A stretch of DNA of 64,000 bases from Pseudomonadota bacterium (GTDB lineage Bacteria > Pseudomonadota > Alphaproteobacteria > SHVZ01): NCBI GenBank assembly GCA_016195085.1, contig JACQAG010000022.1, positions 74,700 to 138,699 of the forward strand, read 5' to 3'. The position numbers and the translations under genes were made by a program. Each line of letters opens with the position of its first letter. Within the stretch, counting starts at the first letter, position 1. Below are positions 1-64,000 of the stretch, in pieces. Under the pieces are notes generated by a model. That model saw only the letters and a program-made list of their open reading frames with translations. It was not told where the DNA came from and did not search any database.

Positions 1-425
1 AGCATTATGGCCAAGCCGGTCACGATCGCCGGCCAATCGAGCTGCATGAGCACGGCGAACCCGATGAGGAGGAGCAGGCTGAGAAAGGCAAAGGCGCCCT
101 TGAGGCCGATCGCGCCCGAAGCGAGCGGGCGGCTCTGGGTGCGCTCGACCAGACGGTCGATGTCGCGGTCGGCGAGATCGTTGATGACGCAGCCGGCGGC
201 GCGCATCACCACCGCACCCAGGGCGAACAGCAGGAAGAGGCCCCAGGCCGGCGCTCCCGGGCTCGCCAGCGCCACCCCCCACCAGCAAGGCAGCAGCAAG
301 AGCCAGGTGCCGATCGGCCGGTCGAGCCGTGCCAGGCGCGCATAGGGGCGCAGCGCTTTGGGCAGAAAACGGTCGACCCAGTCGCCGACACGAATGTCCG
401 AGACGGTTCCGGGACTTTGGGTCAT
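1..425 (-). CDS. ubiA: 4-hydroxybenzoate polyprenyltransferase UbiA, N-terminal part (cut by window edge)
   Basis: This integral membrane enzyme attaches the polyprenyl tail to 4-hydroxybenzoate in ubiquinone synthesis. Reading the minus strand from the ATG at 425 gives about 141 codons with no stop before the window ends, so the C-terminal half is missing. The visible part has the family's first transmembrane segment (RPIGTWLLLLPCWWG) and the Mg-prenyl diphosphate motif NDLADRDID followed by RTQSRPLASG, which is diagnostic for UbiA. It diverges from rsmE with only 17 bases between the two starts, an arrangement common in alphaproteobacteria. Identification is firm; only the completeness of the gene is unknown. 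Confidence 0.93.
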   Translation of the reverse strand, partial: MTQSPGTVSDIRVGDWVDRFLPKALRPYARLARLDRPIGTWLLLLPCWWGVALASPGAPAWGLFLLFALGAVVMRAAGCVINDLADRDIDRLVERTQSRPLASGAIGLKGAFAFLSLLLLIGFAVLMQLDWPAIVTGLAIM

Positions 426-442
426 CGGCTAATCTTCCGGTG

Positions 443-1198
443 ATGCAGGAGAAAGTCAAAGCGCGGCTCTATGTCGACCGCGACCTGGCCGACGGCTCGG
501 CGGTCGGTCTCGGGGCCGAGCAGGCGCATTACCTGCGCAACGTGCTGCGCGTCGAGGCCGGTGCCGATGTGGCGCTGTTCAACGGTCGCGATGGCGAGTG
601 GCGTGGGCATGTCGATGGCATCGGCAAGGGTTGGGCCTCGGTGCAGCTGGTGGTGCAGGTCCGGCCCCAGGCGGCCGAATCCGACCTCTGGCTGGTCTTC
701 GCCCCGGTCAAGCGCACGCGCATCGATTTCGTCGTCGAGAAGGCGACCGAGCTCGGCGTCTCGGCGCTGTGGCCGGTCTTCACCCGCTACACCCAGATGA
801 CGCGGGTCAACCTCGAGCGGCTCAAAGCGACCGCGGTGGAAGCAGCCGAGCAGTCGGAACGGCTGACCGTGCCCGAGCTCTTGGAGCCCGTCGCGCTCGC
901 CGAAGCGATTCAGCGCTGGCCCGCGGGGCGGCGGCTCATCGTCTGCGACGAGCGTGGCGGAGCGCCGCCGATGGTCCAGGCGCTCGACGGATTCCGGCCG
1001 CCGGCCGCCATGCTCATCGGCCCGGAGGGCGGCTTCGCCGACGGCGAGCTTGACGATCTCGCCAAACTCGACTTTGTTAGCCGCGTCGGTCTCGGCCCCC
1101 GGGTCCTACGGGCGGATACGGCGGCGATCGCGGCCCTGTCGATTTGGCAGGCGCTGGTGGGCGACTGGCGCGGTGTGTCGAGTTCTCGGCCCCGCTGA
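443..1198 (+). CDS. rsmE: 16S rRNA (uracil1498-N3)-methyltransferase RsmE
   Basis: RsmE methylates N3 of U1498 in 16S rRNA, using SAM, on the assembled 30S subunit. The 251-residue protein has the N-terminal PUA-like part (HYLRNVLRV, then GWAS) and the C-terminal SPOUT trefoil-knot motifs: [10 protein letters not shown] near residue 100, LIGPEGGF near residue 193, and [16 protein letters not shown] near the end. The reading frame is open further upstream, but the ATG at 443 is chosen because the family begins at the RLYVD-like strand just after it, and the upstream part would overlap the divergent ubiA. It lies 56 bases before gshA on the same strand. Confidence 0.95.
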
Positions 1199-1254
1199 TC
1201 GTCTATACCCGTCTCAACGAACCGCTCCCAGTCAAGAGAATCGGATCACCCGGT

Positions 1255-2619
1255 ATGTCTCGTCCTCCCGAATCGCGTGGCGCCCCGATCACCGATAAGA
1301 AACAGCTCGTCGAATACCTCGAGCAAGGCTCGAAGCCGCGCGAGAAGTGGCTCATCGGCACCGAGCATGAGAAGTTCGCCTTCCGGCTGAAGGATCTTCG
1401 GCGCCTGCCCTATGAGGGCCCGGACGGGATCGGAGCCGTGCTCAAGGGCCTGATGCGGTTCGGCTGGGAACCGATCGAGGAGAACGGCAACGTCATCGCG
1501 CTCGCCAAGGGTGCGTGCGCCATCACGCTCGAGCCGGGCGGGCAGTTCGAGCTGTCCGGCGCGCCGTTGCCGACCATTCATGCGACCTGCGATGAGCTGC
1601 AGGAGCACCTGGACCAGGTGCGCCAAGTCGACCGGGAGCTCGGCACCGGCATGCTGGGCCTTGGCTTCGATCCGAAATGGCGGCGCGAGGACATCTCGTG
1701 GATGCCCAAAGGCCGCTACAAGATCATGCGGGCTTATATGCCAAAGAAGGGCAAGCTCGGCCTCGACATGATGACCCGCACCTGCACGGTGCAGGTCAAC
1801 CTCGATTTCTCCGACGAGGCCGACATGGTGCGGAAGTTCCGCGCCAGCCTGGCCCTCCAGCCGATCGCCACGGCCTTGTTCGCGAACTCGCCGTTCACCG
1901 AAGGCAAGCCCAACCGCTATCTCTCCTACCGCAGCCACATCTGGACCGACACCGATCCCGACCGCTGCGGCATCTTGCCCTTCGTGTTCGAGCCCGGCAT
2001 GGGTTTCGAGCGCTATGTGGATTGGCTCCTCGATGTGCCGATGTATTTCGTTTACCGCGACGGTCGCTACATCGACGTCTCGGGCAAGTCGTTTCGCGAG
2101 TTCATGGCGGGCAAGTACCACAATCTCGTGGGCGATGAGCCGCGGATCACCGATTTCATCGATCACATGACCACGGCCTTCCCCGAGGTCCGGCTCAAGC
2201 GCTTCCTCGAGATGCGCGGCGCCGATGGCGGGCCCTGGCGGCGACTGTGCGCGCTGCCGGCACTGTGGGTGGGGTTGCTCTATGATCAGGCCGCGCTCGA
2301 CGCCGCGGTCGATCTGGTCAAGGACTGGACGCTTGCCGATCACGAATTGCTCAGGCGCGAGGTGCCGCGCACCGCGCTCAAGACCAAGTTCCGTGGACGC
2401 AGCGTCGGCGAGGTGGCGAGCGAGGTCCTGCGCATCGCCCGCGCCGGCCTCAAGGCCCGCCATGCTCTCGATCGCGGCGGCAGCGACGAGACCGGGTTCC
2501 TCACCACCCTCGAGGAGATCGCCCAGAGCGGCCGCACGCCGGCCGAAGAGCTGCTGGAGGCCTTCCACGGCCGTTGGAAAGGTTCGGTCGATCCGGCCTT
2601 TAGCGAGTACGCATACTGA
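1255..2619 (+). CDS. gshA: Glutamate-cysteine ligase, plant/alphaproteobacterial type
   Basis: This enzyme joins glutamate and cysteine using ATP, the first step of glutathione synthesis in the cytoplasm. The 454-residue protein matches the plant-type class and not the E. coli class: GTEHEKF near residue 37, [13 protein letters not shown] near residue 88, [16 protein letters not shown] near residue 178 and [17 protein letters not shown] near residue 212. The ATG at 1255 is used because the preceding 37 in-frame codons overlap rsmE and do not resemble the family. The ubiA/rsmE/gshA neighbourhood is typical of alphaproteobacteria. Confidence 0.95.
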
Positions 2620-2695
2620 GGCCGAGCGCGCGTGCTAGGGTTCTCGACAGTTGGAGGCATTCGATCGCAAGCCGGCCCTGAAGGGAGCGGAGAGG

Positions 2696-3019
2696 ATGGA
2701 GCCGAAACAGCGCAGCCATCACGATATGGGCGGCCTCCCGGCGGGTGCCGTCGAGCAGGGCGAGCACGACTACGCCCTTTGGGAAAAGCGGGTGGATGCG
2801 CTCATGCTGCTGTTGTCCGACCGTGAGCGGAACCTGATGCGGGTGGATGAGCTCCGGCGCAACATCGAGGCGATCGGACCCGATGCCTATGACCGCATGG
2901 GCTATTACGAGCGCTGGATCACCTCCATCGCCTCGACCTTACTGCAGCGGGGCGTCATCACCGCCGACGAGCTCGGCCGCAAGCTGGCCGAGATCGAGGC
3001 GCGAGAGAACCGGGCATGA
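2696..3019 (+). CDS. Nitrile hydratase/thiocyanate hydrolase-like subunit, matches N-terminal half of NHase beta
   Basis: The 107-residue protein resembles the N-terminal half of the nitrile hydratase beta subunit, which in thiocyanate hydrolase is a separate subunit (ScnB). Visible features are HDMGGLPAGAVEQGE near residue 8, then WEKRVDALMLLL and the helical stretch YDRMGYYERWITSIASTLLQRG. An ATG preceded by GGAGCGGAGAGG sets the start at 2696; an in-frame TTG at 2651 is less likely. Its stop overlaps the next start (ATGA at 3016-3019), so the three genes are probably coupled. It could instead be annotated as the NHase accessory protein, which shares this fold, but the lack of a full-length beta gene nearby favours a structural subunit. 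The true substrate is not determined by sequence. Confidence 0.8.
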   Translation: MEPKQRSHHDMGGLPAGAVEQGEHDYALWEKRVDALMLLLSDRERNLMRVDELRRNIEAIGPDAYDRMGYYERWITSIASTLLQRGVITADELGRKLAEIEARENRA

Positions 3020-3357
3020 CCCGGGGGTGGCCTTTAGGAGAGGGTGAGGATCACCCCCTCCTTGAAACCTCCCCGCGCTTTCGGCCCGGAGACCGTGTCA
3101 GGGTGCGGGCTGCCGATCCCCCGGGCCACATCCGCACGCCGTGGTACATCCGCGGCCATGTCGGCGAGATCGAGCGCGTTTGCGGGCTGTTCGCCAATCC
3201 GGAGGAGCTCGCCTACAACCGCCACGGCCTGCCGAAGCGGCCGCTCTACCGCGTGCGGTTTCGCCAGCAGCAGGTGTGGCCCGGCTACACCGGGCCGGCG
3301 CATGACACAATCGACGTCGAGATCTACGAGCATTGGCTGGAAGAGGCGAGGTCATGA
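3016..3357 (+). CDS. Nitrile hydratase/thiocyanate hydrolase-like subunit, matches C-terminal half of NHase beta
   Basis: The 113-residue protein matches the SH3-like C-terminal domain of NHase beta: PRFRPGDRVRVR, then PPGHIRTPWYIRGHVGEIE and the closing YRVRFRQQQVWP segment. Known relatives with this split are the ScnA subunit of thiocyanate hydrolase and three-subunit nitrile hydratases such as ToyJKL. The start at 3016 overlaps the upstream stop, and its own stop overlaps the next ATG at 3354. About a dozen residues between the start and the domain (GEGEDHPLLETS) are encoded by a palindromic repeat that recurs at 20981, so the N-terminal tail looks acquired. A later start is possible, but no ATG lies between the repeat and the domain. 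Confidence 0.8.
   Translation: MTRGWPLGEGEDHPLLETSPRFRPGDRVRVRAADPPGHIRTPWYIRGHVGEIERVCGLFANPEELAYNRHGLPKRPLYRVRFRQQQVWPGYTGPAHDTIDVEIYEHWLEEARS
3035..3073. repeat. Palindromic repeat, copy 1 (inside the split-beta C-half gene)
   Basis: This segment matches the one at 20981-21019 almost base for base: both start TAGGAG, share TGAGGATCACCCCCTCC and end with a C/T-rich tail. It folds as an 11-position stem with one A-C mismatch around a GGA loop: left arm GGAGAGGGTGA, right arm TCACCCCCTCC. It lies in frame in the 3016-3357 gene and is translated as part of its N-terminal tail. Confidence 0.8.
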
Positions 3358-3989
3358 CCCAGCATCAGCACGGCCACGATCACGATCATCCGCATCCGAC
3401 GCGACCGGACCAGGATGGTCCGCTGACCTATCATCAGCGGCTGGAGACCGCCATTCGCGAGCTCCTCATCGCCAAGGGCATCGTCACGCCGGAAGAGATC
3501 CACCGCGCCGTCGAGGCGATGGATGCGCGCTCTCCGGCCCAGGGTGCGCGCATCGTCGCCCACGCCTGGAGCGATCCCGCCTATAAGCGGCGTCTCATGA
3601 CCGAGGGCGGCAAGGCGGTGACCGAGCTTGGCATTGAGGTCGGCGCCTACAAGCTCATCGTGGTGGAGAACACCGAGCGCGTGCACAATCTCGTTGTCTG
3701 CACGCTCTGCTCCTGCTATCCCCGCGCGATCCTGGGCCTGCCGCCGGACTGGTACAAGAGCCGCGCCTATCGCAGCCGCGCCGTCAGCGAGCCGCGCGCG
3801 GTCCTGGCCGAGTTCGGCACGCACATTCCCGACGACGTCGAGGTCAGGGTGCATGACTCGACGGCGGACATGCGCTACCTGGTGCTGCCGAAGCGCCCGA
3901 AGGGGACGGATAACTGGCCCGAGGAGCGCCTGGCCGATATCGTAACCCGCGACACCATGATCGGCGTGAGCGAACCCAGCATCGATTGA
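3354..3989 (+). CDS. Nitrile hydratase alpha / thiocyanate hydrolase gamma-like catalytic subunit, cobalt type
   Basis: This is the metal-binding catalytic subunit (211 residues). The claw-setting motif VCTLCSCYPR lies at about residues 115-124, with Cys116, Cys119 and Cys121; threonine after the first Cys is the form seen in cobalt enzymes, whereas iron enzymes usually have serine. LGLPPDWYK and YRSRAVSEPR follow, then VHDSTADMRYLVLP and VTRDTMIGV, all family hallmarks. The first 14 residues hold six alternating histidines (MTQHQHGHDHDHPH), which may bind cobalt. The ATG at 3354 overlaps the previous stop. No activator/cobalt chaperone of the P47K type and no cobalt transporter is seen nearby. 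The substrate may be a nitrile or thiocyanate. Confidence 0.88.
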   Translation: MTQHQHGHDHDHPHPTRPDQDGPLTYHQRLETAIRELLIAKGIVTPEEIHRAVEAMDARSPAQGARIVAHAWSDPAYKRRLMTEGGKAVTELGIEVGAYKLIVVENTERVHNLVVCTLCSCYPRAILGLPPDWYKSRAYRSRAVSEPRAVLAEFGTHIPDDVEVRVHDSTADMRYLVLPKRPKGTDNWPEERLADIVTRDTMIGVSEPSID

Positions 3990-4032
3990 CAGCGTGGCCG
4001 GACGCAGCCGCGGCAGCGGCGTCTCGGACACA

Positions 4033-5280
4033 TCAATTCCCCGGCGCCGCCTCCTGCCTGGCGAAGACGAAAAGCTCGCCGGCCACCTCGGCCGCACCCT
4101 GGCGCCGTAGGATCGCCGGTCGCTGAGCCAACGGGCCGAAGCCGGCGGCGGCAGCAACCTCTTTCACATAGTCCGGGTGGTGGGCATAGCGCAGGCCGTC
4201 ATGCAGCGTGTAGCCCGGAGCCGCCGAGGCTTCGGTGGAGCAAGCGAACAATCCACGGTGCTTCAGCGTGCGGCCGACGGCGGCGAACACGCCCGCCAGA
4301 TCGCCGAAATAGTTGAGGACGTCGCTCGCCATCGCCAGATCGAACCGCCCAGGAGGCTGGTGCGCCAGCGCCTCCATGATGTCGCCTTCGATGAGCTCGG
4401 CATAGATGCCGCGGCTGCGGGCTTGGGCAAGCATGGCCGGTGAGAGGTCGATACCCGTGAGCCGGCCTTCATAGGCAGAGAGCGCCAAGCCGGAGAGTCC
4501 GGTGCCGCAGCCGAGATCGAGAATGTCCATGTCCCGCTTCGGCGGCAGCAATTCACGCAGCATCTCGGCCAGGAGTGCGGGTGTTGCGTAACCGAGCTTG
4601 TCGATGAGATGGCGATCGAATTCGGTGGCGTACTTGTCGAAGAGGCCGCGAACATAAGCCGCGGGCGGCCGCGTCGGCGCTTCGCCTTCGAGTGCGGCCA
4701 GGAGAAAGCGCGCTTCGGCGAGGCTGGGGTCGATCGCCAGCGCCGCCCGGCAGGACGCGATCGCGGCAGGAGGGTCCCAGCGCTTCAAGGCATGGGCGCG
4801 CCCGAGCCTGGCGACCGCGTCCTTTGCATCGAGGCTTGCCGCGCGGCCGAAGGAAGCCGCCGCCGATCGGCCGGCGCCGCCATCCACCAGCGAGCCCAAA
4901 TTGCGATGCGCCATCGCCGAAGCGGGCCCGAGAGCGACGGCCCGGCGGAAGTTCCGGACCGCCCAGCCGGCGTTCCCCGCGGCGGCGAGAGCGCTGCCAA
5001 GATTCACGTGATAGATGACCGCGTCCGGTCGACACCGGAGCGCTTCGTTCAGAAGGTCGATGGCCCGCTGCTGATCGCCGCGCTGATGCCAGATCACGCC
5101 CAGAAGGTTGAGGGCCTCGGCGTTGCGCGGCTCGCGGTCCAGCACATGCTCGTAGTGCTCGGCAGCCTCGCTAAGCCTTCCGGCCTGGTGCAGGGCCAAT
5201 CCAGCCGTCAGAAACTCCCGCCGGTCTGCGCGCTTCGCGGCCTCGCGCGCCTCGCGGCGCTTTTGCTGGCGGGTCAACAA
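4033..5280 (-). CDS. TPR-repeat protein fused to a SAM-dependent methyltransferase
   Basis: The 415-residue protein begins with a basic stretch, then TPR-like helix pairs at about residues 22-195 (for example AEALNLLGVIWHQRGDQQRA), and ends with a class I methyltransferase domain. The SAM-binding motif LDLGCGTG is at residues 254-261, followed by GIDLSPAMLAQA and FDLAMASDVLNYFGDL. The substrate is unknown; fusions of this kind often act on proteins or small molecules held by the TPRs. The start is a TTG at 5280 (a second TTG follows directly), because an in-frame stop lies two codons upstream; no good Shine-Dalgarno site is seen, so the start is uncertain. It is convergent with the hydratase genes. 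Confidence 0.82.
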   Translation of the reverse strand: MLTRQQKRREAREAAKRADRREFLTAGLALHQAGRLSEAAEHYEHVLDREPRNAEALNLLGVIWHQRGDQQRAIDLLNEALRCRPDAVIYHVNLGSALAAAGNAGWAVRNFRRAVALGPASAMAHRNLGSLVDGGAGRSAAASFGRAASLDAKDAVARLGRAHALKRWDPPAAIASCRAALAIDPSLAEARFLLAALEGEAPTRPPAAYVRGLFDKYATEFDRHLIDKLGYATPALLAEMLRELLPPKRDMDILDLGCGTGLSGLALSAYEGRLTGIDLSPAMLAQARSRGIYAELIEGDIMEALAHQPPGRFDLAMASDVLNYFGDLAGVFAAVGRTLKHRGLFACSTEASAAPGYTLHDGLRYAHHPDYVKEVAAAAGFGPLAQRPAILRRQGAAEVAGELFVFARQEAAPGN

Positions 5281-5350
5281 GCTCTACGGGACCTGTTATC
5301 GACTGCAGCGGGAGCTTAGACCGTCGGCCGCATCGGGCAAATCGCGGGAC

Positions 5351-5370
5351 CGGGGAGGGTCGGGGAGGGG
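5351..5370. repeat. GC-rich intergenic repeat, copy A
   Basis: CGGGGAGGGTCGGGGAGGGG occurs here and again, identically, at 5428-5447. Its G-rich half resembles the complementary strand of the palindromic repeats at 3035 and 20981, so it may be a degenerate member of the same family. A direct repeat CCGCACGTCG follows at 5376-5385 and 5388-5397. Confidence 0.6.
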
Positions 5371-5415
5371 GTGCGCCGCACGTCGGTCCGCACGTCGCGG
5401 CCCCGACCCCAAAGT

Positions 5416-5428
5416 CCCCCCCCCCCCC
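5416..5428. repeat. Homopolymer run of 13 C
   Basis: Thirteen consecutive C residues lie directly before repeat copy B in the gene-free stretch 5281-5561. A run this long could vary by slippage, or it may have been miscounted in assembly. Confidence 0.7.
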
Positions 5429-5447
5429 GGGGAGGGTCGGGGAGGGG
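5428..5447. repeat. GC-rich intergenic repeat, copy B
   Basis: This is an exact 20-base copy of the element at 5351-5370, joined to the C run. The surrounding 5281-5561 interval holds no gene that I can support; its right part turns AT-rich just before the small ORF at 5562. Confidence 0.6.
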
Positions 5448-5561
5448 ATGAATTTCTTCGTTTACGACACGACGACGCTGGCGTCGGAAAAATGCTTCTG
5501 CTAAAATTGTCGAAAAATTATTTCAAAATTGTGTTTATTGCGCATCTGGGGGCAGCAGGGC

Positions 5562-5807
5562 ATGTTGAGCGACGACGAGCTCAAGAGAGAAATCTCTGAC
5601 ATTGACGCGAAACTGGAAAGCCAAAGCGCTTGGCTGACCCCGCGCTTCCGCAGCGGCTTGCTGGCGGCGCGCGAGGTCCTGGTCAACGTGCTGGACCGCC
5701 GCAAGGCGCCCTGGCCGGCGCTGTTTCCGAGGGCCCCGGCACCGCCCGCTCCGCCGCGCGAACAGCGCAGCCGGCATCCGGCCATGCACATCGTCGGGCA
5801 GTCCTGA
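5562..5807 (+). CDS. Small hypothetical protein (81 aa)
   Basis: I do not recognise this protein. It starts MLSDDELKREISDIDAKLE, a charged helical N-terminus, continues with FRSGLLAAREVLVNVLDRR and ends in a proline-rich tail (PRAPAPPAPPREQ). The ATG at 5562 follows a G-rich stretch (GGGGGCAGCAGGG) that may serve as ribosome binding site; an in-frame upstream start at 5529 would add residues with no clear character. An open frame on the opposite strand is R/S-rich and looks like a shadow. Expression is plausible but not proven. Confidence 0.5.
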   Translation: MLSDDELKREISDIDAKLESQSAWLTPRFRSGLLAAREVLVNVLDRRKAPWPALFPRAPAPPAPPREQRSRHPAMHIVGQS

Positions 5808-5897
5808 CCCTTCGGCCGTAGGCGCAGGGGAGGGGCCATGCCGTCCATGGCCCCCGTGTGCCTAAGGGCGGCGCTCAGTCCCCCGTTCGGGAGCGGG

Positions 5898-6182
5898 TCA
5901 AATCTCTATGGAGAGCTTGTTGCCGCGGCGGCGCGGAGTCTGCTCGGTCCGCTCGCTGGTACCGCTCGGCGCCGCCTCCACATCCCCCGTTTCGGCGTCG
6001 ACCCCGCGATTGTCCGGGTTTGCAGCCTTGCCGCCTTCCTTGCCGCGGCTGGCGCCGGTGATGGCCCTGGTGGTCTGAGCCGCAATCGGCTGTTGCGGGG
6101 CAACGACCAAGAGCTCCGGACGGCCCTGGGGTGTGGCCGTGGGCGGAACGAACGGCAGGGGCGGTGGGATCACGATGCCCAT
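5898..6182 (-). CDS. Small proline-rich hypothetical protein (94 aa)
   Basis: I have no function for this protein. Starting at the ATG at 6182 it reads MGIVIPPPLPFVPPTATPQG, then LLVVAPQQPIAAQTTRAITG, then a long polar, low-complexity tail with basic PRRRGN near the end. The open frame extends upstream across hsp20, but that part is the antisense of the hsp20 coding region and is not counted. The start is not backed by a strong Shine-Dalgarno site. It is divergent from hsp20 across about 190 bases. It may be a secreted or linker-like protein; no signal peptide is evident. Confidence 0.45.
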   Translation of the reverse strand: MGIVIPPPLPFVPPTATPQGRPELLVVAPQQPIAAQTTRAITGASRGKEGGKAANPDNRGVDAETGDVEAAPSGTSERTEQTPRRRGNKLSIEI

Positions 6183-6239
6183 AAACAAAATGTGAACCCA
6201 GAACGATTCGCAGTCAACTGTCGCGTGAACCGAAGTCCA

Positions 6240-6268
6240 CTTGAAAAGCGGCGAAGACAACCAAAGTA
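6240..6268 (+). promoter_or_regulatory. Possible heat-shock (RpoH-type) promoter for hsp20
   Basis: CTTGAAA at 6240-6246 is the classic RpoH -35 element. Fourteen bases later comes CCAAAGTA (6261-6268), a weak match to the CCATNTA-like -10. It lies about 100 bases before the hsp20 start. The -35 match is good and the -10 match is poor. Confidence 0.35.
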
Positions 6269-6371
6269 CCGGAGTGCCAGGCGCCCAATAGGGTCTGGCG
6301 TCCCTGTCTAAGTGCATTCGGCCCATTCCGGGCGAATGCTCCACCATGTTGCTCATCAGGAGGATATGGCT

Positions 6372-6830
6372 ATGTTGAGCTTTGATTTCTCGCCGCTTTT
6401 CCGCTCCACCGTGGGTTTCGACCGGCTCGTCGACTTGATCGACAGCGCCAACCAGGCCGACGCCGGCAGCGGCTATCCGCCCTACAACATCGAGCGCACC
6501 GGCGACGACAGCTACCGGATCACGCTGGCGGTGGCTGGCTTCGATGCAGCCGAGGTTTCGATCACCGCCCAGGCCAACAGCCTGGTCATTGCCGGCAAAC
6601 GCAATGACGATTCGGGCGAAGGCAGCTATTTGCACCGTGGTATTGCCGGGCGTGCCTTCGAGCGTCGCTTCCAGCTCGCCGACCACATCAAGGTGACCGA
6701 CGCCAGCTTGGCGAACGGCCTTTTGAAGGTCGATCTCGTGCGCGAGGTCCCGGAGGCGATGCGGCCGCGCCAGATCCCGGTCCAGACCAAGCTCGAGAAG
6801 GCCTCGATCGCCGATAAGGCGGCGGCCTAA
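6372..6830 (+). CDS. Small heat-shock protein, Hsp20/IbpA family
   Basis: This ATP-independent cytoplasmic holdase binds unfolding proteins under heat stress. The 152-residue protein begins MLSFDFSPLFRSTVGFDRL, the typical start of alphaproteobacterial IbpA/HspA proteins. The alpha-crystallin domain follows: YNIERTGDDSYRITLAVAGF near residue 37, then GIAGRAFERRFQLADHIKV and the closing GLLKVDLVREVPEA. A perfect AGGAGG at 6358-6363 is 8 bases from the ATG at 6372 but only 2 bases from an in-frame ATG at 6366, so 6372 is preferred. A strong terminator follows. Heat-shock control is suggested by the CTTGAAA element upstream. Confidence 0.92.
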   Translation: MLSFDFSPLFRSTVGFDRLVDLIDSANQADAGSGYPPYNIERTGDDSYRITLAVAGFDAAEVSITAQANSLVIAGKRNDDSGEGSYLHRGIAGRAFERRFQLADHIKVTDASLANGLLKVDLVREVPEAMRPRQIPVQTKLEKASIADKAAA

Positions 6831-6866
6831 CCGTCAGCGGGCCGGGTTCAAATCCGGCCTGGAGCA

Positions 6867-6907
6867 GCGGGCCGCTCCGGAGGCATCCGGGGCGGCCCGC
6901 GCCGTTT
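6867..6907 (+). terminator. Rho-independent terminator after hsp20
   Basis: A 14-base stem, GCGGGCCGCTCCGG at 6867-6880 and CCGGGGCGGCCCGC at 6887-6900, has a single G-T wobble and a 6-base loop. GCCG and then TTTT (6904-6907) follow. It ends hsp20 transcription and sits just before the stop of the convergent ABC transporter gene. Confidence 0.8.
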
Positions 6908-8644
6908 TCACTGGGCGGCTTGCTCGACCAGGCGCCCGCCGCCATTGGCGAAGGCCAGCTCGCGAGCGTGGAAGGCGCGCAAGGTGGAGCGGTGGCCGAC
7001 GCTGACCAAGGCCGTATGCGCCAAGCGCTGGCGCAGCAGCCGGTAGATCTCCGCTTCGGCGGACTCCTCCATGGCCGAGGTCGCCTCGTCCAAAAAGAGC
7101 CAGTCCGGGCGATGCAAGAGTGCCCGCGCGACCGCGAGGCGCTGCTGCTCGCCGCCGGACAGGATCTGGCCCCAGTTCTCGGAGCGCTCGAGCGCGCCCG
7201 CGAAACGCTCGAGCCCGCAGGCCTGGAGAACCTCTCGCAGCGCGTCGTCATCGGCCTCGAGGCCGCCCGGAAACAGCAGCGCACTGCGCAGGGTGCCCAG
7301 CGGCAGATAGGGCTTCTGCGGCAGGAAGAGGAGGCGTTGGCCGGCCGGGACGGTGATCTTCCCCCGGCCGAAGGGCCAGATCCCGGCGATCGAGCGCATC
7401 AGGCTCGATTTGCCGGAGCCCGTGGGCCCGGTAATGAGCACGCTCTCTCCCGCGGCGAAGCGGAAGCGGAGGTCGCTGACGAGCGGCCGTCCGTCGGGAA
7501 GCTGGATCTGGAGATCCTCGAGCCCGATCTCCGCCGGCTTCCCGTCGCTCGCCCGCGTGACGGTGATTCCCGGGTGCCGTGCAGCCTCTTCGATCTCGTC
7601 GAGCGTCTGCAGGAAGCCGGTCAAGCGGTTCACGACCGCTCGCCAGTCGGCAATGGTGGTGTAGGAATTGACGATGAAGGAAACGGCGCCCTGCACCTCA
7701 CCGAAGGCGCTAGCGACCTGCATCAAGCCGCCGAGCTGGATCTCCTTCGCAAAATAACGTGGCATGGCGACGACGAAGGGAAAGATGATCGCGACTTGAT
7801 TGTATCCGGCGGTGAACCAAGTCAGGCGCTTTTGCCGGCTCATGATCTGGCGGAAATTGCCGACGACATAGGTGAAGGCATTGCTGAGGCTCGCCTCCTC
7901 GCTTGCCTCGCCGCGGTAGAGGGCGACACCTTCCGCGTTCTCGCGAAGGCGCACGAGCCGGAAGCGGAAGTCCGCCTCAAAGCGCTGCTGGTCGAAGTTG
8001 AGCTTGACCAGCGGGCGACCGATGTAGTGGGCGAGGCAAGTTCCGAGAGCCGCATAAATGAGCGCTGCCCAGCACATATAGCCGGGAATCACGATGGTGC
8101 CGATCCCCGGTATCGGCAGCGGAGCGCTCCCCGACAGATCCCAGAGGATCACGATGAATGAGATCAGGGTGACGGCGGAGCTGAGCAAGCCGAGCGAGAG
8201 GCTGAGTGTGGTGGCGACGAACTGCTGGATGTCTTCCGAGATGCGCTGGTCCGGGTTGTCGGTCCCCTTCCATACGGTTTGCAGGCGATAGTAGGCGGAG
8301 TCCTTGAGCCACTCTCGCAGGAACCGGTGCGTCAGCCAGCGGCGCCAGCGGATCTGCAGCATTTGGTTGAGATAGATTCGGTAGACCGCGATTGCGATGA
8401 AGGCTGCGGCAAGCCCGGCGAACACCAGCAGCTCGTGGAATGCCGCCGCCTCATCGAGCTCCTGTAGCGCGTTGTAGAAGCGGTTGTTCCACTGATTGAA
8501 CAGAACGCTCACATAGACTTGGGCGAGGTTTAGCGCGACCACCACAGCAAGCAGGCCACGTCCGGCCCAGCGCTCTTCGGACCACCAATAGGGGCCGGCG
8601 AGGCGCCAGAAATAACCGAGGAAGCTCTGGGTCGATTGCGCCAT
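6908..8644 (-). CDS. ABC transporter with fused permease and ATPase, SbmA/BacA-like membrane domain (YddA family)
   Basis: The 578-residue half-transporter has an N-terminal membrane domain of the SbmA/BacA type (residues about 1-340, with YVSVLFNQWNNRFYNALQ near residue 44 and WRRWLTHRFLREWL near residue 100). A cytoplasmic ATPase follows: Walker A GPTGSGKSS at 406-414, signature LSGGEQQR at 495-502, Walker B LFLDEATSA at 516, and the switch histidine in VGHR. Relatives include YddA and mycobacterial Rv1819c; SbmA/BacA-like proteins import peptides, cobalamin or very-long-chain fatty acids, so the direction and substrate are open. It presumably works as a homodimer in the inner membrane. It is monocistronic, convergent with hsp20 and divergent from the gene at 8817. 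Confidence 0.88.
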   Translation of the reverse strand: MAQSTQSFLGYFWRLAGPYWWSEERWAGRGLLAVVVALNLAQVYVSVLFNQWNNRFYNALQELDEAAAFHELLVFAGLAAAFIAIAVYRIYLNQMLQIRWRRWLTHRFLREWLKDSAYYRLQTVWKGTDNPDQRISEDIQQFVATTLSLSLGLLSSAVTLISFIVILWDLSGSAPLPIPGIGTIVIPGYMCWAALIYAALGTCLAHYIGRPLVKLNFDQQRFEADFRFRLVRLRENAEGVALYRGEASEEASLSNAFTYVVGNFRQIMSRQKRLTWFTAGYNQVAIIFPFVVAMPRYFAKEIQLGGLMQVASAFGEVQGAVSFIVNSYTTIADWRAVVNRLTGFLQTLDEIEEAARHPGITVTRASDGKPAEIGLEDLQIQLPDGRPLVSDLRFRFAAGESVLITGPTGSGKSSLMRSIAGIWPFGRGKITVPAGQRLLFLPQKPYLPLGTLRSALLFPGGLEADDDALREVLQACGLERFAGALERSENWGQILSGGEQQRLAVARALLHRPDWLFLDEATSAMEESAEAEIYRLLRQRLAHTALVSVGHRSTLRAFHARELAFANGGGRLVEQAAQ

Positions 8645-8816
8645 TGGGCGACACTCCTGGATACGGCCAAGCGGCGGACCATCAAGCGGGATCGTGGCAT
8701 TAGCGAGGCAAGTCTAGCCTCCGCAGACGGCCGGATACAAAAGCACGCCAGACGCCGCGGATGGAGCGACGCGGGGCGGATTGCCTCCTCCGTCGCCTGC
8801 ATCCTATGGTCGCCCC

Positions 8817-9722
8817 ATGCCCACCACCGCCGCCTTCGCCGGCATCTACCCCATCGTCTACGGCTTCTTCGACCGCGAGGGGCGTCCGGATCGCGCCCAG
8901 ATGCGCCGTCAGGTCGAAGGCTTGCTCCGCCACAAGCCCCACGGCATCGCCATGCTCGGGCTCGCCACCGAGACCGGCAAGCTGCAGGTGCAGGAGCGCC
9001 GCCAGATCATGGAATGGGTGGCCGAGGACGTCGCCGGCCGCGTGCCTCTGGCCGTCACCGTGGCCGAGCCCAGCGTCGCCGGACAGGCGGAATTCATCGC
9101 CGCCGCCAAAGGGCTCGGCGCGAGCTGGGTGATTCTGCAGCCGCCGCCGGTGGCGGGCTTGGCCGAGAGCGAGTATCTGAGGTTCTTCGGCGCCGTCGCC
9201 CAACGCAGCCAGCTCCCGCTCGCCATCCAGAACGCCGCGCAATATATCGGCATCGGCCTCTCCAACGCCGGATTGAAGACGCTCAACCGCAATCATCCGA
9301 ATGTGGCGCTGCTCAAGGCAGAGGCGCCGGCGCTGGCGATTCGGCGCTTGATCGAGGAGTGCGACGGCGTCTTTGGCGTCTTCAACGGGCGGGGCGGCCT
9401 CGAGCTCACCGACAATCTCCGCGCCGGTTGCGTCGGCATGATCCCCGCACCCGAGTGCTTCGACGTGCAGGTGCGGATCTATGAGCTGATGAAGACGAGG
9501 CGAGCCGAGGACGAGACCGAAGCCGAGCGGTTGTACCGGGAGATCTTGCCGTTGATCACCTTTCTCATGGCCTCGCTCGACACCTTCCTCTGCTACGGCA
9601 AGCGGCTGACGGCGCGTCGCCTCGGCATCGCCGAGGTCTTCGATCGCGCGCCGGCGCAAGCCCCGACCGAATTCGGTCTGGCCATGCTGGAGCGGTTGAG
9701 CCGCGACCTCCGCCCGTTCTGA
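8817..9722 (+). CDS. Dihydrodipicolinate synthase/N-acetylneuraminate lyase family protein, not DapA
   Basis: The 301-residue protein has the TIM-barrel form of the DapA/NanA family. The Schiff-base lysine is Lys167 in VALLKAEAP, and GLATETGKL stands where DapA has GTTGE. DapA's catalytic Tyr133 is replaced by glutamine (AIQNAAQYIG, Gln138) and its substrate-binding Arg138 by Tyr143, so it should not make dihydrodipicolinate. It more likely acts as an aldolase or dehydratase on a 2-keto acid such as a 2-keto-3-deoxy sugar acid. The ATG at 8817 is used because the family begins at FAGIYPIVYGFF. It is alone on its strand and divergent from the ABC gene. Confidence 0.85.
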   Translation: MPTTAAFAGIYPIVYGFFDREGRPDRAQMRRQVEGLLRHKPHGIAMLGLATETGKLQVQERRQIMEWVAEDVAGRVPLAVTVAEPSVAGQAEFIAAAKGLGASWVILQPPPVAGLAESEYLRFFGAVAQRSQLPLAIQNAAQYIGIGLSNAGLKTLNRNHPNVALLKAEAPALAIRRLIEECDGVFGVFNGRGGLELTDNLRAGCVGMIPAPECFDVQVRIYELMKTRRAEDETEAERLYREILPLITFLMASLDTFLCYGKRLTARRLGIAEVFDRAPAQAPTEFGLAMLERLSRDLRPF

Positions 9723-9741
9723 GCGGACGATTTCCCGCCCC

Positions 9742-9764
9742 TTGATGCGTCAACAGAATTTTTT
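9742..9764 (+). terminator. Possible weak terminator after the DapA-family gene
   Basis: TTGATGCGTCAA (9742-9753) is a 4-base stem with a TGCG loop. A few bases later comes a run of seven T (9758-9764). The stem is short, so this is tentative. Confidence 0.3.
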
Positions 9765-9770
9765 TGGCCT

Positions 9771-9801
9771 TTGTGGGTCTCGGGACGAGATTCGCTATAG
9801 G
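9771..9801 (+). promoter_or_regulatory. Possible promoter of the ornithine decarboxylase transcript
   Basis: TTGTGG (9771-9776) and TATAGG (9796-9801) are separated by 19 bases, slightly long for a housekeeping promoter. The position fits a transcript carrying the structured leader that follows. Confidence 0.35.
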
Positions 9802-9949
9802 CAGGGGGAAAGTTTGGTTTTAATCTCATCGATGTGGACGGGAGTGGCGACGGGCAGAGGCAGGTGCCGACGTTCCGGCAGACCCGTGCAGAGGTGGCGA
9901 TAGCCACCACTCACTCTTTCCGCAACCTTCCAAAAGGGGGTTTTATGAG
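9802..9949 (+). ncRNA. Structured 5' leader, probably the alphaproteobacterial speF RNA element
   Basis: A leader of about 150 bases precedes a class III ornithine decarboxylase, the position of the speF RNA motif (Rfam RF00518) in alphaproteobacteria. Visible pairings are ATCTCAT (9824-9830) with ATGAGAT (9945-9951), which spans the start codon; ACGGG (9850-9854) with CCCGT (9883-9887), enclosing TGCCG/CGGCA; GGTGGC (9893-9898) with GCCACC (9903-9908) around a GATA loop; and AACCTTC with the G-rich ribosome site GGGGGTT around 9924-9942. GAGTGG (9842-9847) can also pair with CCACTC (9907-9912), competing with the GGTGGC hairpin. This suggests switching that hides or frees the ribosome binding site. 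The assignment to RF00518 rests on position and layout, not on a covariance search. Confidence 0.65.
9832..9903 (+). CDS. Possible arginine-rich upstream ORF (23 codons) inside the speF-type leader
   Basis: An ATG at 9832 opens a 23-codon frame ending in TAG at 9901-9903, within the loop of the GGTGGC/GCCACC hairpin. Seven of the 23 residues are arginine (MWTGVATGRGRCRRSGRPVQ, then RWR), encoded only by AGA, AGG, CGA and CGT, whereas neighbouring genes mostly use CGC and CGG. A leader peptide that senses arginine or ornithine by ribosome pausing is conceivable, as with E. coli speFL. No Shine-Dalgarno site stands at a suitable distance, so it may be a by-product of the RNA structure. Confidence 0.3.
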   Translation: MWTGVATGRGRCRRSGRPVQRWR

Positions 9950-11119
9950 ATGCCCAACCTGCCACGGTTTCGGTCTGTAGCAGACCTTCTGGGCGTTGAT
10001 CGCCCCTCCGATCCCGTTCATTGCATTCGTCCCGCCATCATCGAGGCGGCAGCGCGCACGCTCCTGAGAGAATTCCCGGGTGCGGTCGCCTATGCGGTGA
10101 AGGCGAATCCTTTGCCGATCGTGCTGGAGACGCTGTTCCAAGCGGGTGTGCGGCATTTCGACACCGCCTCGCCGGCGGAGATTCGCCTGGTGCGGGGTAT
10201 GTTCGGCGACCAGGCCACGCTCTACTACAACAACCCCGCCAAGAGCCGCGATGCGATTCGCGAGGCCTATGGGGTAGGCGTGCGTCGGTTCAGCGCCGAC
10301 TGCGCCGCCGAGATTGACAAGATTCGCGATGTGCTTCCCGCCGATGAGGCGGTGGTGATCGCGGTTCGGATGATGACGCCGCCGGGGACCGCCGTCTTCA
10401 ACCTTTCGCGGAAGTTCGGCGCCGATCCCGCCGACGTGCCGGCGTTGCTGAAGCGGGTGAGAGATCACGGCTTCAAGCCGGCGCTCTGCTTCCATGTCGG
10501 CTCGCAATGCGTCGAGCCGGCGATGTTCGATCGCGCCTTCCAGCTGACCAACCGGGTCATCGAGGAGGCAGGAGTCGCTCTCGACCACCTCAATGTCGGC
10601 GGCGGCTTCCCCACGGCCTATGCCGGCGAGAAGGTGCCGCCGCTTCGCGCCTTCATCAGGGCGATCAAGCTCGGGCGGCCCGACCTTCCCTTGGTCTGCG
10701 AGCCGGGAAGGGCGCTGGTTGCCGAGGGCAACTCGGTCTTGACGCAGGTCACGCTCCGCAAGGCAAACGCGCTCTATATCAACGACGGCGTATTCGGCAG
10801 CTTCATGGAGATCCCCTACGGCAAGGATCGGTTGATGCTGCCGGCGCGGCCGATTCGTCCGGGCAAGGGGTTCCGCAGCCGGACCAAGTCCTACACCATC
10901 TACGGGCCGACCTGCGACGGCAACGACGTGCTGCCCTATCAGGTGCGGTTGCCCGAGGACATGCGCGAGGGCGACTACATCGAGTTCGACCGGATCGGCG
11001 CCTACGGCATCTGCATGGCCACCACCTTCAACGGCTTCACGCCGAGCGCGGTCGTGGTGATCGAGGACGCCGACGCGGTCGAGCTACCCACGCCCATGGT
11101 CATGGCCGAGGTGGCGTAG
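9950..11119 (+). CDS. speF: Ornithine/lysine decarboxylase, PLP fold type III
   Basis: The enzyme decarboxylates ornithine (or a related diamino acid) to putrescine. The 389-residue protein is of the eukaryotic-like alanine-racemase-fold class: the PLP lysine is Lys51 in YAVKANP, HVGSQ is near residue 182, the glycine loop VGGGFP near 216, CEPGRALV near 250, and the active-site cysteine is Cys322 in GPTCDGNDVL. The ATG at 9950 follows GGGGG at a spacing of 9; an ATG at 9945 is in another frame. The long structured leader implies post-transcriptional control. The symbol follows alphaproteobacterial use; substrate choice between ornithine and lysine is not settled. Confidence 0.9.
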   Translation: MPNLPRFRSVADLLGVDRPSDPVHCIRPAIIEAAARTLLREFPGAVAYAVKANPLPIVLETLFQAGVRHFDTASPAEIRLVRGMFGDQATLYYNNPAKSRDAIREAYGVGVRRFSADCAAEIDKIRDVLPADEAVVIAVRMMTPPGTAVFNLSRKFGADPADVPALLKRVRDHGFKPALCFHVGSQCVEPAMFDRAFQLTNRVIEEAGVALDHLNVGGGFPTAYAGEKVPPLRAFIRAIKLGRPDLPLVCEPGRALVAEGNSVLTQVTLRKANALYINDGVFGSFMEIPYGKDRLMLPARPIRPGKGFRSRTKSYTIYGPTCDGNDVLPYQVRLPEDMREGDYIEFDRIGAYGICMATTFNGFTPSAVVVIEDADAVELPTPMVMAEVA

Positions 11120-11143
11120 CGCGCCCGTATGAGGATTGCGGGC

Positions 11144-11779
11144 TTACAGTCCGCAGAGCTTGTCCGGGCCGAGATCGAAGTGCAGGTGGTCGGCGTGCGA
11201 GCGGTCGTAGTTCGGCGTCAGCGTCGCCCGGAAGACCTTGCAGGCACCCTCAGCCACGTCCTTCAGGAAGGCCGTCGCCGCACCGCGACCGCGCCAGTCG
11301 CGGCCGACCAGGATGCGCCGCCCATCGGCTAGGTCGAAGCCGGTCACATCGATGGCATCGGCGTAGGCGTGCTGGCTCAGCCTGCCGGTGCCGTAGACGC
11401 GCCGGCATTGGTAGCTCGAGACCTGCTGCACCTTGACCACGGGCTGGCCCAGATGGCGGCGCGCCGCGGGCTGCAGGACCTCCTCGGTGAACCGGGAGAA
11501 GGCGAGCGCCATCGGACAGGCAAGCGTGGCGGGGCGGTTGAACGGGATCGGCGAGGCGGTGATGCGAACCGCCTCATCGAAACCGCAGCCTTCGCGGGTG
11601 CGAACGGGCTGGATCGGTTCGAAAGCGACACCCGATTCGGTGAGCGCCGCCTGGCACTGGGCGAAGGCGCCGGGATTGAAGGGAACGGCGACAGGGGCTG
11701 GCACGTCCCGGGAAGCGCACGCCGCCAGCCACAAGAGCGCAGCAAGGATTGCCCAGTCTCGGCCCGCTCTGCCCCCCAT
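11144..11779 (-). CDS. Extensin-like family lipoprotein (possible M15-type peptidase fold)
   Basis: The 211-residue protein starts with a short hydrophobic signal ending LLWLAACAS, a lipobox-like sequence, so it is probably a periplasmic lipoprotein. The mature part matches the extensin-like family: CGFDEAVRITA near residue 65, SQHAYADAIDVTGF near residue 135 and HADHLHFDLG near residue 196. The His/Asp pattern resembles LAS-type metallopeptidases that act on peptidoglycan peptides, but activity has not been shown for the family as far as I know. Cysteines at several positions suggest disulfides. The ornithine decarboxylase gene converges on it with a 24-base gap. Confidence 0.85.
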   Translation of the reverse strand: MGGRAGRDWAILAALLWLAACASRDVPAPVAVPFNPGAFAQCQAALTESGVAFEPIQPVRTREGCGFDEAVRITASPIPFNRPATLACPMALAFSRFTEEVLQPAARRHLGQPVVKVQQVSSYQCRRVYGTGRLSQHAYADAIDVTGFDLADGRRILVGRDWRGRGAATAFLKDVAEGACKVFRATLTPNYDRSHADHLHFDLGPDKLCGL

Positions 11780-11885
11780 GCCTGTCGCCCGTCACCGTCG
11801 CGGCGTCGCCCAGACAGAGGATAGCAGAGCGCGCCGCCACCGGCATGGCAGCGCACTCGGAAATCGGCATGGAGGGCCTCGCAGC

Positions 11886-12647
11886 TTACGGCGGATCGAA
11901 CCCGCTCGCCTTGAACGCCGGGGCCATCTCAGCCGAGCGAAGCAGCCGCAGCAAGGCGCGGGCGGCCTCCGGGGAGGTCGACTTTGCGGCAAGGCCCGCC
12001 GTGTAGATCGTCCTCAGCTGCAGCTCGTCCGGCAGCGGCCCCGCGAGGTCGACGCCTTTGACCGGCATGATCTCGCTGATCTGTCCGGCGCCGAGCACAA
12101 TTTCGCCGCGGGCAACCGCCTCCATCGCGCCGGCGCCGTCGGGATAGAGCTTGAGCTTGTTCTTGAGCGCGTCGGCGATGCCGATCTGCTGCAAGAGCTT
12201 GGCGAAGTAGATGCCCGTCGTGGCACCCGAGGCGGCATCGGCCATTCCCAGCGACGGGGCATCGAGCAAGGTCTGCTTGAAGTCCGCCGCGGTGGCGATC
12301 GACGGTCGCTTGGCTCCCGATCGCACCGCCACGCCCAGCCGAACCACACCGAGATCGGTGCGGCTGCCATCGGCGACGAGCCCGCGCTTCATCAGATCGT
12401 CCAGCTGCGAGGGCGGCACGATCACGATATCGACCGGCTCGCCGGAAATGACCTTGTCGCGCATCGCCCCGGCCGTGCCGAAGACGAAGCGAACATGATT
12501 GCCTGTGGCCTTCTCGAAGCTGCTCGGCACCTCGGCCACGGCCGATCGGACCGCCGCCGCGCTCAGCACCACGAGATCGGCCGCCTGGCCCGGTTCGGTA
12601 ATGGCGATTGTCAGCGTTGCCACGCCGGCCAGCACGAACGATCTCAT
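11886..12647 (-). CDS. ModA-like periplasmic substrate-binding protein
   Basis: The 253-residue protein has a Sec signal peptide (MRSFVLAGVATLTIAITEP, ending QAAD). The mature protein resembles molybdate/sulfate-type type 2 binding proteins: VLSAAAVRSAVAEVPSSFEK, then FVFGTAGAMRDKVISGEPVDIVI and later SGATTGIYFAKLLQQIG. No permease or ATPase gene lies beside it, so it is either an orphan binding protein or has a non-transport role. It follows the beta-propeller gene by 40 bases on the same strand, probably in one transcript. The ligand is unknown; molybdate binding is not claimed. Confidence 0.82.
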   Translation of the reverse strand: MRSFVLAGVATLTIAITEPGQAADLVVLSAAAVRSAVAEVPSSFEKATGNHVRFVFGTAGAMRDKVISGEPVDIVIVPPSQLDDLMKRGLVADGSRTDLGVVRLGVAVRSGAKRPSIATAADFKQTLLDAPSLGMADAASGATTGIYFAKLLQQIGIADALKNKLKLYPDGAGAMEAVARGEIVLGAGQISEIMPVKGVDLAGPLPDELQLRTIYTAGLAAKSTSPEAARALLRLLRSAEMAPAFKASGFDPP

Positions 12648-12687
12648 GGCGCTACTCCCTGCAGAGCTCGAGCGGTTTTGCCCGTTG

Positions 12688-13761
12688 TCATTGCGGCGCG
12701 AAGACGGCGATACAGCCGCAGCCGCCCTTGGAGGTGCCCATCGGCACGAGCACGCGGTTGCCGGCCTGGCTCACCGCGACCGAATGCGGATTGCCGCCGC
12801 CGAGCTTGATGCTTTGCACGAGGGTGTTCGACTTCGCATCGATCACTCCCAGCACGGGCCCGCCCTTCATCGCCCGCGAGGCGGTGTAGTACTGGCCAGC
12901 CTTGGGATTGTAGGCGACCATATCGGCCGCGCCGATCCCGGGAATGGACTTCACCACCGCGCCGGTATTGGCATTGATCACGACGATGACCGACGGCAGG
13001 CCATCTTCGCCGCCGGCGTTGCAGCCGATCACGAGATTGGCGCCGGGGCCGCGGGCGAGCCCGGCGGGAATGCAACCGTCGACCGGCAGCATCTTCACCA
13101 GCCGGCCCTTGCGCGGATCGATCACCGCCACGCCGCCCTTGCCCTTCTGGCCTTTGAGCTCGGGCACGGACATGTAGAACATGCCGTTGGGCGGGTAATA
13201 CACCGGCTGCTCGATGCCGTCGGATGCGTCGGGCAGCGGAATCTTGGCGAGAACTTTGTAGCCGGGCTTGTTCGAGATGAGCGTCGCGAAAGGCGGCTCA
13301 TCGGCATTGTTGGCGACGATGACGATGTCGTCCTTGGGATCATAGGCCATCTCATCGACGCGCTTCTTGCCGCCGGTCGACACCGTGGCGACGATCTTGT
13401 TGGTCTTGAGGTCGATCACTTTGGCGGTGCTGTTGCCATCACCGGCCCAGGCATTGCCGCCGGCGACGAGCACGCCATCCGGACCGGAGTCGGCGTTGCT
13501 CTTCTGCGCGCCGGTGAAGCCCGGAATGCGCGCTAGGAGCTTACCGGACTTGACGTCAAATATGTCGACCGATGCGTTCGAGCGATCGGCGAAATACAGG
13601 CGATTGGTTCTTTGGTCGACAAAGGAGATGTCGAAGTTGTCGAGCGGCGTGCCCGGGACGGCGATGGTACCGACTTGCTTCAGCTCGCGCGCATTCGCGG
13701 CGCCGGCAATCACCAAGCCCGCAAGAGCGGCGCCAAGAGACAGCGCGGTTCTGACCGACAT
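12688..13761 (-). CDS. Secreted YncE/YVTN-type beta-propeller protein
   Basis: The 357-residue protein has a Sec signal (SLGAALAGLVIAGAANA) and repeated propeller blades of the YncE type, for example NRLYFADRSNASVDIFDVKS, VIDLKTNKIVATVSTGG, VVINANTGAVVKSIPGIG and VIDAKSNTLVQSIKLGG. It ends in an unusual Gly/Cys-rich segment, GTSKGGCGCIAVFAPQ. It is expected in the periplasm as a binding or scaffold protein. It is the likely first gene of a pair with the ModA-like protein downstream, which suggests that they act together. No heme or catalytic motif is visible. Confidence 0.85.
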   Translation of the reverse strand: MSVRTALSLGAALAGLVIAGAANARELKQVGTIAVPGTPLDNFDISFVDQRTNRLYFADRSNASVDIFDVKSGKLLARIPGFTGAQKSNADSGPDGVLVAGGNAWAGDGNSTAKVIDLKTNKIVATVSTGGKKRVDEMAYDPKDDIVIVANNADEPPFATLISNKPGYKVLAKIPLPDASDGIEQPVYYPPNGMFYMSVPELKGQKGKGGVAVIDPRKGRLVKMLPVDGCIPAGLARGPGANLVIGCNAGGEDGLPSVIVVINANTGAVVKSIPGIGAADMVAYNPKAGQYYTASRAMKGGPVLGVIDAKSNTLVQSIKLGGGNPHSVAVSQAGNRVLVPMGTSKGGCGCIAVFAPQ

Positions 13762-13871
13762 GACGTCCTCCCGTTTCGTTGGCCTCGCTCCGAGGCGGCA
13801 TTTCTACAAAGCGATCTACGCATCGATGCCGGGTTCGTTCGTCGACGCCCGGCACCTTGTGTCCCGCCGCA

Positions 13872-15185
13872 TCAGTCGAGCCAGCGGTCGATGCGGTCGC
13901 GCAGACGATACCAGCTTCCCACCAGGGGAAGAAACCAGGGGCGGCCGCGGTAAAGCAGATTTGATGGGAATTTGAGGCCATCGAAGGCCGAGGCCTGGTT
14001 GCTGGTGCCCAGGATCTTGAGCGCGACCTGATGGCCAAGATGGGTGTTCATGACCACACCCGAGCCGTTGCAGCCCATGCAGTAATGCATGCCCTCGGCG
14101 ATGCCCATATGCGGCAGCATGTCGAAGGTGAAGGCGACATTGCCGTTCCAGGCATGGCTGATGCGGGTACCGGCGAGCTGCGGGAAGACGCCCAGCATGT
14201 AACCGTGGAGCCTGGGGGCGGCGCTCACCGCGTCGACCGAGCGGAAGCTCGCCCTGCCGCCGAACAGCACACGCCTGCCGTCGGGCGACAGCCGGTAGTA
14301 ATAGAGCACCCGCTTGGTATCTGCGATTACCCGGCCCCTCGGGATGAGCGCCTGGGCGCGATCGGCATCCAGCGCTTCCGTGGCGATGATATAGCTCGCG
14401 ACCGGGATGAGGCGGCGCCGGAACCACGGCGTCAGCTTGCCGGTATAGCCATTGGTCGCGATGACGATCTCGCGCGCGCGGACCGCTCCGCTGGGTGTGG
14501 TGAGGGTGAAGCCGCCGCGGCTGCCGGCAAGCGCGCTCACCGGCGTCTTCGATAGGAGCCGGGCCCCGGCGCGCTCGCAGGCGGCGACCAATCCCTGGTG
14601 AAACTTGCCCGGATGCAGGCCACCGGCACGGTACACGAGCATGCCGCCGCGGTAATAGTCGCTGGCGATCTCTTCACGCTGATGCGCCTCGGGCACCATC
14701 TCGATTCTTTGGTTCGTGGTCCGAGCGATCCGCTCGGCGCGACGCTCGAGCTCGGCATAGTGACGCCGGCTATGGGCGCCGACGAAACGGCCGCTGCGGC
14801 GGTAGTCGCAGTCGATGCCCTCGCGCTCGATCAAGGTCTCGAGATGCGTATAGGAGGCCGAGGCCTCGTCCAAGAGCGCCTGCGCCCGCTCGGGCCCGAG
14901 CGTCTCCGCCAGCTCCTTGCCCTTCGCCAGGTTGATGCCGGCAGAGACCATGCCGCCGTTGCGCGAGGAGGCGCCGTAGCCCAGCGCCTCGGCCTCGAAT
15001 ACCGTGCAGTCGACTCCTTGGCGCCTGAGCTCGAGCGCAGCCGACAATCCGGCATAGCCGCCGCCGACGATCGCAACCTCGGTCGCTTCGGGTAGGGACG
15101 GTGTCTCGAGCACCGTCGGCGCCGCCGCCTCCCACCAGAATGGGCTCGCCTTGAAGCCGGGCGCGAAGATGCCGGAGCCAGTCAT
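13872..15185 (-). CDS. FAD-dependent oxidoreductase, DAO family (PuuB/gamma-glutamylputrescine oxidase-like)
   Basis: The 437-residue flavoprotein has a dinucleotide-binding motif VAIVGGGYAGLSAALELRR near residue 38 and the following SSRNGGMVSAGIN loop. The C-terminal FAD segment HYCMGCNGSGVVMNTHLGHQ is near residue 367. An N-terminal WWEAAAP segment and overall length match the PuuB/OrdL branch, which oxidises secondary amines such as gamma-glutamylputrescine or N-methylated amino acids. The specific substrate is unknown. An ornithine decarboxylase lies about 3 kb away, which allows a link to polyamine metabolism but does not show one. It is divergent from the SDR at 15296. Confidence 0.88.
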   Translation of the reverse strand: MTGSGIFAPGFKASPFWWEAAAPTVLETPSLPEATEVAIVGGGYAGLSAALELRRQGVDCTVFEAEALGYGASSRNGGMVSAGINLAKGKELAETLGPERAQALLDEASASYTHLETLIEREGIDCDYRRSGRFVGAHSRRHYAELERRAERIARTTNQRIEMVPEAHQREEIASDYYRGGMLVYRAGGLHPGKFHQGLVAACERAGARLLSKTPVSALAGSRGGFTLTTPSGAVRAREIVIATNGYTGKLTPWFRRRLIPVASYIIATEALDADRAQALIPRGRVIADTKRVLYYYRLSPDGRRVLFGGRASFRSVDAVSAAPRLHGYMLGVFPQLAGTRISHAWNGNVAFTFDMLPHMGIAEGMHYCMGCNGSGVVMNTHLGHQVALKILGTSNQASAFDGLKFPSNLLYRGRPWFLPLVGSWYRLRDRIDRWLD

Positions 15186-15295
15186 CGCGGCAGTCTGACG
15201 AAGCGGTTGGGTGGCGTCAAAGCCCTAGGCAATTGCCCTCGATCGCCAGTTCGGGAATGATGCGCCACGCATTTCGAGGACGAAGAAGGGCGAGC

Positions 15296-16048
15296 ATGAA
15301 CCAGATCGACTTGAAAGGCCGGGTCGCGGTGGTGACTGGCGGTGCCCGCGGCATCGGCTATGCCGTGGTTGAGCGGTTCCTCGCCTCGGGCGCCGCCGTC
15401 AGCCTCTGGGACATGGATGAGAGCGCGCTTGCCGATGCCGCCAAGTCATTGGGCCAATCCGAGCGTGTCGACACCAGGAAAGTCGACGTCACCAGCGAGT
15501 CGGCCGTCGCGGCGGCTGCCGGCGCGCTCGAAGCCTCGCGAGGCTCGGTCGATATTCTCGTCAACAACGCCGGCGTTACCGGCGGCAACAAGAAAACCTG
15601 GGAATACGATCCGGCCGAATGGCGCCAGGTGTGCGAGATCAATCTCATCGGCCCGTTCATCTGCTGCCGCGCGGTGATCCCCGGCATGGTCAAGCGCGGC
15701 TATGGCCGCATCGTGAACGTCGCCTCGGTCGCCGGCAAGGAAGGCAATCCCAACGCCTCGGCCTACAGCGCCTCCAAGGCGGGCCTCATCGGCTTGACCA
15801 AGTCTTTGGCCAAGGAACTGGCGCAGTCGGGCGTGATCGTCAACTGCATCACCCCGGCGGCGGTCAAGACCGACATCTTCAAGCAGATGACCCAGCAGCA
15901 CATCGACTACATGCTGTCCAGGATCCCGATGGGCCGCTTCGGCCAGGTGGAGGAGATTGCGGCGCTGGTCGCTTGGCTTGCCTCGCCCGACTGCTCATTC
16001 TCCACCGGTGCCGTCTTCGACGTCACCGGCGGCCGTTCGACCTATTGA
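15296..16048 (+). CDS. Short-chain dehydrogenase/reductase (SDR)
   Basis: The 250-residue protein is a classical SDR: nucleotide motif TGGARGIG near residue 14, NNAGVTG near residue 90, and the catalytic Ser-Tyr-Lys set in ASVAGKEGNPNASAYSASKAG. It ends GAVFDVTGGRSTY. It oxidises or reduces a hydroxyl group using NAD(P). The ATG at 15296 follows GAAGGGCGAGC; the frame is open upstream but without family similarity. It lies 10 bases before the VOC gene, so the two are probably co-transcribed, and it faces a sugar ABC importer. A sugar or sugar-acid dehydrogenase role is an inference from the neighbours. Confidence 0.9.
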   Translation: MNQIDLKGRVAVVTGGARGIGYAVVERFLASGAAVSLWDMDESALADAAKSLGQSERVDTRKVDVTSESAVAAAAGALEASRGSVDILVNNAGVTGGNKKTWEYDPAEWRQVCEINLIGPFICCRAVIPGMVKRGYGRIVNVASVAGKEGNPNASAYSASKAGLIGLTKSLAKELAQSGVIVNCITPAAVKTDIFKQMTQQHIDYMLSRIPMGRFGQVEEIAALVAWLASPDCSFSTGAVFDVTGGRSTY

Positions 16049-16058
16049 GGCGCCGAGA

Positions 16059-16445
16059 ATGCAACCGCAGCCGATGATCGCAGTTCGAGACGTGCGGGCG
16101 AGCAGCCGCTGGTATCAGCGGTTGCTCGGCTGCATGAGCGGCCATGGCGGCGAGGAGTACGAGCAACTGGTCGACGGCAAAGGGCAGCTCCTCCTCCAGC
16201 TTCATGACTGGGACGCGCACGAGCATCCGCATATGGGCGATCCCACGATCAAGCCCTACGGAAACGGCGTGCTCCTTTGGTTCGAGACCAAAGAATTCAA
16301 TGCCGCGGTCGCGCGCGCTCGAGCGATGTCGGCCGAAATCCTCGAGGGTCCGCTGGTCAATCCCAATGCGAAGCATCGCGAAATCTGGGTGCGGGATCCG
16401 GATGGCTATGTCGTCGTGCTCGCAACCGCCTATGGCGACGTTTGA
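16059..16445 (+). CDS. VOC-family (glyoxalase/bleomycin resistance-like) protein
   Basis: The 128-residue single-domain protein has the VOC fold pattern: MIAVRDVRASSRWYQRLLG at the start, KGQLLLQLHDWDAHEHPHMG, NGVLLWFETKEFNAAVARAR and REIWVRDPDGYVVVLATAYG. The first metal-ligand histidine of glyoxalase I is absent, so it is not a standard lactoylglutathione lyase. It may be a dioxygenase-like, isomerase or binding protein. It follows the SDR by 10 bases and probably shares its transcript. The convergent ABC permease gene ends 15 bases beyond its stop. Confidence 0.85.
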   Translation: MQPQPMIAVRDVRASSRWYQRLLGCMSGHGGEEYEQLVDGKGQLLLQLHDWDAHEHPHMGDPTIKPYGNGVLLWFETKEFNAAVARARAMSAEILEGPLVNPNAKHREIWVRDPDGYVVVLATAYGDV

Positions 16446-16460
16446 GCGCGCGGTAAGCCG

Positions 16461-17363
16461 CTATTCCTTGACCGCGCCGGTCAGGCTCGAGACGTAATGC
16501 TCGACGAAGAAGGAATACATGATCGCCACCGGCAGCGAGCCGAAGAGCGCGCCGGCCATCAGCGATCCCCAGTGGTAGACATCGCCCTCGACCAGCTGCG
16601 TCAGCACGCCGACCGGCACCGTCTTGTTCTCCGAGGATGAGACGAAGGTGAGCGCGTAGATGAACTCGTTCCAGGAGAGGGTGAAGGCAAAGATGAAGGC
16701 CGAGATCAGGCCCGGTATCGCCAAAGGCAGGGTGATCCGGGCCAGGATCTGAATGCGGCTGGCCCCATCGATCAACGCACACTCCTCCAGCTCATAGGGG
16801 ATGGACTTGAAGTAGCCCATCATCAGCCAGGTGCAGAACGGAATGAGGAAGGTCGGGTAGGTCAGGACGAGCGCCCAGATCGTATCGTAGAGCCCGAGCT
16901 CGACGACGATGGTGGCGAGCGGAATGAACAGGATGCTCGGCGGCACCAGATAGGCGAGGAAGATCAGGAGCCCGACCGTCTGCGCGCCGCGGAACCGAAG
17001 CCGGGTGATCGCATAGGCGGCGAGCACGCTGGCGAAGATCGACAGGAAGGTGGCCACCACCGAGACGATCATCGTGTTGATGAGCCAATCCGTGTAGTCG
17101 GTGTCGAACAGCAGCTTGTTGATGTTGGCCAGCGTCGGATGCTTGATCCAGAACGGGCTGTGCTCCGACAGATTGTAGAGCTCGTCGTTCGGCTTGAACG
17201 TGGTGACGCCCATCCAAACGAAGGGAAACAACAGCACGATCAGGAAGATCGAGAGCGGCAGGTAGACGGTGACCAGCCGGCGGGGCAAGGTCTCGAGATA
17301 GGCCATGCCGAGCGTGTCGGTGGCGCTGGGGCGAGCACCGGCGGTGACGGCGGCCTCAGTCAT
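16461..17363 (-). CDS. Sugar ABC transporter permease, MalG-like
   Basis: This is an inner-membrane subunit of a carbohydrate ABC importer (300 residues) with six predicted transmembrane segments. The EAA loop that docks on the ATPase reads YELEECALIDGASRIQILARITLP near residue 190. The last segment before the C-terminus, SFFVEHYVSSLTGAVKE, is typical of MalG-like partners. The ATG at 17363 overlaps the stop of the preceding permease gene (17356), implying translational coupling. It is the last gene of a four-gene transporter set on the minus strand. Confidence 0.92.
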   Translation of the reverse strand: MTEAAVTAGARPSATDTLGMAYLETLPRRLVTVYLPLSIFLIVLLFPFVWMGVTTFKPNDELYNLSEHSPFWIKHPTLANINKLLFDTDYTDWLINTMIVSVVATFLSIFASVLAAYAITRLRFRGAQTVGLLIFLAYLVPPSILFIPLATIVVELGLYDTIWALVLTYPTFLIPFCTWLMMGYFKSIPYELEECALIDGASRIQILARITLPLAIPGLISAFIFAFTLSWNEFIYALTFVSSSENKTVPVGVLTQLVEGDVYHWGSLMAGALFGSLPVAIMYSFFVEHYVSSLTGAVKE

Positions 17364-18303
17364 CCTTCTCTCCGTGCTGCCATTTGCGCCGCTGCAGGCC
17401 GAAATAGCTGAGCGCGGTGGCGGCAACGAGGAAGGGAATCATCGCCGTCGCGATGGCCGCACCCTCGCCGAGGCGGCCTCCGGGGATCGCGCGCTGGAAA
17501 GCGAGGGTTGCCATCAGATGCGTGGAGTTGACCGGACCGCCGCGGGTGATCGCGTAGACGAGCTGGAAGTCGGTGAAGGTGAACAAGACCGAGAAGGTCA
17601 GCACCACGGCCAAGATCGGCATCAACAGCGGCGCGGTCACGTGCCGGAAGCGCTGCCAATGCGAGGCGCCGTCAAGCGCGGCGGCCTCGTAGAGCGAGGG
17701 CGAGATGGTCTGCAGCCCGGCCAAGAGGCAGATCGCCACGAAGGGGATGCCGCGCCAGACATTGGCGACGATCAGCGAGGCCCGCGCGTGGCTCGGCACG
17801 CCGAGGAAATCAATGTACTGGGTGATCAGCCCCATCCGCTCCAGGATGTAGCTGATGATCGAGAACTGCGCGTCGTAGATCCACCAGAACGCCAGCGCCG
17901 AGAGCACCGTCGGAACGATGTAAGGAAGCAGCACGATCGCCCGGATCAGCGCCTTGAACGGCATGTTGTGGTTCAGGAGGATCGCTAGCCAGAGGCCAAG
18001 GGCGAATTTTGCGACGGTTGCGATGAGCGTGTAGAGAAAGGTGTTGAACACCGACAGCCAGAACACCCCGTCACCGGCGAGCGAGACATAGTTCTCGAAC
18101 TCGATGAAGATCCCCGGGCCGCCGATCCTGGTGTCGGTGAAGCCGAGCCAGACGCCGAGACCCAAAGGATAGGTCAAGAACATCAGCAACAGACCCGCCG
18201 CGGGCAGCATGAACAGGAACGACAGCACATTGCGATCGTCGAGCCAGCGCAGAATACGTTGGCCCGGCGCGACCGCGATGGGGTGAACCAGCGTCGCCAT
18301 CAT
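17356..18303 (-). CDS. Sugar ABC transporter permease, MalF-like
   Basis: The first permease of the carbohydrate importer has 315 residues and several transmembrane helices (LSFLFMLPAAGLLLMFLTYP near residue 28). The EAA loop is YEAAALDGASHWQRFRHVTAP near residue 213. It pairs with the overlapping MalG-like permease and the binding protein encoded 87 bases upstream. Two adjacent ATG codons (18303 and 18300) could both serve as start. No glucose- or maltose-specific feature is visible. Confidence 0.92.
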   Translation of the reverse strand: MMATLVHPIAVAPGQRILRWLDDRNVLSFLFMLPAAGLLLMFLTYPLGLGVWLGFTDTRIGGPGIFIEFENYVSLAGDGVFWLSVFNTFLYTLIATVAKFALGLWLAILLNHNMPFKALIRAIVLLPYIVPTVLSALAFWWIYDAQFSIISYILERMGLITQYIDFLGVPSHARASLIVANVWRGIPFVAICLLAGLQTISPSLYEAAALDGASHWQRFRHVTAPLLMPILAVVLTFSVLFTFTDFQLVYAITRGGPVNSTHLMATLAFQRAIPGGRLGEGAAIATAMIPFLVAATALSYFGLQRRKWQHGEKDD

Positions 18304-18390
18304 TCCTTCCTCGGCAATTCGACCGGATCGAGTATCGGGATCCGGCGCGACGTTCGCGCCGGATCGGCGTCCTTCAATCCTGCCGGCGGA

Positions 18391-19710
18391 CTAGATCTTG
18401 TAATAACGCTCCGTCCGCTTCTGCGCCTCGGCGGCGGCGTCCTTCGGCGATTTGTCGCCGCTGCACACGGACGCGAACATGTCGACCACGATGTAATCCG
18501 CGAGCGCGCTGGCCGAGGCGTAACCGAGGCTGCCGGAATAGCCGAGCCAGAGACATCGATTGATGACGTCGCGGAACGGCGTGATCTTCGGGTCCGAGGT
18601 CCAGATCTTGTTTTTCTCGTAGTACTTGAGCGGGTGACCCCAATAGCCGATCGCGGCTTCGAGGAAGGGGTCGAGCTGCTCCTTCTCCATCATGAAGCGG
18701 ATGTAGTCCTTCGCCGCATTGGGGAATTTGCAGTATTTGAACAACATCGCCGAGACCATGGTGCAGATCTCGCCGGGCTTGCCCGCCGGTCCGATCGGGT
18801 AGGGCGCGTGATCCATATCCTCGGCGATCGCCTTCAAGGCCGGATCGGTCGAGTTCTTCGCGACGTAATAGATCGAGATACCATTCAAGGTGGCGCTGAT
18901 CTGCCCGTCGAGGAACGCCTTGTTGTTGCTGGGGTCGAGCCAGGACAAGGTGCCGGGAATCATCAGCGGGTAGAGCTGCTTGGCATATTCCAGGGCGGCG
19001 ATTGTCTCCGGCGCGTTGATGACGACGTTGTCCTTGTCATCGACGAGCTTGCCGCCGTACCCCCAGAGCATCCAATGCACGAAGGTATTGCCGTCGCCCA
19101 CCGCGTGGCCGAGGGCGAAGCCGACCGGCTTGGTCTTCTCCTTGGCCGCCTGGGCGAATTTGAGGAAGCCCGGGAAATCCAGCGGCATGGTGTCGAACCC
19201 GGCGGCCTTCACCATGGATTTGCGATAGTTCAACTTGCCGCCGGCGGCGCCGAGCGGTACCTGGATCCAGTTGTTGCCGCGCTTGCCGTATTTCTGCGCG
19301 AGCGGATACCATCCGTCGTATTTCGCCCCGAGATAGTTGGCGACGTCGTTCTGAACGACCAGCTTGTCCGGGAACTGATGGGCGAGATCGTGCCAGCCAT
19401 AGACGACATCCGCGCCCTTGCCGACATTGGCCGAGACCGCGGTCTTCGGCACTAGATCTTCCCAACCCTCGAAGTCGATCTTTACCTCGATGCCGGTCTG
19501 CTGCTGGAACTTCTTGGTGTTCTCGATGAACTGCGTCTCATCGCCCTGGACGAACTTCGAGGGCCGCATGACGCGGAGCTTGGCGCCCTTCTCGGGGACG
19601 ACTTTCCACTCGGTCGCCTGCGCCTCGGCTCGGCCGGGCAAGCCCAGCGCGCCGCCGGCAGCGGCGCCGGCACCGATCTTGAATACGTCGCGTCTCGAAA
19701 AGTCGCTCAT
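18391..19710 (-). CDS. Extracellular sugar-binding protein, family 1, with Tat signal
   Basis: The 439-residue protein begins MSDFSRRDVFKIGAGAAAGG, a twin-arginine signal, so it is exported folded to the periplasm. The mature protein is a family 1 solute-binding protein (VYGWHDLAHQFPDKLVV, WLDPSNNKAFLDGQISATLN, and FPNAAKDYIRFMMEKEQLDPF). It captures the ligand for the permeases encoded downstream. It sits 37 bases after the ATPase gene. The ligand is probably a sugar, sugar acid or polyol; the neighbouring dehydratase and dehydrogenase suggest a sugar acid. Confidence 0.92.
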   Translation of the reverse strand: MSDFSRRDVFKIGAGAAAGGALGLPGRAEAQATEWKVVPEKGAKLRVMRPSKFVQGDETQFIENTKKFQQQTGIEVKIDFEGWEDLVPKTAVSANVGKGADVVYGWHDLAHQFPDKLVVQNDVANYLGAKYDGWYPLAQKYGKRGNNWIQVPLGAAGGKLNYRKSMVKAAGFDTMPLDFPGFLKFAQAAKEKTKPVGFALGHAVGDGNTFVHWMLWGYGGKLVDDKDNVVINAPETIAALEYAKQLYPLMIPGTLSWLDPSNNKAFLDGQISATLNGISIYYVAKNSTDPALKAIAEDMDHAPYPIGPAGKPGEICTMVSAMLFKYCKFPNAAKDYIRFMMEKEQLDPFLEAAIGYWGHPLKYYEKNKIWTSDPKITPFRDVINRCLWLGYSGSLGYASASALADYIVVDMFASVCSGDKSPKDAAAEAQKRTERYYKI

Positions 19711-19747
19711 CGTGTAAATCCTCCCAAAGTTCGTTGCGGCACGGGGC

Positions 19748-20818
19748 CTATAGATGCTTGCCCGTGCTTAGGTCGAAAAGATGCACGCTGTCGAGCCGCG
19801 GCTGCAGGCGGATCGCCTGGCGCGGCTTGAACTCATGGCGCTCGGCGAAGACGGCGCAGACCGTCGCCCCGGCGATGGTCGAGAAGACGAGGGTGTCGGC
19901 GCCCGTCGGCTCCACCACCTCGACCTCGGCATCGACGCCGCCGCCATTGCTGGCGAGGCTCAAATGCTCCGGCCTGACGCCGTAGGTGACCTTATGGCCG
20001 TCGCCGGCCTCGACGCTAGCGGGCGCCGGCAGCTTGGTCCCGTCCGCCGTCTCCACCCAGATGCTGTTCCCCTGCCGGTGAAGCGTGCCGGTGAAGAAGT
20101 TCATCGCCGGCGAGCCGATGAACCCGGCAACGAAGATGTTGGCGGGATGGTCATAGAGCTGGAGCGGGCTGCCGATCTGCTCGACGATGCCGTCATGCAT
20201 GACAACGATGCGGTCGGCCATGGTCATGGCCTCGACCTGATCGTGGGTGACGTAGACCGAGGTGGTCTTCAGTCGCTGATGCAGTGCCTTGATTTCGGTG
20301 CGCATCTGCACGCGCAGCTTGGCATCGAGATTGGACAAGGGCTCGTCGAACAGGAAAACCTGCGGATCGCGCACGATCGCGCGTCCCATCGCCACGCGCT
20401 GGCGCTGGCCGCCGGAGAGCTGGCGCGGATAGCGGTCCAGGAACGGCGTCAGCCCAAGGATGTCGGCCGCCTCGCGCACGCGCTTGTCGATCAGCGACTT
20501 CTCGGCCTTTCTCAGCTTCAGGCTGAAGGCCATGTTGTCGTAGACCGACATATGCGGATAGAGCGCGTAGTTCTGGAACACCATGGCGATGTCGCGGTCC
20601 TTCGGAGGAACGTCGTTCACCACGCGCCCGCCGATGTGGATTTCGCCCTCGGTGATCTGCTCGAGGCCGGCAATCATCCTAAGCAGGGTCGACTTGCCGC
20701 AACCCGATGGACCGACCAGCACGACGAACTCGCTGTCGCCGATGTCGATGTCGACGCCATGAATGACTTTCGTCTGGCCAAACGCCTTATGGACGCCGCG
20801 AATGTCTACGGTAGCCAT
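19748..20818 (-). CDS. ABC transporter ATPase, UgpC/MsmK type
   Basis: The 356-residue energy subunit of the carbohydrate importer has Walker [10 protein letters not shown] near residue 36, Q-loop [11 protein letters not shown] near 80, signature LSGGQRQR near 134, Walker [17 protein letters not shown] near 154 and the switch histidine in VTHDQ. A C-terminal TOBE regulatory domain follows, with GVRPEHLSL. It is the first transporter gene of the minus-strand set. ATPases of this type often serve several importers, which matters because the importer at 53882-57035 has none of its own. Confidence 0.93.
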
Positions 20819-20979
20819 GGGCCTCCCTGTCGAAGCATGGGCGGCGCTGTTCTCATTGTTGATCGCCGCCCGGGGGTGATAACTGCTTGCCTACTTTAGC
20901 CTTTCCTTCATGGGGCGGACAACCCTTGATGGCTGGCCTTGATGGCTGGGTGGTCAGCCTGCGGCCGCGGGGGTGGATG

Positions 20980-22056
20980 CTAGGAGGGAGTGAGGATCAC
21001 CCCCTCCTTGACCCTCCCCTGAGCCGGCGCCCGGCGCCCGGAAAGAAAGGCTTGGTTGACGCAATTGCGCAACTGGCCCTGGGTCAAATAGGCGAGCGCG
21101 GTCTCCACGCCCTTGCGCCGGGCATCGAGCTGGCTCGCCTTGCTCGACCAGGCGGAGTGCGGCGTCAGGATCAGCCGACCGCGCTGCCAGGGCAGGTCTT
21201 GGGCGAAGGCATGGACGAGCTTGCCACCTGCTGCGGGCGGCTCCTCTGGCAGCACGTCGAGGGCGGCGGCGGCGATCAGACCCTGCTCGAGGGCCTGGGC
21301 GAGCGCGTCCGTATCGACGATGGCACCCCGAGCGGTGTTGATCAGGATCGCATCAGGGCGCATGGCGCGAAATTCCGGCATGCCGATGAGGCGGGTCGTC
21401 TCAGGCGTCAAGTGCGCGTGCAGGCTCACCACATCCGCCTCGGCCAAGAGATCGTGCAGCCGCTCGAACCGGGTGACCCCGAGCGCAATCTCCTGGCCGG
21501 AGGGCACATAGGGGTCGTAACCCAGGAGCTCGAAGCCGAACGCCTTGGCGCGAAGCAGGGTTGCGGTGCCGATCCGGCCCATGCCGACAGCGCCGAACCG
21601 GGTGCCGCGTACCCTGCGGATGGTCGGTGCCAAGGACCAATGCCAGCCCTTCACCGGGTCGGCCTTGAGCTGGGTGTGGCTGGCCACGATGCCGCGGGTC
21701 AAGGACAGCATGAGGGCGATCGCGTGGTCCGCTACTTCCGAGGTGCCGTAGTCCGGCACATTGCAGACCGGGATCCCGGCGCGTCCGGCGGCCTCGATAT
21801 CGATGTGGTCGAAGCCGACGCCGCAGCGAACGATCTGCCGACACTTGAACAGCCGGGCGACGGTGCCGGCGTCGATCGGCACGCCATGCCAGCATAGGAT
21901 CGCATCGGCCGATTGCCAGGCCTCGTTCGGAATCCGATCGGCGGCATGCTCCCGGAACAAGCGCCAGGCCACCTTGCTGCCTGCCGCCTCGCGCTCGACG
22001 ACGGCGTCATCGGTGTACTGGAAATCCGGGACCAGGATGCTGAGCGGCTGCGTCAC
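20980..22056 (-). CDS. D-isomer-specific 2-hydroxyacid dehydrogenase with repeat-derived C-terminal tail
   Basis: The 358-residue NAD(P)-dependent dehydrogenase reduces or oxidises a 2-hydroxy acid such as glycerate or glyoxylate. The Rossmann motif is GAVGMGRIG near residue 160, the catalytic arginine is in LINTARGAIVDTDAL, and the histidine in LTPHSAWSS. The start is a GTG at 22056, one base after the stop of the dehydratase gene, so the two are co-transcribed. Homologues end soon after the LRNCVNQAFL segment; here about 15 extra residues ending RVKEGVILTPS are read from the palindromic repeat at 20981-21019, which seems to have replaced the original stop. Confidence 0.9.
   Translation of the reverse strand: MTQPLSILVPDFQYTDDAVVEREAAGSKVAWRLFREHAADRIPNEAWQSADAILCWHGVPIDAGTVARLFKCRQIVRCGVGFDHIDIEAAGRAGIPVCNVPDYGTSEVADHAIALMLSLTRGIVASHTQLKADPVKGWHWSLAPTIRRVRGTRFGAVGMGRIGTATLLRAKAFGFELLGYDPYVPSGQEIALGVTRFERLHDLLAEADVVSLHAHLTPETTRLIGMPEFRAMRPDAILINTARGAIVDTDALAQALEQGLIAAAALDVLPEEPPAAGGKLVHAFAQDLPWQRGRLILTPHSAWSSKASQLDARRKGVETALAYLTQGQLRNCVNQAFLSGRRAPAQGRVKEGVILTPS
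20981..21019. repeat. Palindromic repeat, copy 2 (end of the 2-hydroxyacid dehydrogenase gene)
   Basis: It matches the copy at 3035-3073. The stem arms are GGAGGGAGTGA and TCACCCCCTCC around a GGA loop, again with one A-C mismatch but at a different position. It supplies the last codons and the stop of the dehydrogenase on the minus strand and lies between that gene and the ABC importer genes, so its hairpin could affect read-through. Confidence 0.8.
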
Positions 22057-22057
22057 C

Positions 22058-23782
22058 TCAATGCGACTCCCGGAGCGGCGGCGTGCCGCTCTTGCCCACG
22101 AGGAAATCCAGATCGACGCCCTTGTCGGCCTGCAGCACGTGATCGACGTAGAGCTTGGCATAGCCGCGCTTGTGCGGGGTCTGGAAGCCCTTCCAAGCCT
22201 TGCGCCGGCGCGCCAGCTCCTGCTCGGTGACGTCGAGATGCAGGCGGCGCTTCTTGACGTCGAGCTCGACCATGTCGCCGTTCTGGACCAGCGCCAGCGG
22301 GCCGCCGGCCGCCGCTTCGGGGGCGACGTGGAGGACCACCGTGCCATAAGCGGTGCCGCTCATGCGCGCGTCGGAGACGCGCACCATGTCGGTGATGCCC
22401 TTCTTCAGGACCTTCGGCGGCAGCCCCATATTGCCGACCTCGGCCATCCCCGGGTAGCCCTTGGGGCCGCAATATTTGAGGACCATGACGCAGGTCTCGT
22501 CGATGTCGAGGTTCGGATCCTCGATGCGTGCGTGATAGTCCTCGATCGACTCGAAGACGACGGCACGGCCGCGATGCTTCATGAGATGGGGGGAGGCGGC
22601 AGACGGCTTGATGATGGCCCCCTGGGGACACAGATTGCCCCTCAAGACGGCAATGCCGCCCTGCTTCTTGAACGGCTTCTTCACCGGGAAGATCACCTCG
22701 CGGTTCCAGCAAGGCGCGTCCTTGCTGTTCTCCCAGATGGTCTTGCCGTTCACGGTCATCGCATCCTTGTGGAGGTAGTCGCCCATCTCGCGGATCACCG
22801 CGGGCAGGCCGCCGGCATAGTAGAAGTCTTCCATGAGGTATTTGCCGGACGGCATCAGGTTGACGATGCAGGGCACATCGTGGCCGAGCTTGTCCCAATC
22901 CTCGAGCGTGATGTTGATGCCCATCCGTCCGGCAAGCGCCAGCAGGTGGACGACCGCGTTGGTCGACCCGCCGATGGCGCCGTTGATGCGGATGGCGTTC
23001 TCGAAATTCTCGCGCTTCAGCACCTTCGACATCTTGAGGTCGAGCTTCACCATCTCGACGATGCGCCGGCCGACGAGATGCGCCAGCGCGTAGCGGCGGG
23101 CATCGGCGGCGGGAATGGCGGCATTCTCGGGCAGTCCCATGCCGATGCTCTCCACCATCGAGGCCATGGTGGAGGCGGTGCCCATGGTCATGCAGTGGCC
23201 GGCTGAGCGGGCATTGCCGGCTTCCGCGCTCATGAACTCCTCCAGCGTCATCGCGCCGGCCTTGACCATCTCGTCGAATTTCCAGGTGTGCGTGCCGGAG
23301 CCGATATCCTCGTTGCGGTACTTGCCATTCAGCATCGGCCCGCCGGAAAGCGCGACCGTAGGCAAATCGCAGCTCGCAGCCCCCATGAGCAGGGCAGGCG
23401 TGGTCTTGTCGCAGCCGACCAGGAGCACCACGCCGTCCATGGGCAGACCGCGGATCGACTCTTCGACGTCCATGCTGGCGAGATTGCGGAACAGCATCGA
23501 GGTCGGACGCAGCTGCGATTCCGAATTGGAGAACACCGGGAATTCCGCCGGGAAGCCTCCCGCCTCCCATACGCCGCGCTTCACCCGCTCGGCGATGAGG
23601 CGGAAATGCGCATTGCAGGGATTGAGCTCCGACCAGGTGTTGCAGATGCCAATGACCGGCCGGCCGTCGAACACATCGGCCGGCAGTCCCTGATTGCGCA
23701 TCCAAGAACGGTGGGCGAATCCGTCCTTATCCGCCTTGCCGAACCAATCCTGACTGCGAAGCTTCGATTTGCGAGCGGCCAT
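22058..23782 (-). CDS. IlvD/Edd-family dehydratase, pentonate/sugar-acid type
   Basis: The 574-residue Fe-S dehydratase removes water from a 2,3-dihydroxy acid to give a 2-keto-3-deoxy acid. It resembles the L-arabinonate/D-xylonate branch more than the isoleucine-valine enzyme: WFGKADKDGFAHRSWMRNQG near residue 13, GICNTWSELNPCN near 45, and cluster cysteines in VGCDKTTP and AGHCMTMGTASTM. VRVSDARMSGTAYGTVVLHV near residue 470 is the family C-terminal signature. It is the first gene of the probable operon that continues with the 2-hydroxyacid dehydrogenase and perhaps the importer. The exact sugar acid is unknown. Confidence 0.92.
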   Translation of the reverse strand: MAARKSKLRSQDWFGKADKDGFAHRSWMRNQGLPADVFDGRPVIGICNTWSELNPCNAHFRLIAERVKRGVWEAGGFPAEFPVFSNSESQLRPTSMLFRNLASMDVEESIRGLPMDGVVLLVGCDKTTPALLMGAASCDLPTVALSGGPMLNGKYRNEDIGSGTHTWKFDEMVKAGAMTLEEFMSAEAGNARSAGHCMTMGTASTMASMVESIGMGLPENAAIPAADARRYALAHLVGRRIVEMVKLDLKMSKVLKRENFENAIRINGAIGGSTNAVVHLLALAGRMGINITLEDWDKLGHDVPCIVNLMPSGKYLMEDFYYAGGLPAVIREMGDYLHKDAMTVNGKTIWENSKDAPCWNREVIFPVKKPFKKQGGIAVLRGNLCPQGAIIKPSAASPHLMKHRGRAVVFESIEDYHARIEDPNLDIDETCVMVLKYCGPKGYPGMAEVGNMGLPPKVLKKGITDMVRVSDARMSGTAYGTVVLHVAPEAAAGGPLALVQNGDMVELDVKKRRLHLDVTEQELARRRKAWKGFQTPHKRGYAKLYVDHVLQADKGVDLDFLVGKSGTPPLRESH

Positions 23783-23972
23783 CGGCGCGTTCTCCCTCGG
23801 GAACTGTCTTTGAACGGGATCGTCTATTGGGTGAGAAATCGAGAGGTGAGCTTAGTGAGGCAAGCCTTCCAGCACAATCGGAGCGGTACAAGACCGACCA
23901 TGCCCGCCGCACCTCGGCTGGCTCGACGCGCCTGCCACTACAATGAAGGAAGCTCGCCCGGCCGAGGCAGGC

Positions 23973-24491
23973 TCAAGAAGCGACGATGAGCTCGATCGAC
24001 TGCGCCTCGCGACCCTTCTGGGTCGGCACCACGGCCATGCGCACCCGCTGCCCCGGATCGAGGCTGGCGAGCCCGCAGCGCTGCAAGACGGCCACATGCA
24101 CGAATACGTCCTTGCCGCCGTCGTCGGCGACCACGAAACCGAAGCCACGGGTGGCGTTGAACCACTTCACTTCGCCATCGAGATTGGTGCGCTCGCCGAC
24201 CGGCCGCGGGGCGAAGTCGCGCGGCCTGGCCGGGCCCGCAGGACGCCTGGGTTGCGCGGTGGCGGTCGAGGTGTCGACCTCCAGGAGGCGGATCACCTGC
24301 GGCCCCTTCAGGCCCTGGGCGATGGCGCAGGTGACGGTGGCGCCCGGCGGCAACTCGGTTATGCCGGCAGTCTGCACGACCTTGGCATGCAGAAACGCAT
24401 CCGGAGTGCCGTCCTCAGGCGAGACGAAGCCGAACCCTTTGTCTGGATTAAACCACTTAACGGTGGCGCGAACCGCGGGACGCTCGTCCAT
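23973..24491 (-). CDS. Cold-shock protein with two cold-shock domains
   Basis: The 172-residue protein carries two CSDs joined by a basic, proline-rich linker. Domain 1 has ATVKWFNPDKGFGFVSPEDG near residue 10; domain 2 has GEVKWFNATRGFGFVVADDG near residue 104 and then VFVHVAVL. Each keeps the RNP1-like KGFGFV/RGFGFV motif that binds single-stranded nucleic acids. It likely acts as an RNA chaperone or regulator. The ATG at 24491 is chosen because domain 1 starts soon after; an ATG at 24524 would add 11 residues. It is divergent from dnaE with a long gap. Confidence 0.88.
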   Translation of the reverse strand: MDERPAVRATVKWFNPDKGFGFVSPEDGTPDAFLHAKVVQTAGITELPPGATVTCAIAQGLKGPQVIRLLEVDTSTATAQPRRPAGPARPRDFAPRPVGERTNLDGEVKWFNATRGFGFVVADDGGKDVFVHVAVLQRCGLASLDPGQRVRMAVVPTQKGREAQSIELIVAS

Positions 24492-24910
24492 GGGACGATC
24501 CCCGAATAGCGTATCTCTTCTCATCCCTGGCGCCGTTAGATGCGGTCCCGAAACGATGGATAATTGGTTGAAGCTAGCATTGCCACGATCTACTTACAAA
24601 CATAATTAACAAGGGCCTGCAGTCCCTTGGGGGCTTGAGGAGACTCCCCGGCAGAGCCCGTCCACGGTGCCGCCGGAGGACGCTTTTTTGCTCCCGTCGG
24701 GGAGGCATCGGACCCAGCGGCAAGGATGCGATTCGTCCGGTCCCGGTCCGTTGCGGTGGGAGCCCGGCTCGGAGCCGGTTCCACCCGGCGCCGAGGAAAG
24801 CCGCCGCAACCGCCATGATCTGCCGCCTCCCAAGGCTGCGGCAGAGGCAAAGCTAGGCACCGGACCCGGCGCCATGGAATCCTGACGCAGGTTCCTGACC
24901 CCGAGGCCGG
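24492..24910. other. Intergenic region between the cold-shock gene and dnaE
   Basis: About 420 bases hold no gene that I can support. The part next to the cold-shock gene (24545-24612) is the most AT-rich patch nearby and probably holds its promoter and leader. A small hairpin, AAGGG/CCCTT, sits at 24611-24628. Short open frames toward dnaE are low-complexity and are not called. Confidence 0.5.
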
Positions 24911-27900
24911 ATGGCACACGCTCCGTTCGTTCATCTTCGCGTCCACTCCGCCTATTCGCTCTCCGAGGGGGCGATCAAGCTGAAGGAGCTCGTCGGCCTC
25001 TGCCGCAAGCTGGCGATGCCGGCCGTAGCGGTGACCGACAGCACCAACCTATTCGGTGCGCTCGAATTCGCCAGCTACGCGACCGAGGCCGGCATTCAGC
25101 CGATCATCGGTTGCAAGCTCGCCCTTCGCCGGGAGAACGGCGAGAAGCGCCATGCTGCGGGCAATGGCAACGGCCATGCGCCGCCGCCCGATGCGCTGGT
25201 CCTGCTGGTCCAGTCGGATGCGGGCTGGGCCAATCTGGTGAAGCTGGTCTCCAAGGCGCATCTCGAGACCTCACCCGGAGAGCCGCCGCAGGTGGCTCTG
25301 GGCGACCTCGAGGGACGGACCGAGGGGCTGTTGGCGCTGACCGGCGGGCCGGCAGGAACCGTCGGCCGGCTCCTGGCGGAGGGGCAGGGGCCGGCGGCCG
25401 AAGCGGTGCTAGGGCAGCTTTCCCACCTCTTTCCCGACCGCCTCTATGTCGAGTTGATGCGCCACGGCCTGCCGGCGGAACGTCGGAGCGAGGCGCCGCT
25501 CATCCAGCTTGCCGATACCGCTGGCCTGCCGCTGGTGGCGACCAACGACGTCTATTTCGCCGATGCCGGCATGGCGGAAGCCCATGAGGCGCTGCTGTCG
25601 ATCGCAAAAGGCACGCTCCTCAGCGATCCCGAGCGCCCGCGCCTGACCCCGGAGCACCGCTTCAAGAGCGCGGCCGAGATGCAAGCCTTGTTCGCCGATC
25701 TGCCCGAGGCGATCGACAACACGCTAGCGGTCGCCCGACGCTGCGCCTTCATGCCCGAGAAACGGAAGCCGATCTTGCCGGCGTTTCCGACCGAGGACGG
25801 CCGCAGCGAGATCGACCAGCTCCGAGCCGAGGCCGAGGCCGGCCTCGGCAAACACCTGCGACAAGTGCCTGAGGACCAGCATCACGCCTATCGCGACCGG
25901 CTCGAATTCGAGCTCGGCGTCATCACCGGCATGGGGTTCGCCGGCTACTATCTCATCGTCGCCGACTTCGTGCGCTTCGCCAAGCGCAGCGGCATTCCCG
26001 TGGGCATCCGCGGCTCCGGCGCCGCCTCGGCGGTCGCCTGGTCGCTCAACATCACCGACCTCGACCCGTTGCGGTTCCGCCTGGTGTTCGAACGCTTCCT
26101 CAATCCCGAGCGCATCTCGATGCCAGACTTCGACATCGACTTCTGCCAGGACCGGAGGGACGAGGTCATTCGCTACGTCCAGGACAAGTACGGCCACGAT
26201 CGCGTGGCCCAGATCATCACCTTCGGCAAGCTGCAGGCGCGCGCGGCCTTGCGCGACGTCGGGCGCGTCATGGAGCTGCCATACGGCCAGGTGGATCGAA
26301 TCTGCAAGCTCGTGCCCAACAATCCGGCGAACCCGATCACCTTGGCGCGCGCGATCGAGAGCGAGCCGGAGCTGCAGCGCCAGCGCGACCAGGACGAGAG
26401 CGTCCGCCGGCTCTTGAGCGTGGCGCTCAAGCTCGAGGGCCTCTACCGCCACGCCTCCACCCATGCGGCCGGCATCGTCATCGGCGACCGGCCGCTGGAC
26501 GAGCTGGTGCCGCTCTACCGCGATCCTCGCTCCGACATGCTGGTGAGCCAGTTCAACATGAAGTGGGTTGAGCCCGCCGGCCTGGTGAAATTCGACTTTC
26601 TCGGGCTGAAGACGCTGACCGTCTTGGCCGAGACGGTAAAGCTCGTCGCCAAGCGCGGCATCGACATCGATCTCGCCGCATTGGGCTTTGAGGACGAGGC
26701 GGCGTTTGCGCTTCTCGGACGCGGTGAGACGGTCGGCGTGTTCCAGCTGGAAAGTGCCGGCATGCGCGACCTGGTGCGCCAGATGAAGCCCGACCGCATC
26801 GAGGACATCATCGCGCTGGTGGCCCTCTACCGGCCCGGGCCGATGGAGAGCATCCCTTCCTACATCAACCGCAAGCGCGGCACCGAGCAGCCGGACTATC
26901 TGCATCCCCTGTTGAAGCCGGTCCTGGAGGAGACCTACGGGGTCATCACCTACCAAGAGCACGTGATGGAGATCGCCAAGGTGCTGGCGGGCTACAGCCT
27001 GGGCGAGGCCGACATCCTCCGGCGCGCCATGGGCAAGAAGGTCAAGGAGGAGATGGACGCCCAGCGCGAGCGCTTCCTCAGCGGTGCGACCCAGCAGGGC
27101 GTGCCTCCGGCCCAGGCCGAGCACATCTTCGAGCTCATGAACAAGTTCGCCGGTTACGGCTTCAACAAGTCACACGCCGCCACCTACGCCCAGGTCGCCT
27201 ACCAGACCGCCTATCTGAAGGCGAATTATCCCGTCGAGTTCTTCGCCGCGACCATGACCTTGGATCTCGGCAACACCGACAAGCTCAACGGCTACCGACA
27301 GGAGCTCTCCCGGCTGGGGGTCAAGCTGCTGCCGCCCGACCTCAACCGCTCCGATGCGGTCTTTGCGGTCGAGCAGCTGCCGGATGGAAAGAGCGCCATC
27401 CGCTACGCCTTGGCAGCGGTGCGCAATGTCGGCCGACAGGCGATGACGGCGCTGGTGGCCGAGCGCAAGGAGCGGGGGCCGTTCCGCGACCTGGCGGATT
27501 TGGCGCAGCGGATCGATGCCAAGACGTTGAACAAGCGCCAGCTGGAGAATTTGGTGGCGGCGGGCGCCTGCGACGGCCTCAATCCAAACCGCGCCCAGGC
27601 CTATAAGGCGGTCGACCTCATCTTGAGGCATGCCTCCGCGGCCGCCAGCGACAAGGATACTAGCCAGACCAGTCTGTTCGCTGGCGCCGATGCCCCGGCC
27701 GCCCGCCTGTCGCTGCCGCTTGAGACCGAATGGCCGACCATGGAGCAGCTCAAATACGAGTTCGACGCCATCGGCTTCTACCTCTCTGCGCACCCGCTCG
27801 ATGCCTACGGCGCCAGCCTGGAGCGGATCGGGATCGTGCGCTCGAGCGAGCTCGGGCAGCGGGTCGCGCATGAATCAGCCCGCCTCAAGCTCGCCGGAAT

Positions 27901-28360
27901 CGTCATCGCCAAGCAGGAGCGCACCTCGGCGCGCACCAGCAACCGCTACGCCTTCGTCAGCTTCTCTGACCAGACCGGCGTGTTCGAGGTGACGTTGTTC
28001 TCTGAGATCCTGGCGCAGAGCCGCCCCCTCCTGGAGAGTGGCACACCGCTCCTGGTCACTCTCGACGCCCGCGCCGAGGGCGATGGCGTCAAGCTGACCG
28101 CGCACAAGATCGAGCCTTTGGATGCCGCCGTCGCGCATGCGGCCCAGGGCCTGAAGATCTATCTGCGCGACCCCAAGCCGCTGCCGGCGATCCGCGGCGT
28201 CATGCAGCGGGCCAAGCAGGGTCGCGGCCGGGTCCGGCTGGTCCTGGATGCCGGCGGCGCCGAGGTCGAAGTGGCGCTGCCCGGCCTCTATGCCATCGGT
28301 GCCGAGACCCGCGGCGCGGTCAAGGCGGTGCCCGGCGTGATCGAGGTCCGGGACCTGTAG
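24911..28360 (+). CDS. dnaE: DNA polymerase III alpha subunit
   Basis: This is the replicative polymerase (1149 residues). The N-terminal PHP domain starts [17 protein letters not shown], where alanine replaces a metal-binding residue, so the domain is probably inactive as usual for this type. The catalytic aspartates are in [17 protein letters not shown] near residue 400, followed by [11 protein letters not shown] near 560. [10 protein letters not shown] and the tandem HhH region come later. QTSLFAG near residue 919 is the probable beta-clamp-binding motif. The OB fold follows ([20 protein letters not shown]). The gene precedes rpsB on the same strand. Confidence 0.97.
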
Positions 28361-28387
28361 GCGCGGGAGGCGATCGCCGCCCCGCCC

Positions 28388-28416
28388 TTGTCAAAGCCGG
28401 CGTTCGCGGCTATACC
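28388..28416 (+). promoter_or_regulatory. Strong promoter for the rpsB-tsf transcript
   Basis: TTGTCA (28388-28393) and TATACC (28411-28416) are separated by exactly 17 bases. They lie shortly after the dnaE stop and about 115 bases before the rpsB start, leaving a leader that may hold an S2 autoregulatory structure; I see no clear one. Confidence 0.6.
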
Positions 28417-28530
28417 CCCCGCCATCTCTCACGCGGGCATCGCGCGAAGGCTCCAGCGGGGTCCCAGACGCTCCGGTGGCCGAAAGGCCCAACGCTCGCG
28501 GCGGACAAACCGGAAAAGGAATTGCAGATC

Positions 28531-29358
28531 ATGCCTCTGCCGACATTCACCATGCGCCAGCTTCTTGAAGCCGGCGTGCATTTCGGCCACCATACCCGGC
28601 GCTGGAATCCGAAGATGCAGCCCTATCTCTTCGGGGTTCGCAACGGCGTTCACATCATCGACCTCGAACAGAGCGTGCCGCTCCTGCACCGGGCGCTGGA
28701 AGCCGTGCGCGCGGTCGTCGCCGGCGGCGGACGGGTGCTGTTCGTCGGCACCAAGCGCCAGGCGACGGACATCATCGCCGGCGCGGCCAAGCGCTGCGGC
28801 CAGTACTACGTCAATCATCGCTGGCTCGGCGGCATGCTGACGAATTGGCGCACCATCTCGCAGTCGATCAAGCGCCTGCGCGAGTTGGACGAGCAGATCG
28901 CCCAAGAGGATATCGGGCTCACCAAGAAGGAGCTCCTCAACCTGACCCGCGAGCGCGACAAGCTCGAGCGGGCGTTGGGCGGCATCAAGGAGATGGGCGG
29001 GCTGCCGGACATCTTGTTCGTGATCGACACCAACAAGGAGCAGATCGCCATCCAGGAGGCGACCAAGCTCGGGATCCCGGTGGTGGCCGTCATCGACAGC
29101 AATTCCGACCCGCACGGCGTGACCCACCCCATTCCAGGCAACGACGATGCCATCCGCGCGATCACGCTCTATTGCGATCTCGTGTCCTCGGCGGTGCTCG
29201 ACGGCCTGCAGGCGGAGATGACGGCCGCTGGCGTAGATGTGGGCGAGGCCGAAGAGGTCCAGGGCGAGAGCCTGCCGACCGAAGGCGAGGCGGCGGTCGA
29301 GGGTGAGCCCGCGCCAGCCGCCGAAACCGGCGAGACGCCGAGCCAGGCCACGGCCTGA
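28531..29358 (+). CDS. rpsB: 30S ribosomal protein S2
   Basis: S2 is a 30S subunit protein binding near the S1 site. The 275-residue protein reads [20 protein letters not shown] at the start, then [20 protein letters not shown] and [21 protein letters not shown], all S2 signatures. The C-terminus has a long acidic Ala/Glu/Pro tail (from about residue 238), common in alphaproteobacteria. The ATG at 28531 follows AAAGGAA; an in-frame TTG at 28522 is less likely. It is followed by tsf after 29 bases. Confidence 0.97.
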
Positions 29359-29387
29359 CCGGCAGCCAACGAAGCGAGGGATTGCTC

Positions 29388-30314
29388 ATGGCCGAGATCA
29401 GCGCCGCGCTGGTTAAGGAGCTGCGCGAGAAGACCGGCGCCGGCATGATGGACTGCAAGCGGGCGCTGACCGAGACCGGTGGCGCGGTCGAGGACGCGGT
29501 CGATTGGTTGCGCAAGAAGGGCCTGTCGGCCGCGGCTAAGAAGTCCGGACGCATCGCCGCCGAGGGACTGGTCGGCGTCATTGCCGACGGCACGCGCGGC
29601 GCGGTCATCGAGGTCAACGCCGAGACGGATTTCGTGGCGCGCAACGAAACCTTCCAAGCCTTCGTCAAGGCCGCGGCGAAGCTGACGCTGGAAACCGGCG
29701 CCGACCTCGAGGCGTTGAAGGCGCGGTCGTTTCCCGGCAGCGCGCGCAGCGTCGCCGACGAGCTCACCCACCTGATCGCCACCATCGGCGAGAACATGAA
29801 CTTGCGGCGCGGGCAGAGGCTCATGGTCAAGCAAGGAGCCGTCGCCTCCTATGTGCACAATCTGCTGACGCCGGGGCTCGGCCGCATCGGCGTCTTGGTC
29901 GCGCTCGAGTCCGCGGGCGATCCGACAAAGCTCGCCGATCTGGCAAAGAAGCTTTGCCTGCATGTCGCCGCCGCCAATCCGCAATCGCTCGATATCTCTT
30001 CGGTGGACCCGGCGACCTTGGAGCGCGAGCGCAATATCTTGAGCGAGCAGGCGAAGGCGTCGGGCCGACCCGATAATGTCATTGCGAAGATGGTCGAGGG
30101 GCGGCTCCGCAAGTTCTACGAGGAGACCGTCATGACCGAGCAGGTCTTCGTCGTCGATGGCGAGACACGGGTGGGCAAGGTGCTGGAGACGGCGGCGAAG
30201 GAGCTGGGCCAGCCGATCAAGGTCGCCGGTTTTCTCCGCTACGCGCTGGGCGAGGGCATCGACAAGAAGCAGGCCGACTTCGCCGCCGAGGTCGCCGCCC
30301 AGCTGGCGCACTGA
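29388..30314 (+). CDS. tsf: Elongation factor Ts
   Basis: EF-Ts recycles EF-Tu by GDP/GTP exchange. The 308-residue protein has the N-terminal UBA-like domain ([21 protein letters not shown]) and the core EF-Tu-contact motif [10 protein letters not shown] near residue 80. The second subdomain holds [11 protein letters not shown]. The ATG at 29388 follows GCGAGGGATTGCTC. It sits between rpsB and pyrH as in most bacteria. Confidence 0.97.
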
Positions 30315-30317
30315 GCC

Positions 30318-31085
30318 GTGGCCGTGACCGCGCGCGAGGCCGGCAAGGAGGCCCCCCGCGGTACGGCGCGCTATCGTCGCGTGCTCCTCAAGATCTCCGG
30401 CGAGGCGCTGATGGGCGCGCAGGATTACGGGCTCGCCCCCGACATGGTCGACCGCATCGCCCAGGAGATCCAGGCCGTCATCGATCTCGAGGTCGAGGTG
30501 TGCGTCGTCATCGGCGGCGGCAACATCTTCCGCGGCATCTCCGGGGCGGCTGCCGGCATGGAGCGCGCCACCGCCGACTACATGGGCATGCTCGCGACCG
30601 TCATCAACGCGCTTGCCCTCCAGAGCGCGCTCGAGCGCCGGTCCCTGCAGACCCGCGTGTTGTCCGCCTTGCCGATCTCCGCCGTCTGCGAGCCCTATAT
30701 TCGCCGGCGTGCCGTGCGCCACATGGAAAAGGGTCGGGTGGTGATCTTCGCGGCCGGCACCGGCAACCCGTTTTTCACCACCGATACCGCGGCGGCTCTC
30801 CGCGCCTCCGAGATGGGGTGCGATGCCTTGCTCAAGGCAACCAAGGTCGATGGCGTCTATACCGCCGATCCGGTGAAGGATCCGGCGGCAGAGCGCTTCG
30901 AGCGGCTCACCTACCTCGAATGCCTCGCGCGCGACCTTAGGGTGATGGACGCCTCGGCGATCTCGCTTGCCCGAGAAAATCGTATTCCGATTCTCGTATT
31001 TTCGATCCACAATCACGGCGCATTCGCGGACGTGGTGACGGGGCGGGGGCGCTTTACCATCATCACCGAGGAGGGCAGAGCGTGA
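30318..31085 (+). CDS. pyrH: UMP kinase
   Basis: This hexameric kinase makes UDP from UMP in pyrimidine nucleotide synthesis. The 255-residue protein shows [12 protein letters not shown] near residue 22, [11 protein letters not shown] near 63, and [17 protein letters not shown] near 150, followed by [10 protein letters not shown]. The likely start is the GTG at 30318, three bases after the tsf stop; the first 17 residues are an extra hydrophilic stretch and a later start is possible. Its stop overlaps the frr GTG. Confidence 0.95.
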
Positions 31086-31639
31086 GCACGCCGGACCTCA
31101 AGGAATTTCGGCGCCGCATGGACGGCGCGCTCGAGGCCCTACGGAAGGAATTCGCCGGGCTGCGCACCGGCCGGGCTTCGGCGGCGTTGCTGGAGCCGGT
31201 CATGGTCGAGGCCTACGGCAATCCGATGCCGCTCAACCAAGTGGCGACCATAAGCGTGCCGGAGCCGCGGCTCATCGCCGTGCAGGTCTGGGACAAGGGC
31301 GTGGTCAAGGCGGTCGACCGGGCGATCCGGGAGGCGGGCCTCGGCGTCAATCCGCAGGCCGAGGGGCAGCTCATCCGCGTGCCGGTGCCGGAGCTCACCC
31401 AGGAACGGCGCGCCGAGCTCAGCAAGATCGCCCACAAATATGCCGAGCAGGCCCGCGTGTCGGTGCGCAATGTGCGCCGTGACGGCATGGAGCATCTGAA
31501 GAAGGCGGAGAAGCAGCACGAGATCAGTCAGGACGAGCACCGGCGGCTCTCGGGCGAGGTCCAGAGCATGACCGACGACCACGTCAAGAAGATCGACGAA
31601 TCGCTCGCTGCCAAGGAAAAGGAGATCATGCAGGTCTAG
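31082..31639 (+). CDS. frr: Ribosome recycling factor
   Basis: RRF splits post-termination ribosomes together with EF-G. The 185-residue protein has the standard length and motifs: [20 protein letters not shown] near residue 27, VWDKG near 67, GLGVNPQ near 85 and [13 protein letters not shown] near 130. The GTG at 31082 overlaps the pyrH stop (GTGA), implying coupling. An 8-base inverted repeat spans its stop codon. Confidence 0.96.
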
Positions 31640-31650
31640 GATCTGCATGA
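31626..31650 (+). other. Inverted repeat spanning the frr stop codon
   Basis: TCATGCAG (31626-31633) and CTGCATGA (31643-31650) are perfect complements with a 9-base loop that contains the TAG stop. No T run follows, so it is not a standard terminator. It could protect the upstream mRNA end or attenuate read-through into uppS, which begins 180 bases later. Confidence 0.5.
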
Positions 31651-31830
31651 CGGGGGATCACTTTGTTGAGGCGGCAGACCTTGCCGGCACAGCGTGACAT
31701 GCCGCGGCGCGGAGTTCGAGGGGGGGACCGCCGCCGACCGGGGATCGAATATCGGCTCGCGCATCGCGCAGCGCCGGTGCGGCTCTGTGCGCCGCCGGGC
31801 ATCCAGCGCGGCCGCCGCGGACGCTGAGCC

Positions 31831-32556
31831 ATGGACTCTCCCGATTCGGAACCGCGCGAGCCGCCGACCCACGTTGCCATCATCATGGATGGCAACGGGC
31901 GTTGGGCGAGCGCGCGTGGATTGCCGAGGGCGGCCGGTCATCGCCAAGGGGCCAAGGCGGTCCGGCGCACGGTCGAGGGTGCCAGCGAGCTCGGCATTCG
32001 CTACCTCACCATCTTTGGCTTTTCCTCCGAGAATTGGAAAAGGCCGAGCGCCGAGGTGGACGACCTCATGGGTCTGCTTCGCCACTACCTGCGCCGTGAG
32101 ATCGCCGAGCTGCACGACCGCGGTGTTCGCCTTCGCATCATCGGCGAGCGCAGCCGCTTCTCTCCCGACATCATCGCGCTCATCGAGAATGGCGAGACGC
32201 TGACGCGCGGCAATGATGAGCTGCACCTGACTGTGGCGCTCAGCTACGGCGGCAGAGGCGAGATCACCGATGCGGCGCGTCGTCTGGCGCAGCGCGTGGC
32301 CGAAGGGGGGCTCGATGCCGCCGCCATCGACGAGGCCAGCGTCGCCGGCGAGCTGGCGACGGCGGAATTGCCGGACCCGGACGTGGTGATCAGGACCTCC
32401 GGGGAGAAGCGCCTCAGCAATTTCCTCCTCTGGCAATCGGCCTATGCCGAGCTGGTCTTCCTCGACACTCTCTGGCCGGACTTCACCAAGGCCGATCTGG
32501 AGGCGGCGATCCGCGAGTTCCATCGCCGCGAGCGCCGTTATGGCGCCGTCGGCTAG
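31831..32556 (+). CDS. uppS: Undecaprenyl diphosphate synthase (cis-isoprenyl transferase)
   Basis: This enzyme condenses isopentenyl diphosphates onto farnesyl diphosphate to give the C55 carrier for peptidoglycan and O-antigen. The 241-residue protein has HVAIIMDGNGRWA near residue 14 (catalytic Asp and P-loop), GHRQGAKAVRR, TIFGFSSENWKRP near 60, LSYGGRGEI and the C-terminal RTSGEKRLSNFLLWQSAYAE. It begins a tightly packed run with cdsA and dxr; its end overlaps cdsA by 17 bases. Confidence 0.96.
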   Translation: MDSPDSEPREPPTHVAIIMDGNGRWASARGLPRAAGHRQGAKAVRRTVEGASELGIRYLTIFGFSSENWKRPSAEVDDLMGLLRHYLRREIAELHDRGVRLRIIGERSRFSPDIIALIENGETLTRGNDELHLTVALSYGGRGEITDAARRLAQRVAEGGLDAAAIDEASVAGELATAELPDPDVVIRTSGEKRLSNFLLWQSAYAELVFLDTLWPDFTKADLEAAIREFHRRERRYGAVG

Positions 32557-33376
32557 AGCGGACTCCACGGGCGGCCTCCTCCGGCGAGTCGTCTCGGCCC
32601 TGGTCCTGGCCCCGCCGGTCGCCGCTTCGGTCTATTTCGGCTCGCCGTATTTCGAGCTGGTTCTCGCCTTGGCCGCGGTGCAGATGGCGCGCGAGTGGGC
32701 GCGGCTGTGTTGCGGGAGCGCGCCCGGCAGGATCGGCATGACCGTGGTGATGGGCCTCGCCGGCGTCGCCAGCCTCGTCGTCGCACGCAGCTTCGGCATC
32801 GTTGCCGGCATCGCCGGAGCGCTCGTCGCGGCGATCCTGGTCTACGGTGCCGGGCGGCGGTCCCAAGCGGCCCTGCCGGGGTGGCTGGCGGCGGGCACGC
32901 TCGCCCTCGCCATACCCTGCGTCAGCTTCCTCTGGATTCGATTCGATGCGTTGGCCGGGCGCGACTTGACTCTATGGCTCCTGGCCGCGGTCTGGGCGAC
33001 CGATATCGGGGCCTACGCGGCCGGCCGCACCATCGGCGGTCCCAAGCTCTGGCCGCAAGTCAGCCCCAGAAAGACATGGGCGGGCCTGCTGGGTGGCATG
33101 GCCTCGGCGGCCTTGGTGAGCGTACTTGCCGCCTGGTGGCTGGAACAGGGCAATATTTGGCTGGCTCAGGCCGCCGGTATCCTCCTCGCCGGGGTGGCAC
33201 AGCTGGGGGACCTCGCCGAATCGGCGCTGAAGCGCCACTTTGGCGTCAAGGACTCGGGCCGGCTCATTCCCGGCCATGGCGGTCTCTTGGACCGGGTCGA
33301 CGGATTGATCGCCACCGCACCGGCCGTTGCTGTGCTAACGTGGCTCTTTGGTGCAAGTTTGATCGCCTGGCGATGA
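32540..33376 (+). CDS. cdsA: Phosphatidate cytidylyltransferase (CDP-diglyceride synthase)
   Basis: This inner-membrane enzyme makes CDP-diacylglycerol, the precursor of all the cell's phospholipids. The 278-residue protein is mostly hydrophobic with several transmembrane helices and ends with the family signature: SPRKTWAGLLGG near residue 175, then GDLAESALKRHFGVKDSG and IPGHGGLLDRVDG. The ATG at 32540 lies within the end of uppS, and the stop overlaps the dxr start (ATGA at 33373). Confidence 0.95.
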   Translation: MAPSARADSTGGLLRRVVSALVLAPPVAASVYFGSPYFELVLALAAVQMAREWARLCCGSAPGRIGMTVVMGLAGVASLVVARSFGIVAGIAGALVAAILVYGAGRRSQAALPGWLAAGTLALAIPCVSFLWIRFDALAGRDLTLWLLAAVWATDIGAYAAGRTIGGPKLWPQVSPRKTWAGLLGGMASAALVSVLAAWWLEQGNIWLAQAAGILLAGVAQLGDLAESALKRHFGVKDSGRLIPGHGGLLDRVDGLIATAPAVAVLTWLFGASLIAWR

Positions 33377-34548
33377 CATCATTGGCAACGACATCGGCGC
33401 CGCGCCGCCTCACCATCCTCGGTTCGACCGGCTCGGTCGGGCGCAACACCGTCGATCTCATCAGCCGCAATCGTGAGGTCTATCCGGTCGAGGCCCTGAC
33501 GGCGCGGGGCAATGTCGAGCTACTGATCGAGCAGGCGCACGCGCTCAAGCCGAGTTTCGTCGCCATCGGCGAAGAGTCGCGCTATGCAGCGCTCAAGGAC
33601 GGACTGAGCGGTACCGGCATCGAAGTGGCGGCCGGCGAGGCGGCGCTGGTGGAGGCGGGCGCGCGACCGGCGGGTTGGGTGATGGCCGCCATTGTCGGCT
33701 CTGCCGGCCTGGAGCCGACCTTGGCTGCGGTGCGTCGCGGTGCTGCCGTGGCGCTCGCCAACAAGGAGTGCCTGGTGTGCGCGGGCGAGCTGGTGCTTTC
33801 GGAGATGCGCCGCGCCGGCGCGCGTCTCTTGCCGGTCGACAGCGAACACAACGCCATCTTTCAGGTCTTCGACTTTGCCCGGCCGGAGACGGTGGAGCGC
33901 ATCATCCTGACCGGCTCCGGCGGGCCGTTTCGGACCTGGCCGCTCGAGCGCATGGCAAAGGCGACCCCGGCCGAGGCGGTCGCGCACCCGACCTGGACCA
34001 TGGGCGCCAAGATCTCGGTCGACTCCGCGACGATGATGAACAAGGGCTTGGAGATCATCGAGGCGCATTATCTCTTCGGCCTGGAGTCGGAACGGATCGA
34101 GGTGCTCATTCAGCCGCAATCGGTGATCCACAGCATGGTCGCCTATGTCGACGGCTCGGTCCTGGCGCAGCTCGGATCCCCCGACATGCGCACACCGATC
34201 GCGCACACGCTCGCTTGGCCGCAGCGGATCACCACGCCGGCCTCGCGGCTCGACTTGGCCCAGCTCGGGCAGCTCACCTTCGAACGTCCCGAACCCAGCC
34301 GGTTTCCGGCCCTTCGCTTGGCCCGTGAAGCCTTGCAATCGGGGGGGGCCGCACCTACAATTCTCAATGCCGCGAACGAGGTGGCGGTGCACGCGTTTTT
34401 GACCGGGCGCATCGGCTTCTTGGAGATCGCGCGCACCGTAGAACGAACGCTCGAAGCGGTGTCGGGGGCAACGCCGACCTCCGTTGCCGAATTGCGCTTG
34501 ATCGACTGCGAAGCCCGATCGCGCGCGACCACTTTCTTGGGAGCCTAG
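33373..34548 (+). CDS. dxr: 1-deoxy-D-xylulose 5-phosphate reductoisomerase
   Basis: DXR makes 2-C-methylerythritol 4-phosphate with NADPH in the non-mevalonate isoprenoid pathway. The 391-residue protein has ILGSTGSVGRNTVDLI near residue 15, ANKECLVCAGEL near 133, PVDSEHNAIFQVF near 156, LTGSGGPFRTW near 178 and SVDSATMMNKGLEIIEAHYL near 215. Metal and substrate residues in these motifs are intact. The ATG at 33373 overlaps the cdsA stop; upstream in-frame codons overlap cdsA and are not part of the gene. Confidence 0.97.
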   Translation: MTSLATTSAPRRLTILGSTGSVGRNTVDLISRNREVYPVEALTARGNVELLIEQAHALKPSFVAIGEESRYAALKDGLSGTGIEVAAGEAALVEAGARPAGWVMAAIVGSAGLEPTLAAVRRGAAVALANKECLVCAGELVLSEMRRAGARLLPVDSEHNAIFQVFDFARPETVERIILTGSGGPFRTWPLERMAKATPAEAVAHPTWTMGAKISVDSATMMNKGLEIIEAHYLFGLESERIEVLIQPQSVIHSMVAYVDGSVLAQLGSPDMRTPIAHTLAWPQRITTPASRLDLAQLGQLTFERPEPSRFPALRLAREALQSGGAAPTILNAANEVAVHAFLTGRIGFLEIARTVERTLEAVSGATPTSVAELRLIDCEARSRATTFLGA

Positions 34549-34601
34549 GGGATCGGCCGGCGCCGGTTCTGCGAGCCCGACATTCTCACAGCCGAGACGC
34601 C

Positions 34602-35732
34602 ATGCAACTCCTGATCGCCGTCAGGGATTATGCGATCCCATTCCTGGTCATACTGACCGTCCTCGTCTTCGTGCACGAGCTGGGGCATTTCTGTCTCGCA
34701 CGGCGCAACCGGGTCCGCGTCGAGACGTTCTCGATCGGGTTCGGGCCGGAGCTGTTCGGCTTCAACGACCGCAAGGGCACGCGCTGGAAGTTCAGCGCAC
34801 TGCCGCTCGGCGGCTACGTCAAGATGTTCGGCGAGGGCGAGGGAATGGGCACCGGCGCGGCTGCCGCAGCACTCTCGCCTGAGGAGCGTGCCGTCTCCTT
34901 CCATCACAAGACCCTAGGCCAGCGCGCCGCCATCGTCGCCGGCGGGCCGCTCGCCAACTTCATCTTCGCGATCGTCGTGCTGACGGGCCTGTTCGCCATC
35001 GTCGGCCAACCCTTTACTGCGCCGGTGGTGGACGAGGTGATGGAGGCGGGAGCGGCCGAGAAGGCGGGCGTCAAGCCCGGCGACCGCTTCCTCACCGTCG
35101 ACGGCCAGAGCATCAGCCGGTTCGAAGAGCTGCAGCGATTGGTGCAAGATAGCCCCGGCCGCCCGCTCGAGGTGGTTCTGGATCGGGAGGGCCAGGCCCT
35201 CCGCTTGACCGTCACGCCGACAGTGACGGAGCAGACAGACCGGTTTGGCAATCGGCACGTGATCGGCCTGCTGGGCGTGCGTTCGCACCGCCTGGAGACC
35301 GTTCGCCATGATCCGCTGACGGCCGTTTGGCAGGCCAGCCGCGAGACCGCGATGATGACCGTCGGAACCTTGAAGGCCCTGGGCCAGATCATCGTCGGTA
35401 GCCGCGGCACCGAGGAGCTGGGCGGCCCGCTGCGCATCGCCCAGATGTCGGGCGAGGTCGCCCAAGGCGGCCTGGTGGCGACCTTCTGGTTCATGGCGGT
35501 CTTGTCCATCAACCTCGGCCTCATCAATCTCTTTCCGATCCCGGTGCTGGATGGCGGCCATTTGCTGTTTTACGGCGCCGAAGCGCTCAGGGGACGGCCG
35601 CTCGGGCCACGCGCGCAGGACTACGCCTCAATGGCGGGGCTGGCGCTGGTCTTGGCTTTGATGGTGTTCGCGACCTGGAATGATCTGGTTCATCTCAGGG
35701 TCGTCGACTTCATCGGCCGGTTGTTCACCTAG
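34602..35732 (+). CDS. rseP: Site-2 protease RseP (intramembrane zinc metalloprotease)
   Basis: RseP cleaves membrane-bound anti-sigma factors and signal-peptide remnants within the inner membrane. The 376-residue protein has the zinc motif VHELGHF in the first membrane helix (residues about 24-30), a PDZ domain near residues 125-200 (AEKAGVKPGDRFLTVDGQ), and the third-ligand motif NLFPIPVLDGGHL near residue 310. It precedes bamA, as in most proteobacteria. Confidence 0.96.
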   Translation: MQLLIAVRDYAIPFLVILTVLVFVHELGHFCLARRNRVRVETFSIGFGPELFGFNDRKGTRWKFSALPLGGYVKMFGEGEGMGTGAAAAALSPEERAVSFHHKTLGQRAAIVAGGPLANFIFAIVVLTGLFAIVGQPFTAPVVDEVMEAGAAEKAGVKPGDRFLTVDGQSISRFEELQRLVQDSPGRPLEVVLDREGQALRLTVTPTVTEQTDRFGNRHVIGLLGVRSHRLETVRHDPLTAVWQASRETAMMTVGTLKALGQIIVGSRGTEELGGPLRIAQMSGEVAQGGLVATFWFMAVLSINLGLINLFPIPVLDGGHLLFYGAEALRGRPLGPRAQDYASMAGLALVLALMVFATWNDLVHLRVVDFIGRLFT

Positions 35733-35758
35733 TCGCTGGTCCTGGGCCGGGGAACTCC

Positions 35759-38062
35759 GTGAGGCAGAACGCTGCCAGATTTGCGGCGGGGCTGTGGCGG
35801 TGGCTCGCCGCCGCGCTGATTGCCCTCTGCTTCGCCGGCCTAGTACCCGGCGGTGCTGCGGCGCAATCCTTAGATGCCATCGCCGAAGTCGCGGTCGAGG
35901 GCACGCAGCGGATCGAGCCTGATACGGTCCGCTCCTACCTTCTGCTGAAGCCGGGCGACCCGTTCGATCCCGAGCGCATGGACCGCTCCTTGAAGGCGCT
36001 CTTCGCCACCGGCCTCTTTGCCGATGTCGGCCTGCAGCGGCAGGGCTCGCAGCTTCTGGTTCGCGTGGTCGAAAATCCGATCATCAACCGCATCGCCTTT
36101 GAAGGAAACCGGCGCGTCACCACCGAAACCTTGCTGAACGAGACGCAATTGCGGCCGCGCGTCGTCTATTCCCGTACCAAGGTGCAGAACGACGTCAAGC
36201 GCCTCCTCGATCTCTATCGCCGACAGGGCCGTTTCGCCGCCGTGGTCGAGCCCAAGATCATTCAGCTCGAGCAGAACCGGGTCGACCTCGTCTTCGAGAT
36301 CAACGAAGGCAGCCTCACCGGCATCAAGCGGATCTCCTTCGTCGGCAACAAGCAATTCAGCGAGCCGACGTTGCTTGGCCAGCTGCTGACCAAGGAGACT
36401 GCTTGGTATCGCTTCTTCAATTACGACGACACCTACGATCCGGATCGTTTGACTTTCGACCGCGAGCTGCTCAGGCGCTGGTATCTCAAGCACGGTTACG
36501 CGGATTTTCGGGTGATCTCCGCCGTAGCAGAGCTGGCGCCGGACCGCAGCGGTTTCTACGTGACCTTCACCGTCGAGGAGGGCGAACGCTATAAGTTCGG
36601 CAAGATCGACGTGAAAACCGCGCTCAAGGACCTGGTTGCCGACCCGTTGCGCACTGACGTCGTGGTCAAGGAGGGCGATTGGTACGACGGCGACGCCGTC
36701 GAGGAGACCATCAGGCAGATGACCGACCACGTCGGCACGCTGGGCTATGCGTTCGTCGACATCCAGTCCGAACTCAATCGCAGCCGTGAAGCGCTGACGG
36801 TCGACGTCACCTTCGTCGTCCGCGAGGGGCCGAAGGTCTATGTTGAGCGCATCGATATCGTCGGCAATGTGCGCACGCTAGACAAGGTCGTTCGCCGCGA
36901 GTTTCGTCTGGTCGAGGGTGACGCGTTCAACACCTCGAAGATGCAACGCTCGCGTCAACGTATTCGCAACCTCGGCTTCTTCAACAAGGTCGACGTCGCC
37001 AATCAGCCCGGAAGTTCGCCGGACAAGACCGTGGTCAAGGTCGAGATCGAAGAAAAGTCGACCGGCGAGTTGTCGTTTGGCGCGGGCTACTCGACCAGCG
37101 ACAAGATCCTGGGCAACGTGCAGGTGCGGGAGCGCAATTTGCTCGGCACCGGGCAAGACCTTCGCATCGCCACCACCCTGTCCTTTACCCGCCGAGAGGT
37201 GAATGCCAGCTTCACCGAGCCTTATTTCTTCAACAAGGATGTCTCGGCCGGCGTCGACGCCATCTATTCGACCCAAGATCTGCAATCGGTCAGCCAATAC
37301 GACCAGCGGACCGCGGGGTTTGGGCTGCGCGGCGGCTTCCTGCTGAGCGAGCCCTTGCGCCAGACCGTGCACTACAACCTGTCTTCGGTCTTTATCACCA
37401 ACGTCGCGGGCTCCGCTTCGCCCTTCATCCGCGAGCAGATCGGCCATACCATCACCTCGCTCATCGGCAACGAATTCGCCTACGACAAGCGCGATGACCG
37501 AAACAATCCGACCCAGGGATACTATATTAGGTTCGGCACGGATTTTGCCGGGCTCGGCGGTGACAGCCGGTTCGTGCGCCCGATCATCAAGGGCGGCTAC
37601 TTCTATCCCTTCGGCAGCGACATCGTCGCCTCCCTCCTCGGCGAGACCGGCGACGTGATCGCCCTTGGCCAGCGGGTGCGGATCAACGACCGCTTCTTCA
37701 TCGGGGGCGACAACTTGCGCGGCTTCCGGAGTGGCGGTGTCGGTCCCCGCGACACCAATACCCAGGACTCGCTCGGAGGCACGAAGTATTATGCTGGCTC
37801 CCTGGAGGTCAGCGTGCCCCTGGGGACACCCAAGGACTTCCCGGTAAGCGGCCGCGTCTTCACCGATTTCGGTAGTCTTTGGGATCTTGGTGAGACCGGG
37901 CCAGGTTTGGCCGATATCTCTTCGCTGCGGGTCTCGGCGGGTGCGGGCGTAACGGTCATTTCGCCGCTGGGTCCGATCCGCATCGACTTAGGCATTCCGG
38001 TTGTGCGGGAGAATTTCGACCGCAAAGAACTCATTCGCTTCAGTTTTGGCACGAGGTTTTGA
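35759..38062 (+). CDS. bamA: Outer membrane protein assembly factor BamA
   Basis: BamA folds and inserts beta-barrel proteins into the outer membrane. The 767-residue protein starts at a GTG and has a Sec signal ending AAAQS. Five POTRA domains cover about residues 40-440 (for example IAEVAVEGTQRIEPDTVRSY), followed by the 16-strand barrel. The conserved RGF motif is in DNLRGFRSGGVGPRD near residue 660, and the protein ends in FGTRF with the terminal phenylalanine needed for assembly. Its stop lies just before skp. Confidence 0.96.
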   Translation: MRQNAARFAAGLWRWLAAALIALCFAGLVPGGAAAQSLDAIAEVAVEGTQRIEPDTVRSYLLLKPGDPFDPERMDRSLKALFATGLFADVGLQRQGSQLLVRVVENPIINRIAFEGNRRVTTETLLNETQLRPRVVYSRTKVQNDVKRLLDLYRRQGRFAAVVEPKIIQLEQNRVDLVFEINEGSLTGIKRISFVGNKQFSEPTLLGQLLTKETAWYRFFNYDDTYDPDRLTFDRELLRRWYLKHGYADFRVISAVAELAPDRSGFYVTFTVEEGERYKFGKIDVKTALKDLVADPLRTDVVVKEGDWYDGDAVEETIRQMTDHVGTLGYAFVDIQSELNRSREALTVDVTFVVREGPKVYVERIDIVGNVRTLDKVVRREFRLVEGDAFNTSKMQRSRQRIRNLGFFNKVDVANQPGSSPDKTVVKVEIEEKSTGELSFGAGYSTSDKILGNVQVRERNLLGTGQDLRIATTLSFTRREVNASFTEPYFFNKDVSAGVDAIYSTQDLQSVSQYDQRTAGFGLRGGFLLSEPLRQTVHYNLSSVFITNVAGSASPFIREQIGHTITSLIGNEFAYDKRDDRNNPTQGYYIRFGTDFAGLGGDSRFVRPIIKGGYFYPFGSDIVASLLGETGDVIALGQRVRINDRFFIGGDNLRGFRSGGVGPRDTNTQDSLGGTKYYAGSLEVSVPLGTPKDFPVSGRVFTDFGSLWDLGETGPGLADISSLRVSAGAGVTVISPLGPIRIDLGIPVVRENFDRKELIRFSFGTRF

Positions 38063-38064
38063 GG

Positions 38065-38709
38065 ATGCGCAGTACCATGTTGTGGCGGTTCGCCTTCGCA
38101 GCCTCTTTGGCGTTGGCGCCCCTCACGCTCCAAGCTCAGACGCCCCGCCCGCCGGCTCAGCAGGGCCAGCCCGCGCAACCGGCGCCGCCAGCGCAGCCGG
38201 CGCCAGCGGGTAAGCCGCTGGGGGCCTTCCCAGCCGCCACAATCGCCGTCGTCGACGTTCAGGAAGTGATGCGGTCTGCCGCCGCCGCCCGCTCGATCCA
38301 GCAGCAACTCGATACCCAGCGTGTGTCCTATCAGGACGACATCAACAAGAAGGAAGCCGAGCTGCGCAAGGCGGAGCAGGATCTGACGCAGCAGCGCCTG
38401 GTCCTGGCCGAAGATGCCTTCAACCAACGCCGCCGCGATTTCGAAAACCGGGTGAACGACGTGCAGCGCGAGGTGCAGGCGCGCAAGCGCCAGCTGGATC
38501 AGGCCTTCGATGACAACATGAACAAGGTCAAGACGGCGTTGCTCGACGTGATCGAGCAGGTGGCCGCGGAAGGAAAGATCTCGGTGGTGCTGCCGCGGGC
38601 GAATGTCGTGCTCGCCGACCGCGCGCTCGACCTTACGAGCGAGGTGCAAGCGCGGCTCGACAAGAAGCTGCCGACGATCAAGGTGACGCTGCCGCCGTTG
38701 AAACCATAG
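38065..38709 (+). CDS. skp: Periplasmic chaperone Skp/OmpH family
   Basis: Skp holds unfolded outer-membrane proteins in the periplasm on the way to BamA. The 214-residue protein has a signal peptide ([17 protein letters not shown]), then an unusual Pro/Gln/Ala-rich linker (residues about 27-56), then the OmpH domain beginning [20 protein letters not shown] and a long coiled coil rich in Glu, Gln and Arg. The ATG at 38065 follows TTTTGAGG; a TTG two codons earlier is also in frame. It lies between bamA and lpxD, the usual order. Confidence 0.92.
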
Positions 38710-38725
38710 ATCTGATCGGAGACTC

Positions 38726-39748
38726 ATGGCCGATCCGCGGTTCTATGCCCTGGCAGGTCCTTTCAGTGTCGGCGACATCGCACAGCGCATTGGCGCGGAA
38801 CTGGCCCCAGGCGCGGAAGCCGGCAGGCTGATCCGCAATCTGGCAACACTCGGCGAAGCCGGTTCCGACGATCTCAGCTTTCTCGAGAACCGGCGCTATC
38901 TCGAGGCCTTCGGCGCCAGCCGCGCGGGCGCCTGCGTCGTCGAACGGGCGGCCGCCGCGCGCGCGCCCAAGGGGATGACGCTGCTGTTCGCGGCGAGGCC
39001 GCGACGCGCTTACGCGCTCGCCGCCTCGCTGTTCTACCCTGCGCGGGACGTGAAGCCGGGTGTACATCCCCGGGCGACGGTCGATACCAGCGCCAAGCTC
39101 GGCCCCGGCGTCACCGTCGAAGCGGGTGCCGTGATCGCCGCCGCCGCCGAGATCGGCCGAGGCTGTCGCATCGGGGCCAATGCGGTGATCGGTCCCGGCG
39201 TCGTGCTTGGCGATGACAGCGTCGTCGGCGCCAACGCCTCGATCAGCCACGCGCTTATCGGCGCGCGGGTAGTCATCTATGCTGGGGTCCGGATCGGCAC
39301 GGACGGCTTCGGCTTCGATCCCTCGCCCGAGGGGCACCTGCGGATGCCGCAGCTCGGCCGGGTCATCATCGGCGACGACGTCGAGGTCGGCGCCAATTCG
39401 ACCATCGATCGCGGCAGCGGCCGCGACACGGTGATCGGCCGCGGCTGCATGATTGATAATTTGGTGCAGATCGGGCACAACGTTCAACTTGGCGAGGGCT
39501 GTATTTTGGTCGGCCAGAGCGGCATCGCCGGGTCCGCCCGGCTCGGGCGGCTGGTCACGCTCGCCGGGCAGGCCGGCATTTCGGGCCACCTCGAGATCGG
39601 CGATGGGGCCACGATCGGCCCGCAGGCGGGGGTGACGCATAACGTGGCGGCCGGCCAGACCGTGCTGGGCGCGCCGGCGATCCCGGCCTTGGAATTTGCG
39701 CGTCAGGTGGCGACCTTGAAGCGGCTGGCGGCGAAGAAGGGCAAATAG
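38726..39748 (+). CDS. lpxD: UDP-3-O-(3-hydroxyacyl)glucosamine N-acyltransferase
   Basis: LpxD adds the second hydroxyacyl chain to UDP-3-O-acylglucosamine in lipid A synthesis. The 340-residue trimeric enzyme has an N-terminal uridine-binding region ([12 protein letters not shown]) and then left-handed beta-helix hexapeptide repeats ([18 protein letters not shown] onward). The catalytic histidine region reads [14 protein letters not shown] near residue 245. It is followed three bases later by fabZ. Confidence 0.96.
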
Positions 39749-39751
39749 GCC

Positions 39752-40237
39752 ATGAACGACGTCAAGGCCAACACTGCGGGCGGCGGCGTTCGGCACATCG
39801 CCGAGATCGACATAAACCGCGTGATGCAGATGATTCCGCATCGTTATCCGATGCTGATGATCGACCGCGTCATCGATGTCCATCTCGACCAAAGCGCCGT
39901 CGGGGTCAAGAACGTCTCGATCAACGAGCCGTATTTCCAGGGGCATTTCCCGCGCTTCCCGGTAATGCCGGGGGTGATGATTATCGAGGCCATGGCCCAG
40001 ACTTCGGCGGTGCTGGTGGTGGCCACCTTGGGCCGGGAGGCGGAAGGCAAGCTCGTGTATTTCATGAGCGTGGACGGCGCCCGCTTCCGCAAGCCGGTGC
40101 TGCCGGGCGACACGCTCCACATCCATGTGCGCAAGGAGCACAGCCGCGGCAATGTCTGGAAGTTCAGCGCCGAGGCGGTCGTCGACGGTGTGAAGAAGGC
40201 GGACGCCACCTTCGCCGCCATGATCCGAGACAATTGA
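39752..40237 (+). CDS. fabZ: 3-hydroxyacyl-ACP dehydratase FabZ
   Basis: FabZ removes water from 3-hydroxyacyl-ACP in fatty acid elongation and competes with LpxA for its substrate. The 161-residue hot-dog protein has the catalytic histidine in [13 protein letters not shown] near residue 33 and the glutamate in [16 protein letters not shown] near residue 74. [11 protein letters not shown] lies between them. Its stop overlaps the lpxA start (ATGA at 40234). Confidence 0.96.
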
Positions 40238-41037
40238 TGACGTCGGTCCATCCGACGGCGATCGTCGAGCCCGGGGCGCGGTTCGGCGAGAGGGTGGTCG
40301 TCGGCCCCTTTTGCTGCGTCGGCGCCGCGGTCGATCTGGGCGATGGGGTCGAGCTCTCGAGCCATGTGGTGATCGGCGGACGCACCCGCGTCGGCGCCGG
40401 CACCAAGATCTTTCCCTTCGCGTCCATCGGGCTGGCACCCCAGGACCTCAAATATCACGGCGAGCCTTCCGAGCTCATCATCGGTCGCGACAACGTCATC
40501 CGCGAGCACGTGACCATGCACCCCGGCACCGAGGGCGGGGCGATGAAGACCGTGGTCGGCGACGGCTGCCTATTCATGGTGAACACCCACATCGCCCATG
40601 ACTGCGTCATCGGCAATCGGGTGGTGATGGCGAACAACGCCACCCTCGGCGGCCATGTGCATGTGGAGGATTACGTCATTCTGGGTGGCGTATCGGCCGT
40701 CCATCAGCGCGTGCGCATCGGCAAGCACGCGATCGTCGGCGGCATGTCCGGCGTCGAGCAGGACGTCATTCCCTACGGGCTAGTGATGGGCGACCGGGCG
40801 CGGCTCTCAGGGCTCAACCTCGTCGGCTTGAAGCGCCGCGGCTTCGGCCGCGAGGACATCCAGGCGCTGCGAACCGCCTATCGGCTTCTGTTTGCGGCCG
40901 AGGGCACGTTGGCCGAGCGGCTCTCCGATGTGGCTGAGCTGTACAAAGCAACTAGCGTGGTGATGGACATCATCAACTTCATCCGCGCCGATGCCACCAG
41001 GCCGATTTGCCAGCCCAAAGGGGGCAATGCAGGCTAA
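40234..41037 (+). CDS. lpxA: UDP-N-acetylglucosamine O-acyltransferase
   Basis: LpxA starts lipid A synthesis by transferring a hydroxyacyl chain to UDP-GlcNAc. The 267-residue protein has hexapeptide repeats ([17 protein letters not shown] onward), the catalytic His region in [14 protein letters not shown] near residue 120, and a helical C-terminal domain ([15 protein letters not shown]). It overlaps fabZ upstream and lpxI downstream. Confidence 0.96.
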
Positions 41038-41848
41038 ATTGGGCATCCTCGCGGGCGGCGGGCCGTTGCCGGGCCAGCTCATCGCCGTGTGCAAGGAATC
41101 GGGCCGACCCGTGTTCGTGCTCGCCTTCAAGGGCGAGACCGATCCCTCGACCGTCTCCGGCGTGGAGCACGCCTGGATCCGGGTCGGCGCCGCCGGCACC
41201 GGCATGGAACTCCTGCGCGAGGCCGGCTGCGAGGAGCTGGTGCTGGCCGGGCCGGTCAAGCGCCTGTCGCCGGCTAGCCTCCGGCCGGATTGGCGGACCC
41301 TGCAGTTCTTCGCCAAGATCGGGCGGCGCGCTTGGGGCGACGACGGGCTCCTGTCGGCGGTCATCAACGAGCTCGAAGGCGAAGGGTTCCGCGTTGTCGG
41401 CGCCGAGGAGATCTTGCCGAGCCTGCTGGCACCGTTGGGGCCGCTCGGGCGCATTGCCGCCGATCCGACGCAACTGGCCGATATCGGGCGCGGGCTCGAG
41501 GTGCTGCGTGAGCTGGGTCGCCTCGACATCGGCCAGGCGGCGATCGTGCAGCAGGGCGTAGTCTTGGGCTTGGAGGCGATCGAGGGCACCGATCAGCTGA
41601 TCGAGCGTTGCGGCAAGCTGCAGCGGGCGGGCAGGGGCGGCGTGCTGGTCAAGGTCAAGAAGCCCGGCCAGGAGACGCGGGTCGATCTGCCGACCATAGG
41701 CGAGCGCACGGTCAGGCGCGCCGCCGAGAGCGGCCTCTCCGGGATCGCCATCGAAGCCGGCGGCACCATCGTGCTCGGCCGCGACGCGGCGATCGCGGCG
41801 GCCGACGAGCGCGGGCTCTTCCTCGAGGGTGTCCGGGTGAGCCGGTGA
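41027..41848 (+). CDS. lpxI: UDP-2,3-diacylglucosamine pyrophosphatase LpxI
   Basis: LpxI hydrolyses UDP-2,3-diacylglucosamine to lipid X and is the alphaproteobacterial replacement for LpxH. The 273-residue protein starts LGILAGGGPLPGQLI and has LVLAGPVKRLSPASLRPDW, then DDGLLSAVINELEGEGF. The C-terminal domain contains LEAIEGTDQLIERCG and GGVLVKVKKPGQETRVDLPT. The ATG at 41027 lies inside the end of lpxA, and its stop overlaps the lpxB GTG. Confidence 0.95.
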   Translation: MQAKLGILAGGGPLPGQLIAVCKESGRPVFVLAFKGETDPSTVSGVEHAWIRVGAAGTGMELLREAGCEELVLAGPVKRLSPASLRPDWRTLQFFAKIGRRAWGDDGLLSAVINELEGEGFRVVGAEEILPSLLAPLGPLGRIAADPTQLADIGRGLEVLRELGRLDIGQAAIVQQGVVLGLEAIEGTDQLIERCGKLQRAGRGGVLVKVKKPGQETRVDLPTIGERTVRRAAESGLSGIAIEAGGTIVLGRDAAIAAADERGLFLEGVRVSR

Positions 41849-43029
41849 GCGCCGGGCCTCTCGTTTTTCTCGTCGCCGCCGAAGCCTCCGCCGATGCCAT
41901 CGGGGCGAGGCTCATGGCCGCGCTGAAGACGGCGACCGACGGCCGCGTGCGCTTTGCCGGTATCGGCGGCACGGCGATGGCGGAAGAGGGCCTCGAAAGC
42001 CTGGTGCACTTCGGCGAGCTCAACGTCATGGGCATCATCGAAGTGCTGCCCCATGTGCCTCGCATCCTCCGGCATATCGGCGAGACGGCCAAGGCCGCGC
42101 TCGACCTCCGACCCGATGCGGTCGTCACCATCGATGCGCCTTCCTTCTCCTTTCGTTTGGGTCGGAAGCTCCGCGGCAAAGGCTTGCTGCTGGTTCACTA
42201 CGTGGCGCCCACCGTGTGGGCCTGGCGGCCACGGCGCGCCCGGATGATCGCCCGGTTCCTCGACCATCTCCTTTGCGTGCTGCCCTTCGAGCTGCCCTAT
42301 TTCGAGAAGGTGGGGCTGCCGGCGAGCTTCGTCGGCCATTCCGTCATCGAGCAGGATGGCATCAGCCCCGACGGTCCGGGCTTCCGCCGGCGCCACGGCA
42401 TTGCCGACGACGCGCCGCTCCTCTGCGTGCTGCCGGGGAGCCGCGTGGGCGAAGTCAACCGGCTGGCGCCGGTGTTCGGCGCGGTGGTGGCCCGTCTCGC
42501 GGCCAAGCACGAGGGATTGCGGGTGGTGGTGCCGACCGTGGCACCGGTGGCGGCCCTGGTCCGCAGCCAGGCCGCCCAATGGCGCGTGCAGCCCGTCGTC
42601 GTCGAGGGCACGGCCGAGAAGCATCATGCCTTCGCCGCGTCGACGGCGGCTCTGGCGGCCTCGGGCACGGTTAATCTCGAGCTCGCCGTCGCCGGCGTCG
42701 CCTTCGTGATCGCCTACCGGGTCACCTGGCTCAGCTATGGGATCGGCCGGCTCCTGGTGAAGGTGCCGTCGATCGTCATGACCAACCTCCTGGTCGGGCG
42801 GAACGTCATTCCGGAATTCCTGCAGCAGGATTGCCGCGCCGATCTGATCGCGCCTGTCGTCGAGCGGCTGCTGACGAGCCTCGAGGCGAGGGAGGAGCAG
42901 AGAGCGGGCAGCCACGAAGCAGCATTTCGGCTCGGCCTCGGCGGACCAAGCCCCAGCCGCAACGCCGCCAAAATCATTCTCGACCTCATCGCCGGTCGCG
43001 CTAAACTCGCGCCCATCCCCCCGACTTGA
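41845..43029 (+). CDS. lpxB: Lipid-A-disaccharide synthase
   Basis: LpxB joins lipid X and UDP-diacylglucosamine into the lipid A disaccharide at the inner membrane. The 394-residue GT-B glycosyltransferase starts FLVAAEASADAIGARLM, with GIGGTAMAEEGLESL near 35, HYVAPTVWAWRPRRA near 120 and VLPGSRVGEVNRL near 195; ASGTVNLELAVAGV near 270 binds the nucleotide sugar. The GTG at 41845 overlaps the lpxI stop. This is the last gene of the conserved lipid A block; the next genes are accessory. Confidence 0.96.
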   Translation: MSAGPLVFLVAAEASADAIGARLMAALKTATDGRVRFAGIGGTAMAEEGLESLVHFGELNVMGIIEVLPHVPRILRHIGETAKAALDLRPDAVVTIDAPSFSFRLGRKLRGKGLLLVHYVAPTVWAWRPRRARMIARFLDHLLCVLPFELPYFEKVGLPASFVGHSVIEQDGISPDGPGFRRRHGIADDAPLLCVLPGSRVGEVNRLAPVFGAVVARLAAKHEGLRVVVPTVAPVAALVRSQAAQWRVQPVVVEGTAEKHHAFAASTAALAASGTVNLELAVAGVAFVIAYRVTWLSYGIGRLLVKVPSIVMTNLLVGRNVIPEFLQQDCRADLIAPVVERLLTSLEAREEQRAGSHEAAFRLGLGGPSPSRNAAKIILDLIAGRAKLAPIPPT

Positions 43030-43046
43030 GCCAAGGAGTGAGAGCC

Positions 43047-43487
43047 ATGAGCGACGTGCAGACGAAAACCGCATCTTCGGCCGGGAGCGCATTCCAAGGC
43101 TCGCGCTTCTTGCACACGATGATCCGGGTCAAGGACCTCGACAAATCCCTCGACTTCTACACCCGGCTCCTCGGCATGAACCTCATCCGCAAGAAGGACT
43201 ACCCGACCGGCGAGTTTACGCTTGCCTTCGTCGGCTATGGCGACGAGAACGACGCCTCGGTGGTCGAGCTCACCTACAACTGGCCGCGCAAGGAGCCCTA
43301 CCCGATCGGCGAGGGCTTCGGCCACCTCGCCATCTCGACCCGCGACATCTACGGCGCCTGCGAGAAACTTGCCGCCGCGGGCGTCAAGATTCCGCGGCCC
43401 CCCGGCCCGATGAAACACGGCGGCTCGGTCATCGCCTTCATCGAAGACCCCGACGGCTACAAGATCGAGCTCATCGAAAAGAAGTAG
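43047..43487 (+). CDS. gloA: Lactoylglutathione lyase (glyoxalase I)
   Basis: Glyoxalase I converts the glutathione hemithioacetal of methylglyoxal to S-lactoylglutathione. The 146-residue VOC protein has all four expected metal ligands: His in RFLHTMIRVKD, Glu in ASVVELTYNW, His in GFGHLAISTRD and Glu in GYKIELIEKK. The ATG at 43047 has AAGGAG at 43034-43039 with 7-8 bases spacing; an in-frame TTG at 43026 overlaps the lpxB stop and is less likely. Glutathione supply by gshA fits this role. Confidence 0.92.
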   Translation: MSDVQTKTASSAGSAFQGSRFLHTMIRVKDLDKSLDFYTRLLGMNLIRKKDYPTGEFTLAFVGYGDENDASVVELTYNWPRKEPYPIGEGFGHLAISTRDIYGACEKLAAAGVKIPRPPGPMKHGGSVIAFIEDPDGYKIELIEKK

Positions 43488-43608
43488 TCGCATCCGACGG
43501 CAGGGCTGAGAGCGGGAGAAGCGGCTGACGAGAGCGGAGCGCATGCCGACACAATGGCCGGTATCTCATACCTATCGTAGACGGCGAGACCCTGCCGCAA
43601 AGGACCGG

Positions 43609-43866
43609 TCAACGCCCCTCGACGGTGCCCAAGTCCGCGGATGACCGGGGTAGTCTCCCCACCACACGCATAGTCTCGGTCTTCTGATCGAGTCGGCACA
43701 CTTGGCGGCTCAGGCACCACAGCTCCGCTGCCGGCAGGTCTGACCTCTGCCGCAGCAAGTCAGCCGCCCAGCATGCCGCCGCCTGGTCATCGTCGCGGTG
43801 CGCTTCCGCCGAGCTGACGATGATATTCGCCGTGCTGAGAAGGTAACAACGATAGTAGCTCACCAT
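43609..43866 (-). CDS. Small hypothetical protein (85 aa)
   Basis: I cannot assign a function. The protein begins MVSYYRCYLLSTANIIVSSAE, continues with acidic DDDQAAACWAADLLRQRSD and AELWCLSRQVCRLD. It resembles a family of short rhizobial-type hypothetical proteins with a YYR-L start and a WxxSRxV end, from memory rather than a search. The ATG at 43866 is chosen over an upstream in-frame ATG (43881) because the family begins at this point. It lies in the accessory zone after gloA. Confidence 0.62.
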   Translation of the reverse strand: MVSYYRCYLLSTANIIVSSAEAHRDDDQAAACWAADLLRQRSDLPAAELWCLSRQVCRLDQKTETMRVVGRLPRSSADLGTVEGR

Positions 43867-43977
43867 GCGGTCCCCCCACACACGACCGCATTCATAGCCT
43901 AGGGTGGTAAACGAACTATTGCCGCAACCGGCATGGAGGAGACATCGGCTCGGGTCTCCCTGCGATGGTTGCGGTGA

Positions 43978-44505
43978 TCATGGGGTCATCGTCGCGGATG
44001 CACCGACGCCGCCTGAAGCCGTGGAGGGCGGCTGCGGCTTCGCGGCCTCCTCGGCCGCCGCTCGGTTGGTCTTCTCGCTCGTGCCAAGGGGGCCAGTGAG
44101 CCCGATCAACTCCAGCTTGCGCCGGACCGCCTCTTTGAAATCCTCGCTCGCGCCAGCGCGCAGCGCCAGCGTGAAGTGGTCCTTGGCTTTGGCGAGGAGC
44201 TTATGCATGCGCGCATCGTCGGCACCACGCCCCGCTGCTACGGCGTCGTCGAGATAGAGGTTCACGCTCGTCTCATAGGCCTGGCGGAGGAGCGACGTGC
44301 AGCGGTCCTGGAGTTCGCGGCGGCGCGCTATGGGAAAGGCCTTGTCCTTCACGATCTCGGCGACGCGCTTCGATTTGCGCTCGACCGCATCCGGATTGCC
44401 GCTGGTCGCATCGCTCATCATGCGCTCGACTTCCGCTTCGGCCCGTTTGACGAGCCCTTCTTCGAGCTGCTGACGCGACTGCGCCGCCGCTGCCGCCAAC
44501 ACCAT
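43978..44505 (-). CDS. Hypothetical helical protein (175 aa)
   Basis: No family is recognised. The sequence is mostly charged helix (QQLEEGLVKRAEAEVERMM near residue 10, then KRVAEIVKDKAFPIARRREL) with a middle segment CTSLLRQAYETSVNLYLDDA and an Ala/Pro-rich C-terminal tail (GVGASATMTP). No signal peptide or membrane segment is clear. The ATG at 44505 follows GAGAGGTACGTC; the open frame extends 20 codons further. Amino-acid composition supports a real cytoplasmic protein. Confidence 0.58.
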   Translation of the reverse strand: MVLAAAAAQSRQQLEEGLVKRAEAEVERMMSDATSGNPDAVERKSKRVAEIVKDKAFPIARRRELQDRCTSLLRQAYETSVNLYLDDAVAAGRGADDARMHKLLAKAKDHFTLALRAGASEDFKEAVRRKLELIGLTGPLGTSEKTNRAAAEEAAKPQPPSTASGGVGASATMTP

Positions 44506-44976
44506 GACGTACCTCTCTAAGCCGCAAATAGGGTCCCGAGCGCCCCGATGCCGCGGCATTATCATGGTTCCGCTTTAATGCTGCCTTAACGCATACAATG
44601 CGATCTATTCTTGCGGCCACCACGACCGAGAGACCGCGCCTGCGGCCTGGCCGAGGCGAGGCAGAGGGGCGGCCGCGGCGCAACGTTCTCTGCCATGAAG
44701 CCCATTGCCGGCATTGTTGCCGCAGCTCTCGCTCTGTCGCCTGAACTTTCGCGCCAGCTGGCCCCAGCAGCGGAAACAACGGCATGACCGACGCGCCGGC
44801 GGCACTGCGCTTGGGAAATAGTACGCGGGCGTACGAAGAGTGGCATTGGGCATGCCGTACGGGCAGCTGCAGCACGGTGACATGGCCGTGTCACGTGAGC
44901 TCAAGGGGCACCTCTGCGATTGCAACGGCGGCGACCGAACGCAGACTCTCGTCAGCCGCCGCAGGAGTCTGGCTCC
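44506..44976. other. Gene-poor region with two palindromes
   Basis: About 470 bases hold no gene that I can support. Two inverted repeats stand out: GTACGCGGGCGTAC at 44821-44834 and GTGACATGGCCGTGTCAC at 44877-44894. They lie about 100-150 bases before the small ORF at 44977 and could be operators. Confidence 0.5.
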
Positions 44977-45177
44977 ATGGCCGCAACGCTATCCCCTGAG
45001 CTCGCCAAAGCGATCAGCCGAGCGATCAAGACCGCCATCGACGAGGGCCTCGGTGCCTTTGCCCAAAATGCGGCGGCCATCGCGGTCGTGCGCAAGGTGC
45101 ACCCGCAACTCAGCTCTGATGCTGCGCTGGCCGTTGTGCTGCGCTGGCGGAAGAGCCAACCAACCCAAAGGTTATAG
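44977..45177 (+). CDS. Small hypothetical protein (66 aa)
   Basis: The function is unknown. It reads MAATLSPELAKAISRAIKTA, then IDEGLGAFAQNAAAIAVVRK, then a polar end with VVLRWRKSQP. It looks like a short amphipathic, helical cytoplasmic protein. The ATG at 44977 follows CGCAGGAGTCTGGCTCC, with GCAGGAG as likely ribosome site. An overlapping longer frame (44840-45232) is R/S-rich in this part and is rejected. Confidence 0.5.
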   Translation: MAATLSPELAKAISRAIKTAIDEGLGAFAQNAAAIAVVRKVHPQLSSDAALAVVLRWRKSQPTQRL

Positions 45178-45293
45178 GCAAGCATCCGGTGCAGGCCGCC
45201 TTGCTGGGGATTTGCTGTTGGCGGGGACCTAGCGAAGGTTCCGGCGATGACCTCGACGCCTGATGGTCTCGCGGCGGTGAGCGGCAGCGTGGT

Positions 45294-45680
45294 TCAGTTG
45301 GGGAGCCCGGAGCCGCCGATCACCGCGAGGAGTGCTGAGATCAGGGCTGCGCTGTGGAAGGGCTTCGCCAGGGTCGCTACCGCCCCGTTGTCCTCTGCCA
45401 CCCGGAGCAAATCCTCGCTCCCGCCGGAGACGGCGATGATCGGCACGGATGGGTCCAATCCCCGCAAGACGCTGATCGTCTCGATGCCGTCGAAGTGCGG
45501 CATGATCATGTCGGTGATGACGAGATCGGGGCGGCGCTGGGAGAAGTAGTCGATGCCCTCGAAACCGTCGGTGGCGGTCACCACCGCATGGCCCTCGCCT
45601 TCCAGCATCAGCCGCACCAGCCGACAGAAGCGAGGGTCGTCGTCAATCACCAGCACCGCCGCCACGATAGATTCTCCCAT
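45294..45680 (-). CDS. Single-domain response regulator (CheY-like receiver)
   Basis: The 128-residue protein is a lone receiver domain. The acidic pocket is VLVIDDDPRF near residue 9, the phospho-acceptor Asp is in DLVITDMIMPHFDG near residue 54, the switch Ser is in IIAVSGG, and the conserved Lys is in ATLAKPF. There is no output domain. The ATG at 45680 is used; an in-frame GTG at 45704 would add 8 residues. No histidine kinase lies nearby, so its partner is unknown. Confidence 0.87.
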   Translation of the reverse strand: MGESIVAAVLVIDDDPRFCRLVRLMLEGEGHAVVTATDGFEGIDYFSQRRPDLVITDMIMPHFDGIETISVLRGLDPSVPIIAVSGGSEDLLRVAEDNGAVATLAKPFHSAALISALLAVIGGSGLPN

Positions 45681-45820
45681 TGAGGTCGCCGGGGCTTCTA
45701 GCACGTACTATGGTATGCACTCAACCTAGTTGCGATTAAGAATTATAAACTAGGAAAAGTGGCAGGAACCCTTTGCTTGACAGCGACCGGCCGAAGACCC
45801 GGGCCGATCATGCGGACCCG

Positions 45821-45844
45821 TGCGGGCGGCCGATGCCGCCCGTA
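45821..45844 (-). terminator. Hairpin downstream of the six-enzyme operon (no T run)
   Basis: TGCGGGCGGC and GCCGCCCGTA form a 10-base stem (one G-T pair) around a CGAT loop. It lies about 70 bases beyond the stop of the nucleoside hydrolase, the last gene of the minus-strand operon. The lack of a T run makes it a processing or Rho-assisted site at best. Confidence 0.35.
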
Positions 45845-45912
45845 TTGGCTCGGACGGATTCGATATTCCCTGCGGGATATGTCCAGCGGGTCAGAGCGCG
45901 CCCGCTTCCCCC

Positions 45913-46851
45913 TCAGCTAAGCGCCGTCTTCAGCATCCTCAGAAACGCCTTGGTGTCGGCGCGGCGAATGACGCGCGCGTTCGGCATCTTCTCCGGCCAG
46001 CGCGTTCCAAGCCGGGGCGGGTGAATCGAGGAGAAGCCGCGGGTGAGCTCGCCTTGCACTTCGACGTCGACGACGCAGTCGTCGCTCTCCAGGATCAGGC
46101 GTTCATCGATGGCGCAGGCGCAGGTCAGGGAATCCGGATGGGTGCTGATCGGCTTGCCGTAACGGGCGAGCGCCTGCGCCCGGGGCTCACGTGTGACGGT
46201 CATGAAGAACTTGGACAGGGGCGTGTCCAGCGCTTCGATCTCGGCGATCTCCTCGGCATCGAAGGCACCCGACCTCAAAGTCAGTGTCCAGGTGGAGATC
46301 GTCATCTTGAAGCCGGCATTGAGCACAATCTTGGCGGCCTCCGGATCGACGTAGAAATTGAATTCGGCCGTCGGCGTGACGTTGCCGATGGCACTGTCGG
46401 TGCCCCCCATGATCCAGAGGTGACGGACCGCGCCTGCGATGCGCGGCTCCATCACCACGGCGGCCGCGATGTTGGTGAGCGGGGCTTGGGCGAGGATGCT
46501 GACCTCGCCCGGTCGCGCCATCACCCGGTCGATGATCGCGGCCACCGCATGCGTCGTCTCCGCCCGCTGCGCTGCTTTGGGAAAATTGGCATCGCTCATG
46601 CCGTCTTTGCCGTGAAAGAGCGCCGGCACCCATTTGCGCAGCATGGGGCGCGGACAACCGGGGTAGACCGGGACCGTGCCGCCGCGCCCGGCCTTCTCGA
46701 TGGCGATGAGCGCGTTGTCGATCTGCTGCTGGAAGTCGACATTGCCGTTGCAGATGGTGACGGCCTCGAGCGTGACGCCGGGGTGCTTGAGGGCCAGCAG
46801 CAGCGAGAAGGTGTCGTCGCCGGCGGTGTCGGTGTCGATGATGAGACGCAT
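45913..46851 (-). CDS. Inosine/uridine-preferring nucleoside hydrolase family protein
   Basis: Members cleave the N-glycosidic bond of ribonucleosides, using a bound calcium. The 312-residue protein has the signature LIIDTDTAGDDTFSLLLAL at the N-terminus, AQAPLTNIAAAV near residue 123, IMGGTDSAIGNVTPTAEFNF near 148 with the following YVDPEAA, and a C-terminal THPDSLTCACAID. Metal and ribose-binding Asp, Asn and Glu residues are in place. It is the last gene of the GntR-linked operon, 33 bases after the cupin gene. The base released and sugar acted on are unknown. Confidence 0.9.
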   Translation of the reverse strand: MRLIIDTDTAGDDTFSLLLALKHPGVTLEAVTICNGNVDFQQQIDNALIAIEKAGRGGTVPVYPGCPRPMLRKWVPALFHGKDGMSDANFPKAAQRAETTHAVAAIIDRVMARPGEVSILAQAPLTNIAAAVVMEPRIAGAVRHLWIMGGTDSAIGNVTPTAEFNFYVDPEAAKIVLNAGFKMTISTWTLTLRSGAFDAEEIAEIEALDTPLSKFFMTVTREPRAQALARYGKPISTHPDSLTCACAIDERLILESDDCVVDVEVQGELTRGFSSIHPPRLGTRWPEKMPNARVIRRADTKAFLRMLKTALS

Positions 46852-46884
46852 GCGAGCGCTCCAGATGCTGCGGAGAAGGCGTCG

Positions 46885-47832
46885 CTACTCCAGGAAGCTG
46901 AATCCCATGGTGCGGGCATGGTAGTAGAGGCCGCCATCCTGCACGATGAGGAAGAGCGCGCGCCCGTCGCCAGCATTGTGATGGGAGTGGGGCAGGCCCG
47001 GCGGCGTCACCATCGTCGCCCCCTCCAGCCACTCGCAGCGTTCCGCTCCGACCATGGAATGGCAGCGCTTGCCCTTGACGATGAGGGTGGTGGCCGCCGA
47101 GTTGTGCCGGTGCGCGCGCTGATGCGTTGCCGCGGGCAGCGAGTTCAACGACAAGGTCAGCGTCGGCATGATGTTGCGGCTGGCTTCTTGCCGGTCGGAG
47201 GAGAAAATAACGGCGATGCCGGAGGTCGCCTCGTTCGCTGATGCTTCGTAGATGAGGTCGATCTGACGGGCGATCTCGGCCGCCGGGTAGTGCACTGGTT
47301 CGATCGGCGCGTTTCTGCCCGTCGTCGGCCGCAGCCGATCGAAGGCCAGCTGCGGCTCGTTGCTGACGGTCCACAGCACGGCATGCTCGGACCCGGCGGT
47401 ATGATCGCCCGGCTGCCCGCCCGGCAGCAGGAACACGTCGCCGACGCTCCAGCTGATCGCTTCCTGGCCGCTACGGCTCATGCCGTTTCCGGCGATCACG
47501 TACCAGATCGAGCCTGTGGCGATCGATTCCGAGCGCAAGGTCTTGCCCGCGGGAATACCGGCGTAGCGCGCCAGCATGAGGGGCGTGGTGGCCGGGAACG
47601 GACAGTCGAGCTCTGCCGATTGATCGCAGGCGAAGAAGCGCGCCTTCCTGCCGGGGGCGGAGGCTGCCTCGAATTCCGCATGGAAACTGCGGGCCGGCAC
47701 CGGGGTGAGCTTTACGTTGAAGGCATTGCCCGAATTGAAGAAGCGCGCGCGCCCCGCCGCCGGGCTCTCCGGTGCGAGCGGCTTTTGCGCCGACATATCC
47801 GCCATGTCCGGCTTTTCGGCTTGCGTCGTCAT
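46885..47832 (-). CDS. Two-domain cupin protein, gentisate dioxygenase-like
   Basis: The 315-residue protein has two cupin barrels. The first contains GSIWYVIAGNGMSRSG and VGDVFLLPGG without a full histidine set; the second has HQRAHRHNSAATTLIVKGKR near residue 216 and TPPGLPHSHHNAG near 278, which could hold iron. Related proteins open aromatic rings or modify small acids, but ring cleavage is only one option here. The ATG at 47832 is preceded by GAGAGG, 3 bases away. It sits 22 bases after the M20 hydrolase gene. Confidence 0.82.
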   Translation of the reverse strand: MTTQAEKPDMADMSAQKPLAPESPAAGRARFFNSGNAFNVKLTPVPARSFHAEFEAASAPGRKARFFACDQSAELDCPFPATTPLMLARYAGIPAGKTLRSESIATGSIWYVIAGNGMSRSGQEAISWSVGDVFLLPGGQPGDHTAGSEHAVLWTVSNEPQLAFDRLRPTTGRNAPIEPVHYPAAEIARQIDLIYEASANEATSGIAVIFSSDRQEASRNIMPTLTLSLNSLPAATHQRAHRHNSAATTLIVKGKRCHSMVGAERCEWLEGATMVTPPGLPHSHHNAGDGRALFLIVQDGGLYYHARTMGFSFLE

Positions 47833-47854
47833 AGTCCTCTCGTTTTCACGTGGG

Positions 47855-49129
47855 TCATTGCCACAGCAGCTCCGCGAGGCTGGCGGCGAGCACGGCGGCG
47901 CCGGCGCCGACATGCTCGCATTCGGCCCACTCGGCCTCGGCATGGCTGATGCCGCTGCGGCAGGGGATGAAGATCATCGCGCTCGGGCAGAGCGTCGCCA
48001 AATGCCGGGCGTCGTGACCTGCGGCCGAGAAGAGACGCATGCTGGGATAGCCGCAAGCCGCGGCAACCCGCTCGATGCGCGCCTGCAGCGCCGGGTCGAA
48101 ATCGTTCGAAGGGGCATCCACCAACGGCGTCACCGTCACTGCGCACGGGGCGGCCTCACGCCGGCAAACCGTGCCGAAGCGCTCGCCCAGCGCCGTGAGG
48201 ACGCCGTCGTCGGGATGGCGCAGGTCGGCGCTGAACGTCACCCGCGCCGGAACCACCGAAGGCGCGTTCGGCTCGACGCGGAGGCGTCCGATGGTGAACT
48301 TGACCAAGCCGTCGTGGTCGCCGAGCTCGACCGCGAGCGCGCCTGCCATACGCGCGAAGACGGCGACCGCGTCTCGGCGCTCGCCCATGGGCATCGTGCC
48401 GGCATGGCCCTCGCAACCCTCGATCACCGTCTCGAAGGTCTTCTTGCCTTGGATGCCGGTGACGATGCCGATGAGCCGGTTCTCGGCTTCGAGGATCGGT
48501 CCTTGCTCGATATGGGCCTCGAGATAGGCGAAGGCGGGAAAGCCGAGGGGCCGGCGCGGCAAGCCGGGGAAGGCGGCATGCAGCGCATCGAGCGCCCCGC
48601 CGGCGCTGACCCCTTCGGCGTCGACCGCGGCCCTGATCCGGTCCAGCGAGCGCAGGCCGGCGAACGCCTCGGAGCCCATCATGCCTGACGCAAAGCGCGA
48701 GCCTTCTTCATTCATCCAAGCGACGACGATGAGGTCGCGCATGGGGCGCCGTCCCTGCTCGGCGAGGGCAGTGGCCGTCTCCAGCGCCGCCAGCACGCCA
48801 TAGACGCCGTCGAAGCGGCCGCCGGTCGGCTGCGTGTCGAGATGGCTGCCGGCCAGCACCGGCGCCGCCGCGCGATCGGCGCCTGGGAGCGCCAGGAACA
48901 GGTTGCCGGCGGCGTCGGTCGAGGGCTCGAGCCCTGCTTGCCCGGCCCAGCCGATCACCATCCGCCACGCCTCGATCTCGGGCGCGCTCAGAGCCGGGCG
49001 ATTCACGCCGCCCTTGGCCGTGGCACCGATCTTTGCAAGCGCCATCAGCCGGCTCCACAGCCGCGCCGTGTCGGTCTTCACGCGCCGGAGATCCGATGCC
49101 GGCTCACCCTTCGCACTCTTCGCCTTCAT
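47855..49129 (-). CDS. M20-family Zn hydrolase, N-carbamoyl-amino acid/allantoate amidohydrolase-like
   Basis: Relatives remove carbamoyl or similar groups from N-carbamoyl amino acids, ureidoglycolate or allantoate, releasing ammonia. The 424-residue protein has the two-metal site motifs GSHLDTQPTGGRFDGVYG near residue 93, MNEEGSRF near 139 and AHIEQGPILE near 210, the dimer-domain segment EGHAGTMPM near 243, and the C-terminal SAAGHDARHL and PCRSGISHAEAEW. It lies 7 bases after the alpha/beta hydrolase gene in the same operon. Confidence 0.9.
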   Translation of the reverse strand: MKAKSAKGEPASDLRRVKTDTARLWSRLMALAKIGATAKGGVNRPALSAPEIEAWRMVIGWAGQAGLEPSTDAAGNLFLALPGADRAAAPVLAGSHLDTQPTGGRFDGVYGVLAALETATALAEQGRRPMRDLIVVAWMNEEGSRFASGMMGSEAFAGLRSLDRIRAAVDAEGVSAGGALDALHAAFPGLPRRPLGFPAFAYLEAHIEQGPILEAENRLIGIVTGIQGKKTFETVIEGCEGHAGTMPMGERRDAVAVFARMAGALAVELGDHDGLVKFTIGRLRVEPNAPSVVPARVTFSADLRHPDDGVLTALGERFGTVCRREAAPCAVTVTPLVDAPSNDFDPALQARIERVAAACGYPSMRLFSAAGHDARHLATLCPSAMIFIPCRSGISHAEAEWAECEHVGAGAAVLAASLAELLWQ

Positions 49130-49136
49130 CGGGCCA

Positions 49137-50015
49137 TCACTTGGTTCGCATGATCTCGCCGGCGATCGCGCGCGCGTCGCGCACCGTCCATCGGCCGGCC
49201 TCGACTTGGGCCAGGAACTCCGCCAGCAGGCCGTTGAACAGAGCCGGCTCCTCCAGATTGAGCGTATGGCCCGTCTTCGGCAGTACCGCGAGCCCGCACG
49301 CCGGGATCGTCTTCTTCAAGAAAATGCCGGGCTGCAGGCAGTGATCGTCCTCGTCGCCGACCACAACCAGGGTCGGCACCGGCATCTGCTTCAGCTCCGC
49401 CTCGAGGTCGTAGAAGGAAGGCCGGCGCGCCTGCACGCCGCGCATGGTCAAGGCGGCGCCGACATCGGAGTGGGTGGCGAGCCGGTCGGCGAATTCCTGC
49501 CAGCCGCGCGGGTCCTTGTTCTGGAACTGCACGCGGCTGGCGCCGAGCGCGTAGACCTTGGCGAACGCCTTGGCGCCCAACCGCTCGAAATTGTCGGCCA
49601 CCTCGAGGGAGACCTTGCGGAAATACTCCTCATACGGCTTCTCGCAGCCGTAGCCGGCGCCGGCCACGGTCAGCGACAAGGCGCGCGTGGCATGGCCGAG
49701 GCCGAAATGCACCGTGGCGAAGCCGCCCATGGATAGGCCGACGATGTGTGCCTTGGCGATGCCGAGGCCGTCCAAAACGGCGACCGCATCGCTGACCGCC
49801 TTTGCTTGCGAGTAGGCCTCGAGGTTGGCCGGCACGTCCGAGGGCGGATAGCCCCGCGCCGCGTAGGTGATGCAGCGGTAGCGGTGGCCGAAGAAGCGCA
49901 GCTGCGGTTCCCAGCTCGCGTGGTTGCCGCCGAACTCGTGGATGAACAGGATCGCCGTGCCGGTGCCGGCCTCCTCGACGTGGAGACGGATGCCATCGGC
50001 GGCGGTGATGTTCAT
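49137..50015 (-). CDS. Alpha/beta hydrolase
   Basis: The 292-residue protein has the oxyanion segment FIHEFGGNHASW near residue 25, nucleophile elbow VGLSMGGFA near 93, an acid residue in VVGDEDDHC near 222 and the catalytic histidine in KTGHTLNLEEP near 250. The fold is shared by esterases, lactonases and C-C hydrolases, so the substrate is open. The ATG at 50015 is preceded by GAGGAGCTGCACCC. It is 17 bases after the aminotransferase gene. Confidence 0.9.
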   Translation of the reverse strand: MNITAADGIRLHVEEAGTGTAILFIHEFGGNHASWEPQLRFFGHRYRCITYAARGYPPSDVPANLEAYSQAKAVSDAVAVLDGLGIAKAHIVGLSMGGFATVHFGLGHATRALSLTVAGAGYGCEKPYEEYFRKVSLEVADNFERLGAKAFAKVYALGASRVQFQNKDPRGWQEFADRLATHSDVGAALTMRGVQARRPSFYDLEAELKQMPVPTLVVVGDEDDHCLQPGIFLKKTIPACGLAVLPKTGHTLNLEEPALFNGLLAEFLAQVEAGRWTVRDARAIAGEIMRTK

Positions 50016-50032
50016 GGGTGCAGCTCCTCGCC

Positions 50033-51163
50033 TCAGAATTGCGGCGGCAACTCGTTCAGGCTGCGCGCCTTGACGATCATATCCGGCAATAGCGCGCAGA
50101 AGCGATCCGCCCACGCCCGCGGCACCGAGGTGCTGACCTTGACGAACCGGTCGCCGAAGCGCTCCGTGTGATAACCGCCGTGCCGGATCATGATGCCCTC
50201 GCGGCGATAGCATTCGACCAGCGCTTCTGGGCGAATGTTGGCGCCTACGGTCTCCAGGACGAGGAAGTTGCCGTGCGAGGGGTAGACGGGGAGCGACAGG
50301 CCGGCGATCCCGGCGGCCTTCTTGATCGCTAGCTTGTTGTCACGGTCGATTCTGCGCACGGTCCGCATCCACTCGGACTTGACCGCGAGGCCGGCGGCAG
50401 CCGCCCGTTGGGCGACGACGCTGGCGCCGAGCACGCCGGTGGTCCATTTTGAAATCTTGTCGAGGAGGGGCGGGGCGGCGACGAGCGCACCCACCCGAAG
50501 GCCGGCGAGGCCAAGCCATTTGGAGAAGCTGACAGTGACGACCGTGCCTTCCGGGGCCACGTGGAGGGCCGGCACGTGGCCATCGGCGAAATCCCGATAG
50601 GTGCAGTCATGCACCAGGAGGGCGCCGCTCGTCTTGGCGATCTCGGCAAAACTCTCGATCTCCGCTCGCGTGTGGCAGCTGCCAAGCGGATTGTTGGGAT
50701 CGACGAGATAGATGATCGCTGTCCGCACGTCCACATGGCGGCGCAAGAGGTCGGGCGTCAACCGATAGCCGATCGAGGCGTCATAGATCGGTATTTCAAT
50801 CACCTCCGCACCCTGCTGGCGGGCAAAGAGGCAAGGCCACTTCCAGGTTGGGTCGGTGGTGACGAGGGTGGTGCCGGGTCGGCAAAAAGCCCGGCAGATC
50901 ATTGCCAGCGCGTTGACCCCGCCCTCCGTCACCAATGCCTCCGCCTCCGGCGCGCCGAGATCGGCGGCAATCGCCAGGCGCAGCGCCTCGAAGCCCATGG
51001 GCGGCGCGTAGGCATTGTATTCGCCGGACTCAATCGAGCGGAGCATCGCTTCGCGGACGGCCGGATGCGCCGGAATGTGGTTGGTGTTCTGGCCTAGCCA
51101 GCAGAGGCCGGGCGTGGCGAAGAGATCGTCGAAATAGCGGTTGCGGGTGCGGGCGTCCGACAT
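50033..51163 (-). CDS. PLP-dependent aminotransferase, class I/II (HisC-like)
   Basis: The 376-residue enzyme has the fold type I motifs YNAYAPPMGFEALRLAIA near residue 49, DPNNPLGSC near 153, the PLP-binding aspartate in LLVHDCTYRDF, and the Schiff-base lysine in SFSKWLGLAGLRVG near residue 214. It resembles histidinol-phosphate-type aminotransferases but is not in a histidine operon, so an amino acid or amine of the local pathway is likelier. It lies 29 bases after the SDR gene. Confidence 0.9.
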   Translation of the reverse strand: MSDARTRNRYFDDLFATPGLCWLGQNTNHIPAHPAVREAMLRSIESGEYNAYAPPMGFEALRLAIAADLGAPEAEALVTEGGVNALAMICRAFCRPGTTLVTTDPTWKWPCLFARQQGAEVIEIPIYDASIGYRLTPDLLRRHVDVRTAIIYLVDPNNPLGSCHTRAEIESFAEIAKTSGALLVHDCTYRDFADGHVPALHVAPEGTVVTVSFSKWLGLAGLRVGALVAAPPLLDKISKWTTGVLGASVVAQRAAAAGLAVKSEWMRTVRRIDRDNKLAIKKAAGIAGLSLPVYPSHGNFLVLETVGANIRPEALVECYRREGIMIRHGGYHTERFGDRFVKVSTSVPRAWADRFCALLPDMIVKARSLNELPPQF

Positions 51164-51192
51164 CGATCGCGTCCAGTGCCGTCACTTCGCCC

Positions 51193-51972
51193 TTAGATCA
51201 CCGATCCGCGGGCGGAGATACCCCCGTCGATGGTGACAACGGAGCCGGTGATGTAGCCGGCCTTGGGCGAGGCGAGGAACGCCAGCAGATCGGCCACCTC
51301 CTCCGAAGTCGCGGGCCGGCCGCCGGGATATTTCTGGAACAGCTCCTCCCAACGTTCCTCGTCGCCCAGCATGTCGATTGCCTTGCGCCGCATGATCTTC
51401 AGCATGCGGTCGGTGGCCACCGGGCCCGGGTTGACGCCGACGACGCGCACACCGTGGTTGAGGCTGGCGCCGCCGAGCGCCTTGGTGAACGCCATCAGCG
51501 CGGCATTCCCGGTGCTGCCGGCGATGTAGCCTGCATCCCAGTTCTCGCCGGAATTGCCGATGACATTGATGATGACGCCGTCGCGGCCGCGCATGCGGCC
51601 ATAGAGCGCGCGGGTCAGCGTGATGTAGCCGAACACCTTGAGGTCGAATCCGCGCCGCCAGGCCGCATCGTCGACCTTGTCGAGGGAGCCGACCGGAATA
51701 TCCCCGGCATTATTGATGAGAACGTCCACCTCGCCGACCTCGGCGGCGAGGCGCTCCATGGCTTGCGTGCTCGAGAGGTCGAGGGGGTAGACGCCGACTT
51801 TGACGCCGTGGGCGGTCTTGATCTCGTTTGCGGCGGCGCGGAGAGCAACGCCGTTTCGGGCGGCGAGATGCAGGTTGCAACCTTCTTCAGCGAAAGTGCG
51901 CGCGGTGGCGAGGCCAATTCCTTTCGAGGCGCCGGTGATGACGACGCTCTTGCCGGTGAGATTGAGCTGCAA
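51193..51972 (-). CDS. SDR-family oxidoreductase lacking the catalytic lysine
   Basis: The 259-residue protein has the cofactor motif TGASKGIG near residue 13, NNAGD near 88 and a C-terminal ITGSVVTIDGGISARG. In the active-site region it reads NSGENWDAGYIAGSTGNAAL: the tyrosine is present, but serine stands where YxxxK has lysine. Catalysis may therefore differ from classical SDRs. The start is a TTG at 51972 with AGGAG 6 bases upstream. It is the first gene of the six-enzyme operon, driven by the promoter at 52001-52030. Confidence 0.88.
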   Translation of the reverse strand: MQLNLTGKSVVITGASKGIGLATARTFAEEGCNLHLAARNGVALRAAANEIKTAHGVKVGVYPLDLSSTQAMERLAAEVGEVDVLINNAGDIPVGSLDKVDDAAWRRGFDLKVFGYITLTRALYGRMRGRDGVIINVIGNSGENWDAGYIAGSTGNAALMAFTKALGGASLNHGVRVVGVNPGPVATDRMLKIMRRKAIDMLGDEERWEELFQKYPGGRPATSEEVADLLAFLASPKAGYITGSVVTIDGGISARGSVI

Positions 51973-52000
51973 CGGAGGCTCCTAGAGAGGTGAAGTCGAA

Positions 52001-52030
52001 ATTATACATAGAGTCACTTTTTGTATACAA
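52001..52030 (-). promoter_or_regulatory. Promoter of the six-enzyme operon, overlapped by operator 1
   Basis: On the minus strand, TTGTAT (52030-52025) is followed 18 bases later by a perfect TATAAT (52006-52001). The -35 box is one half of the palindrome TTGTATACAA at 52021-52030. A bound repressor would therefore block the polymerase. Transcription would start near 51994, just before the SDR gene. Confidence 0.7.
52021..52030. promoter_or_regulatory. GntR-family operator 1, TTGTATACAA
   Basis: This perfect 10-base palindrome lies between gntR and the SDR gene. Its form matches the TNGTATACNA-like sites used by FCD-type GntR regulators. A close variant lies on the other side of gntR at 52761. 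Confidence 0.65.
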
Positions 52031-52046
52031 CATTTTCATCCATGTC

Positions 52047-52742
52047 TCAGTCGAAGGCGGCGATGAAGTCCGAGACGTCGTCGCCGAGGAGCGTGAGATG
52101 GTCGCGCATGGCCTGATGGGCGCGCTCGCAGTCATGGGCGAAGATCGCGTTCATCACCTCCTCATGCTCGCAGATGGTGTCGGCGATGCGCCCAGGCATA
52201 TAGGTAACGCGGCGACGGTAGGCGCCGATGCGGTTGCGCAACGCCCGGGTCTGTTCGGCCACGTATTCGTTCCTCGATGCCTCGTAGATCGCCTCGTGGA
52301 ACGCCACGTTCACGTCGTAGAATCGATCGGGATCGTCGGTTTCGGCGGATTCCTGCAGTTTCCGATGGATTTCTTCGATTTTGGCCCGCTGCTCGCTGGT
52401 GAGACGGCGCGCGGCTAGACGCGCGCAAAGGCCTTCGAGCTCGGCCATGACTTGGAACATTTCGATCAGCCTATTGACGCCGATCGAGCGGACGATCACC
52501 CCCTGTCGCCCGCGCAGCTCTACGAGCCCACTCGCCGCAAGCAGCCTGAACGCCTCGCGCACCGGCGTGCGCGAGACACCGCAGCGCGATGCGATCTCCT
52601 GCTCGTCGAGACGCGCGCCCGGCGCCAGCTTGCCGTCGACGATCTCGCGCTCGAGACGCCGATGCAGGTCATCGGCCAGGGTCTTGCCTGCCTGTTCTTT
52701 AGGCAGAGCCGGTGCCATGGAGGGTTTTTTCAAGGCATTCAT
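52047..52742 (-). CDS. GntR-family transcriptional regulator with FCD domain
   Basis: The 231-residue protein has an N-terminal winged helix (LDEQEIASRCGVSRTPVREA near residue 45, then RGRQGVIVRS) and a C-terminal FCD ligand domain. The FCD metal ligands are visible: FHEAIYEASR near residue 147, then EHEEVMNAIF and RDHLTLLG. It is therefore likely to bind an acid or similar metabolite through a metal ion. TTGTATAC-like sites on both flanks suggest that it controls itself, the six-enzyme operon and the aldolase-importer operon. Confidence 0.92.
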   Translation of the reverse strand: MNALKKPSMAPALPKEQAGKTLADDLHRRLEREIVDGKLAPGARLDEQEIASRCGVSRTPVREAFRLLAASGLVELRGRQGVIVRSIGVNRLIEMFQVMAELEGLCARLAARRLTSEQRAKIEEIHRKLQESAETDDPDRFYDVNVAFHEAIYEASRNEYVAEQTRALRNRIGAYRRRVTYMPGRIADTICEHEEVMNAIFAHDCERAHQAMRDHLTLLGDDVSDFIAAFD

Positions 52743-52760
52743 AATACATCATCTCGATTA

Positions 52761-52771
52761 TTGTATAACAA
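52761..52771. promoter_or_regulatory. GntR-family operator 2, TTGTATAACAA
   Basis: This is an 11-base near-palindrome differing from operator 1 by one extra A. It lies between gntR and the divergent aldolase-importer operon and overlaps the -35 box of the latter. Confidence 0.6.
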
Positions 52772-52789
52772 AGGCGAGGCATGTACCAT
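52761..52789 (+). promoter_or_regulatory. Promoter of the aldolase-importer operon
   Basis: TTGTAT (52761-52766), then 17 bases, then TACCAT (52784-52789). The -35 box is the first half of operator 2, the same arrangement as at the other promoter. The transcript would carry a leader of about 180 bases before the aldolase start; I see no clear structure in it. Confidence 0.55.
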
Positions 52790-52978
52790 AGTCGTGTGCA
52801 CGGGGAGCCCACGGAAACCATGAGCTCCCGTGCATCCCAGTGCCAGCCGGGGCGGCAGATGCACCCGGCGCGGCATGCGGGTTGCGTTGCTCGCGTCGTC
52901 GGGGACGATGGATTTTCCGAGGTACCGGATGGATCGGCGGCAGCTGTGTTTCGTCGGAATGGCCGAAAGCGCCATGAA

Positions 52979-53764
52979 ATGACCGCGGCTCATCTGCGGG
53001 CGCGCCGGCCTCAGACCATCGATCCGGCCGAGTGGGAAGCGCGCGTCGCACTCGCGGCCTGCTATCGCCTGGTGGCCAAGCTCGGCATGGACGATCTCAT
53101 CTACAATCACATCTCTGCCCGGGTCCCCGGCCGTGACGCGCAATTCCTGATCAACCCCTATGGTTTGTTGTTCGAGGAGATCACCGCCTCGAGCCTGGTC
53201 AGGATCGACACCAAGGGCTGCAAGCTCGACGATTCCCCCCATGATGTGAATGTCGCCGCCTTCGTCATCCATGGCGCCGTTCATGCCGGCAGGGCGGATG
53301 CCGGCTGCGTCCTCCATACCCATTCCGACGCCAGCGTCGCCGTTTCAGCGCAACCCGACGGGCTCCTGCCGCTCAGCCAGTTCGCCATGCGCTTCTATCG
53401 CCGCCAGGCCTTCCACGACTATGAGGGGGTGGCGATCGATCTCGATGAGCAGCAACGGCTGGTCAGCGATCTCGGCTCCCACAAGGTGATGTTGATGCGC
53501 AATCACGGCATCCTCACCGTCGGCCGCACGCCGGGCGAAGCCTTCATGCTTCTCTACTACTTCGAACGCGCCGCCGGCATCCAGCTGGCGATGCAGGCGG
53601 CCGCCGCTTCCGGCGTCCCGCCGATCCAGCCTTCGCATGGAGTTTGCGAGCGAGCGGCCCGGCAATTCTGGGAAAACCAGGGCGACATCCGCGTGCCCGG
53701 CGAGCGGGAATGGCCGGCGTTGCTGCGTCAGCTCGATCGTCTCGATGCCTCGTACCGGAGCTGA
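52979..53764 (+). CDS. Class II aldolase/adducin family protein
   Basis: Members cleave or epimerise phosphorylated or free sugars using zinc. The 261-residue protein has the phosphate/substrate loop IYNHISARVPGRD near residue 41, zinc ligands in VLHTHSDASVA near 105 and RNHGILTVGRTPGEAF near 177. The frame is open from 52781, but the upstream part overlaps the promoter, so the ATG at 52979 is used despite a weak ribosome site. It is the first gene of the plus-strand arm of the GntR cluster, followed by the importer. Confidence 0.85.
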   Translation: MTAAHLRARRPQTIDPAEWEARVALAACYRLVAKLGMDDLIYNHISARVPGRDAQFLINPYGLLFEEITASSLVRIDTKGCKLDDSPHDVNVAAFVIHGAVHAGRADAGCVLHTHSDASVAVSAQPDGLLPLSQFAMRFYRRQAFHDYEGVAIDLDEQQRLVSDLGSHKVMLMRNHGILTVGRTPGEAFMLLYYFERAAGIQLAMQAAAASGVPPIQPSHGVCERAARQFWENQGDIRVPGEREWPALLRQLDRLDASYRS

Positions 53765-53881
53765 TCGGTGCCGCAAGCCTCCCTGCCGCCCCATACCGAG
53801 GGGAACCCGTTCCCTCTACCGGCGAGAGCCCTCGCGGCGAATCCAGCGCAACACCGAAGTGTGGAAGGAGATGATCGAGAG

Positions 53882-55189
53882 ATGAAGATCCAGACGATGC
53901 TACTCGCCCTGTCGCTCACATCGGCGCTGACGTTTCCGGCCGCCGTTGCTGAGGCGCAAGATGCCACCTCGTGCAAGACCGGCATCGTGCAGCTGACCGG
54001 TCTGCGCTCCCAGGGCAACGCACCCTATGCGAATGTCATCGAGGCTTGGCAGAAGGCAAATCCCTGCGCCAAGGTGGAATTCACCGAGGTGCCCTTCAGC
54101 CAGCTCGCGGACAAGATCAGCGTGCTCGCCGCATCCGACAATCCTCCGGACGTGCTGGTCTATGACGGACCGAACACGCAGTCCTATGCCGCCGCCGGCA
54201 TCCTGCTCGCCCTCGACCCGTATCTGCCTGCCGGATTCAAGGACGACGTGCTGCCCGCGACCCTGGCGGAGCACTCCTATCAGGGCAAGGTCTACTCCCC
54301 CGGCATGGAGCAGACCACCATCGGTCTCTACTACAACAAGACGCTGACCGACGCGGCCGGGATCACGCCGCCGCCGACGCTGGCGACCGCGTGGACCTGG
54401 AGCCAGGCGATCGAGGCCTTCAAGAAATGCCAGCAGGGACCGGCGGACAATCCCACGGTATGGGGCCTGGGGCCGACGCGGTTCGGCAATGGCCAGCCCG
54501 GGATCGTCTACCGCGACCTCCTGTTCCAGCGCAGCGCCGGCGATCCGAAGGCGGATCCAAAGAGCTCACTCTACAAGACCTACTGGGCGCAATCCCCGGA
54601 CGCAAAGGAGGTCGACGGCTGGCTCAACACGCCGGAGGCGATTGCCGCCCTCAAGATCTACAGCGACATCTTCAACGTCTACAAGGTCGCGCCCAAGACG
54701 GGCATTCCCAACGCCTTCATCGACGGCAAGGCCTGTTTCTATATCGACACACCCGCCGTCGGCAACGCGCTCTTGAAGGATCCGAAGATTCAATGGGGGA
54801 TCACGCCGTTTCCCTATTTCAAGACGCCGATCGTGCATACCGGCAGCACCACCCTCGGTGCCACCCAGAAGAGCAAGCATCCCGAGGTCGCCGCCAAGTT
54901 CGTCGTCGATATGAGCTCGGGCGAGTACCTGACCGAGATCCTGCGGCAGCGCGGCAATCTGCCGACCCTGCGCTCGCTCAATGCCAAGTTCCCGGTGTTC
55001 GAGCAGTATCCCATGAAGCTGTTCCGCGACCAGCTCGAGCAGTGGGGCCAACCGCGGCCGCCATCGCCGAAATTCGCCGAGTATGACAAGCTGGTGAGCG
55101 ATGCGCTGAAGGACATCGCCCTCGGCTCCGATCCCAAGGAGCGCATGGATGCGGCGGTCCGGCGCCTCGGCCCGATCCTCAGGCGCTGA
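53882..55189 (+). CDS. Extracellular sugar-binding protein, family 1
   Basis: The 435-residue protein has a Sec signal peptide (LLALSLTSALTFPAAVAEAQ). The mature part is a family 1 solute-binding protein: YANVIEAWQKANPCAKVEFT near residue 48, LVYDGPNTQSYAAAGILLAL, YQGKVYSPGMEQTTIGLYYN and GSTTLGATQKSKHPEVAAKF. It delivers a carbohydrate-like ligand to the permeases encoded right after it. The ATG at 53882 follows GAAGGAGATGATCGAG, with GAAGGAG as ribosome site. Confidence 0.92.
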   Translation: MKIQTMLLALSLTSALTFPAAVAEAQDATSCKTGIVQLTGLRSQGNAPYANVIEAWQKANPCAKVEFTEVPFSQLADKISVLAASDNPPDVLVYDGPNTQSYAAAGILLALDPYLPAGFKDDVLPATLAEHSYQGKVYSPGMEQTTIGLYYNKTLTDAAGITPPPTLATAWTWSQAIEAFKKCQQGPADNPTVWGLGPTRFGNGQPGIVYRDLLFQRSAGDPKADPKSSLYKTYWAQSPDAKEVDGWLNTPEAIAALKIYSDIFNVYKVAPKTGIPNAFIDGKACFYIDTPAVGNALLKDPKIQWGITPFPYFKTPIVHTGSTTLGATQKSKHPEVAAKFVVDMSSGEYLTEILRQRGNLPTLRSLNAKFPVFEQYPMKLFRDQLEQWGQPRPPSPKFAEYDKLVSDALKDIALGSDPKERMDAAVRRLGPILRR

Positions 55190-55204
55190 GGCGCTTGCGG
55201 CCGG

Positions 55205-56158
55205 ATGCGGACGGTGGATGTAGCGCCGGAGACACGGCGCGACCGGCATCAGCGTGGCTCGATCCTGCCCTGGCGCCAGCCCGGGCAGGGCGCCCGCAAC
55301 GTCATGGCCGCGAGCCTGTTCCTGGCGCCTTTTCTCATCCTCCTGCTGCTATTCCAGTATGTGCCGCTGGCGCTGATGACGAGGAACAGCCTCTACAGCT
55401 ATTCGCTGCTGAATCCGGCCGCTTCGAGCTTTGTCGGAATGCAGAACTACCTCGATATTATTAGCGACCCGGACGCCCGAGGCTCGTTCCTCACCACGCT
55501 CCTGTTCGCCGCCGGCGTGGTTGCGACCGTGGTGCCCGCCGGTCTCTCCTTGGCGCTGATCCTCGACACCGAGCTCCCGGCGCGGGCGTTGATCCGCACC
55601 ATCATCCTCGTGCCGGTGGTGAGTTCCGCCGTCGTGGTGGCGACGATTTGGACCTTCCTCCTCGATCCCGCGAACGGGCTCATCAACGGCTTGTTGGCGT
55701 GGATCCGGCTCGGTCCCTATGGCTTTCTCACCGACAGATCCCTGGCGCTGCCGGCCTTGGTCGTCATGACGCTCTGGCAGCAGGTGGGCTTCGCGGCGAT
55801 CTTGTTCCTGGCCGGCCTGCAGGCGATTCCAGTGGAGCTGGGCGAGGCGGCGTTGGTCGACGGGGCGACGAAGCCGCAAAGGTTCTGGCACGTGACCCTT
55901 CCGCTGCTGGCGCGCACCACGCTTTTCGTCGTGGTGATCATGACGGTGTTCTCGCTGCAGGCCTTCGCTCCGGCTCTGATCATGACCTCCGGCGGTCCGC
56001 AAGCCAGCACCAACTTCATCGTCTACGAAATCTACCAGCTGGCATTCGCGCTGCACGACGCAGGCTATGCCTCGGCGTTGTCGGTCGTGCTGCTGCTGGC
56101 CGTGCTGCTCGTCAGTATTGTGCAGATGGGCATCTTGCGGGTGCGCTGGAACTATTGA
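55205..56158 (+). CDS. Sugar ABC transporter permease, MalF-like
   Basis: The 317-residue inner-membrane protein has about six transmembrane segments (ASLFLAPFLILLLLFQYVPL near residue 36). The EAA loop is LGEAALVDGATKPQRFWHVT near residue 218. It starts 15 bases after the binding-protein gene and is followed by the partner permease 10 bases later. The first 30 residues are hydrophilic and cytoplasmic. Confidence 0.92.
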   Translation: MRTVDVAPETRRDRHQRGSILPWRQPGQGARNVMAASLFLAPFLILLLLFQYVPLALMTRNSLYSYSLLNPAASSFVGMQNYLDIISDPDARGSFLTTLLFAAGVVATVVPAGLSLALILDTELPARALIRTIILVPVVSSAVVVATIWTFLLDPANGLINGLLAWIRLGPYGFLTDRSLALPALVVMTLWQQVGFAAILFLAGLQAIPVELGEAALVDGATKPQRFWHVTLPLLARTTLFVVVIMTVFSLQAFAPALIMTSGGPQASTNFIVYEIYQLAFALHDAGYASALSVVLLLAVLLVSIVQMGILRVRWNY

Positions 56159-56168
56159 GCTGGGCAGA

Positions 56169-57035
56169 ATGATCTCGACCCGCCTCGAAGAGACGCTTCG
56201 TCATGGCATCGGCTGGGTGATCTCCGGCCTCATCGTACTGGCCATCGGAGGGGTGTTTCTGCTGCCCTATCTCTGGGTGGCCGCGTCATCCTTCAAATCG
56301 CAGTTCGACATCTTCAGCGACATTTCACCGCTGCAGTGGAGCGCCTTCCTGCCGACCAAGCCGACGACGGCCAACTACTTCAGCCTCATGCAGCGCCGCC
56401 CCATCCTCGGGGCGCTCCTGAATTCGGCCGCGGTTTCCCTCTGCCAAGTGGTGCTCACCCTGATGCTCTGCTCGATGGCGGCCTACGCACTGACCCGTAT
56501 CGGCTTCCGCGGCGCCAATGTCGTGTTCGTGCTGATCCTCGTTACCTTCCTCTTGCCGATCGAAGCCTTGATGGTGCCGCTCTATCAGGTCGTGTCCGGC
56601 TTCGGCCTGCAGGACACGCTGGTCGGCGTTCTCATCCCCTGGATCGCCAGTCCGTTCGGGCTCTTTCAGCTGCGCCAGGCCTTCGAGGAGCTGCCGAAGG
56701 AGCTCGAGGACGCGGCCCGGATCGACGGCGCCGGCCATGTTCGGATCTTTCTCAGCATCATCCTGCCGAATGTGAAGGCGCCGCTCGCCACCTTGGCGCT
56801 GGTGACCTTCCTGTTTTCCTGGAACAGCTTCCTGTGGCCCCTGGTGATCGTCCAGTCGCCGAAGCGCCAGCTCATTCAGGTGGCGATCGCCCAGTCGGTC
56901 TCGCCCGGAGAGTTTCCGAACTGGGGCGAGACCTTCGCCGGCGCCACTCTAGCGACCGTGCCGCTGCTCCTGCTGTTCCTCTTCCTGCAGAAGTATTTCG
57001 TGCGCGGCATGGTCATGAGCGGCATCAAGGGCTGA
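56169..57035 (+). CDS. Sugar ABC transporter permease, MalG-like
   Basis: The 288-residue partner permease has the EAA loop KELEDAARIDGAGHVRIFLS near residue 178 and ends in KYFVRGMVMSGIKG, typical of MalG-like proteins. No ATPase gene follows; the next gene is convergent. The importer must borrow an ATPase, and the UgpC-type gene at 19748-20818 is the only suitable one in the window. Confidence 0.92.
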   Translation: MISTRLEETLRHGIGWVISGLIVLAIGGVFLLPYLWVAASSFKSQFDIFSDISPLQWSAFLPTKPTTANYFSLMQRRPILGALLNSAAVSLCQVVLTLMLCSMAAYALTRIGFRGANVVFVLILVTFLLPIEALMVPLYQVVSGFGLQDTLVGVLIPWIASPFGLFQLRQAFEELPKELEDAARIDGAGHVRIFLSIILPNVKAPLATLALVTFLFSWNSFLWPLVIVQSPKRQLIQVAIAQSVSPGEFPNWGETFAGATLATVPLLLLFLFLQKYFVRGMVMSGIKG

Positions 57036-57050
57036 ACCTCTGCGCCGCGG

Positions 57051-57812
57051 CTAAAACGCAATCTCCGCCGGTGCCTGCGGCACGCTCGCCCAGAATTCGG
57101 CGTCGTGGCCGAAGAAAATGCGGGCGCCGCCGGCCTCGAGTGCTGCCAGCTTGTCCAAGGAGCGCATCATCTCGGCGTGGTCGTGGGCGCGGGGCGGCAG
57201 CCTGCGCTCGCGCAAGGTGCGGCAGAAATAGCAGGCGTCCGCCGCCAGCACGACCTCGCCCTTCTCCAGCCTGACCTTGAGCGATTGATGGCCCGGCGTG
57301 TGGCCATAGGTCGGCAGGCAGACGACCCGCCCGTCGCCGAAGAGGTCGTGCTCGCCGTCGATCTTCATGAGCTTGTGGCCGAGATCGAAGTCCCGCCGGT
57401 TGAAGCCGCGCTGGGCGGCGATGTCAGGGTCCATGCCGGCTTCCCATTCGCGCTTCTGCACCACCACCGTCGCGTTGGGGATGAGCGCGTTGCCGCCGAC
57501 ATGGTCGAAATGCAGATGCGAATTGACGATGAAATCGATCTTCGCCGGATCTTGCCCGATCGATTTGAGGCGGCCGCTCACTTCGTCGCCCGGCTGGTAG
57601 TCGAACTTGAAGAGCTGGCCGATGCGGGGGCCGGCGCGGCCCGCCGGATCGTGCTGGCAATCGGGGTGCATGCCGGTGTCGAACAGCACTGTGCCCTTCT
57701 CGTGCCGGATCAGATAGGCGGGGATCGGCAGCTCGACCTCGCCCTCGCCGTCCTGCATGAGGTCGCCGAGCTTGCCCGTGAGCCGTCCCAAAGTGAATGC
57801 CGAGAGCTTCAT
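57051..57812 (-). CDS. Metallo-beta-lactamase-fold hydrolase, N-acyl homoserine lactonase-like
   Basis: The 253-residue protein has the dinuclear zinc motif NSHLHFDHVGG near residue 97, YGHTPGHQS near 169, the bridging aspartate in LAADACYF and the last histidine in IFFGHDAEFW. It belongs to the AiiA-like branch, which opens lactone rings, though many members act on other esters or lactones. It might hydrolyse a sugar lactone made by the cluster, or degrade quorum signals; the sequence cannot decide. It is convergent with the importer operon. Confidence 0.88.
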   Translation of the reverse strand: MKLSAFTLGRLTGKLGDLMQDGEGEVELPIPAYLIRHEKGTVLFDTGMHPDCQHDPAGRAGPRIGQLFKFDYQPGDEVSGRLKSIGQDPAKIDFIVNSHLHFDHVGGNALIPNATVVVQKREWEAGMDPDIAAQRGFNRRDFDLGHKLMKIDGEHDLFGDGRVVCLPTYGHTPGHQSLKVRLEKGEVVLAADACYFCRTLRERRLPPRAHDHAEMMRSLDKLAALEAGGARIFFGHDAEFWASVPQAPAEIAF

Positions 57813-57897
57813 GATGCCATCCAGGCAAGGTGTTGGCGGGGATCGCCGCCGAGTATAGGGGGCGTTCGACCCCGGTCAACGTCCTGCCGACCGAGAC

Positions 57898-58650
57898 TCA
57901 CCGCCCGGGTTGGATCTCCACGCCGCGGCTCCCGAAGGTGCCGGCGAACGCGGCTGCGGCCGCAGCTTTGGCGTCGACGGCGCGACGGCCGATCGCCGCG
58001 GCGGCGTCGGTGATCGCTGCCAGCGACAAGCTTCTTGGTGCCGGCGGCGAAACCGGGCGCAGCGCGACCGGGATCGATTCCGCCGCCGAGGTCGCGATCG
58101 ATGGGCCATAGAGGTACCAGCCATACTCGTTGGCGGCGTAGATGGCCGCATCCACCACATTGCTGAGGGCGGCGAAGCCGATCGTGGCCGACACGCTGCC
58201 GGTGAACACATAGACCAATGCCAGATTGCGCGCGGTGCTGACCAGCCGGTAGACCAGCACTTTCTCGACCCCGACCTCCATCGCGATGGTCGGCGACTCC
58301 TGCATCGACGGGCCGTAGAGGTTCCAGACGACCTCGTGCGCGTAGTAGGCCGCCGCCGCCGTGGTCACGTTCACAGCGGTGAACAGCCCGGCCCCCGCGG
58401 GCGTCCCTCCCAGAACGAAAGTGTAGAGAGGGATGTCGGCGGCGTTGGCGACGAGCTCGTAGGTGATCGTTTTGTAGAGCGAATAGGTCCACACCGACAT
58501 GGGTGCGTCTGCGGCCGCGCTCGATCTGCCGGCGAGGATGGCGAGCAGCAAGGCGATGCCCCCGGCCAGACGGCGAATTCGGGGGATGGCGACGACGATG
58601 GCCGCGTCGTTGCTGGTCGCGGATCGAACGTCGATCCGGGTCCGGTTCAC
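57898..58650 (-). CDS. Membrane protein with two tandem DUF2061-like repeats
   Basis: The 250-residue protein has an N-terminal hydrophobic segment and then two similar units. Unit 1 reads SLYKTITYELVANAADIPLY near residue 57 and ends AYYAHEVVWNLYGPS; unit 2 reads VEKVLVYRLVSTARNLALVY near residue 128 and ends AIYAANEYGWYLYGPS. Both match the short DUF2061 membrane domain, whose role is unknown; the second unit has Asn for the usual His. The start is a GTG at 58650 overlapping the stop of the small upstream ORF. A plus-strand open frame over the same span is its shadow. Confidence 0.78.
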   Translation of the reverse strand: MNRTRIDVRSATSNDAAIVVAIPRIRRLAGGIALLLAILAGRSSAAADAPMSVWTYSLYKTITYELVANAADIPLYTFVLGGTPAGAGLFTAVNVTTAAAAYYAHEVVWNLYGPSMQESPTIAMEVGVEKVLVYRLVSTARNLALVYVFTGSVSATIGFAALSNVVDAAIYAANEYGWYLYGPSIATSAAESIPVALRPVSPPAPRSLSLAAITDAAAAIGRRAVDAKAAAAAAFAGTFGSRGVEIQPGR

Positions 58651-58871
58651 ATGAGCCAGTAGGTGATCGCTCCCGCGCCGACGATGGCGGCGATCAGCTT
58701 GAAGGCGCCGCTTCGCCAGAGGTGGCGGTAGCGGAGACCCGGGCCGTGCCGGTTGTCATTGGCCGAAGGCGCGCGCTGACCGCCGCCAAGGCGTGGGAAA
58801 CGGCTTTCCGCTCCCGCTCCACCGGCTCCGGAGGCGGCTCCGCCCCGATCCTTGGTCCGGCGTCTATCCAC
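58647..58871 (-). CDS. Small protein with C-terminal membrane helix (74 aa)
   Basis: The function is unknown. The N-terminal half is hydrophilic and Gly/Arg-rich, then [18 protein letters not shown] leads into a C-terminal hydrophobic stretch, [19 protein letters not shown]. It starts at a GTG that overlaps the end of gltA and ends overlapping the DUF2061 gene (GTGA), so translation may be coupled along all three. The overlap pattern and membrane anchor favour a real gene, but codon evidence is limited. Confidence 0.45.
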
Positions 58872-60192
58872 GCTTCTCGATCGGCACGTATTTGCGCTTG
58901 GTGTAGCCGGTATAGAGCTGGCGGGGCCGGCCGATCTTCTGCTGCGGGTCCTCGATCATCTCGTTCCACTGGGCAACCCAGCCCACGGTGCGGGCGAGCG
59001 CGAAAATGGCGGTGAACATGCTGACGGGAATGCTCATCGCCTTGAGGATGATGCCCGAGTAGAAGTCGACGTTGGGATAGAGCTTCTTCGAGACGAAGTA
59101 ATCGTCCTTGAGGGCGACGCGCTCCAGCTCCATTGCGAGCTCGAGGAGCGGATCGTTCTTGTGCCCCAGCGCCTCCAAGACCTCGTAGCAGGTCTTGCGC
59201 ATGATTGCGGCGCGGGGATCGTAGTTCTTATAGACCCGGTGGCCGAAGCCCATGAGGCGCACGCCGCCATCCTTCGTCTTCACCCGCCGGATGAAGTCGG
59301 GGACCTTGTCCTTGGCTCCGATCTCGCCCAGCATGTTGAGCACGGCTTCGTTGGCGCCGCCATGGGCCGGACCCCAGAGCGAGGCGATGCCGGCGGCGAT
59401 GCAGGCAAACGGATTGGCGCCGGACGAGCCGGCGAGCCTGACGGTCGAAGTCGAGGCATTCTGCTCGTGGTCGGCGTGCAGGATGAAGATCCGGTCCATG
59501 GCGCGGGCGAGGACCGGGTTCACCTTGTACTCCTCGGCCGGCACCGCAAACATCATGCGCAGGAAGTTCTCGGCGTAGCCCAGATTGTTCTGCGGATAGA
59601 TGAAGGGCTGCCCGACCGAGTATTTGAAGGCCATGGCGGCGATGGTCGGCATCTTGGCGATGAGCCGATGCGAGGCGACGATGCGCTGGCGCGAGTCGTG
59701 GATGTCGGTCGAGTCGTGGTAGAAGGCCGCCATCGCGCCGACCACGCCGCACATCATCGCCATTGGGTGCGAGTCCCGGCGGAATCCCCGCCAGAATTGC
59801 GCCATCTGCTCATGCACCATGGTGTGGTGGGTGATGTCGTGGGAGAACGTCGCCTTCTGTGCTTTGGTCGGCAGCTCGCCGTGGAGGATCAGGTAGGCGA
59901 CCTCGATGTAGTCGCTCTTCTCCGCCAGCTCCTCGATCGGATAGCCCCGGTGCAGGAGCACGCCCGCATCGCCGTCGATATAGGTGATCTTCGACTCGCA
60001 GCTGCCGGTCGAGGTGTAGCCCGGGTCGTAGGTGAAATACCCGGTGTCGCTATAGAGCTTGCGCACATCGATGACGCGCGGGCCGGTGGTCCCATCCAGG
60101 ATCGGCAGCTCGTAGGTCTTGCCGCTCGCCGGATCGCTGAGCGTCGCTTGCTGTTGGTTGGACTTAGCTTTCGCGACAGCGGGCTTGGCCAT
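58864..60192 (-). CDS. gltA: Citrate synthase
   Basis: Citrate synthase condenses oxaloacetate and acetyl-CoA at the entry of the TCA cycle. The 442-residue protein is the Gram-negative hexameric type: [20 protein letters not shown] near residue 32, active-site histidines in [11 protein letters not shown] near residue 242 and [12 protein letters not shown] near 278, and the catalytic Asp in [14 protein letters not shown] near 330. It ends KYVPIEKRG. The ATG at 60192 is used; the open frame upstream overlaps gltX. It lies 118 bases downstream of gltX on the same strand. Confidence 0.97.
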
Positions 60193-60310
60193 GGCCGTGT
60201 TTCCCCATGTTGTGCGTTGCACCAAGGATAGAACTGGCCGAGATGCCTGGCAAATCCCCTGAAAATGCGCCGGAACAACATGAGGGAGGGGCGCTGCCGG
60301 TTCGGCCGCG

Positions 60311-61717
60311 CTAGGCGGCTGCCTGTTGCACGTCGGCCAGCCGGGCGAGGCTTTCCTCCCGGCCGAGCACGGCCATGACTTCGAAGAGGCTGGGCGAAGC
60401 AATCGACCCGGTCAGCGCCGCGCGCAACGGCTGGGCGGCCTGGCCAATCTTCATTCCCTCCGTCTCGGCGAAGCTGCGCACGACCCGCTCCAGCTCCGCC
60501 TCCTCCCATTGCGTCACCGCCGCCAGCACGGTCGCCAAGCGCGCCAGCAGCGCGCGGGCTTCCGGGATCAAAAGCGAGGCCGCCTTCTGGCTGAGGACGA
60601 GCGGGCGTGGGGACACGTAGAAGGCGGACGCGTCGGCCAGCTCGTTCAGCGTCTTCCAGCGCTGCTTCAGGCTGGCCATGCCCCGGCGCAGACGCTGCCG
60701 GCGAACCTCGTCGAGCCCGCGCCCGCCTCCGGTCAGACGCTGTTCGACCAGGAGCGCCAGGCGCTCGTCCTCCGCGTGGCGGAGATAGTGGCCGTTGATG
60801 GAGTCGAGCTTCGCCAGATCGAAGCGCGCCGGCGACCGGCCGACGCTGGGGAGATCGAACCAGCGAATGGCATCCTCGGTCGAGATGGTCTCTTCATCGC
60901 CATGGGACCAGCCGAGCCTGAGGAGGTAATTCCGCATCGCCTCGGGCAGGTAGCCCAGCTCGCCATAGGCATCGAGAGCAGTCGCCCCGTGGCGCTTCGA
61001 CAGCTTCGAGCCGTCAAGCCCCAGAATGAGCGGGAGGTGGGCGAACTCCGGCACATGCCAGCCGCAGGCGCGGTAGAGCTGCAGCTGGCGGAAGGCGTTG
61101 TTCAAATGATCGGCGCCGCGGATGACGTGGGTGATGCCCATGTCGTGGTCGTCGACCACGACCGAGAGCATGTAGGTGGGCGTGCCGTCGCTCCGAAGCA
61201 GCACCATATCGTCGAGCTGGTCGTTGGCGACGGTGACCTGGCCCTGCACCCGGTCCTCGACCGCGGTCTCGCCTTCCTGGGGGGCTCGGAGCCGGATCGT
61301 CGGGGCCACCCCCGGCGGCGCTTCCTTGGGGTCGCGGTCGCGCCAGGTGCCGTCATAGCGCGCCGAGCGCCCTTCGGCCTTCGCCTTCTCGCGCATTGCC
61401 GCCAGCTCCTCTTGCGTGCAATAGCAGCGATAGGCCTTGCCGTCGGTGAGCAACGCGCGCGCGACCTCGGCGTGGCGCTGGGCGCGGGCGAACTGCATCA
61501 CCACCTCGCCGTCCCAATCGAGCTCCAGCCATTTCAGCCCATCGACGATCTTCTTGATCGCCGCCTCGGTCGAGCGGGCCCGATCGGTGTCCTCGATGCG
61601 CAAACGGAACGTGCCGCCGTGGTGCCTGGCGAAGAGCCAATTGAACAGCGCCGTACGGGCGCCGCCGATATGCAGATAACCCGTGGGCGAGGGGGCGAAA
61701 CGAGCGACGACGGTCAT
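60311..61717 (-). CDS. gltX: Glutamyl-tRNA synthetase
   Basis: This enzyme charges tRNA-Glu with glutamate using ATP. The 468-residue protein has the class I HIGH-like motif [20 protein letters not shown] at the N-terminus and the KMSKS-like motif [10 protein letters not shown] near residue 240. [11 protein letters not shown] near 40 and YDGTWRD near 120 are GluRS hallmarks. The anticodon-binding helical domain occupies the C-terminal third. In many alphaproteobacteria a comEC gene lies between gltX and lexA; here only 157 bases separate them. Confidence 0.96.
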
Positions 61718-61874
61718 GGTCCTGGCGACTTGCTGATGGAGCGCTCACGCGAAAGCGGAGCTTGCCATAGCACATTCGACCATGTCGGTGCAGCCGCCCA
61801 TGTGGACGCCCAACCGGCCGACCTCACGATGCCATGACGACCGGAAGCGCGGCGTCCCCGCGCCGCTTAGGCTA

Positions 61875-62585
61875 CTACTGGTAGCGGCGAATGAGGCCGA
61901 CCAGACGACCCTGCACCTTGACGCGGTCCGGACCGAAGATCCGGGTCTCGTAGGTCTTGTTGGCCGGCTCGAGGGCGACCGAGGCGCCCTTGCGTCGGAG
62001 CCGCTTCAAGGTCACCTCGTTGTCGTCGACGAGAGCGATGACGATGGTGCCGTTCTCCGCCGTGTCGCAGCGCCTGACCACCACCGTGTCGCCATCCTGG
62101 ATTGCGGCATCGATCATCGAGTCGCCGGCAACCTGAAGGGCATAGTGCTCGCCGCCGGCGAGCAGGCTCGCGGGCACATCGACTTGGCTCGAATTGTCTC
62201 GCAGCGCCTCGATCGGCGTACCGGCTGCGATCTTGCCGTAAAGCGGCAACTGCACGGTTCCGGCCTCCGCCGCCACCGTCGCACCGGGCATGGCGCCGGT
62301 AAAGTTGCCGGGAATGACGTTGGGGGCGAAGCCGCGGGCGCGGGCTAGCTCGCGCGGCGGCGCGGCAACAGCTTCGGGCAGGCGCAGGACTTCGAGCGCG
62401 CGGGCGCGGTGGGGCAGGCGGCGAATGAAGCCGCGCTCCTCCAGACCGGTAATCAAACGGTGAATGCCAGACTTCGATTTCAACCCAAGAGCGTCTTTCA
62501 TCTCATCGAAGGAAGGCGACACACCATTGTCGTTGAGCCGCTGATTGATGAATGTGAGCAGCTCGTATTGTTTGCGTGTCAGCAT
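61875..62585 (-). CDS. lexA: SOS repressor LexA
   Basis: LexA represses DNA-damage genes and cleaves itself when bound by RecA-ssDNA. The 236-residue protein has an N-terminal winged helix ([20 protein letters not shown], then [20 protein letters not shown]), the Ala-Gly cleavage site in [12 protein letters not shown] near residue 128, the nucleophile in [11 protein letters not shown] near 160 and the base lysine in [10 protein letters not shown] near 200. The ATG at 62585 follows GGGGGTGGCAG. A GTTC-N7-GTTC box upstream implies autoregulation. Confidence 0.96.
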
Positions 62586-62619
62586 CTGCCACCCCCGTTC
62601 GCCGCAACCACTACATATA

Positions 62620-62659
62620 GAACAAATGCGCAACCGTTGCGCATGTTCTAGTTTAGTTC
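62620..62659. promoter_or_regulatory. LexA operator region of lexA (SOS boxes plus palindrome)
   Basis: GTTC-TAGTTTA-GTTC at 62645-62659 is a perfect alphaproteobacterial SOS box. A second, imperfect half-pair, GAAC-N7-CAAC, lies at 62620-62634. Between and across them is an inverted repeat, ATGCGCAAC and GTTGCGCAT around one C (62626-62644). Confidence 0.8.
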
Positions 62660-62699
62660 TGGGGATGATGTCAAGGGGGCGAACCCCCGCGTGCGGTCC

Positions 62700-63914
62700 T
62701 CAAAAGCCGGCCCGGCCGGACGGGAAGGTAAGGATTTCCACCGCCGCACCGGCCACCAGCGTCGGATCCAGGGGCGGGCGCACCACCAGGCAATCCGCCC
62801 GCACCATGAGCGAGAGCATGGAGGAATCCTGCTTCTCGAAGGGTGTCACCAAGAGGGCACCACCATCCCCATGGGCAAGGGTCGAGCGCAGGTAGTCCTG
62901 GCGGCGGTCGTTCGCCGGGAGCGCGCGGGTGAGGCGGGCGGTGGCGGTGGGCTGGGCCGTTTCCTTCAGGCCCATGAGCCGGTCGAGCGCCGGCTTCAGG
63001 AAAACCAGGCTGCAGACCAAGGTGGAGACGGGATTGCCCGGCAGGCCCAAGACCGGAACCCGGCCCATGCGGCCCCACATCAAGGGCTTGCCGGGGCGCA
63101 TGGCGATCTTCCAGAAGTCGACCGCCAATCCCTTTTGACCGAGGGCTTGCTGAACGAGATCGTGGTCGCCCACGGACGCGCCACCGGTGGTGATGAGGAG
63201 ATCGGCACCGGCGGCGTGGGCGGCGCGATCGACCAGGCTCTCGATCGTGTCGGCGGCGATGCCGAGCGAGATCGGCATCGCTCCCAAGGCCGCGATGAGG
63301 GCGGCAAGGGCAAAGCCGTTGGAGCTGACGATCTGGTTCGGGCCGAGGGGATCGCCGGGCCGCACCACCTCGTCTCCGGTGGCGAGGATCGCCACCTGCG
63401 GTCGGCGCCGGACCCTGAGCCAAGGCACGTTCATGGCGGCGGCGAGACCCACATCGCGGGCGCTCATGACGCGGCCGGCGGCAAGCCCGATTTCGCCCGC
63501 GCGGAAATCGAGCCCGGCCGGCCGGACGTAGCGGCCCTTGGGCGCGCTTTCGCCGACCACCACCGCCTCGCCCTCGCGCTTGGTGTCTTCCTGGATCACG
63601 ATCGCATCGGCGCCGGTGGGCAAGGGCGCGCCGGTGAAGATACGGACCGCCTCGCGCTCGCCCACGGCGCCCGCGAAGCTGGCGCCGGCCGGTATGGCAC
63701 CGACCACCTTGAGCCGGGCCGGAACGGTGGCGACGTCGGCGGCGCGCACGGCATAGCCGTCCATGGCCGAAACCGGCCATGGCGGCTGCGTCACCCGCGC
63801 CCGCACATCCTCCGCCAGCACCCGGCCGAGCGCCTCGGCGACGCCCACCTCTTCGACCCCGACGGGCTCGAGCCCGTCGAGGAGGCGCCGAAGCGCTTCG
63901 GCGACCGGGATCAT
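62700..63914 (-). CDS. moeA: Molybdopterin molybdenumtransferase MoeA
   Basis: MoeA inserts molybdate into adenylylated molybdopterin. The 404-residue protein has PPWPVSAMDGYAVRA near residue 45, FTGAPLPTGADAIVIQED near 92, IATGDEVV near 180 followed by SNGFALAALI, TTGGASVGDHD near 240 and LGLPGNPVSTLV near 290, and ends with the small C-terminal domain. The ATG at 63914 overlaps the moaC stop (ATGA); a GTG at 63926 is also in frame. The pair moaC-moeA before lexA is standard in alphaproteobacteria. Confidence 0.96.
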   Translation of the reverse strand: MIPVAEALRRLLDGLEPVGVEEVGVAEALGRVLAEDVRARVTQPPWPVSAMDGYAVRAADVATVPARLKVVGAIPAGASFAGAVGEREAVRIFTGAPLPTGADAIVIQEDTKREGEAVVVGESAPKGRYVRPAGLDFRAGEIGLAAGRVMSARDVGLAAAMNVPWLRVRRRPQVAILATGDEVVRPGDPLGPNQIVSSNGFALAALIAALGAMPISLGIAADTIESLVDRAAHAAGADLLITTGGASVGDHDLVQQALGQKGLAVDFWKIAMRPGKPLMWGRMGRVPVLGLPGNPVSTLVCSLVFLKPALDRLMGLKETAQPTATARLTRALPANDRRQDYLRSTLAHGDGGALLVTPFEKQDSSMLSLMVRADCLVVRPPLDPTLVAGAAVEILTFPSGRAGF

Positions 63915-64000
63915 GGCGCCGTCCACACTCCTGACTTGCCGCCGCTCTTGTGGGTGAGCCGGATGTCGGTGATGCGCATGCCGCGATCGATCGCCTTGCA
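63911..64000 (-). CDS. moaC: Cyclic pyranopterin monophosphate synthase MoaC, C-terminal end (cut by window edge)
   Basis: The last 29 codons of moaC are visible on the minus strand, reading CKAIDRGMRITDIRLTHKSG, then GKSGVWTAP and a TGA that overlaps the moeA ATG. KAIDRGM and LTHKSGGKSG are signatures of the MoaC C-terminus, which helps form cyclic pyranopterin monophosphate in molybdopterin synthesis. The rest lies beyond the window. Confidence 0.9.
   Translation of the reverse strand, partial: CKAIDRGMRITDIRLTHKSGGKSGVWTAP

Follow-up and report, generated by a model that had tools for sequence, protein, structure and literature searches.

The question raised by this locus is what compound is broken down by a set of enzymes whose genes lie on both sides of an FCD-type GntR regulator gene. 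The window, that is, the whole stretch of DNA analyzed (64,000 nucleotides), carries the cluster in two arms, and the original prediction was that they import an N-glycosidic or carbamoylated compound, split its glycosidic bond, remove the amide nitrogen and cleave the sugar part by an aldol reaction. Open frames and Pfam matches confirmed the genes and families on which this prediction was built (Table 1), and its claim that the set is not part of a described pathway held as well, as no published pathway matching the gene set was found in the open-access literature.

Table 1. Genes and predicted operators of the cluster, with window coordinates.
Feature	Position	Strand	Basis or remark
IU nucleoside hydrolase (IU_nuc_hydro)	45913-46851	-	PF01156, 259 bits; best PDB matches 3t8i/3t8j
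Two-cupin protein, weakly gentisate-dioxygenase-like	46885-47832	-	Profile matches; metal motif alignment
M20 N-carbamoyl amino acid amidohydrolase (hydantoinase/carbamoylase family)	47855-49129	-	TIGR01879, 349.9 bits (cut-off 204)
Alpha/beta hydrolase, RutD/PcaD/MhpC-like	49137-50015	-	Pfam and family models
PLP class I/II aminotransferase, PRK06225 family	50033-51163	-	NF004870, 522 bits (cut-off 351)
SDR, PRK06125 family, TTG start	51193-51972	-	NF004779, 401 bits (cut-off 261)
Predicted GntR operator TTGTATACAA	52021-52030		In front of the SDR operon
FCD-type GntR regulator	52047-52742	-	PF07729 and PF00392
Predicted GntR operator TTGTATAACAA	52761-52771		Gap between GntR and aldolase homolog
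Class II aldolase/adducin-domain protein, PRK07044 family	52979-53764	+	Domain and family models; FucA alignment
Solute-binding protein (SBP_bac_1) of importer	53882-55189	+	Pfam; orthologs in 17/17 SBP-variant loci (best 80 of 354 relatives)
ABC permease 1	55205-56158	+	Pfam; orthologs in relatives
ABC permease 2	56169-57035	+	Orthologs in relatives
MBL-fold gene	57051-57812	convergent	Left out of the cluster

The gaps between the six enzyme genes of the minus-strand arm were measured from their coordinates as 33, 22, 7, 17 and 29 bases, in agreement with the range of 7-33 given originally, and because of this close spacing the arm, running from SDR through aminotransferase, alpha/beta hydrolase, M20 and cupin to nucleoside hydrolase, looks like one transcription unit. 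The GntR gene lies directly upstream of it, and the plus-strand arm (aldolase homolog, binding protein and two permeases) diverges from the GntR gene. All frames of the cluster are intact, and the active-site residues are conserved between the window and its relatives. Neither an ATPase gene for the importer nor a sugar kinase gene was found within the cluster; the ATPase would have to be shared from elsewhere in the genome.

In terms of regulation, predicted palindromic operators of the GntR/FCD type stand in front of the genes that they would control. The pattern [TA][TA]GTAT(N)AC[AT][AT] matched twice in the 64-kb window, both times in front of cluster genes, compared to 0.06 matches expected from a first-order shuffle; as the pattern was picked after these two sites had been seen, the window count alone is no test, and the other loci serve as the test. 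There were 25 matches in 1.885 Mb of loci, most of them from the related loci of Bradyrhizobium and Methylobacterium, and none of the 25 fell outside a promoter gap of the cluster; in 23 cases this gap was the one separating the GntR gene from a divergent ATPase gene.

The distribution of the cluster was examined by scanning approximately 85,000 genomes, one per species, with the aminotransferase as marker. This yielded 354 relatives, and the best 80 of these loci were kept for gene counts, with genes called by simple scripts and similarity rather than by full annotation. The core of SDR, aminotransferase, alpha/beta hydrolase and M20, all within 10 kb, was present in 78 of the 80 loci, from approximately 20 genera, and the genes are therefore clustered more than by chance; approximately 40% of the loci are from Bradyrhizobium, so that the counts are not independent events, but gene order is still kept across families. 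GntR was also present in 75 of the 78 core-bearing loci, and 73 of the 80 carried the core together with the aldolase homolog, which shows that the families travel with the regulator, the check that had been proposed. The 80 loci belong to Hyphomicrobiales, Acetobacterales and Rhodobacterales, with two from Pseudomonas, and plasmid records of Neorhizobium galegae contain the same cluster, including the cupin, nucleoside hydrolase, binding protein, permeases and aldolase homolog. Closer to the window organism, the aminotransferase had no match in four other genomes of its family. The cupin, searched in seven genomes of the family and order, gave no more than weak local matches outside the window's genome, and it was rejected as a cluster marker since its relatives in the class (51-54%) are not accompanied by the other cluster genes. 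No relatives were found in the viral contigs searched. The cluster is thus common to dozens of soil and plant-associated bacteria, and the window carries one version of it.

The versions differ in the genes that accompany the core. Type A loci (Bradyrhizobium, Methylobacterium, Xanthobacter, Roseomonadaceae and Pseudomonas) have an NMT1 importer, almost always a monooxygenase, and no nucleoside hydrolase. In type B loci (Neorhizobium, Rhizobium and relatives), a sugar-type importer and the nucleoside hydrolase are added, and in type C loci (L126, L127 and L129) the hydrolase is directly upstream of the SDR gene and a monooxygenase is missing within range. The window is of mixed type: in quick trees, its aminotransferase and GntR fall with those of type A (SH-aLRT of 91 and 98, respectively), but its importer and hydrolase are as in type B. 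Among the best 80 of the 354 loci, the hydrolase and the sugar-type importer occurred together in 17, the hydrolase alone in 3, the importer alone in 0, and neither in 60. Upstream in one of the three hydrolase-only loci (L126) lies an ECF importer whose S component is CD3073-family-like. Two distant versions were also seen. On related plasmids the core adjoins uridine phosphorylase-like, deoC and deoA genes: in Rhizobium sp. CB3060 (aminotransferase 51%), a uridine phosphorylase-like gene (217 bits, below the cut-off of 280) and deoC come next after the core, at spacings of 10-20 bases, with deoA, phosphopentomutase and a BMP-type importer as neighbors; RutA-type ring opening was rejected for this version because its LLM enzyme had no RutA match. 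The other (L146) carries instead a Rieske oxygenase, a TRAP importer and PuuE-like and RutB-like hydrolases.

Two genes that are nearly constant in the relatives are missing from the window, and for this reason the original prediction had passed over them. An NtaA/DmoA-type flavin monooxygenase (TIGR03860, 529 bits, cut-off 280) was found in 76 of the best 80 of 354 loci, and the same number carried an NMT1/THI5-type binding protein, in most cases accompanied by an ATPase and permeases of its own. The PDB relatives of this importer's binding protein include the pyrimidine-binding protein 3ix1, and a gene that was named flavin-reductase-like by eye from its sequence lies downstream in 25 of the 80 loci. 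Neither protein query nor the TIGR03860 model detected the monooxygenase in the window's draft genome (95.9% complete), and as a positive control the same model matched strongly in three control genomes, with copies on the same contig as the aminotransferase. There is likewise no NMT1-type importer ortholog in this genome, the best NMT1-type protein being 36% identical and from another locus.

None of the enzymes has a characterized close homolog, and their likely roles were judged from family and residue conservation. The nucleoside hydrolase falls in the IU-NH family and has the DxDxxxDD motif in the form DTDTAGDD, invariant in 24 cluster members; it is nearest to two S. solfataricus nucleosidases and shares their HPD motif (HPDSLT). 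In the M20 protein, which falls in the hydantoinase/carbamoylase family, H96, D107, E141/E142, H206, H396 and R304 are invariant, as are the Asn/Arg substrate residues among relatives. These Asn/Arg residues hold the substrate carboxylate in the M20 family. Because they and the metal ligands are kept, an amino or beta-amino acid is the expected product, which would fit the aminotransferase, whose Lys215 and Arg327 are invariant among relatives. The subfamily closest to the M20 protein is the one to which the M20 encoded in the genome's own pyrimidine locus belongs. The cupin keeps a His-x-His ... His metal motif in its second cupin domain; it does not qualify as a gentisate or 5-aminosalicylate dioxygenase, with 59 bits against 650 and 45 against 442, respectively.

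The aldolase homolog does not appear to be a sugar-phosphate aldolase. In an alignment with E. coli FucA, whose catalytic residue is Glu73, the three metal His are kept, but this Glu is replaced: the window has Ala94 at the site, and of 78 relatives 76 have Ala and 2 have Gly. The homolog is also found in 58 loci without nucleoside hydrolase (best 80 of 354). For these two reasons aldol cleavage of the sugar is not supported. The fold itself serves other reactions, as NovR, also of the class II aldolase fold, is deposited in the PDB as a decarboxylase.

Comparison with known systems gave partial likenesses. The Rut pathway (RutA-G) shares an alpha/beta hydrolase, a dehydrogenase and amide hydrolysis with the cluster and, in the relatives, a flavin monooxygenase and flavin reductase; however, the window cluster contains no RutA-type monooxygenase, that of the relatives scores 66 bits with the RutA model (cut-off 498), and the cluster has M20, aminotransferase, aldolase homolog and cupin, and lacks RutB, RutC and RutG. 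Reductive pyrimidine catabolism (PreT/PreA, dihydropyrimidinase, beta-ureidopropionase) is similar in that decarbamoylation by M20 would be followed by transamination, and in the NMT1-type importer of the relatives, but the cluster has neither dihydropyrimidine dehydrogenase nor dihydropyrimidinase. A standard locus for that route is found on another contig (C38) of the same genome, with PreA (708 bits, cut-off 335), a PreT-like partner, dihydropyrimidinase (584 bits, cut-off 393), its own M20, an NMT1-type importer and a RutR-like regulator, and the window cluster would therefore be a second pathway. Vitamin B6 degradation in Mesorhizobium loti employs an SDR, a class II aldolase-fold decarboxylase (PDB 2z7b) and an alpha/beta hydrolase on an N-heterocycle; unlike the cluster, it has no M20 carbamoylase or nucleoside hydrolase, and sequence similarity to the window is remote. 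Riboflavin/lumichrome catabolism also attacks a pyrimidine-containing ring by monooxygenase entry, amidases and a cupin, which there acts as a hydratase, but with a P450, thiamin-dependent decarboxylation and another gene set (PMC12746152).

The explanation that we prefer, with somewhat less than even confidence, is that the cluster is a GntR-controlled pathway in which a nucleoside-like N-glycoside is imported, the base is released, and the base is dismantled via an N-carbamoyl amino acid. From the families, synteny, operator sequences and hydrolase-importer association that were observed, we infer the substrate, the order of steps and the reaction of each enzyme as follows. The binding protein and permeases, with a shared ATPase, would take up the compound, and the nucleoside hydrolase would split it into sugar and base. 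The base is most likely a modified pyrimidine or a similar ureide-containing ring, and its opening to an N-carbamoyl amino acid would fall to the alpha/beta hydrolase, perhaps together with the cupin; most relatives have a flavin monooxygenase, absent from the window genome, that probably oxidizes the base first. M20 would then strip the carbamoyl group, the aminotransferase would deaminate the amino or beta-amino acid so formed, and the SDR would reduce or oxidize the carbonyl product, while the aldolase homolog may act on an intermediate derived from the base, for instance by decarboxylating it, and not on the sugar. Of the original prediction, this retains the co-regulated catabolic cluster and its importer, the cleavage of an N-glycosidic bond and the removal of carbamoyl or amide nitrogen, and gives up the aldol cleavage of the sugar.

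This reading is favored by the conservation of the core, by the occurrence of the sugar-type importer always with the hydrolase and never alone, by the ECF importer upstream in a hydrolase-only locus, by the CB3060 core running into nucleoside phosphorylase-like and deoC genes, by the affinity of the relatives' base importer to 3ix1 and of the M20 to the pyrimidine-locus subfamily, and by the placement of all 25 operator matches. It is weakened by the lack of characterized close homologs, by a ring-opening step that has no assigned enzyme in the window while NtaA/DmoA is missing genome-wide, by the missing ATPase, and by the different oxygenase, importer and hydrolases of the L146 version. Moreover, since most relatives have no nucleoside hydrolase, the substrate of the core does not have to be derived from a nucleoside, and an ordinary pyrimidine would be an odd substrate for a genome that already has the standard locus. 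The simplest guess is a modified base, handled by a second pathway next to the ordinary pyrimidine one.

The strongest alternative, although on balance unlikely, is that an N-heterocycle or ureide other than a nucleoside is broken down by the cluster, and that some lineages gained the hydrolase and sugar-type importer as a means of obtaining this compound from its glycoside. The 60 loci that lack the hydrolase yet keep nearly everything else, the frequency of the NMT1-type importer and monooxygenase, and the Rieske oxygenase version all agree with this, whereas the CB3060 version sits independently in a nucleoside-phosphorylase/deoC operon and in type C loci the SDR gene is immediately preceded by that of the hydrolase. 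It is improbable that the window copy is the remnant of a horizontally acquired cluster that lost its monooxygenase and ATPases and may have ceased to function as a complete pathway: these absences and that of the aminotransferase from four family genomes would fit, but the frames and active sites are intact, type C also lacks the monooxygenase, and the operators are kept. A ureide/purine route, with M20 as an allantoate-type amidohydrolase and the cupin as a ureidoglycine or ureidoglycolate enzyme, is very improbable; models named allantoate amidohydrolase give the highest scores for M20 and bicupins occur in that route, but the cupin matched only gentisate/5-aminosalicylate dioxygenase models and none for ureidoglycine or ureidoglycolate enzymes, and no xanthine- or urate-oxidizing genes were among the conserved neighbors identified. 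Least likely is the originally predicted aldol cleavage of the freed sugar, since, although the class II aldolase domain is real and its gene shares a strand with the importer, it is contradicted by the 58 hydrolase-less loci, by the replaced FucA Glu in all 78 relatives, and by the lack of a sugar kinase to make a sugar phosphate.

It is possible, and proposed here with still more reserve than the preferred reading, that soil and plant-associated Alphaproteobacteria have an undescribed pathway, beside ordinary pyrimidine catabolism, for a modified nucleoside (for example from RNA/DNA turnover or plant material) that proceeds via an N-carbamoyl amino acid and transamination. The cluster is a widespread, conserved catabolic cluster in bacteria that include Bradyrhizobium, Rhizobium and Methylobacterium and a concrete target for substrate assignment, and its natural versions, with the monooxygenase, with the nucleoside hydrolase or with both, make it possible to take the steps apart. 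If one version were solved, hundreds of genomes could be annotated and the unnamed families PRK06225, PRK06125, PRK07044 and the cupin would gain a function; the answer would also bear on the fate of modified nucleosides after RNA or DNA breakdown.

The cluster's own importer could be powered by the UgpC-like ATPase of a second ABC importer in the window, and this ATPase matches the UgpC of the related Neorhizobium cluster at 54%. In profile searches, the product of the MBL-fold gene scored 168 bits with an AttM-like model (cut-off 390) and 96 bits with a 4-pyridoxolactonase-like model (cut-off 325). The conserved cluster does not include this gene.

Features in the window outside the catabolic cluster
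Feature	Window positions	Orientation	Basis
Second ABC importer, including its own UgpC-like ATPase	16461-20818		
MBL-fold lactonase-like gene	57051-57812	convergent with importer genes	family-model scores, below cut-offs

Relatives of the cupin, at about 30-54% identity, occur in other Alphaproteobacteria without the remaining cluster genes (L029-L047). A distant version of the cluster (L146, 4873-11424) has a TRAP-type importer, and a Rieske oxygenase together with RutB/biuret-hydrolase-like and PuuE-like hydrolases adjoin its M20, SDR and aminotransferase genes.

In the variant locus L126 (1-9200), a gene run with an ECF S component resembling the CD3073 family, at a score under the family cut-off, lies upstream of the nucleoside hydrolase and catabolic core. 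The locus hints at nucleoside-like compounds as substrates for the CD3073 transporters, an unassigned family.
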